Shown piece after piece: positions 1-23,403 of a DNA stretch of 23,403 nt (position 1 is the first letter of the stretch; each line of letters begins with the position of its first letter). The stretch spans positions 1 to 23,403 of the IMG/VR virus record IMGVR_UViG_3300050821_002774; one strand, given 5' to 3'. Source of the DNA: a virus. The notes beneath the pieces were generated by a model. The model was not told the DNA's origin and searched no databases. It was given only the letters and a program-made list of their open reading frames with translations. The position numbers were made by a program, and so were the translations under genes.

Positions 1-52
1 CCTCGTTGATTGTCGGGTAGGGATTCCCTGTCCCGCCGTCTACGAGTGGCAC
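1..52 (-). CDS. Start of a further late gene, cut by the window edge
   Basis: A GTG at 52 follows directly after the TAG stop (53-55) of the upstream gene. The frame stays open for 17 codons to the window edge and reads MPLVDGGTGNPYPTINE. AAGG in the end of the upstream gene could serve as ribosome binding site. The direct stop-to-start junction matches the packing of the rest of the block. Too little is present to name a product; given its place behind the head genes, a structural protein is likely, but that is inference. Confidence 0.45.
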   Translation of the reverse strand, partial: MPLVDGGTGNPYPTINE

Positions 53-790
53 CTAAGCGACCTTCCGGCCACGCTTGACAGGTTCTTCCTCATCGCCAGC
101 AATAAAGCGATCGATTGCTTCCTGATTCTTCAGTGGCGCTCCGCAGCCTTCGTTGAAACATTTCGCAGAGGTTGGCAATACAGATCGGCCGCAATTCCAG
201 CATTCCGCCATCTGCACATTCTTTGCAGCCCACGGCCGTGACCAACCCAACTCCTTAAGTGCGGATCTATGCCCGTCCTGAATGTTTGAGCGGGTCACAG
301 AATTCCCGCCTACCGAGACGGTGACCATGCCGCCATTGACCTGGTAGGCTTCGTCCGCATCCTGGACACGCTTTGAGAGCATATCCACTCGCGCCCGTTC
401 TGCTGCCTGTAATTCCTCTTCTGTCGGGATAGCGTTCTCGGAGATAAACAGGCCAAACTTTGTGTAGTCCGACATCTGCCCGAGTTGAACGATATCTTTG
501 GCGACGTCCATACCGTCTGAGGGCTTCCATGTGAAGCCTCCGGTATCCGAGATGCAGGTGGAATAGACTGTGGCGGGAATCTTCACTGGCTCAGCAAAAC
601 GCTGGCCTTTTTCTTTGCCTCGAACCAGATAGCTGCCCACTCCGATATGCCTCAGGAATGGGTCCGGGGATACGCTATGCACATAGACGAAATAGGCTTC
701 GGCCGCTCTCCGCAAACTCATGGGCAGCGGTTCAATTCCTTTGCGATTCAGGTTGTCGATTTCGCCTGCAACTTCACGCGAATTACTCAT
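53..790 (-). CDS. Hypothetical late protein with a C-terminal four-cysteine zinc motif
   Basis: A 245-residue protein if started at the ATG at 790, which overlaps the stop of the preceding gene by 8 bases. The open frame runs further upstream, but that part is out-of-frame sequence of the neighbouring gene. The central part (about residues 85-160) is acidic with a probable helix at 122-150. Near the C-terminus Cys197, Cys200, Cys211 and Cys216 (CWNC, then CFNEGC) form a likely zinc knuckle, followed by an acidic stretch and a basic tail (KRGRKVA). I do not recognise the family. Its place downstream of the capsid gene suggests a virion or assembly role. The same CWNCG...C..EGC pattern recurs in the early gene at 22726-22989. 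Confidence 0.72.
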   Translation of the reverse strand: MSNSREVAGEIDNLNRKGIEPLPMSLRRAAEAYFVYVHSVSPDPFLRHIGVGSYLVRGKEKGQRFAEPVKIPATVYSTCISDTGGFTWKPSDGMDVAKDIVQLGQMSDYTKFGLFISENAIPTEEELQAAERARVDMLSKRVQDADEAYQVNGGMVTVSVGGNSVTRSNIQDGHRSALKELGWSRPWAAKNVQMAECWNCGRSVLPTSAKCFNEGCGAPLKNQEAIDRFIAGDEEEPVKRGRKVA

Positions 791-968
791 TTGGCTTCTT
801 CTCCGGTGATACATAGTCAGGGTGCATCTTTGCGCACTCAACTGGGTTAGTGGGCCAATTGACTCTTGGCTTGGGGGCATCGGGGTGATCTGGATGGATA
901 GCAAAACTACTGAGACCACCGCCATCCGGGTTGTAACGTCCGCCAGTGCCACCTGGATCGATTGCCAT
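783..968 (-). CDS. Small hypothetical late protein, 61 aa
   Basis: The ATG at 968 has a strong AAGGAG site 6 bases upstream, which decides this start over the longer open frame. The product begins MAIDPGGTGG, is rich in Pro, Gly and Asn, and has no membrane segment or known motif. It shares 8 bases with the next gene (ATGAGTAA), so the two are probably translationally coupled. Function unknown; a small virion or assembly protein is possible by position. Confidence 0.68.
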   Translation of the reverse strand: MAIDPGGTGGRYNPDGGGLSSFAIHPDHPDAPKPRVNWPTNPVECAKMHPDYVSPEKKPNE

Positions 969-976
969 ATGTCTCC

Positions 977-1519
977 TTAGTGAATGATGTTTCCAGCGGC
1001 GTCGTAGAGCTTCACGCGCTGCCCTGCCCAAGTCGGCGCACTTAACACATCGTTGATTGCATCGCTTGTCTTTTCGTCAATGTCTTGCTCTTTCATTTGC
1101 TCCCGCAGTTTGAGTGCTTTGAGGCGATCCTTTTCCGTGTAGTTAACGGTTCCCATTACGAGATATTGCACGTAGAGCGCAGCGAAGCCTTTCACTGCAT
1201 CGCCGTCTGGAAAACTTACGTCGCAGCGTTCATACTCTCCGTCTTCGGGATATTCCATAGCGATGGGTGCGCCGAAGCACATATTCCGATGACCTTCGCG
1301 GGTTCCGGCCCAGTCATATGCGCTCTTCCACTTCTCCAGCAGCCAGCACTCCTCATTCGGGTATCGCTTAAGTTCCACGACCTTATCGCGGCCTTTGATG
1401 AGAACCTTTTCCGTGCGCGTCGGTGCCCACACCACACGAAAGAGGGGATCCCCCTTCGGCGTCTTGCCAAATTCTGATAGATCAATCTCGTGAATCATGA
1501 TCTCTTTTGTGCTTTGCAT
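977..1519 (-). CDS. Hypothetical late protein downstream of the capsid gene, 180 aa
   Basis: The product begins MQSTKEIMIHEIDLSEFG. GGAGG lies only 3 bases before the ATG at 1519; an alternative ATG at 1498 would remove 7 residues. The protein is mixed alpha/beta by eye, with a charged helical stretch near residues 130-160 (EKDRLKALKLREQMKEQDID). It has no recognisable enzyme motif or membrane segment. It is the first gene after the capsid terminator and its ribosome binding site abuts that hairpin, so it should be made at lower levels than capsid through read-through. Function unknown; head-completion or another virion role would fit the position. Confidence 0.7.
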   Translation of the reverse strand: MQSTKEIMIHEIDLSEFGKTPKGDPLFRVVWAPTRTEKVLIKGRDKVVELKRYPNEECWLLEKWKSAYDWAGTREGHRNMCFGAPIAMEYPEDGEYERCDVSFPDGDAVKGFAALYVQYLVMGTVNYTEKDRLKALKLREQMKEQDIDEKTSDAINDVLSAPTWAGQRVKLYDAAGNIIH

Positions 1520-1524
1520 CTGCC

Positions 1525-1560
1525 TCCAAAAATAAGGGGCTAGCCAAAAGCTAGCCCCTC
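1525..1560 (-). terminator. Rho-independent terminator after the major capsid gene
   Basis: A perfect 9-bp stem (GGGGCTAGC paired with GCTAGCCCC, 1536-1558) with a 5-base loop is followed, on the minus strand, by TTATTTTT. It starts 8 bases after the capsid stop codon. The T-tract runs directly into the GGAGG of the next gene, so the element probably sets a step-down in expression after capsid. Confidence 0.85.
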
Positions 1561-1565
1561 CAGGA

Positions 1566-2825
1566 TTAGTAGCCGCTTGGGATTGCCAGCGTATCTCCGT
1601 ACGCACCGGCAGCCGGATCATCGCAACCGATGTTTCCACCAAATACGAGATAGGTGATCTTGGTGCTTGCCAACCCGCCCGAGCCCCCGTAGATCGGGAA
1701 CATCGTCTTCCCATCAACTTCATAGAAGTCGGTAGGATAGATTTCCTGACGGAACCAGTGGTCCTGCGCGATGAAGTCAATGCGACCCTGCGTTGCTTTG
1801 ACCGAAGGAACGATGGGATATCCAGCCAGCGTCTTAGGCGGAAGCTTCTTGAGCTGATCCTGCGAAGAATCTCCGGTGATCTGCTGCATGATGTTCTGCG
1901 TAATAACGAGGCCTGTATTCTCCCATGCCGCTTCCTGGTCAAGATTCATATAGAAGAAGCCGTTGGAGGCAATGCCGCCTTCGACTCCATTACGAATCCG
2001 CATCAGGTTCAGCAAAAGGCGTCCGTATGCCGGGGTAATAGCCAAACCACCGCCCGAAACATAGGGGGTAGTCAGACGACCGGGGTAGGTCGCACGATTC
2101 AGGGTGAGGAACGTACCCGTAGTCGAAGAGACCTGGTAGGACTGGATGCCAGCAATGCCGGAGTTCGCAACGTTCGTCGCGTTCTCTGCAAGGATGGAAT
2201 CTCCAGCCGCGGGCGCCGTGCCCGAAGGTACGGCCGTGAAGAAGATCTTCTTGTTCAGGTAATCGACATAGCTGATGGTGTTGGTAGACTTCACCGCACC
2301 ACCGACTGCGCCAGTTACGATCTGAACAATCTGCTGGTCCGAAAACCGGGCAGGAGTTGATACGGATACGGAAGGATCACCAACCGTGTAAGCGGTGACG
2401 GTATCCAACTGGTCTGCGCCGTTGCCCTGTACAAGAGAATCAAGGAAGGCGCGGAAATTCTTCATACCGCGACCGACTTCTTTCTCTACATAGTTCTGAA
2501 TCGATTTCGCGCCCGAATCATTCGCAACTTCTGCGAGTTCAGACCACTCAATCGCCCACCGGTAGTAAGCATTCGACAGAAGGCCTACCGCACGCTGTCC
2601 GGCAGAGCCGCGGCCCATGTCGCCACCGTCAAGGTTGACGACGCCACCGTTGCCGCCTGCCTGAATGTCGAGGGGAACGCGAGTTGCGCGGGTGGAAACT
2701 TCCAAGTCTTCGCGGGTCTGCAGTTTAGTGAGGAAGACGTTCTCATTAAACCAAAGCTGCGGAATGGTCCGTCGGACCTTTTCCAGTTGGAGTGCTAGTG
2801 TTCCTGCATTAAGTGCAGTCGCCAC
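1566..2825 (-). CDS. Major capsid protein
   Basis: A 419-residue protein starting with GTG at 2825; GAGGT lies 6 bases upstream. It forms the icosahedral head shell. Support is partly positional (portal, scaffold, capsid order) and partly composition: an N-terminal helical arm (LEKVRRTIPQLWFNENVFL), Gly/Ala/Thr-rich beta regions, a helical segment with NFRAFLDSLVQGNG near residue 125, and a C-terminal region ending in FGGNIGCDD. Length and layout suit an HK97-fold capsid protein of the sort seen with P22-like portals. I see no protease or scaffold fusion. It is followed at once by a strong terminator, as expected for the most highly expressed late gene. The fold assignment is inference, as no short signature defines this family. 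Confidence 0.85.
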   Translation of the reverse strand: MATALNAGTLALQLEKVRRTIPQLWFNENVFLTKLQTREDLEVSTRATRVPLDIQAGGNGGVVNLDGGDMGRGSAGQRAVGLLSNAYYRWAIEWSELAEVANDSGAKSIQNYVEKEVGRGMKNFRAFLDSLVQGNGADQLDTVTAYTVGDPSVSVSTPARFSDQQIVQIVTGAVGGAVKSTNTISYVDYLNKKIFFTAVPSGTAPAAGDSILAENATNVANSGIAGIQSYQVSSTTGTFLTLNRATYPGRLTTPYVSGGGLAITPAYGRLLLNLMRIRNGVEGGIASNGFFYMNLDQEAAWENTGLVITQNIMQQITGDSSQDQLKKLPPKTLAGYPIVPSVKATQGRIDFIAQDHWFRQEIYPTDFYEVDGKTMFPIYGGSGGLASTKITYLVFGGNIGCDDPAAGAYGDTLAIPSGY

Positions 2826-2932
2826 GGTGATACCTCGTTAGGGAGTTCGCGAGGGTCACCCTTTTGCCTTTCGGCCACCTTGGGTTTTGGTGAGTTGGGA
2901 CTTTTAGCGTTGAATCAACCTCACCCCGAGAA

Positions 2933-2953
2933 ACGCCGTTTAGCCTCTGGCGT
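2933..2953 (-). other. Hairpin in the 158-bp gap between scaffold and capsid genes
   Basis: The stretch 2826-2983 holds no gene. On the minus strand it contains a 5-bp stem (ACGCC / GGCGT) with an 11-base loop followed by TTTCT, perhaps a weak terminator or attenuator. Nearer the capsid start is a second small dyad (AGGGT-c-ACCCT, 2852-2862). No convincing -35/-10 pair is visible. The gap probably tunes capsid against scaffold output, but that is inference. Confidence 0.3.
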
Positions 2954-2983
2954 GGAGGAGTTTGGGGTTTGGTCTGGGGAAAC

Positions 2984-4189
2984 TTACTCGGCCAGCATCA
3001 ACTTCTTGCCGTCCTTAAGGATGAACTTGCCGCGCATAATCATTGCGTCTGAAGTCTTCACTCTGTCAATCAGTTGCGGCGCGGGTGGCTTGTCCACTAC
3101 GGAGAATCCCGCCTCTGGCTTAGTGCCAGTTGCGACTGTCTCCTTCTCGCCAGACTTCGGTGCCGCCGCTGCGCCTGGATTGCCGAAGATCGTTCTTCCT
3201 ACCTTCGGGGCAATCTCCGCAATGGCGGCGGTCTCACGACTCTTAATCAGTCTGAGTGCGCCTTCTTTATCCTTACGCACCCACAATGCATTGAGTGACT
3301 TCTGGAAGGTTTCATCGCCCTTCATGCGCTCAATAACCTTGGCCTTGACTGTCGAAGCCGCTAACTCCTGCGCCTCTTTATCGTTCGGCCGACGCTTGAA
3401 GAATGTGTCCAGTTCCTTCGCAATCAGTGGGTCGCGGAAGCTATCAACACTTCTTTCCATCTCAGAGTTGAATGCCTGCTCTTCGCGCTGATTCAACTGC
3501 TGTTCGCGCTCCGTGAACTTCTTGTCAGGCTGAACGGTATTGGTTCGCTGCACCAATGCCTTTGCTTGAAACGACCCGGCCCAGTCCTGCAACTGCTTAA
3601 TCATACCCGGTACTGCATCAGCCTTGCCGAACTCAAGAGCCATCGCCATGCGCTCAAGAAACAGCGGGATACCGTTCTGTTGAATTGTCGCGGCCATCAC
3701 GCTTGACATCGCCGAGCCCCAGCCTTCAGGGTCTGCCTTAGCCCACTGAGCCGTGACCGCTTCTGCGAGTCTGCCGATACTATCCGGCGCGACTTCAAAC
3801 ACATCAGCGACCAGGGCCTCAGGATCATTCAAGAGCTTCGTGCTGATCTCCTCAAGCTCTTGCGCTTTGCCTTGGAGCTCAGAGAACGAGGCTTCTAAAG
3901 CTTCACGCCCACCCTTCTCCTCCAGCCAGCCCTTGACTCCATCAAGATCGAAATCCTTCAGCTTCTCATCAACTGCCCGCTTGCCGAAGAATGTTGCCTT
4001 GGCTTCTTTGAACGCCGCGGGATCTGCTGCCTTCAGATTCCTGATCCACGCGGGCATCGTGCGTTCATCGCCCTTGACTTCAGGTGTTTCGACTACGGAC
4101 TCCGTCTCGGTTACTTCGCTTGGCTGCTCTACTACTTCTTCTGTGGTTACTTCGGGTGCTTCCAGTACGGCTCCGAGTTCATCGGACAT
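2984..4189 (-). CDS. Scaffolding protein (head assembly)
   Basis: A 401-residue protein starting at ATG 4189 with GAGGA upstream. It lies between the portal and capsid genes, the usual place for a scaffold. The N-terminus (residues 1-40) is very acidic, with repeated Glu, Val, Thr and Pro. The middle is mostly charged helix with probable coiled coil (FTEREQQLNQREEQAF near residue 228). The C-terminus is basic (MRGKFILKDGKKLMLAE), as expected for the capsid-binding end of a scaffold. There are no cysteines or membrane segments. It would template procapsid assembly and then leave the head. The call rests on position and composition; no sequence signature is decisive. Confidence 0.7.
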   Translation of the reverse strand: MSDELGAVLEAPEVTTEEVVEQPSEVTETESVVETPEVKGDERTMPAWIRNLKAADPAAFKEAKATFFGKRAVDEKLKDFDLDGVKGWLEEKGGREALEASFSELQGKAQELEEISTKLLNDPEALVADVFEVAPDSIGRLAEAVTAQWAKADPEGWGSAMSSVMAATIQQNGIPLFLERMAMALEFGKADAVPGMIKQLQDWAGSFQAKALVQRTNTVQPDKKFTEREQQLNQREEQAFNSEMERSVDSFRDPLIAKELDTFFKRRPNDKEAQELAASTVKAKVIERMKGDETFQKSLNALWVRKDKEGALRLIKSRETAAIAEIAPKVGRTIFGNPGAAAAPKSGEKETVATGTKPEAGFSVVDKPPAPQLIDRVKTSDAMIMRGKFILKDGKKLMLAE

Positions 4190-4199
4190 TAGTTATTCC

Positions 4200-4574
4200 T
4201 CACTTGATGTACCACTTCGACGTGCCGGCAACCGTGAAATAGCACGCTCGATACTGCGTATTCGCTACGGCGGTCATCACCGCAAAGATGTTCCCTGCAG
4301 TCGTCGTCGTCCATGCCCCAGTCGCCAGAATGTCAAAGCATCCGCCATTCAGCGTGGAGAAGTTTACTGGAGGAGTAATCGTTGCAATCGCCGCCGTGCC
4401 GGTGATGACTAAAAAGCTAGAGGTGGGCGCAATCGTTCCCGCCGAAGCAATCGTCTGCAGCGCCGACACTCCAATATTGAGCTGTCCACAGCCGTTCGGC
4501 CCAGTGCTGCAGCCGGGCTGCTGACCCAACACCGCGGTAGCGAGAATCAGCCATGCGAGGATTCCTTTGAGCAT
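4200..4574 (-). CDS. Small secreted or virion-surface protein with a signal peptide
   Basis: A 124-residue protein from the ATG at 4574, which overlaps the portal stop (TGATG); AAGGAG is correctly spaced. A GTG one codon upstream is the alternative. It begins MLKGILAWLILATAVLGQQ, a basic residue then a hydrophobic core and a plausible signal-peptidase I site after Gly18; there is no clear lipobox. The mature part is Thr/Ala/Gly-rich beta sequence with four or five cysteines and ends in an aromatic stretch (SKWYIK). It could be an exported protein or a head-decoration protein whose N-terminus only resembles a signal. A signal peptide inside a portal-scaffold-capsid block is unusual. Function unknown. 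Confidence 0.72.
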   Translation of the reverse strand: MLKGILAWLILATAVLGQQPGCSTGPNGCGQLNIGVSALQTIASAGTIAPTSSFLVITGTAAIATITPPVNFSTLNGGCFDILATGAWTTTTAGNIFAVMTAVANTQYRACYFTVAGTSKWYIK

Positions 4575-6934
4575 CACTTCTCCTTGATTCCTGCCTGATC
4601 GGGCGGGGTTGGCTTCTGTATCGGCGTCACAGCTTCCTTCGCTGCCAAGACTGCCTTATGCTGGGCTGTTGCGGCCTTCTCCTGCGTGTCTGCCGCGGTG
4701 TTCTGCTCTTCCATTACCTGCGAGTTAGCGATCTCTTCAGGGGCTACTGAGATACCATCCTTAGCCAATATCTGACTGATTGCGTTGGGATCGGTGATTG
4801 CCCCCGTAAGCGAAATCTTTGGTGGCTCGAATTGTGGGGTCGGTGCATTATTGGCAATTGCTGCCGCATGTAGGTCAGCATGAAGCGTGACGTTATCGAC
4901 GCCCTGTTGATTGCCCTTCTGAATCTCTTCATAGCACTGCGTGGACGAGAGCCATTCGATGCATTTATCCAGCTCGGCTTGGTTGTAGTCGTACTTGCCC
5001 ACCGGAACAGAGGAGGTCGTAGGCATGGGCATTGGTGAGCCATCCGCATTCACCATGTTCGGGATCGGAGGAGCTGGCTTTCCCATACGCCGAGCAATTT
5101 CTACGTATATCGACCAGTGCGCTATAGCCTCTGCATTCAGGGGAACAGCTTGGGCGGCCTGAATATACTGGGGAATCTGTGTCTGATCAGGAATCGGAGG
5201 CTCGCCCAACATCTGCTCAATTTCCCGCAACTGCTTGTCTCGTGCCTCAGCTCCCGGAATAACCAGGTTCTCCAATCCTGAATACTGCTTGATGAGCTTC
5301 AGGTTGTCGGGATGATAAACAATCGCCTGCCCCTGTTCACCCTGACCTAATTGTGTAAGAACTGCCTGAAGACTGGCGCGTTGATCTGCCATAGTTTCAG
5401 GGAAGCTTGAGTCTGTATTCGGATAGCAACCCCATGTTCCATCAAGAATGGCTGCGGGATTGAATTGTTGCTGTCCTCCACTGCCCTGTACGGCAATTAA
5501 TGGTCTGTCCTGCACTAACTTGGCCGCTTCCACTACTGCAATCTCATAGGTACCCGCAAAGAGCCACTGCAACCCTCCCCACGCTGGAGATAGTTGGCCC
5601 TTGGCTTGGTCAGAGAGCATCTTTTGCCCCGAAGCTGTCTCCTGATCAGGCGTTCCGTCACCATAAAGACTTGGAAGATCTCCCGTCGTAAACTGTGCCA
5701 GAGAGATAAGTCTGTCAAGATTCGCGACTAATTCAGGCGGTAGCTGTGCGACCTCTTCCTGCATTACCAGGTCTGCAATACTTGCACCGTTGGGTACGGT
5801 AATCTGATGAATCACTCCAGGCGCTGACCTCTGCTCAGTCAAAGCTTCTGAGTCAACCGTATCCGCTACCCACGTCGCGGGGATGCTGAAGTCAATATGC
5901 TCTCTCAGCATATTCATGTAATCATTGAACGCCTGCTGAATCGGTACAAGATCATGAAGAAGTGAGGGCCTATTAGCACCCTTACCCGGTGCTGGCCATT
6001 CCACGCGTAGCGCCTTCTCCATAGCCTCGGGAACACACTCAACCGCTTTACCACTCACGACGGTGACTCGAACGCCTTCAGGGTAGAGTGCTTTTAGCTC
6101 ATCCCGATTTGCTTCCGGCGCCTTGCGGTAACGCGAGGGTCGCAACCAAGCCGTATGACGTGTCGTGAGATTCTTGAGTGCTTCGGCATAGCCAGCGGCA
6201 CCGCGCCTATCGGCAAGAATATTAAGTCGCGCAATTCGCTCAAACGCGGATTCGCTTGTAACCTCACTCTCACCCTTGATATCGTCCGCATAATCAGGGA
6301 ATTCTTCTTTAAGTTCGTAGACGTCTTCTTCTTCAGAGATAACTGCGTATCCCCACTTCTTAACCTTCTCTTTTCCCTTAAGCGGGGAGAATAAGGGAAC
6401 CTTGGTTTCAAGCACCCCATAGACGCCAGTCTGTAAATCGCCGTTCCCATCAACCCACGTACGGGTTAGCGCTCTGCCATCAGTACAGAAATAAGCAGCT
6501 ACTTCAGCCTGCCGGTCCTTCATGTGAACCAGGCGATCAACCCTGTGCCGCATCTTTTCGGCATAGGAGGCTGCAGTAATGTCTACCGACCGCTGCAAGT
6601 CGTCAGGGACGAAGTTGATCCCTGGAGGATTCTGGCTCAGAATCGATACAAAGCTTCTCCAGTGCGGCGTATAGATATTGTAGACATCCATAAAGCGAGG
6701 CAATTCCTGCCCACTCGCCTCTGGCTGCATGTAAGTGTTTGAGACTGAATCCCACCAGAGATATTGATTACCGTTTCTGAAGTTCCTCTGTTGCCAAGCT
6801 TTGCGTACTTCACTCCGACGCGCGCTTAGTTCTTCTTTGAGTACCCCTTTGACAAGGTTCTCTAGCGCGACGCGTCCTTCATCGCTCAGTTGCGCTTGTT
6901 GCTCTACTTCAGGTGTTACCGCGGCTGTACTCAA
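4574..6934 (-). CDS. Portal protein (P22-like)
   Basis: A 786-residue protein, the size expected for P22-type portals. It starts with TTG at 6934, overlapping the preceding stop as TTGA; a GAGG lies about 10 bases upstream. It forms the dodecameric ring at the head vertex through which DNA is packaged. Residues 1-200 include WQQRNFRNGNQYLWWD and YNIYTPHWRSFVSILSQNPP, typical of this family's N-terminal region. The centre has IQQAFNDYMNMLREHIDFS and a Gly/Gln-rich segment before SGQKMLSDQAKGQLSPAW. The C-terminal 100 residues are Ala/Gln-rich and helical (EEQNTAADTQEKAATAQHKA), consistent with the barrel helix. It sits directly behind the large terminase and one small gene, as usual. Confidence 0.88.
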   Translation of the reverse strand: MSTAAVTPEVEQQAQLSDEGRVALENLVKGVLKEELSARRSEVRKAWQQRNFRNGNQYLWWDSVSNTYMQPEASGQELPRFMDVYNIYTPHWRSFVSILSQNPPGINFVPDDLQRSVDITAASYAEKMRHRVDRLVHMKDRQAEVAAYFCTDGRALTRTWVDGNGDLQTGVYGVLETKVPLFSPLKGKEKVKKWGYAVISEEEDVYELKEEFPDYADDIKGESEVTSESAFERIARLNILADRRGAAGYAEALKNLTTRHTAWLRPSRYRKAPEANRDELKALYPEGVRVTVVSGKAVECVPEAMEKALRVEWPAPGKGANRPSLLHDLVPIQQAFNDYMNMLREHIDFSIPATWVADTVDSEALTEQRSAPGVIHQITVPNGASIADLVMQEEVAQLPPELVANLDRLISLAQFTTGDLPSLYGDGTPDQETASGQKMLSDQAKGQLSPAWGGLQWLFAGTYEIAVVEAAKLVQDRPLIAVQGSGGQQQFNPAAILDGTWGCYPNTDSSFPETMADQRASLQAVLTQLGQGEQGQAIVYHPDNLKLIKQYSGLENLVIPGAEARDKQLREIEQMLGEPPIPDQTQIPQYIQAAQAVPLNAEAIAHWSIYVEIARRMGKPAPPIPNMVNADGSPMPMPTTSSVPVGKYDYNQAELDKCIEWLSSTQCYEEIQKGNQQGVDNVTLHADLHAAAIANNAPTPQFEPPKISLTGAITDPNAISQILAKDGISVAPEEIANSQVMEEQNTAADTQEKAATAQHKAVLAAKEAVTPIQKPTPPDQAGIKEK

Positions 6935-7185
6935 CGAGTCTTAGCCTCAGCCATGTGTACGTCCTCATTCCATGTGCGCAGCTTGACGCCTAAGGGCTTG
7001 GGTTGAGCTGTTACTGCCTCAGCAATTACAGCCTTGCGTCGCTCAAGTGCTCCGATACGCTCGCCCATATCGAATATCACCCGATTCTCTAGATCAATGA
7101 TGAGTTTGCGATGGTCGATGCATTCCTTGATGCACCACGCAACCGCACACATCGTTATCCCGAGAAGTACGCCTAGAATCGCCAT
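6931..7185 (-). CDS. Small single-span membrane protein, 84 aa
   Basis: ATG at 7185 with an AAGGTGA site that overlaps the terminase stop. An N-terminal membrane segment (about residues 3-19, ILGVLLGITMCAVAWCI) is followed by a charged, probably coiled-coil region (LIIDLENRVIFDMGERIGALERR) and a polar tail. This layout is found in small phage membrane proteins such as holins and spanin-like subunits, but no lysis enzyme is visible nearby, so function stays open. Its TGA overlaps the portal TTG start, linking their translation. Confidence 0.68.
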   Translation of the reverse strand: MAILGVLLGITMCAVAWCIKECIDHRKLIIDLENRVIFDMGERIGALERRKAVIAEAVTAQPKPLGVKLRTWNEDVHMAEAKTR

Positions 7186-7189
7186 CGTC

Positions 7190-8719
7190 TCACCTTCCCA
7201 AGAAACGGGTTTTGCCCTTTCTCTCTGCCACCATCTTCATGTGTCGCATAGCCGCTATATTTGGGTTCGCTGACGACTCAATAGCCTCAGCCAACCTAAC
7301 CTCAAACGGTTTATTTTTGTTATTCAACATCGACTGCAGTCCGTACCGCAGTTCATCGATCACGTCGTCATAAAGGTGATCTGTCTTGCAAATGTCTTCT
7401 ATATTCGGGCCGTCTTTGTCATACTGGGCGGCCGGTACTGCATTAAGAGCTTCGGGGCAAGCCTCTGAAATCATCCATTGATCGTTCTGGATGAGTTGAT
7501 ATATAAAGCGCCAGCCTACGATTCTCTGGTTGTCTGCGGGCTCAGGTGCCGGAATTCCGGCAGACCGTAAAACTTTGCCGATAACTTCGGAGGTTGGATT
7601 AGCGCTTGTCTTCTTTCCGAAGGCATCGGGTGAGAGGAAGAACCGCGCAATCTTCTCATTTTTCGAACTGTATCCAATGTCTCTGGCGAGTCCTTCTTCA
7701 TCGCCACCCTCTTGTGCGAGACTGATTACTTTCTCGCGGTAAGTGAATACAAACTTCTTTGGTGCATCGATCCTCTTGCCAAATGTCGCAGCCTCTTCAG
7801 GACTTACATCGCCCGTTGTGTGCCAGTGGATTGAGGAATGATGCTTGAATCCCCAGTCCATCGATATCCACTTCGGCCACCAGGGTTTGATTACCTGCCC
7901 GAGAATCGAGGGGTGAATTGCCCTATCCACTCGCTCAAAGTTGGTGAAATACTGACCCTCAGGGATAGACCAGTCTCCTTCAGCAAGGGCTCGCCGTTTC
8001 GCGTCTGGCAACGAAAGCAGGTCTTGATAGTAGTCAGTCGTAATGTGCGGGTTATCGAGCACACGCGCCGGCACGTAAGCGAACTGATCCTTAAATGGCA
8101 GGAGTTCTTTCGGAAACTTTCCGTCTATCCAAAAGTCTTTTACCCAGTGGTGGCCAAGACCACCAGGATTAGTGGCACCCACAAAACAGGGACGGCTAAC
8201 ACCAGGCCACCTAAGCCGAAATCGCAGGTCATCGAAAGTCTCTTTGCTGTTTTCCGTGAGTTCTTCAACCGCAATAGCCGCGAACTCAGCAGAACGATAC
8301 TTGCTGGGATCATCAAGGTTCCGTAAAGCAATAGTCCCGCCCCCGAATTCCGGCAACATCTGAAAGTTGTAACCATCACTCTGCGTCTTTCTCAGAGCTC
8401 CAAGCCACTCGGGAAACTCCCTGTTGATCCTGCTGATCTGCCTATCTGTAAGCGTTGGGTAATCCATCGAGAACAGTCCGACGCGAATACCCTCAATGCC
8501 CGTTTCTGCATAAAGCTTCAACAGCTGCCGCAAGCACCACCAGCGCAGGAAGTAAGACTTTCCACCACCACCAGCGCCACCGTACAGCGTGAATCTGTGC
8601 TCGTCTGAGGCCTTGAATGCTTCTCTTTGCCTCTCTGTAGGCTTCATCAGCTCAGAGAAGCGAACATCTTCAAGCGTCAGGCATACCACCAGTTCTGAAC
8701 GTCGCAGGCTTTCTCCCAC
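7190..8719 (-). CDS. terL: Terminase large subunit
   Basis: The ATP-driven DNA-packaging motor and headful or site nuclease. In the 509-residue frame, Walker A is GGAGGGGKS (residues 47-55), Walker B is AAIAVEE (147-153) with the catalytic glutamate, and the coupling motif is GATN (181-184). The RNase H-like nuclease domain shows ISMDWG (Asp288), SPDAFG (Asp365) and DHLYDDVIDELRYG (Asp451/452/455). The true start is uncertain: GTG at 8719, GTG at 8689 or ATG at 8647 (LMKPTERQ). None has a clear ribosome binding site, and the first two lie inside the preceding 53-aa gene, so initiation may depend on coupling. Portal follows after one small gene, as usual. Confidence 0.93.
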   Translation of the reverse strand: MGESLRRSELVVCLTLEDVRFSELMKPTERQREAFKASDEHRFTLYGGAGGGGKSYFLRWWCLRQLLKLYAETGIEGIRVGLFSMDYPTLTDRQISRINREFPEWLGALRKTQSDGYNFQMLPEFGGGTIALRNLDDPSKYRSAEFAAIAVEELTENSKETFDDLRFRLRWPGVSRPCFVGATNPGGLGHHWVKDFWIDGKFPKELLPFKDQFAYVPARVLDNPHITTDYYQDLLSLPDAKRRALAEGDWSIPEGQYFTNFERVDRAIHPSILGQVIKPWWPKWISMDWGFKHHSSIHWHTTGDVSPEEAATFGKRIDAPKKFVFTYREKVISLAQEGGDEEGLARDIGYSSKNEKIARFFLSPDAFGKKTSANPTSEVIGKVLRSAGIPAPEPADNQRIVGWRFIYQLIQNDQWMISEACPEALNAVPAAQYDKDGPNIEDICKTDHLYDDVIDELRYGLQSMLNNKNKPFEVRLAEAIESSANPNIAAMRHMKMVAERKGKTRFLGR

Positions 8720-8838
8720 GCTTCAGATATTTCTTTGTCATTAACGAATGCGATCAGCGCCCGCTCAGCCTTAACATGCGATACCTCTTCATCGCCTCGC
8801 GGTTCGGCCAATATGGCGAGCAACTCCGACTTTGTCAT
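8677..8838 (-). CDS. Small acidic protein between the terminase subunits, 53 aa
   Basis: ATG at 8838 overlaps the preceding stop as ATGA, and the frame runs 53 codons to a TGA at 8677-8679. The product begins MTKSELLAILAEPRGDEEV and ends DVQNWWYA; it is acidic and mostly helical by eye. Its 3' end overlaps the longest version of the large terminase frame. It may be part of the terminase complex or a regulator of packaging, but no family is recognised. Support comes from the coupled start and protein-like composition. Confidence 0.6.
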   Translation of the reverse strand: MTKSELLAILAEPRGDEEVSHVKAERALIAFVNDKEISEAWEKACDVQNWWYA

Positions 8839-9116
8839 AGATCAGCTACAACCCTCTTTACAGAGACTTCCAAAGCCATATCTGCATCTACCTTCATTGA
8901 CTGCGCCGCTTTGCCGTATAGCCTATCTGAGAGGTAGGAAACGGCTTTGTATTGAACGTTTTCGTCTTCAGAACCAAGCAAAGCCGTCCATTTTGATTTC
9001 TGATAATCGGGTGTAAACCAGGCGGCAAGCGATCTACCCGCTTCCTCCGCGTCTAGTAGTTTGGCTGCATTAGACTTACGTCCCGCACCTCGTCGTGCTC
9101 CACCCCTATTTGCCAT
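8835..9116 (-). CDS. Probable terminase small subunit or DNA-recognition protein
   Basis: A 93-residue protein from the ATG at 9116 (GGAA about 9 bases upstream). It begins MANRGGARRGAGRKSNAAK, the basic Gly/Arg-rich opening common in phage small terminases and packaging proteins. A helical region follows (ALLGSEDENVQYKAVSYLSDRLYGKAAQSM), resembling small-terminase proteins that end in a YGK-type motif. It would bind the packaging-start site and hand DNA to the large subunit. Position two genes before the large subunit supports this. It is shorter than many small terminases, so the call is moderate. Confidence 0.65.
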   Translation of the reverse strand: MANRGGARRGAGRKSNAAKLLDAEEAGRSLAAWFTPDYQKSKWTALLGSEDENVQYKAVSYLSDRLYGKAAQSMKVDADMALEVSVKRVVADL

Positions 9117-9158
9117 CGTTTGAATTCCGGTTTGATTTCAATTGAAAACGCCGAGGAC

Positions 9159-9347
9159 TTATTTGATACCTGGATACTTTGCCGCTACCTTCTTACGGAC
9201 TTCTGCCTTTTGTTCAGGGGAACCGTTCTGAGCTACACGGGCAAGCGCGTTACGGGCGTGATTGGCATCATTAATGGGATATTTACGTCCAGGAAGAGCG
9301 AAGCTTTTGGTTGGGATTGCCTTTCGTGCTTCCGTTGTTAGCTTCAT
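9159..9347 (-). CDS. Small basic phage protein of the 'PGRKYPINDANHARNALAR' type, 62 aa
   Basis: ATG at 9347 has AAGGAG six bases upstream and overlaps the preceding stop as ATGA, so the longer frame can be discarded. The protein begins MKLTTEARKAIPTKSFALPG. It contains a Tyr-Pro-Ile-Asn-Asp...His-Ala-Arg-Asn-Ala-Leu core and ends RKKVAAKYPGIK. This core is familiar from many short or C-terminal phage and bacterial domains (DUF6582-like, from memory), often near capsid or terminase genes. Biochemical role unknown; probably nucleic-acid or virion associated given its basic charge. Confidence 0.72.
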   Translation of the reverse strand: MKLTTEARKAIPTKSFALPGRKYPINDANHARNALARVAQNGSPEQKAEVRKKVAAKYPGIK

Positions 9348-9598
9348 ACGCTCTCCTTTGCGCCTGATATCTTTGCGCCGATGCTGACGCCGTTCTTCCA
9401 CTCCTGCAACCGACTGATCTTGCCGCCATGATCCTCGAGCTTCTCTGCATGCTCTTTGAGAGTTAGGGCATGTTCTGAAGTCTTCTCCTTGTTATCCGTC
9501 ACTTGCTGCGTAAGCTTGCCGTAGACGAAGGCCGCCAAGCCGAAGGAGGCTAATACTCCAATCCCCGACATCACAGCAGCTAGCGCAGCCCAGTTCAT
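9344..9598 (-). CDS. Small membrane protein with a coiled-coil tail, 84 aa
   Basis: ATG at 9598 overlaps the preceding stop (ATGA). Residues 4-27 form one hydrophobic span (AALAAVMSGIGVLASFGLAA), followed by a heptad-like charged helix (about 30-68: VTDNKEKTSEHALTLKEHAE) and a polar end. A membrane anchor plus periplasmic or cytoplasmic coiled coil is seen in inner-membrane spanins and some class III holins; either is possible, and no partner endolysin is visible in the window. Coupled at both ends to neighbours. Confidence 0.68.
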   Translation of the reverse strand: MNWAALAAVMSGIGVLASFGLAAFVYGKLTQQVTDNKEKTSEHALTLKEHAEKLEDHGGKISRLQEWKNGVSIGAKISGAKESV

Positions 9599-9855
9599 GC
9601 CTTATCCAGTAGGTCAATCAGATGGGATTTAATAGTGGAATCAGAAGCAAATTTAGCGAGGCCGTGTTTGGAGACAACCGTTACATTCAAGTTGTGTTGG
9701 TCGTATTCAAAGGAAAGGCTTACTGATGAATTCACGAGTTGCCCCGGCTCCGTTGCGGTGGGCATGGTGAAGCTTTCCACATCCGGAGCCTTAGCTTGGG
9801 CTAACTTGTTCAGACAGGCTAGATACTTGTCTGGGGTGAGGGAGATCTGAATCAA
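9595..9855 (-). CDS. Hypothetical protein, 86 aa, probable TTG start
   Basis: The open frame extends into the upstream gene, but that part is Arg/Pro-rich out-of-frame sequence. The TTG at 9855, one base after the upstream TAA, gives MIQISLTPDKYLACLNKLAQ and is the likeliest start, though no ribosome binding site is seen. The next in-frame ATG (9768) would remove 29 residues. The product is a small alpha/beta protein with a helical end (STIKSHLIDLLDKA). Unknown function. Its stop overlaps the next ATG. Confidence 0.55.
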   Translation of the reverse strand: MIQISLTPDKYLACLNKLAQAKAPDVESFTMPTATEPGQLVNSSVSLSFEYDQHNLNVTVVSKHGLAKFASDSTIKSHLIDLLDKA

Positions 9856-9856
9856 G

Positions 9857-10240
9857 TTAGGCCGCCGGCGCCGCGGTGAATGCATTTGCGAACGCCACGA
9901 GTGCCGTGTTTGCAGCCTGAAGCTGTGCCGCGGTAGGGGCTGGCAAGCCATTGGCCTTCGCGAAGTCGAGAGCTTGTGGAGTAACCGCGGAGAGAACGAG
10001 TGCAGCCTTCTGTGAACCGGTGCCAGTCTGTGCGGCCGCAGCGGCAGCTAGAGTCTCACTCTTTACGATCTCCGTGAGCCAGTTGTTAGCCAAATTGATA
10101 AAGCCGGCGGTGCCGGGCAGGACGGATTCAACGACTGCCTCGCCGGCGCCGACAATCGCTTGACCCTTGCTGCTTGCGAGAAATTCAAATACATCCTTGA
10201 AACCGCTGCCAATCTTATCCAACACGCTCTTAACGCTCAT
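9857..10240 (-). CDS. Alanine-rich hypothetical phage protein, 127 aa
   Basis: ATG at 10240 with AGGAG seven bases upstream. It starts MSVKSVLDKIGSGFKDVFEF, an amphipathic helix. A hydrophobic segment (GQAIVGAGEAVVESVLPGTAG) follows, then an Ala run (residues about 64-70) and a repeated Pro/Ala/Leu region ending ANTALVAFANAF. Similar Ala-rich proteins occur next to holin genes in soil phages as far as I remember, but no function is established. A membrane-active or lysis-associated role is one possibility. Confidence 0.66.
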   Translation of the reverse strand: MSVKSVLDKIGSGFKDVFEFLASSKGQAIVGAGEAVVESVLPGTAGFINLANNWLTEIVKSETLAAAAAAQTGTGSQKAALVLSAVTPQALDFAKANGLPAPTAAQLQAANTALVAFANAFTAAPAA

Positions 10241-10257
10241 GTCATTCTCCTGTGAAG

Positions 10258-10464
10258 CTAAGGTGCTTTTGGGTCCGGAGTTTCCGGTTTGTCGGGTGTT
10301 CGTTTAGCCTGAAACGCTACTAACGATGCGGTTACAAGGGATGCACCCAAATCAATCATCTTGTCGTAATGGGCATGAGAGCCGAATCCAACCGTAATCA
10401 TGCCAAGAGTTACGAGGAAGTAGGCGCTAGCGTTACGCGATAACTCGGCTTTGAATAGCTCCAC
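10258..10464 (-). CDS. Putative holin-like protein with two membrane spans, 68 aa
   Basis: GTG at 10464 preceded by GGAGG (4 bases). Two hydrophobic stretches are seen at about residues 13-30 (SAYFLVTLGMITVGFG) and 37-53 (IDLGASLVTASLVAFQA), joined by a short polar turn, with a Pro-rich charged C-terminus (KRTPDKPETPDPKAP). Size and two-span topology fit class II holins. It is the first gene of the leftward late block, downstream of the divergent region at 10465-10597. No endolysin is seen nearby, so the assignment rests on topology alone. Confidence 0.6.
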   Translation of the reverse strand: MELFKAELSRNASAYFLVTLGMITVGFGSHAHYDKMIDLGASLVTASLVAFQAKRTPDKPETPDPKAP

Positions 10465-10532
10465 ACTTCCTCCAGGGGTTGCGCGTGTTTGTGGTCCGCC
10501 TATGGAGCAAAGACCCGAGGCCCGCGCACGCC

Positions 10533-10544
10533 TATTTATAAATA
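10533..10544. promoter_or_regulatory. AT-only palindrome in the divergent control region
   Basis: TATTTATAAATA is a perfect 12-base palindrome just upstream of the rightward -35 box, between the leftward late genes and the rightward small genes. It could be an UP element, a protein-binding site or part of a leftward promoter; no clear leftward -35/-10 pair is seen. The rest of 10465-10597 holds no gene. Confidence 0.4.
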
Positions 10545-10548
10545 ATCC

Positions 10549-10577
10549 TTGACAAACAACAGTTGTTTGTGTACTCT
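10549..10577 (+). promoter_or_regulatory. Rightward sigma-70-type promoter
   Basis: TTGACA (10549-10554), a 17-base spacer and TACTCT (10572-10577). The -35 is perfect, the -10 weak. The expected start site falls at about the A of ATGGAGG (10585), giving a very short leader in which GGAGG is almost at the 5' end. Confidence 0.7.
10552..10570. promoter_or_regulatory. Operator-like perfect inverted repeat in the promoter spacer
   Basis: ACAAACAAC-a-GTTGTTTGT: 9-bp perfect arms around one base, beginning inside the -35 box and filling the spacer. A bound dimeric repressor would block RNA polymerase. The cognate regulator is unknown; the ribbon-helix-helix protein (13560-13754) and the winged-helix protein (22986-23249) are candidates by inference. 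Confidence 0.65.
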
Positions 10578-10597
10578 ATTGTTCATGGAGGCAACAC

Positions 10598-10819
10598 GTG
10601 AGCGCTATCTACACACCAACTATCGTTACCCGCATCCCGACCGACATCGACACTGCCAAACATGCCGAGATTGAGCAGAAGTTGGATGCTGCCCGCGCAA
10701 CCCTCCACAATTGCAATTCATATAGCCGAGATGCCGCTATAGATATGGCAGCAATCGCCATTATGAAATCGGGCGTAGGTGCTTGCGCTTACCCCACCGT
10801 CAAGGTATCGCATGACTGA
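10598..10819 (+). CDS. Small hypothetical early protein, 73 aa
   Basis: GTG at 10598 with GGAGG six bases upstream, directly behind the promoter at 10549. The product begins MSAIYTPTIVTRIPTDIDTA, has a helical middle with several alanines, and contains two cysteines but no metal motif. It has no recognisable family. It is one of two phage genes on the plus strand here, transcribed towards the convergent leftward block, so it may be expressed at a distinct stage or in the lysogenic state. Confidence 0.65.
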   Translation: MSAIYTPTIVTRIPTDIDTAKHAEIEQKLDAARATLHNCNSYSRDAAIDMAAIAIMKSGVGACAYPTVKVSHD

Positions 10820-11018
10820 TAACGACACAATCCGTGAATGGCTTCGCTCTCTCGGTAAAGCGGAGCGGAAAGTCGTTAAGTCAGAAGTTGCTAAATGGAA
10901 CAATAAAAGTCGCCGAATCTATTCGGGCGGTCGGCCGAAAGTCCTAAAGCCATGCTCTAAATGCGGTATGGACTTTGGAGCTCGGGAAATGGCAAAACAT
11001 CTATCCACTTGCGCGTAG
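10812..11018 (+). CDS. Small basic zinc-finger-like protein, 68 aa
   Basis: ATG at 10812 overlaps the preceding gene by 8 bases (AAGGT upstream). The longer frame from 10779 has no start signal. The N-terminal half is a charged helix (IREWLRSLGKAERKVVKSEV); the C-terminal half carries Cys-x2-Cys...His-x3-Cys (CSKCGMDFGAREMAKHLSTC), a CCHC-type zinc site. Basic charge plus zinc site suggests nucleic-acid binding, perhaps regulation. Exact role unknown. Confidence 0.68.
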   Translation: MTDNDTIREWLRSLGKAERKVVKSEVAKWNNKSRRIYSGGRPKVLKPCSKCGMDFGAREMAKHLSTCA

Positions 11019-11036
11019 ATGGGATCACCTGCCTCC

Positions 11037-11120
11037 CTAACGATACTTCTTGTACTCACAAGCCAGTGAAACGATAATCCCGAGTATCAGAGCTAGATAA
11101 AACCAGTCCTCAGGCCGCAC
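11037..11120 (-). CDS. 27-residue single-span membrane peptide
   Basis: GTG at 11120 lies inside the end of the preceding gene, with GGA upstream. The frame reads MRPEDWFYLALILGIIVSLA then CEYKKYR and a TAG at 11037-11039. A charged start, 16 hydrophobic residues and a basic tail make a clean inner-membrane topology (positive-inside C-terminus). It is the last frame of the leftward early block before the convergent plus-strand genes. It is short, so coding is not proven. Confidence 0.4.
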   Translation of the reverse strand: MRPEDWFYLALILGIIVSLACEYKKYR

Positions 11121-11388
11121 GACCCATCCAGGCATCACGACAGGCTAAGTCTCGGGGATTCCCTGCTACACAGCCATCCATCACGCTTGGTCCCATTTGG
11201 CAACTACGCTGAGGGGGTGTCATGGCCGCTTCAGTCTTGGTGAAGTTCACATAGGTCTGCCGCTTATTCCAGATAGCTTGACCCGTTTGCACGAGATCAT
11301 TCACCGCTTCAATTGGCAGGAAGCACGCAGCTTGGCCCCGTCCACTACGGTTCGCATAGTGGCAGGCTATAAATTGAATTTTAGGCAA
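11110..11388 (-). CDS. Hypothetical early protein, 92 aa, TTG start
   Basis: TTG at 11388 has GAGGA six bases upstream. The product begins MPKIQFIACHYANRSGRGQA and has a hydrophobic FLPIEAVNDLVQTGQAIW segment. The C-terminal third carries three further cysteines (SCQM, GCVAG, LACRD). No family is recognised. It sits just downstream of the 3' remnant of the broken HNH gene, in the same direction, so it belonged to the leftward early block before the IS landed and may now be cut off from its promoter. Confidence 0.5.
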   Translation of the reverse strand: MPKIQFIACHYANRSGRGQAACFLPIEAVNDLVQTGQAIWNKRQTYVNFTKTEAAMTPPQRSCQMGPSVMDGCVAGNPRDLACRDAWMGRAA

Positions 11389-11456
11389 GGGATTCCTCGG
11401 AAAGAGGGTCTCACTTTTTAAAGCGGAAGCTTAACCGCAGTCCGGGGAGGACCTTC
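11389..11456. other. Short noncoding gap
   Basis: I see no gene or clear signal here beyond the ribosome binding site of the 92-residue gene. A short dyad-like stretch (AAGCGGAAGCTT) is present but has no obvious role. Confidence 0.4.
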
Positions 11457-11535
11457 TTAGTCTGCCATCAGCTCGGCTAATTTTAAAGCCAATTCTTGAA
11501 TATGTAGTGATTCAACGCCAATGGCACTTACATAT
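11457..11535 (-). pseudogene. 3' remnant of the HNH endonuclease gene
   Basis: If the IS and one copy of the target repeat are removed, the HNH frame at 13138-13498 continues without a break through this stretch. It would add SAIGVESLHIQELALKLAEL and MAD before a TAA at 11457-11459. The helical leucine-rich end looks protein-like. This shows the IS insertion is the only lesion visible in the gene and was probably recent. Confidence 0.85.
11528..11535. repeat. Left 8-bp target-site duplication of the IS
   Basis: TTACATAT directly precedes the GGG end of the element and is repeated exactly at 13138-13145 after its CCC end. Eight bases is the duplication length of the IS1595 family. Confidence 0.92.
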
Positions 11536-11557
11536 GGGATTTATATACTTGACTCCC
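11536..11557 (+). repeat. Left terminal inverted repeat of the IS
   Basis: 22 bases beginning GGGATTTATATAC. They match the reverse complement of 13116-13137 at 20 of 22 positions (differences at positions 14 and 20). The -35 box of the element's promoter lies within it. Confidence 0.9.
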
Positions 11558-11577
11558 ACGAGGGAGTTATGTACTAT
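11549..11577 (+). promoter_or_regulatory. IS internal promoter with a dyad in the spacer
   Basis: TTGACT (11549-11554), a 17-base spacer, TACTAT (11572-11577). The spacer contains ACTCCC-acga-GGGAGT (11552-11567), a 6-bp dyad. Promoter geometry and the CATGGAGG that follows (11584-11591) have exactly the spacing of the phage promoter at 10549. Because it overlaps the left terminal repeat, transposase binding there could repress it. Confidence 0.65.
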
Positions 11578-11600
11578 TGAACACATGGAGGAACCTCGAA

Positions 11601-11816
11601 ATGGAAATTCTGACGATTACCGCTGAAGTTGAAATAACCAATCCGATACAGGTGATGGACGTATGTGATGCCATCATTGAGCAGATGAAAGAACTCAAGG
11701 ATCACGCTAATAAATTTGGTGATGAGATTACGCTGAAGAGCGGAAACCTTGAAACCGTTGACGATGAATTGGTAGGCGACTGGGCCATCGCAGAGCGCCG
11801 CAAGGGACGGCGCTAA
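11601..11816 (+). CDS. IS passenger protein, 71 aa, unknown
   Basis: The ATG at 11601 has GGAGG nine bases upstream; the frame also opens from a TTG at 11577, but that would precede the ribosome binding site. The product is acidic. It begins MEILTITAEVEITNPIQVMD (a strand-like start), then a helix (CDAIIEQMKELKDHANKFG) and a basic end (AERRKGRR). No family recognised. It is the first gene in the element, one base before the next gene, and so co-expressed with transposase; a regulatory role is possible. Confidence 0.68.
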   Translation: MEILTITAEVEITNPIQVMDVCDAIIEQMKELKDHANKFGDEITLKSGNLETVDDELVGDWAIAERRKGRR

Positions 11817-12059
11817 ATGGCTACAAATAGTCTTCCATATAAAGACACACGGCTCACTTATTGTCAGAGAGCCGTCTTGCACGTCATCGCTCAGGGGGAA
11901 GCTCCTAACGGGTTTGACCCTGAGAGCCATTCCTATCGCTCGGCGGTGAGACTCTTCAAGCGTGGATTGCTCAATCAAGTTGGCACCACATCGGCTTTTT
12001 CCCTCACATCTAAAGGTGCGAATGTGTTGTTGATTGACCAAAAACGGAGGGATAGCTAG
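11817..12059 (+). CDS. IS passenger protein, 80 aa, possible winged-helix fold
   Basis: ATG at 11817 directly follows the previous TAA. The sequence has the layout of a small winged-helix domain: a helix with QRAVLHVIAQGEAPN, then SAVRLFKRGLLNQVG as a recognition-type helix, then a strand pair around SAFSLTSKGANVLL. It could bind the element's ends or regulate its promoter. This is a fold impression only. It ends at 12059, immediately before the transposase ATG. Confidence 0.65.
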   Translation: MATNSLPYKDTRLTYCQRAVLHVIAQGEAPNGFDPESHSYRSAVRLFKRGLLNQVGTTSAFSLTSKGANVLLIDQKRRDS

Positions 12060-12989
12060 ATGAGTAAATCCACTATCAGCACCTTTGAACTCTTCGCCCT
12101 TATCCCCGATGCTGAGACAGCTCGTATTTACCTTGAGAGCCGTCTCTGGCCCAACGGCCCTGTTTGCCCATCCTGCATCACTAGTCAGCGCATCACATCG
12201 CGTAAGGGTGGGTTCTACCGCTGCAACCAATGCAAACTCGATTTCACCGTCCGCACTGCAACAATCTTTGAGCGTTCGCATGTGCCGCTTCACAAATGGG
12301 TTTACGCGATGTACCTGCTTGTGACGGCGCGAAAGGGCATCAGTTCGATGCAGATGGCCAAAGAAATCGGCGTCACACAGAAGACGGCTTGGTTCATGCT
12401 TCAGCGCCTCCGTGAGGCTTGCATGGGCAAAGGTGGCAAGGATGACCGTCTCGCTGGATTGATCGAAGTGGACGAGACTTTCGTCGGCGGCAAGGAAAAG
12501 AACAAGCATGAGCACAAGAAACTCAATATGGGTCGCGGTTCGGTCGGCAAGACTATCGTGCTCGGAATGCGGGAGCGTAGCACTGGCCGCGTCCGTGGCA
12601 TGGTGATCGAAGGCACCGAACTGCGCACGTTGCATCAGGCTATCCACGATCATGTGAAGCCGGGTTCGATGATTCACACCGATGAGGCAAGCGGCTATGA
12701 GGGCTTGGACGGCCTCTGGTTCAATCACAAGACGGTCAACCACGGCGGCGGTGAGTATGCGCGTGGCGATGTCAACACGAACTCGATTGAGAGCGTCTGG
12801 GCACTCCTGAAGCGTGGCATCTACGGTACATGGCACCACGTCTCCCCGAAACACCTTGCACGTTACGTGGATGAGGTTGCCTTTCGCCTGAATGACGGCA
12901 ACGTTGCTCAACACACTCTCGATAGACTCGACAGTTTCATCCTCGCCGTTGACGGCAAAAGACTCACTTACGAAAGGTTGACCGCATGA
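12060..12989 (+). CDS. IS1595-family (ISXO2-like) transposase
   Basis: A 309-residue DDE-type transposase starting at ATG 12060 with GGAGG upstream. An N-terminal zinc ribbon has Cys36, Cys39, Cys55 and Cys58 (CPSC...CNQC). A helix-turn-helix follows (SSMQMAKEIGVTQKTAWFML, residues 95-114). The catalytic core shows VDETFVGG (Asp138), HTDEASGY (Asp208) and NTNSIESVWALLKRG with Asn241/Glu244 and Lys251, matching the D-D-N/E-K arrangement of this family. The end, KHLARYVDEVAFRLN, is also typical. Full length and unbroken. It cuts and pastes or copies the element, making 8-bp target duplications. Its TGA overlaps the next ATG, coupling it to the 44-aa protein. Confidence 0.95.
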   Translation: MSKSTISTFELFALIPDAETARIYLESRLWPNGPVCPSCITSQRITSRKGGFYRCNQCKLDFTVRTATIFERSHVPLHKWVYAMYLLVTARKGISSMQMAKEIGVTQKTAWFMLQRLREACMGKGGKDDRLAGLIEVDETFVGGKEKNKHEHKKLNMGRGSVGKTIVLGMRERSTGRVRGMVIEGTELRTLHQAIHDHVKPGSMIHTDEASGYEGLDGLWFNHKTVNHGGGEYARGDVNTNSIESVWALLKRGIYGTWHHVSPKHLARYVDEVAFRLNDGNVAQHTLDRLDSFILAVDGKRLTYERLTA

Positions 12990-13120
12990 AGAAAGTCCCC
13001 GAACTCCTCGACAAGATAACCGACGTAGTACTTGCCTACCGTCCCAAACCGAAATCCAAGGGCGGGAAGAAGCGAGTTCGCAAGGCGAAGAAAGCAAAGG
13101 CCGATGCTCAAGAAAGGTAG
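12986..13120 (+). CDS. Highly basic 44-residue protein coupled to the transposase
   Basis: ATG at 12986 overlaps the transposase stop as ATGA. The product reads MKKVPELLDKITDVVLAYRP and then a Lys/Arg/Ala tail (about 17 of the last 25 residues are basic, with KGGKKRVRKAKKAKA). Layout is a short amphipathic helix followed by a histone-like tail, suggesting non-specific DNA binding or a partner subunit of the transposase. Its TAG is at 13118-13120, inside the right terminal repeat. I have an impression of similar short proteins beside other IS1595 transposases but cannot confirm it here. Confidence 0.68.
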   Translation: MKKVPELLDKITDVVLAYRPKPKSKGGKKRVRKAKKAKADAQER

Positions 13121-13137
13121 TCATGTATATAAATCCC
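13116..13137 (-). repeat. Right terminal inverted repeat of the IS
   Basis: The reverse complement of the left repeat with two mismatches; the outer 13 bases are identical. It also contains the last codons of the 44-aa gene. Confidence 0.9.
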
Positions 13138-13145
13138 TTACATAT
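13138..13145. repeat. Right 8-bp target-site duplication of the IS
   Basis: TTACATAT, an exact copy of 11528-11535. Confidence 0.92.
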
Positions 13146-13498
13146 CGGCGGTCTAGTTTCTTGTTGCTATTCTGCTGGCTCCAAGTCGCTGCGCGAAGAT
13201 TTGTCTTCATGTTGTTTAGGGTGTTGTGATCTAGGTGGTCGCCGGTTATAGCTGCTCCACTCAGGCCCAGTATCTGCTGCTGCATTGAAACCGTTATTCG
13301 CTTGCCATCCTTGAGACCTTTACGCCACGCATAAAACGATCGGCAATCGGGTTCCCAATGTGCATACCAGCTCCACTGACCGAGTTCTTTGGCCATGTCG
13401 CTATCGATTCTTGTGAATTGTCCTTGGGTTAATTCGATATATGCGATGCTGGGACCCGGCGGAATAATGACGGGGCGTATATAGTTACGGTTGGGCAT
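13138..13498 (-). pseudogene. HNH endonuclease gene, 5' part, interrupted by the IS
   Basis: ATG at 13498 with AGGAG upstream. The frame encodes about 120 original residues and then runs into the IS end, where it stops at 13121 after five foreign codons. It begins MPNRNYIRPVIIPPGPSIAY. The HNH_3-type core is DHLDHNTLNNMKTNLRAATW followed by QQNSNKK, with His/Asp and Asn residues of the nuclease motif. Such proteins are usually free-standing phage homing endonucleases. The missing end lies at 11457-11535, and the joined gene would code about 142 residues. The truncated protein keeps the HNH core, so residual activity cannot be excluded. Confidence 0.88.
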
Positions 13499-13528
13499 GG
13501 GTTTGCTCTCCTAAAGCAATTTATGGTT

Positions 13529-13546
13529 ACATCCCGGCAAGGATGT
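13529..13546. other. Small hairpin between the ribbon-helix-helix and HNH genes
   Basis: ACATCC-cggcaa-GGATGT, a 6-bp stem, with TGGT/ACCA possibly extending it. It lacks a T-run on the minus strand, so it is not a clear terminator for the leftward genes; on the plus strand only TTTCT follows. It may be an mRNA stabiliser or a binding site. Confidence 0.3.
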
Positions 13547-13559
13547 TTCTGACCATGCC

Positions 13560-13754
13560 TTATTGTAACTCATTATTTTGCATCATTTTGCGAACCCTTC
13601 GATTGAATTCTCTCTCCACTAAAGTCTCCACTGTTTCACCTAGCGATGCTGGCCCGGCAATCTTGCTCAGCTTATCGTACGTTTGCTCGGCTACTACCAC
13701 GTTTACCTGCTTTGTTCGAATCCCTGAAAGTTTTCGCTTCCGGCTGCTTCTCAC
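13560..13754 (-). CDS. Small ribbon-helix-helix DNA-binding protein, 64 aa
   Basis: GTG at 13754 overlaps the preceding stop as GTGA and has GGAGG four bases upstream, so the longer ATG frame is rejected. A basic arm (MRSSRKRKLSGIRTKQ) leads to a strand (VNVVVAEQTYDKLSKIA) and a two-helix unit (SLGETVETLVEREFNRRV), the ribbon-helix-helix pattern of Arc/CopG-type repressors. It would bind DNA as a dimer, and several perfect dyads in this window could be its operators. The target is not known. Confidence 0.68.
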   Translation of the reverse strand: MRSSRKRKLSGIRTKQVNVVVAEQTYDKLSKIAGPASLGETVETLVEREFNRRVRKMMQNNELQ

Positions 13755-14851
13755 TTCCCCTCCAATCGATCCCATTGCTTACAGTTGTCACAACGTCCTT
13801 CTCCTACGCATAGTAAGTGGTCTCTTCGGTAGGTGCGGGCTATGGCTGTGAGCTTTAGGATTTGCTCGGCCTGTTCTGCTCCGAGCGCGAGGAGGGTTTG
13901 GTTTTTATGGTTGTAGTAGGATGTTCTATCGCTGACCCACTTTTTCCCGGTGTAGCGGCCCTTCTCTACCCCATAGCAACTCTCGACGTTGAAAAGAATG
14001 TCATCACCAACGGGCGGCAACTCCTCGATCACTGAGATCCACTTCTGCTCCTCCCTGAGAGCGTTGAGGGAGGCAATTTTCTCAAGCGCATCGAGATGGC
14101 AGTCGCAGCCGAGAGCTTTCTGTAGTGACAGCCAATTATGGCGATACTGCTCACTATGCTCCCTTACCCTCGTTAGTTCTTCATCCTTGGCAGCTAGGGC
14201 GGCTTTGAACTTCTTAGTTAGATCAAGAACGGCGTCGATACTAAGTTGCCCACTCTCGGCTTCTGGGGAGACAGGCTTTACGGAATTGGCTCTGGCTTCG
14301 ATTAGCTTCTCAGTAAGCCAATCCACCAACTGGTTCTTACTGCCAATGCCTCGCGCAGTTTTGTATGCCCACCACTCGGAATAAATACTGGATGCTATGG
14401 CTTGACTCTCTTCTGGGGAGAGCACGGATGGCTTGACTTCAGGAACGGCGGCGTATTGATAATTCTTATCAAACTCTGACATTGGCCTGACAACTTTATC
14501 GTCTAGGCTCGCTACTTCAGGAACGGCGGCGAGTTTGGCGGCTGCTTTGCCTGCGTTCCAGGCTACCTGCGCGATGTGGCTCCATCTACTATGGGTCATA
14601 TTCCAAAAGTTACCGTTCCACCACTCCTCAAACTCATCACTAAGCAGCTTCTCTGCTGGGGCCAGAACTGAATCGATTTCTAATTTGAATTCGCCGCAAC
14701 GTTCACAGTAATCACCCAAAAATACATGGTGATTGACGTCACACCGAAGTGTCGTTTTCCTTAGTCTCGCCGCTTTTCCTGCTGGAGTAAGAGCATTCAT
14801 TGCGAGTTGCGCTGCGTCAGTCACTGAGGGTTCAGGATTACTTGAGTTCAT
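13751..14851 (-). CDS. DUF551-containing early protein with zinc-like ends, 366 aa
   Basis: ATG at 14851 overlaps the preceding gene by 14 bases. The N-terminal third has CDVNHH...CERCGEF (Cys37, Cys49, Cys52), a likely metal site, and two Trp-rich helices (EFEEWWNGNF and SEWWAYKTARG). The middle (210-245) is a charged coiled coil. Residues about 271-310 (WISVIEELPPVGDDILFNVE) resemble DUF551, a module common in phage proteins of unknown function. The end has CDNCKQW. An 18-bp direct repeat (14436-14453 and 14514-14531) encodes AAVPEV twice. This looks like a mosaic of small modules; biochemical role unknown. Confidence 0.75.
   Translation of the reverse strand: MNSSNPEPSVTDAAQLAMNALTPAGKAARLRKTTLRCDVNHHVFLGDYCERCGEFKLEIDSVLAPAEKLLSDEFEEWWNGNFWNMTHSRWSHIAQVAWNAGKAAAKLAAVPEVASLDDKVVRPMSEFDKNYQYAAVPEVKPSVLSPEESQAIASSIYSEWWAYKTARGIGSKNQLVDWLTEKLIEARANSVKPVSPEAESGQLSIDAVLDLTKKFKAALAAKDEELTRVREHSEQYRHNWLSLQKALGCDCHLDALEKIASLNALREEQKWISVIEELPPVGDDILFNVESCYGVEKGRYTGKKWVSDRTSYYNHKNQTLLALGAEQAEQILKLTAIARTYRRDHLLCVGEGRCDNCKQWDRLEGK
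14436..14531. repeat. 18-bp direct repeat inside the DUF551-like gene
   Basis: ACTTCAGGAACGGCGGCG occurs at 14436-14453 and 14514-14531, 78 bases (26 codons) apart and in frame, coding AAVPEV both times. The intervening residues differ, so it is either the trace of an old internal duplication or a module boundary. Confidence 0.6.
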
Positions 14852-15458
14852 AAACTTCCTCCGAAAACACTAGCTTTGGCTTGATCGCCTCTTCGTAAAT
14901 CGCCGCTCGCATCCACGAGAAACGCGCTAAGCCTGATCCATCGATAGAATCCACGCCCAATGCTTCAAAATATTCAAACCGAGCTGGCGTGTTGACCCTT
15001 CCAACGTGTACCCACTTACCGATTGCTTTAGCGGCCTTGATAACAGCCCTAGCATCTTGGCCGAGCTTCCAATCTGTGCTGCCGCCAATGAATATCGCAG
15101 CGATTTGTGCCCAAGGTATCGGCAGGTTCTCTAAACCATCCTGCGCTACGAGCGCGAGGGGCCATCCTGCGAGTTTGTAGCACCAATGGTCGAATACCTC
15201 CATCGTTCGCCTTGCGCTTGCTACAACGTCAGGAACAGCCACAAAACGGCATAGGTGGCGATCAGCGGCCTCCCTGGAAAGCAGTGACATAAAAGCGGTG
15301 GAATCGAACTTAGAGAATGCCCCGTTGTCGATGCAGAAGTGGGCATATTTACGCTGACGCTTGAACCGAGTCAGCGGCGTAAGCAATTGCTCGACTGAGC
15401 AACCGATCTCCTTTTCGCACACCGCTAAATCTTCAGAAGTATCGAGCATCGCAATCAC
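14838..15458 (-). CDS. tRNA-guanine-transglycosylase-like (DpdA-like) protein, 206 aa
   Basis: GTG at 15458 with GAGG upstream. Several segments look like shortened versions of TGT/DpdA-family barrel motifs: CIDNGAFS (Asp44), FVAVPDVV (Asp77), ALVAQDG (Gln106), FIGGSTDWKLG (125-133), WVHVGRVNT (149-157) and GVDSIDGSGLARF (168-180). The last compares with the catalytic-aspartate strand of TGT enzymes (GvD.fDcv.pTR). These enzymes exchange guanine for 7-deazaguanine bases in tRNA, or in DNA for DpdA. At 206 residues it is much shorter than TGT (about 375), with no zinc-binding C-terminus. It lies next to a DNA methyltransferase, so DNA modification is a reasonable guess. No deazaguanine synthesis gene is in the window. 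Confidence 0.55.
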   Translation of the reverse strand: MIAMLDTSEDLAVCEKEIGCSVEQLLTPLTRFKRQRKYAHFCIDNGAFSKFDSTAFMSLLSREAADRHLCRFVAVPDVVASARRTMEVFDHWCYKLAGWPLALVAQDGLENLPIPWAQIAAIFIGGSTDWKLGQDARAVIKAAKAIGKWVHVGRVNTPARFEYFEALGVDSIDGSGLARFSWMRAAIYEEAIKPKLVFSEEVYELK

Positions 15459-15488
15459 CTAGTTGCCTCTCCCCCACCTTCGGGTACG

Positions 15489-16280
15489 TTAGTCATCAGT
15501 TGCCTCCAAAGCTTGCTTTATGCGTCTTGCTATCATCTCGGGTATCTGAGGGACTACTGCATTGCCTAGTCCTCTAAGGCGGTCCACCTGGCCGGGAACT
15601 TCATCAACCAGCAAACAAACTCCGTGTTTAGTAGCGCGTCGGGTGCCGTCGGCCCCAACCATGATCGTGCGGCCTGACTCAACCGAATCTGAGACTGAGT
15701 TCCTTGCGAGTTGATGTGCCGTAACGTCCCAGATTTCGTTATGTGTGGGCGCGTTGGCGGTTGCCTGATCGATTTGTCGTCCGCATTGGGGGTAGGCCAG
15801 AATCCAAACCCGTTCGCGGATGTGATCGGCACCAATGTCGGCCGCAGATACAATCTGCCACTCCGCGTCATACCCGAGGGAGGAAAGATCGCCAAGGACG
15901 TCTCCCATTCCGGAAGAAAGGAGCCCTGGCACGTTTTCCACGAGCACGAATTTGGGTCGTAATTCGCGAATAACACGTGCGAAGTCTGGCCACATCCAAC
16001 GCTCATCTGACTGGGCGAGACGACTGCCGGCGAGGGATACGGGTTGGCATGGAAAGCCTCCGCAGATGACGTCAACTGGCTTGAGGTTGTGACTGCCGCA
16101 CTCTCTGATGTCTCCAAAGCGTTCTGCCTCCGGGAAATTCTTTGCTAAAACCTTCTGGCAATAAGGGTCAATTTCTACCTGCCAAACTGTCTTGAAACCT
16201 GCTCTTTCAAATCCAAGATCGAAACCACCTATCCCGGCGAAGAGAGAGCCCATTGTCGGGAGTCGTCCCGCATTAGTCAT
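15489..16280 (-). CDS. dcm: DNA (cytosine-5) methyltransferase
   Basis: A compact 263-residue enzyme that methylates cytosine C5 using S-adenosylmethionine. Motifs in order: I, LFAGIGGFDLGFERAG (13-28); IV, VDVICGGFPCQPVSLAG (69-85) with catalytic Cys78; VI, VLVENVPG (112-119); VIII, IRERVWILAYP (154-164); IX/X, VDRLRGLGNAVVPQIPEMIA (232-251). The target-recognition region (about 165-228) is only some 60 residues, so specificity cannot be read. No restriction enzyme gene is adjacent, so this is probably an orphan anti-restriction or regulatory methylase. ATG at 16280 overlaps the preceding stop (ATGA). A long +1-frame ORF is nested inside it. Confidence 0.95.
   Translation of the reverse strand: MTNAGRLPTMGSLFAGIGGFDLGFERAGFKTVWQVEIDPYCQKVLAKNFPEAERFGDIRECGSHNLKPVDVICGGFPCQPVSLAGSRLAQSDERWMWPDFARVIRELRPKFVLVENVPGLLSSGMGDVLGDLSSLGYDAEWQIVSAADIGADHIRERVWILAYPQCGRQIDQATANAPTHNEIWDVTAHQLARNSVSDSVESGRTIMVGADGTRRATKHGVCLLVDEVPGQVDRLRGLGNAVVPQIPEMIARRIKQALEATDD
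15566..16117 (-). CDS. Nested +1-frame ORF inside the methyltransferase gene, 183 codons
   Basis: Same strand as dcm, shifted by one base, open without a stop over dcm codons about 55-238. The product has the hallmarks of a protein family I know as uncharacterised phage and metagenome entries: SCSWKTCQGSFLPEWETS, then IFPPSGMTRSGRLYLRPTL, then GFGFWPTPNADD, then a terminal LLNTEFVCWLMKFPARWTAL. These align base for base with dcm motifs: the WPTPNADD segment is the shifted reading of the AYPQCG strand, and the FPPSGM segment that of VLGDLSSLGYD. The first start is TTG at 16117, with no ribosome binding site seen. It may be a real overprinted gene or only a constrained shadow; sequence alone cannot decide. 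Confidence 0.4.
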   Translation of the reverse strand: METSESAAVTTSSQLTSSAEAFHANPYPSPAVVSPSQMSVGCGQTSHVLFANYDPNSCSWKTCQGSFLPEWETSLAIFPPSGMTRSGRLYLRPTLVPITSANGFGFWPTPNADDKSIRQPPTRPHITKSGTLRHINSQGTQSQIRLSQAARSWLGPTAPDALLNTEFVCWLMKFPARWTALED

Positions 16281-16426
16281 TGGGTTTTCCCTTTCTCCGG
16301 TTCGTAAGGTAGCTTCCTGTACTTCAAATCAAGCAGTTCCTGGGCCATTAACTTCACATACTCTGGTGAGGGGTTTATCTCTAAACCTGACTCGAATTGT
16401 TCAAGGTTGTAGCGGTTGAGTTTCAT
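16277..16426 (-). CDS. Small hypothetical protein before the methyltransferase, 49 aa
   Basis: ATG at 16426 has GGAGG with a 6-base gap; the stop overlaps the dcm ATG (ATGA). The product begins MKLNRYNLEQFESGLEINPS and ends KYRKLPYEPEKGKTQ; it is charged and mostly helical. Its start lies within the last 26 bases of the preceding gene. No family recognised. Coupling suggests it is expressed together with the methyltransferase. Confidence 0.65.
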   Translation of the reverse strand: MKLNRYNLEQFESGLEINPSPEYVKLMAQELLDLKYRKLPYEPEKGKTQ

Positions 16427-16652
16427 GAGGTGCCTCCGTTTTCGACCAGGATTCGATTGTTTGGCCGAGAAGTATGGAAGCGCAGCCCTGACCGCAAATA
16501 TGCTTCATGTAGCCATCGTTCAGCTCGTCATCCCATCGATAAAATAGCGCGGATGATTCCTCGGTGGTTCCATGAATATCCGCCAGTAACCAGTGATTGC
16601 TTGGCCCTCTCCCTACTCCGCATACATCGCATTTGTAAGCTTCGATCTTCAT
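16401..16652 (-). CDS. Small zinc-binding-type protein, 83 aa
   Basis: ATG at 16652 has GGAGG four bases upstream and overlaps the preceding stop (ATGA). Cys8-x2-Cys11 near the N-terminus (CDVCG) and Cys53-x3-Cys57 (HICGQGC) could form one zinc site bridging the chain. The centre has acidic and aromatic residues (FYRWDDELNDGY). Unknown function; it resembles small phage proteins that bring partners together or bind nucleic acid, but that is an impression. Confidence 0.66.
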   Translation of the reverse strand: MKIEAYKCDVCGVGRGPSNHWLLADIHGTTEESSALFYRWDDELNDGYMKHICGQGCASILLGQTIESWSKTEAPHETQPLQP

Positions 16653-17056
16653 ACCGCCTCCGATTTCAGCTTCTGCCTCAGCGTGTCAACGTTCTTCTTG
16701 AAGCCTTGGGTATTCCAGTAACGTTGCTTAGCCACTCGCTCAGCGTTAAGGATGGTGGTGTGATGGCGGCCGAGGAACTTGCCTATCTCCGGCGAGCTAA
16801 ACTCTGCGCGAAGCATGAGGACAATGATTTGCCGAACGATGGTGGATTTGCGATCGGCTGCGCCAGCTAGAACGGCCTTAGGTGAAAGCCCATAGAGTTG
16901 GCATGAGAGGGTGACGACATCGCGTACTCGTTTCGGTATTCCCGTAAATCGTCCGTCAGCGGTGACTTGAGCTGGCGGTTTAGTTCGCTGCTTTTGCTCA
17001 CGCCGGAATTCTTCGATCCCCTTCAGCATCAGTTCTTCGTTGTAGGAGTAATTCAT
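16649..17056 (-). CDS. DnaA C-terminal-domain-like protein, 135 aa
   Basis: Residues about 43-130 match the DNA-binding domain IV of the replication initiator DnaA: VRDVVTLSCQLYGLSPKAVL, then RKSTIVRQIIVLMLRAEFS, then SSPEIGKFLGRHHTTILNAE. The last is the helix-turn-helix and the DnaA signature (G-R-x-H-T-T), which reads the DnaA box. There is no AAA+ ATPase part, so it cannot load a helicase alone. It may direct host machinery to the phage origin, compete with host DnaA, or act as a regulator. It lies beside RusA and the replication-type chimera. ATG at 17056 overlaps the preceding stop. Confidence 0.78.
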   Translation of the reverse strand: MNYSYNEELMLKGIEEFRREQKQRTKPPAQVTADGRFTGIPKRVRDVVTLSCQLYGLSPKAVLAGAADRKSTIVRQIIVLMLRAEFSSPEIGKFLGRHHTTILNAERVAKQRYWNTQGFKKNVDTLRQKLKSEAV

Positions 17057-17115
17057 GCATCTTTCCTTTCCTGTCTGCCATCAAGAAATGCTTGGTAATC
17101 GCTTTGTTCGCTCAC
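17053..17115 (-). CDS. 20-residue peptide frame bridging two genes
   Basis: GTG at 17115 overlaps the RusA stop (TTGTGA) and is preceded by GAGG. The frame codes MSEQSDYQAFLDGRQERKDA and its TGA overlaps the ATG of the next gene. Overlaps at both ends fit translational relay between neighbours. Whether the peptide has a function of its own is unknown. Confidence 0.4.
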   Translation of the reverse strand: MSEQSDYQAFLDGRQERKDA

Positions 17116-17471
17116 AATGCCCTCACTTTTATTTCTGTTCTGGGGTTCTCTCTGTCGCGTTGCTTGAAGGCGTGCAGAGCTACAACAGAGGCGTCGGATT
17201 TGAGGATGCCAGTGGATACTAAGGAATCCAATATGCATTTTGCATAGTTGTCTACATCGCCCTTGCTGCCCTTGCCTTGAAACACCGTGTAAGTTACTTC
17301 ATGCCTCTTGCCTTCAACCTCTTTGTGCTGCCCTTGAAAGACCGCGTAGTTAACAAACGATTCCCAGCCTTCCGCCTGTTGTGTTTTGTAGTGCCGGCCT
17401 GATCGGGTATGGCGGACATAGCTGTTCACTGTCGGAGGCTCGATTGGGATTACCAGGGTGAGTTCTTTCAT
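17112..17471 (-). CDS. rusA: RusA-family Holliday-junction resolvase
   Basis: A 119-residue protein, the usual length for RusA. It begins MKELTLVIPIEPPTVNSYVR, the typical first strand, and carries GDVDNYAKCILDSL (71-84) with Asp72, Asp74, Asn75, Lys78 and Asp82, plus a further Asp93; these are the metal-binding aspartates of the family. It dimerises and cuts branched DNA made by recombination or replication, helping prepare DNA for packaging. ATG at 17471 overlaps the preceding frame's stop; its own ribosome binding site is poor, so coupling is probable. Confidence 0.9.
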   Translation of the reverse strand: MKELTLVIPIEPPTVNSYVRHTRSGRHYKTQQAEGWESFVNYAVFQGQHKEVEGKRHEVTYTVFQGKGSKGDVDNYAKCILDSLVSTGILKSDASVVALHAFKQRDRENPRTEIKVRAL

Positions 17472-17554
17472 TGGTGACCCAGAAACTTTCTCCAGATGAT
17501 GTGCTGGATCTTGTATGGGCTATGCCAGTAAACGAACCGCCAAAACCTTCTCAC
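17468..17554 (-). CDS. 28-residue basic, aromatic peptide frame
   Basis: GTG at 17554 overlaps the preceding stop as GTGA; the frame fills the 79-base gap before RusA and its TGA overlaps the RusA ATG. It codes MRRFWRFVYWHSPYKIQHII and WRKFLGHQ, strongly basic with four tryptophans or more aromatic residues. Overlaps at both ends suggest it is translated, at least as a relay. It is too short to be certain. Confidence 0.42.
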   Translation of the reverse strand: MRRFWRFVYWHSPYKIQHIIWRKFLGHQ

Positions 17555-18633
17555 GCTAATGCCTCCTTGACCCACTCGGGTGCTCCCGTCAAATCCTGTC
17601 CGCGCCACTCGCTTAGAATCCTTTCCCTTGGATCAATGGTTGGGGTAGGCGGTGCTGCCTTGCGTGCGGGCGGCGATTCTCCGGGCTTCCAGGGCCATCC
17701 AGTCTTGTTTTTCCAATCACCATCGCCGAAGAATTTCGCGCAGCCCTTCGTGTAAGTCAGCTTTGCTTTCGACCTGTCATACTCGTTCCATGCCCCGATT
17801 AGCGCATCCCGCAGATCGTCGGCTCCGCGGCCTTTCTTGAGTTCTGCGCGGCAAACCTCGTCGAGAGCCGCCGCTAGGTCTCTTCCCGAAAGGCTTAACT
17901 CTGTTCGCACCGCGGTTGAAACCATTTCGGCCGTAACAACGGGCTCAGGTACAGGTACAGGCTCTGGTACAGGCACAGGCTCTGGAAGGCTGCCGTCGCT
18001 GGCCGTTGTCTCGACAGTGGCTGCCGATATCCCGAATTCGGCAAGATAGCTAACAATGTCATGGGTCAACTTGAACCACTCACCACCATGAAGAGACTTA
18101 GCGAACTTCCTATGCAGAGCAGCCTCGTCCTTTCTAGATCCGCATATCTGTCCGAGCAGCCTTAGTCGATTAGGATTTCCTATCTGTAGCTCGGCGAGCC
18201 TTCCCGACGGGTGGCCTTCTGTAAAACCTATCTTTATAAGCCCGGTGCCAATCGCCTCAATGAAATATATGGCCGGTTCTACCGGCGATGCTCCAGGGCG
18301 CCCCACAAATGCCTTTCCTACGCGCTGTAGCTGCTTCTTTACGGTGCCGTCTGCAAATTCATGCCAGTCATGAACTACGAGGCGCGATGTTTCGTCGCGG
18401 TCTATCCAGCCGCATTTGACAAGGGCTGCTATCAGTTCTCCCTCGGCGCCACTCCACTCACACCAGCTCTCTATGGATCGGTCATCAAACTTGCCGATAT
18501 TGCCTTGGGGGGTAAACTTTCCGCAGAAATGCCATATGCATTCCAAGTAGCCAAGCGCGCAGGCCTTATTAATCTGCAGGACCGCCTTCAGGTGTGCGAA
18601 TTTTGGATGATCTGGAACCGCCCTTAATGCCAC
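17551..18633 (-). CDS. Replication-type protein with an internal T5orf172 (GIY-YIG-like) domain, 360 aa
   Basis: GTG at 18633 directly follows the upstream stop. Residues 1-108 have the look of phage replication-protein N-termini (MALRAVPDHPKFAHLKAVLQ; WIDRDETSRLVVHDWHEFAD), a winged-helix-type domain. Residues about 120-195 match T5orf172/MUG113: AIYFIEAIGTGLIKIGFTEG, RLAELQIGNPNRLRLLG, EAALHRKFAKSLHGGEWFKL. A Pro-Glu-Val linker (216-233) follows, then a C-terminal helical part ending in WKNKTGWPWKPGES, as in helicase-loader-like proteins. The nuclease-like piece appears inserted between the two replication parts. RusA and DnaA-like genes downstream support a replication role. Confidence 0.75.
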   Translation of the reverse strand: MALRAVPDHPKFAHLKAVLQINKACALGYLECIWHFCGKFTPQGNIGKFDDRSIESWCEWSGAEGELIAALVKCGWIDRDETSRLVVHDWHEFADGTVKKQLQRVGKAFVGRPGASPVEPAIYFIEAIGTGLIKIGFTEGHPSGRLAELQIGNPNRLRLLGQICGSRKDEAALHRKFAKSLHGGEWFKLTHDIVSYLAEFGISAATVETTASDGSLPEPVPVPEPVPVPEPVVTAEMVSTAVRTELSLSGRDLAAALDEVCRAELKKGRGADDLRDALIGAWNEYDRSKAKLTYTKGCAKFFGDGDWKNKTGWPWKPGESPPARKAAPPTPTIDPRERILSEWRGQDLTGAPEWVKEALA

Positions 18634-18879
18634 TTACGCCGCCTTATTTATTTGCTCTGCTGGTATAACCCTGTACTCCCATGCCGTTGCACCTTGCCTC
18701 GGGCGTGAGATTACGTTGTGCTTGCCATACTTCTCCTTGCGGAGCTCGCGGGTTCTTGCTGAAACCGCAGATTCTGACATCAGTCGCTTCCCGCATATTT
18801 GCAGGTAGCCCTGAATTTCCGACGTTGTATACCAGTCACCTCGGCTTAGTAGTTCGTAGATCGCGTTATGAACGCTCAC
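18634..18879 (-). CDS. Small winged-helix protein, 81 aa
   Basis: GTG at 18879 with AGGAGG seven to eight bases upstream. The sequence MSVHNAIYELLSRGDWYTTS, EIQGYLQICGKRLMSESAV, SARTRELRKEKYG and a hairpin ending TAWEYRV is typical of phage winged-helix domains that bind DNA. It ends one base before the chimeric replication gene and may act with it at the origin or as a regulator. Confidence 0.75.
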   Translation of the reverse strand: MSVHNAIYELLSRGDWYTTSEIQGYLQICGKRLMSESAVSARTRELRKEKYGKHNVISRPRQGATAWEYRVIPAEQINKAA

Positions 18880-18926
18880 GCCATCTCCTCCTAAATTCTT
18901 CTGGTTAGGTATTGCGTTTAAAAAAA

Positions 18927-19202
18927 CTATCTTGAATAGGTCGTGCCTGCATTCGGATTGAAGGCTCTCAGTGGAGAAGTTTTCAGGTATTCACGCATTG
19001 CGGCCTTCCGCTCCTTTCCGGCTCTAGCCTTTTCCATTCGTCGCCCAATTTCTTCGTCCTCGCTGGCGGTTATGAGTGCATGATGAGGACAGAAGGTTGA
19101 GTCTTCGGCTTGAATTTTCGCGCATCGGTGGACACGAATATGCTGACCCGATCCGGTTGTCTTTTCCCACTGGCACTTATATTTATAGGATGTGTCCTTC
19201 AC
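18927..19202 (-). CDS. Hypothetical protein with a CxxHH zinc-like motif, 91 aa
   Basis: GTG at 19202 overlaps the preceding stop (GTGA); GGAG lies about 9 bases upstream. Cys10, Cys27 and CPHH (38-41) could bind zinc. A long charged helix follows (SEDEEIGRRMEKARAGKERK). A TTTTTTT run on the minus strand follows its stop, but no hairpin precedes it. Function unknown. Confidence 0.66.
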   Translation of the reverse strand: MKDTSYKYKCQWEKTTGSGQHIRVHRCAKIQAEDSTFCPHHALITASEDEEIGRRMEKARAGKERKAAMREYLKTSPLRAFNPNAGTTYSR

Positions 19203-19360
19203 TGCGCCGTCTCCTTCTTCATTACTTTTCTTCGCCGGAAGTTAGCCAATAAATCTCTATCTTCCTGACAAAGCCGTACTAGAGTCTCTTGGGTTGGGTT
19301 GGCTGTTACAAAATTAGCCAACCTATGCACATCATCAAAGAATCGCTTGAGTGTTTTCAC
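19199..19360 (-). CDS. Small basic helical protein, 53 aa
   Basis: GTG at 19360 has GGAGG six bases upstream and the stop overlaps the next GTG. The product begins MKTLKRFFDDVHRLANFVTA and ends VMKKETAQ after FRRRK. It has no membrane segment. No family recognised. Strong start signal and coupling make it a credible gene. Confidence 0.66.
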   Translation of the reverse strand: MKTLKRFFDDVHRLANFVTANPTQETLVRLCQEDRDLLANFRRRKVMKKETAQ

Positions 19361-19373
19361 TTACTGCCTCCGT

Positions 19374-19661
19374 TTAATTTTCCATTCTCTCGAAGTATTC
19401 GCGTCCTAGATCCCCGAACCCTTCTTTTTGGAATTCCTGCCATCGCTCCTCAGTCGTCTTTGGTTTCCAGAGAAAGTAATAATTCGGGCTCGAATCAATG
19501 ACTACTGCGGGCAACGCAAGAGGACCGCAAAGGGCCACCGCAGCGGCAAATGGCGTATGTTGCCCATAGGGGAATCGGTGCGTAAAGTAACCCAGGGTCA
19601 ATCCCCAGTTAGCACATCCGCATAGTATCCAGATGACCGCTATTATTAGATTTCTCTTCAC
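19374..19661 (-). CDS. Small membrane protein, 95 aa
   Basis: GTG at 19661 overlaps the preceding stop (GTGA) and AAGGAGG is well spaced. The first hydrophobic stretch (NLIIAVIWILCGCANWGLTL) could be an anchor or a signal; a second spans about residues 38-58 (FAAAVALCGPLALPAVVI). A charged cytoplasmic tail follows (KTTEERWQEFQKEGFGDLGR). Role unknown; superinfection exclusion or membrane anchoring of replication are guesses. Confidence 0.68.
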   Translation of the reverse strand: MKRNLIIAVIWILCGCANWGLTLGYFTHRFPYGQHTPFAAAVALCGPLALPAVVIDSSPNYYFLWKPKTTEERWQEFQKEGFGDLGREYFERMEN

Positions 19662-20014
19662 GCTACCTCCTTGAATTTAGTAACTGGAACGTACTGCCCT
19701 TCTATCCATCTGTAACGCCTGGACCCCTTGAATCCATTGCAACTCATACATAGAGCTGCATTCATCCACTTACCCTTCTCATCTAAAACCCTATCGTCTC
19801 GCTTCCCTGCCCCGCGTCCAGCTTCGTGATCAAATGTCATCACTAGAAAGACTCTTTGGCAGATGGCGCATTTGAAGTCCTGCCGTCGTTCAAGTTCTTC
19901 AGTTCTTGCCTTGTACTCTCGCTTGCCAGCTTCTGACTTAGTACAGATTTCCTTCTTTCCTCTGGTTATGAATGCTGGCTGTTGCTTGCGCTTATATCGG
20001 TAGCAATCCAGCAC
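19658..20014 (-). CDS. HNH endonuclease, 118 aa
   Basis: GTG at 20014 shares one base with the preceding TAG. Zinc cysteines pair as Cys49-x2-Cys52 and Cys89-x2-Cys92, around the ββα-metal core FDHEAGRGAGKRD (Asp62-His63-Glu64) and NAALCMSCNGFKG (Asn85, Asn93, Lys96). This is a complete HNH nuclease. It follows the ERF and exonuclease genes, so it may act in recombination or packaging rather than homing; both are possible. Confidence 0.85.
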   Translation of the reverse strand: MLDCYRYKRKQQPAFITRGKKEICTKSEAGKREYKARTEELERRQDFKCAICQRVFLVMTFDHEAGRGAGKRDDRVLDEKGKWMNAALCMSCNGFKGSRRYRWIEGQYVPVTKFKEVA

Positions 20015-20709
20015 TAGGGGATAATCTCCTGCCCAATAAGGTCGTATACCTGCTCAAAGGCGCTGCGGGGATCCACAAATGGCACAACCTTCGGAAGAAT
20101 CCACGGATCTAGAAACCTAATTCCAGCCTCAACCTCTTCGTTGAACCGTGCTGACTCCTCCTCGATCTTGCGGATTTCTCCCTCATCGCGTGGCAGACGA
20201 ACAATGAATGGCTTGAAGTATGGGCTGAAGCTGCAGAAGTCCCACCACTCGCGCTCGCAACAGAGCATGTTGGTGTACATCTGCGGACGGTGCTCCATCG
20301 GGACTATGCCATCGGTCAGCCAGCGAACATGCGTGGTGTCGCGGGGGCACTTTATCTCCATGCCTCCGTCATTGCCTACGAGTCCATCGGGTGAGGCTCC
20401 GAGATAGTCTAAGGTCGGGTGGAGCACGAAGCCGGCCGTCTCGACCAGGACTTGCTGTGCCATCTCATAGGCTGACCTGGCAAGTGGCTCCAGCTCCGAA
20501 CCCCTCTCCATGTCGCGACTGATGTAGTGCTCATTCGCTCTTTCGGTGATTCGTTCAGTTATTATCTCGATGCGATAGTTGCGGCGGTCAGCACCTTCAC
20601 CGCCTTTCTTGAGCATGGACATAACCTCAACCATGCGGGACGCTGTGAGTTTGCCAACTCTGGCCTGAAGCCATTGTGCGGAGCCCTGATCGCAGATAAT
20701 CTCTCTCAC
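20014..20709 (-). CDS. YqaJ/lambda-type exonuclease
   Basis: A 231-residue alkaline exonuclease that chews one strand of double-stranded DNA for single-strand annealing. Motifs: QGSAQWLQARVGKLTASR (8-25), the typical opening; RGSELEPLA (69-77) with a catalytic glutamate; ASPDGLVG (105-112) with Asp108; GGMEIKCP (115-122) with Glu118 and Lys120; HRPQMYTNML (140-149). The PD-(D/E)XK core is complete. GTG at 20709 overlaps the ERF stop, and AAGGAG precedes it. It forms a two-component recombination pair with the ERF protein upstream. Confidence 0.93.
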   Translation of the reverse strand: MREIICDQGSAQWLQARVGKLTASRMVEVMSMLKKGGEGADRRNYRIEIITERITERANEHYISRDMERGSELEPLARSAYEMAQQVLVETAGFVLHPTLDYLGASPDGLVGNDGGMEIKCPRDTTHVRWLTDGIVPMEHRPQMYTNMLCCEREWWDFCSFSPYFKPFIVRLPRDEGEIRKIEEESARFNEEVEAGIRFLDPWILPKVVPFVDPRSAFEQVYDLIGQEIIP

Positions 20710-21440
20710 GATAGCTCCTTAAAGCGCTTGTCCTTGAGTTGAACGAATTTTCGCTGGGCTGGCTCATCGCCTACTTGCTGGGCGGCACCAATAGCCTTGA
20801 AATATTCGGCTTGAAGCTTGGGTTTGGTATCCGCTCCTTCGATCAGTCCGCACATGCGCTGGAAGTTGTCCTCTTCAATACCTGCCTTGCCAGCACTCTT
20901 ACCATCGTTGTCAGAGTCACAGGCTGCGGTACCAGTGGCGGCCAATAACGTGTACCGCTCCAGATAGCTCTTGGCACTCCCGCGTGCTTGGATTGCATTG
21001 CGCCCCGGCCCTGTATCCGGAGCCGCACCCATCGAGACAGACTCTGAGTGGCCAAGGACGTGTCTTACGGTGCATGTAACCTCCATCCAAGTCGGATCAT
21101 CCTTCGATAGTCGCCAAGAATGGCTCAGTCCATGCTTGGACATCAGCGGAGTAATGGCGTTGACGACTCCAAACAGATCGGCGTACTTCTTGCCCTTTAG
21201 TGGGCCATCGGATACGGTGACATTCTTGATAATTGTTACGGCCTCAGACTTGAAGCTGCTGAAAGCTTCGTTGAAAGCTTTCCTCGCCTGGTTCGCTTCC
21301 CAGCGCTCCTGCAGTTCCATTAGCTTTGTAAGCTGTTCCACATCCGCATCCCGCGCAATCGCCAGTTGCAGGATGCCCATAGGCGTAGGCTCAACTAGAG
21401 CCAGTTCCGGCCTCTCTTGCGTGATAATTTCTCCGCTCAT
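20706..21440 (-). CDS. erf: ERF-family single-strand annealing protein
   Basis: A 244-residue protein with the ERF pattern: LMELQERWEANQARKAFNEA (helix), FKSEAVTIIKNVTVSDGPLK, KYADLFGVVNAITPLMSKHG (tyrosine and helix), then strands through SHSWRLSKDDPTWMEVTCTV and the conserved AIQARGSAKSYLERYTLLA. The C-terminal third is more variable. It binds single strands made by the neighbouring exonuclease and anneals them. ATG at 21440 overlaps the preceding stop (ATGA); the next gene overlaps by GTGA. Confidence 0.92.
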   Translation of the reverse strand: MSGEIITQERPELALVEPTPMGILQLAIARDADVEQLTKLMELQERWEANQARKAFNEAFSSFKSEAVTIIKNVTVSDGPLKGKKYADLFGVVNAITPLMSKHGLSHSWRLSKDDPTWMEVTCTVRHVLGHSESVSMGAAPDTGPGRNAIQARGSAKSYLERYTLLAATGTAACDSDNDGKSAGKAGIEEDNFQRMCGLIEGADTKPKLQAEYFKAIGAAQQVGDEPAQRKFVQLKDKRFKELS

Positions 21441-21580
21441 ATAAACAACACCCCAATCAGGAGAGCGAAAAATACCAGCAGCCCTCCAAAGTCCATCACT
21501 TCTTGAAAGTCATCGCCAATAGAGGCTTTTACTTCGCGGTCATCCCATACGGCGTCACAGTGGAAGTCAGATGGGGTCAT
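21437..21580 (-). CDS. Small tail-anchored membrane protein, 47 aa
   Basis: ATG at 21580 overlaps the previous stop (ATGA) and the TGA overlaps the ERF ATG. It begins MTPSDFHCDAVWDDREVKAS, with an acidic soluble part, and ends in a hydrophobic stretch GGLLVFFALLIGVLFI that forms one membrane span. Tail anchoring suggests a membrane-tethered regulator or small exclusion protein. Function unknown. Confidence 0.62.
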   Translation of the reverse strand: MTPSDFHCDAVWDDREVKASIGDDFQEVMDFGGLLVFFALLIGVLFI

Positions 21581-21738
21581 GCTGCACCCCGAATCTTCGC
21601 CATGATGCGGTCAACGCCACGCCTTGCTGCCAAACGCTCGTCTTCCGTCAATTCCGGTTCAATCTCAATCACTAACGGCTCACTATCGGGGATACAGACT
21701 GATATAGGCCAGCTTTCCATGATGTCTTCGAGAGTCAT
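21577..21738 (-). CDS. Small acidic protein, 53 aa
   Basis: ATG at 21738 overlaps the previous stop and the TGA overlaps the next ATG. It begins MTLEDIMESWPISVCIPDSE and ends in a basic helix with DRIMAKIRGAA. No known family. Coupling at both ends and protein-like composition support it. Confidence 0.62.
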   Translation of the reverse strand: MTLEDIMESWPISVCIPDSEPLVIEIEPELTEDERLAARRGVDRIMAKIRGAA

Positions 21739-21935
21739 GCCGCCACCTCGCGGAGGATTTCTTTACTAGCCTTGTCGTGGGCATCCATGAAGATGTCGTG
21801 GGCCTCGCCTAGGGGGCCTTCGCAGCGATTGCGGAGATGACGGCATGCATGAATGAGAAATACGCAAGCCTCAAAAGCGGTCTCCGGGATCTCTTCATCG
21901 CGGAAAGAGTGCTGATTCCATTTCTGGTTTCTCAT
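21735..21935 (-). CDS. Small hypothetical helical protein, 66 aa
   Basis: ATG at 21935 overlaps the preceding stop and is preceded by GGAGG. The product begins MRNQKWNQHSFRDEEIPETA; FEACVFLIHACRHLRNRCEG contains three cysteines and a helical stretch. The end is a charged helix. No family recognised. Confidence 0.66.
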   Translation of the reverse strand: MRNQKWNQHSFRDEEIPETAFEACVFLIHACRHLRNRCEGPLGEAHDIFMDAHDKASKEILREVAA

Positions 21936-22147
21936 TTCGCCTCCCTGAAAGCCTGATCAAGAAATTCCTTAGCGCAGAAGAGGTTTCTATCTACCCTGTC
22001 TCCAAGGTTGTCGCGCAATAAGCTGTCAACCAAACCACTGATAGCCCGTATCTCTTCAATAGCGCGGGCATTTCTGATTTCCGAATTGGAAAGCTCTACT
22101 CTTACTGAGCGTCCGCAGTCCTGAGCTGTTTGCTGGAGATTAGTCAT
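21932..22147 (-). CDS. Small hypothetical helical protein, 71 aa
   Basis: ATG at 22147 overlaps the preceding gene by 8 bases. The product begins MTNLQQTAQDCGRSVRVELS and continues as charged helices (IRNARAIEEIRAISGLVDSL). No known motif. Tightly coupled to both neighbours in the early block. Confidence 0.64.
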   Translation of the reverse strand: MTNLQQTAQDCGRSVRVELSNSEIRNARAIEEIRAISGLVDSLLRDNLGDRVDRNLFCAKEFLDQAFREAK

Positions 22148-22736
22148 TCTTCACCGCCTCATATTGCTTAGCGAGTGCCGCCAAGTGTGCGATGTGGAGT
22201 CCGTACTCATCTATCTGTTCTTTGGTATAGCCTTCAGATCGGCCAATGGCCTTATACCTCTCCAGCCATTCCGCGATGTCGTGCACATGACATCCAATAG
22301 CGATTTGCGTATGAGAGCAAAGCGTCAACGCGTGGCGGGTACCCTGAATATAGGGGGGCGATTTTTCCCAAGCATCGCCAGAGACCAGAGCATCGCCATA
22401 GACCCAAGCATCGCCATAGACCCGAGCATCGCCATAGACCCAAGCATCGCCATAGACCCAAGCATCGCCAGAGACCCGAGCATTGCCAGAGACCAGAGCA
22501 TTGCCATAGACCCGAGCATTGCCATAGACCCGAGCATTGCCATAGACCCAAGCATTGCCATAGACCCAAGCATTGCCATAGACGATTGAGGTTGGATGGA
22601 GATAGGCCGATTCGTCTACATGGGCGGTCTTGTAAACCCAGCCAAGGCCATTTGGGTGCTGGTGCCAGTCTTCTGGGACTGATCCGTAAACGCTGTCCAG
22701 GACACGCTGGGTAACTTGAATAGTCTCAATGGCCAC
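22140..22736 (-). CDS. Hexapeptide-repeat (left-handed beta-helix) protein, 198 aa
   Basis: GTG at 22736 overlaps the preceding gene by 11 bases. An N-terminal domain with TQRVLDSVYGS and DWHQHPNGLGWVYKTAHVDE precedes twelve six-residue repeats (residues 52-123) of the form V-Y/S-G-N/D-A-W/R/L. Such a period builds a left-handed triangular beta-helix, here four turns. A C-terminal helical domain (CHVHDIAEWLERYKAIGRSE) follows. Similar repeats occur in acyltransferase-like and carbonic-anhydrase-like proteins, but I see no catalytic histidine set of those enzymes, and phages carry related proteins of unknown role. The first six repeats use Asn (GNA), the last six Asp (GDA). Confidence 0.8.
   Translation of the reverse strand: MAIETIQVTQRVLDSVYGSVPEDWHQHPNGLGWVYKTAHVDESAYLHPTSIVYGNAWVYGNAWVYGNARVYGNARVYGNALVSGNARVSGDAWVYGDAWVYGDARVYGDAWVYGDALVSGDAWEKSPPYIQGTRHALTLCSHTQIAIGCHVHDIAEWLERYKAIGRSEGYTKEQIDEYGLHIAHLAALAKQYEAVKND
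22368..22583. repeat. Twelve 18-bp tandem repeats in the beta-helix gene
   Basis: Unit on the plus strand is roughly GCATCGCCATAGACCCAA, twelve copies. The six copies nearest the gene start carry CATTGCC (Asn) and the other six CATCGCC (Asp). Units 5 and 6 of each half share the L and VS variants, which suggests a 108-bp block was duplicated after single-unit growth. The array leaves other frames open too, giving spurious ORFs. Confidence 0.9.
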
Positions 22737-22989
22737 TTGTCACCGCCCACACAAAGAAGTACCCAGCAGCGATGAAGGTAAGGATTGCTCCACCGATAAC
22801 TAACGAAACTGTGTAGCTGATCTTTGGTCTGCGATCATGCCAAGAATCTGTGGCAAGCAACCAGCAGCCTTCCTTGTCACAGTTGAGACCTGACTCTCCA
22901 CAGTTCCAGCAGATAGGACCTGATTTATGGTCTCCATGACGTCTGTTAAGCTCTCGGCCGTTCGGGAGTGCAATTGCTTCGTTTTTCAT
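22726..22989 (-). CDS. Small zinc-motif membrane protein, 87 aa
   Basis: ATG at 22989 overlaps the preceding stop (ATGA), with AGGAG upstream. Cys27-x2-Cys30 (CWNCG) and Cys37-x4-Cys42 (CDKEGC) form a zinc-knuckle-like motif, then one C-terminal membrane span (about 58-83: YTVSLVIGGAILTFIAAGYF). The combination suggests a membrane-tethered binding protein. Its cysteine pattern is close to that of the late protein at 53-790. Function unknown. Confidence 0.7.
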   Translation of the reverse strand: MKNEAIALPNGRELNRRHGDHKSGPICWNCGESGLNCDKEGCWLLATDSWHDRRPKISYTVSLVIGGAILTFIAAGYFFVWAVTSGH

Positions 22990-23249
22990 GCTGCTCTCCT
23001 CTTCTTTTTGGGTTCTGATACAGTGGAGGCCGCAGCAGTCAGGCGGATCGACCGATACTTGCCAGGTTGCTGGATGACTAGGCCTTGGCTAATTGCTCTC
23101 AGCACTCGATACCGGGCTGTGGATTTCGACACCCCAAGGTGCTCGGCAATGTTGTTGTAGCTAGCCAGTACACCCTTCTGGGCTTCAATCGCCCTGATAG
23201 CCAGCACCGTGGCAATCTCATAGTCCGAAAGTGCGGGATTTCGCTGCAT
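22986..23249 (-). CDS. Winged-helix transcription regulator, first gene of the leftward early block
   Basis: ATG at 23249 with GAGGT nine bases upstream, about 23 bases behind the predicted start site. Residues about 7-70 form a helix-turn-helix and wing: DYEIATVLAIRAIEAQKGVL, then SYNNIAEHLGVSKSTARYRV (recognition helix) and LRAISQGLVIQQPGKYRSIR (wing). The tail is basic (KKKRRAA). The fold is that of small phage and archaeal-type winged regulators. As first gene behind a promoter with a dyad, it may control its own promoter and the divergent one. Confidence 0.8.
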   Translation of the reverse strand: MQRNPALSDYEIATVLAIRAIEAQKGVLASYNNIAEHLGVSKSTARYRVLRAISQGLVIQQPGKYRSIRLTAAASTVSEPKKKRRAA

Positions 23250-23278
23250 TGGTATGGCACCTCTTTGGTACGCATACG

Positions 23279-23307
23279 ACTATGAGGCCATTTTAGGTCG
23301 TTGTCAA
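23279..23307 (-). promoter_or_regulatory. Leftward early promoter
   Basis: On the minus strand: TTGACA (23307-23302), 17 bases, CATAGT (23284-23279). A perfect -35 and fair -10 lie just upstream of the first gene of the long leftward block. Confidence 0.75.
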
Positions 23308-23318
23308 GATAAATCTTG
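23305..23318. promoter_or_regulatory. Operator-like dyad between divergent promoters
   Basis: CAAGAT-aa-ATCTTG, a perfect 6-bp dyad overlapping the leftward -35 box and the rightward -35 box (TTGCAA at 23316). One bound dimer could shut both promoters. Confidence 0.6.
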
Positions 23319-23343
23319 CAAATTTTCACGATTTTGGTATAAC
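23316..23343 (+). promoter_or_regulatory. Rightward promoter
   Basis: TTGCAA (23316-23321), 16 bases, TATAAC (23338-23343), in front of the excisionase-like gene. The -10 is good, the -35 fair. Confidence 0.55.
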
Positions 23344-23360
23344 ACCAGTTAGGTGCTACC
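23336..23360. promoter_or_regulatory. Nested inverted repeat at the rightward start site
   Basis: Two pairs of short arms share roughly one centre: GGTA...TACC (23336/23357) around CACC-agtta-GGTG (23343-23355). It spans from the -10 box to the ribosome binding site, where a repressor could block transcription or a hairpin could mask the start. Confidence 0.4.
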
Positions 23361-23361
23361 A

Positions 23362-23403
23362 ATGAGATTGATTTCAACTGAAAAAGCTGCGGAAATGTTG
23401 GGT
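23362..23403 (+). CDS. Start of a helix-turn-helix (excisionase-like) protein, cut by the window edge
   Basis: ATG at 23362 with AGGTG seven bases upstream. The first 14 residues MRLISTEKAAEMLG match the opening of AlpA/excisionase-type MerR-like DNA-binding domains (L-x-T-x-x-A-A-x-x-L-G). The rest lies outside the window. Divergent to the winged-helix gene, it could be an excisionase, a repressor or another switch protein. Confidence 0.6.
   Translation, partial: MRLISTEKAAEMLG

Follow-up and report, generated by a model that had tools for sequence, protein, structure and literature searches.

A second gene very probably hidden in the +1 frame of a viral C5-cytosine DNA methyltransferase gene

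Inside a viral gene for a C5-cytosine DNA methyltransferase, the open +1 frame is very probably a genuine gene in its own right; many phages and bacteria have the same concealed arrangement. The window, which is the whole stretch of viral DNA analysed here (23,403 nucleotides, IMG/VR record IMGVR_UViG_3300050821_002774), contains the methyltransferase ORF, alpha, and a second ORF nested in it, beta. We argue that a single C5-cytosine methyltransferase is made here from two polypeptides encoded in overlapping frames, of the M.EcoHK31I kind, and we put the probability of this reading at about 0.86. Motif IX is absent from alpha. The +1 frame is open from the beta start onwards, beta is constrained at the level of its protein, each segment of the overlap has its own protected frame, and the start with its Shine-Dalgarno site is conserved. 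Beta would be expressed, bind to alpha and set the target sequence of the enzyme.

Layout of the methyltransferase locus

Alpha (P0002) is an ORF of 263 residues on the minus strand, at 15489–16280. Profile searches match it to PF00145 (E = 1.3e-49) and TIGR00675 (E = 1.1e-41), and it has the catalytic domain with the PCQ and ENV motifs of the PF00145 C5-methyltransferases. Motifs I–VIII fall within residues 9–164 (15789–16256, minus strand; PF00145 profile positions 3–165) and align with canonical dcm with an hhalign E-value of 5e-30. Motif X (DRLRGLGNAVVPQIPEMIARRI; 15495–15584, minus strand) is also in the alpha frame, is conserved in A2 and has a ratio of third- to first-position substitutions of about 2. 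In the AlphaFold model of alpha, pLDDT is mostly above 90 in the catalytic core and the motif X helix is confident, while residues 169–237 between motifs VIII and X (15570–15776, minus strand) are mostly below 50 and are predicted to be disordered. A Foldseek comparison of the model with M.HhaI gave an E-value of 2e-17 over 165 columns.

Beta (P0001; 183 residues, 15566–16117, minus strand) is entirely within the alpha gene, begins with TTG and ends with LLNTEFVCWLMKFPARWTALED. The first position of a beta codon is the second position of a dcm codon. Each dcm third position is therefore a second position in beta, which makes the overlap highly testable. The N-terminal conserved domain of beta, approximately residues 44–107 (YDPNSCSWKTCQ...PPSGM...; 15797–15988, minus strand), is overprinted on motifs V–VIII of alpha. 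It is followed by the target-recognition region (residues 107–161; 15635–15799, minus strand), which begins with WPTP, and by the putative motif IX (LLNTEFVCWLMKFPARWTAL; 15575–15634, minus strand). The family consensus of this motif is LNPxWVEWLMGFPxGWTDL, from which the window's own version (LNTEFVCWLMKFPARW) deviates.

The initial annotation had drawn attention to this 183-codon ORF, and we find it at the stated coordinates, but on the minus strand, with a TTG start. It had assigned several named segments to shifted readings of dcm motifs IV, VI and VIII, and these assignments are correct to a few codons. What it missed is the function: motif IX and the target-recognition region, both absent from the dcm frame, are in the nested frame.

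We propose that alpha, read in frame 0, would provide the catalytic large domain with motifs I–VIII and, through its disordered linker, motif X at the far end. Beta would be translated one base out of phase from its own start, the TTG at 16117 behind a GGAGG, and would supply the target-recognition region and motif IX, that is, the small domain missing from alpha. By analogy with M.EcoHK31I, the two polypeptides would assemble into one active enzyme.

Genes of phage recombination and replication surround the locus (Erf, YqaJ exonuclease, RusA), and a terminase is found at a greater distance. The next gene downstream (14838–15458, minus strand, 206 residues) matches phrog_15826 of unknown function (E = 9e-41) and has no match in Pfam. 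Upstream of the methyltransferase, 16649–17056 on the minus strand encodes a small protein with a DnaA C-terminal DNA-binding domain (PF08299), and 22140–22736, also on the minus strand, encodes a 198-residue protein with YdcK beta-solenoid repeats (PF18836). Among the neighbouring genes examined we saw no restriction gene, and the enzyme is probably an orphan modification enzyme that perhaps shields the phage DNA from host restriction.

Start of beta and identity of motif IX

A Shine-Dalgarno-like GGAGG (16127–16131, minus strand) is located 9 nt before the TTG of beta, inside the alpha codons for FPEAER. At the alignment column of this TTG, other loci have ATG or TTG with GGAGG, GAGG or AAGG. 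A start codon combined with such a site was found at the column in 24 of 65 loci, compared with 6.9 expected and a maximum of 13 in 300 shuffles. Start codons alone were not significantly enriched (39 observed, 31 expected, shuffle maximum 42), and 26 of the 65 loci have none at this column, so the start of beta must vary.

In a second subfamily alpha and beta share one ribosome-binding site; it is followed by ATGAATG or GTGAATG, in which the two starts are 4 nt apart, so that almost the whole gene would be read twice. Its members are Salmonella phage S9-5, Klebsiella phage BUCT711, Pseudomonas phage phPA-G, Vibrio phage ZQ26 and approximately 15 further loci, nearly all bacterial. The gene annotated in phPA-G, named 'hypothetical protein', has the beta start as its first codon, which fits the remark in the initial annotation that similar proteins are uncharacterised database entries. 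In L213 (PP083311.1, 23175–23903) a 'hypothetical protein' begins at the beta start and alpha, 4 nt earlier, is unannotated; in L211 (OM816836.1) the 'DNA cytosine methyltransferase' is annotated from 962, not from about 797, and the listed protein lacks its N-terminus.

The distribution of motifs differs among relatives. Matches were found in 29 of 101 genomes related to a Micromonospora genome, and in most of the loci fetched from them alpha ends after motif VIII and beta carries the recognition region together with motifs IX and X; motifs IX and X are likewise on beta in L010 and L095. In these split relatives one +1 shift downstream of motif VIII would produce the complete canonical order of motifs I–VIII, recognition region, IX and X, as expected if programmed +1 frameshifting fused the beta recognition region and motif IX to alpha in one chain. 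We consider such frameshifting very unlikely, as the +1 frame is open and conserved through motifs V–VIII, upstream of the shift (3 stops versus 182 expected; 35 of 37 loci, see below). In addition, pairs of start codon and Shine-Dalgarno site are conserved, the tandem ATGAATG type of start needs no shift, and in the nested type the shifted chain would lack motif X.

When the beta string LNPxWVEWLMGFP is compared with canonical motif IX (LTPRECARLMGFP), the alignment has E = 0.014, a match that is weak by itself. Stronger support for its identity comes from loci in which a string of this kind shares one chain with motif X, in the alpha frame in L177 and L186 and in the beta frame in L010 and L095. 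In L177 and L186, where motifs IX and X are both in alpha, the recognition cassettes are still open in the +1 frame; the frame boundary has moved. It is conceivable that beta, though truly an overprinted protein, serves in a different role, for instance as a regulator or an unrelated anti-restriction factor, since it has no Pfam family and no direct structural match: modelled alone with AF2 it gave a poor model (pLDDT 66) for which the PDB holds no structure match, and a search of PDB sequences with the beta profile also found none. Such a role is very unlikely, because what alpha lacks is precisely the motif IX-like C-terminus of beta, the same string is joined to motif X in the four loci named above, and beta accompanies alpha in essentially all sampled loci. 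Judging by profile matches, phrog_1008 and phrog_26627 appear to be the family of this +1-frame partner. The former matches the window beta (E = 7e-20) and 47 of 47 beta sequences tested; the latter, of unknown function, matches 35 of 47 and in the window lies at the motif IX end. The label 'DNA methyltransferase' of phrog_1008 conceals that it would be the +1-frame partner and not the catalytic chain.

Selection on the two overlapping frames

We collected relatives from IMG/VR in two separate searches, one with P0001 (L002–L014) and one with the dcm protein alone (L015–L094). In virtually every locus fetched, the nested protein matches in the same register. The +1 open frames of the relatives are mostly 170–380 codons long and usually end with LNPxWVEWLMGFPxGWTDL or a close variant. 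To obtain expected values, synonymous codons were permuted within each gene, which keeps both the protein and the codon usage. Across 73 non-redundant loci, 63 of which had been fetched with the alpha protein only and not with beta, the +1 frame contains 6 stops where 294 are expected (200 shuffles, minimum 266). The +2 frame of the same loci shows no deficit (659 versus 664 expected). For the window gene alone, the 183 codons were free of stops in 18 of 20,000 permutations (P = 9e-4).

The depletion depends on the position along the gene. Before the predicted beta start there is none (134 +1 stops observed, 106 expected). Counts fall to 19 versus 65 from the beta start to motif IV, to 3 versus 182 from motif IV+20 to motif VIII, and to 0 versus 104 from motif VIII to motif X. 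Canonical dcm genes in the same bacterial genomes show no depletion (91 +1 stops, 98 expected), while the nested-type dcm genes in bacterial genomes have 1 stop where 27 are expected. When the codons of the nested frame were permuted instead, approximately 337 stops were expected in alpha after motif VIII and none was seen, a count that is partly built in because alpha was defined as an open frame.

The sequence of the +1 protein is constrained as well. Scored against a profile built from the other loci, it exceeded every one of 100 shuffles in 38 of 38 test loci, and the window score was 200.8 bits, compared with 96.0 ± 11.9 for the shuffles (z = 8.8). As the shuffled genes still give about half of the score, a translation shadow of dcm does exist, and the remainder represents constraint. 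The N-terminal domain of beta, taken alone, exceeded all 100 shuffles in 35 of 37 loci (99 versus 45 bits in the window). The alternative frame is under selection beyond that of the primary frame.

Substitutions between close relatives reveal which frame is protected. We aligned 28 independent close pairs by way of the alpha protein and 26 pairs as nucleotides without a codon model. In both sets the differences track the dcm third position in motifs I–VIII and X. In the nucleotide alignments of the 26 pairs, the differences at dcm positions 1, 2 and 3 were 0.09, 0.04 and 0.21 in motifs IV–VIII and 0.115, 0.046 and 0.242 in motif X. Between motifs VIII and IX, and in motif IX itself, differences track dcm position 1, which is the wobble position of the nested frame: the values were 0.264, 0.080 and 0.061 in the recognition region and 0.136, 0.046 and 0.048 in motif IX. 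In this stretch the shift was in the same direction in 23 pairs and reversed in 0. Over alpha residues 169–237, alpha third positions are nearly frozen while beta wobble positions are free. Since the differences follow the nested wobble position, it is the nested frame that codes for the recognition region and motif IX, and these alpha residues are apparently merely kept open. Selection protects the dcm frame in motifs I–VIII and X and the +1 frame in the recognition region and motif IX.

The recognition region of the relatives is modular and is made up of 1–7 PTP cassettes of roughly 25–50 residues each. Fifty-six pairs of cassettes are more than 70% identical between loci, and 32 of these pairs are at different positions. 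Arrays of up to seven PTP-started cassettes are seen in the beta frames of L070, L071, L077, L080, L086, L046 and L052, and near-identical cassettes are located at different positions in different phages.

In loci fetched with the motif IX string from bacteria and archaea, alpha is in the expected register in 76 of 80; in L139 there is a shift inside alpha. An Actinomycetota MAG (L168) has the nested pair and, just downstream, a second, free-standing beta (L168:3835–4560), whose alpha frame lacks motifs I–IV and is decayed (ENV to ENG, LGNA to LGDA). It is possibly an extra specificity subunit. A search of plasmids with P0001 matched only dcm genes. In Mycobacterium phage Jinglebell (L099) a frame shift after motif VI breaks both frames, and annotators call minus-strand ORFs there; in the group of Llama and Ochi17 the matches are likewise in two pieces. 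The culturable Mycobacterium phage SG4, a phage of M. smegmatis, has the alpha–beta pair. L239 and L243 were considered as single-chain fusions and rejected, as their alpha frames are broken by a shift.

The initial annotation had left undecided whether the nested frame is an overprinted gene or largely a shadow, and the former is what stands. Stops are depleted in the +1 frame only, constraint exceeds the shadow in 38 of 38 loci, and the recognition region and motif IX evolve as +1 coding sequence; of the shadow, about half of the similarity score survives. Among the signs it had named in favour of a shadow, a lack of excess +1 constraint and frequent +1 stops in homologues are contradicted by these counts (38 of 38 test loci; 6 versus 294 stops in 73 loci). 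The third, that all matches would map to shifted dcm sequence, is nearly true, with L168 as one exception among 80 bacterial loci; near-total mapping of this kind is to be expected of a partner subunit that shares its DNA with dcm. That dcm conservation and codon bias merely mimic a +1 family, with no second protein, is an extremely improbable full explanation, which the shuffled score of approximately 100 bits and the confinement of almost all database matches to dcm genes favour and which we reject on the codon permutations that never reached the observed score in 38 loci, the roughly 50-fold shortage of stops, which is confined to the +1 frame downstream of the beta start, the canonical dcm genes without depletion, the evolution of the recognition region in the beta frame and the one free-standing beta.

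Comparison with known methyltransferases

We lean towards a broader view in which 'dcm' genes of a widespread class, in phages and bacteria, conceal in their +1 frame a recognition subunit with exchangeable cassettes, so that specificity would evolve by module shuffling there while the dcm frame serves as a passive open linker. If this is true, many 'complete' cytosine methyltransferase annotations describe half an enzyme, with the half that chooses the target unannotated or filed separately. Such annotated genes should fail when expressed alone, and specificity predictions from the annotated protein are read from the wrong frame. The class would also offer a large, natural and testable collection of long overlapping genes, with selection changing frame from segment to segment of one gene.

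Multispecific C5 methyltransferases of Bacillus phages carry exchangeable target-recognition domains. The relatives of beta resemble them in having 1–7 PTP cassettes that are common to several loci at differing positions; unlike in those enzymes, the cassettes are in an overprinted frame, and multispecificity is only a possibility here. Alpha is clearly homologous over motifs I–VIII to the canonical single-chain enzymes M.HhaI, M.HaeIII and Dcm. In these, one frame also encodes the recognition region and motif IX, and the +1 frame of canonical dcm genes is not kept open.

In M.EcoHK31I, beta is nested in alpha in another frame and has about 176 residues. This enzyme is a two-polypeptide C5 methyltransferase with the target YGGCCR (Lee, Kam and Shaw 1995, cited in PMC3404938); as PMC3404938 describes it, alpha has motifs I–VIII and X, and motif IX alone is on the small polypeptide. 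The window locus shares this anatomy, which is compared here as described and not by sequence: motifs I–VIII and X without IX are on the large subunit, the motif IX candidate (weak by its profile match alone, E = 0.014) is on the second polypeptide, and the small subunit is encoded inside the large-subunit gene in the other frame. It differs from M.EcoHK31I in that no linked restriction gene was seen among the window neighbours examined. It also differs in the recognition domain, which a prediction in PMC3404938, not a proven definition, places in the large subunit. In the window the region between motifs VIII and IX is protected in the beta frame, and alpha is disordered there.

M.AquI, with the target CYCGRG, is another naturally split C5 methyltransferase of two polypeptides (cited in PMC3404938). 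Relatives from actinobacteria and Streptomyces phages that have motifs IX and X on beta resemble it. The window locus differs, with motif X retained in alpha and beta nested throughout. In the literature searched, the EcoHK31I enzyme is named in passing or used for engineering, and a broad nested class is not described. The nested two-subunit kind is already known; its breadth, the recognition region in beta and the modularity of that region look new.
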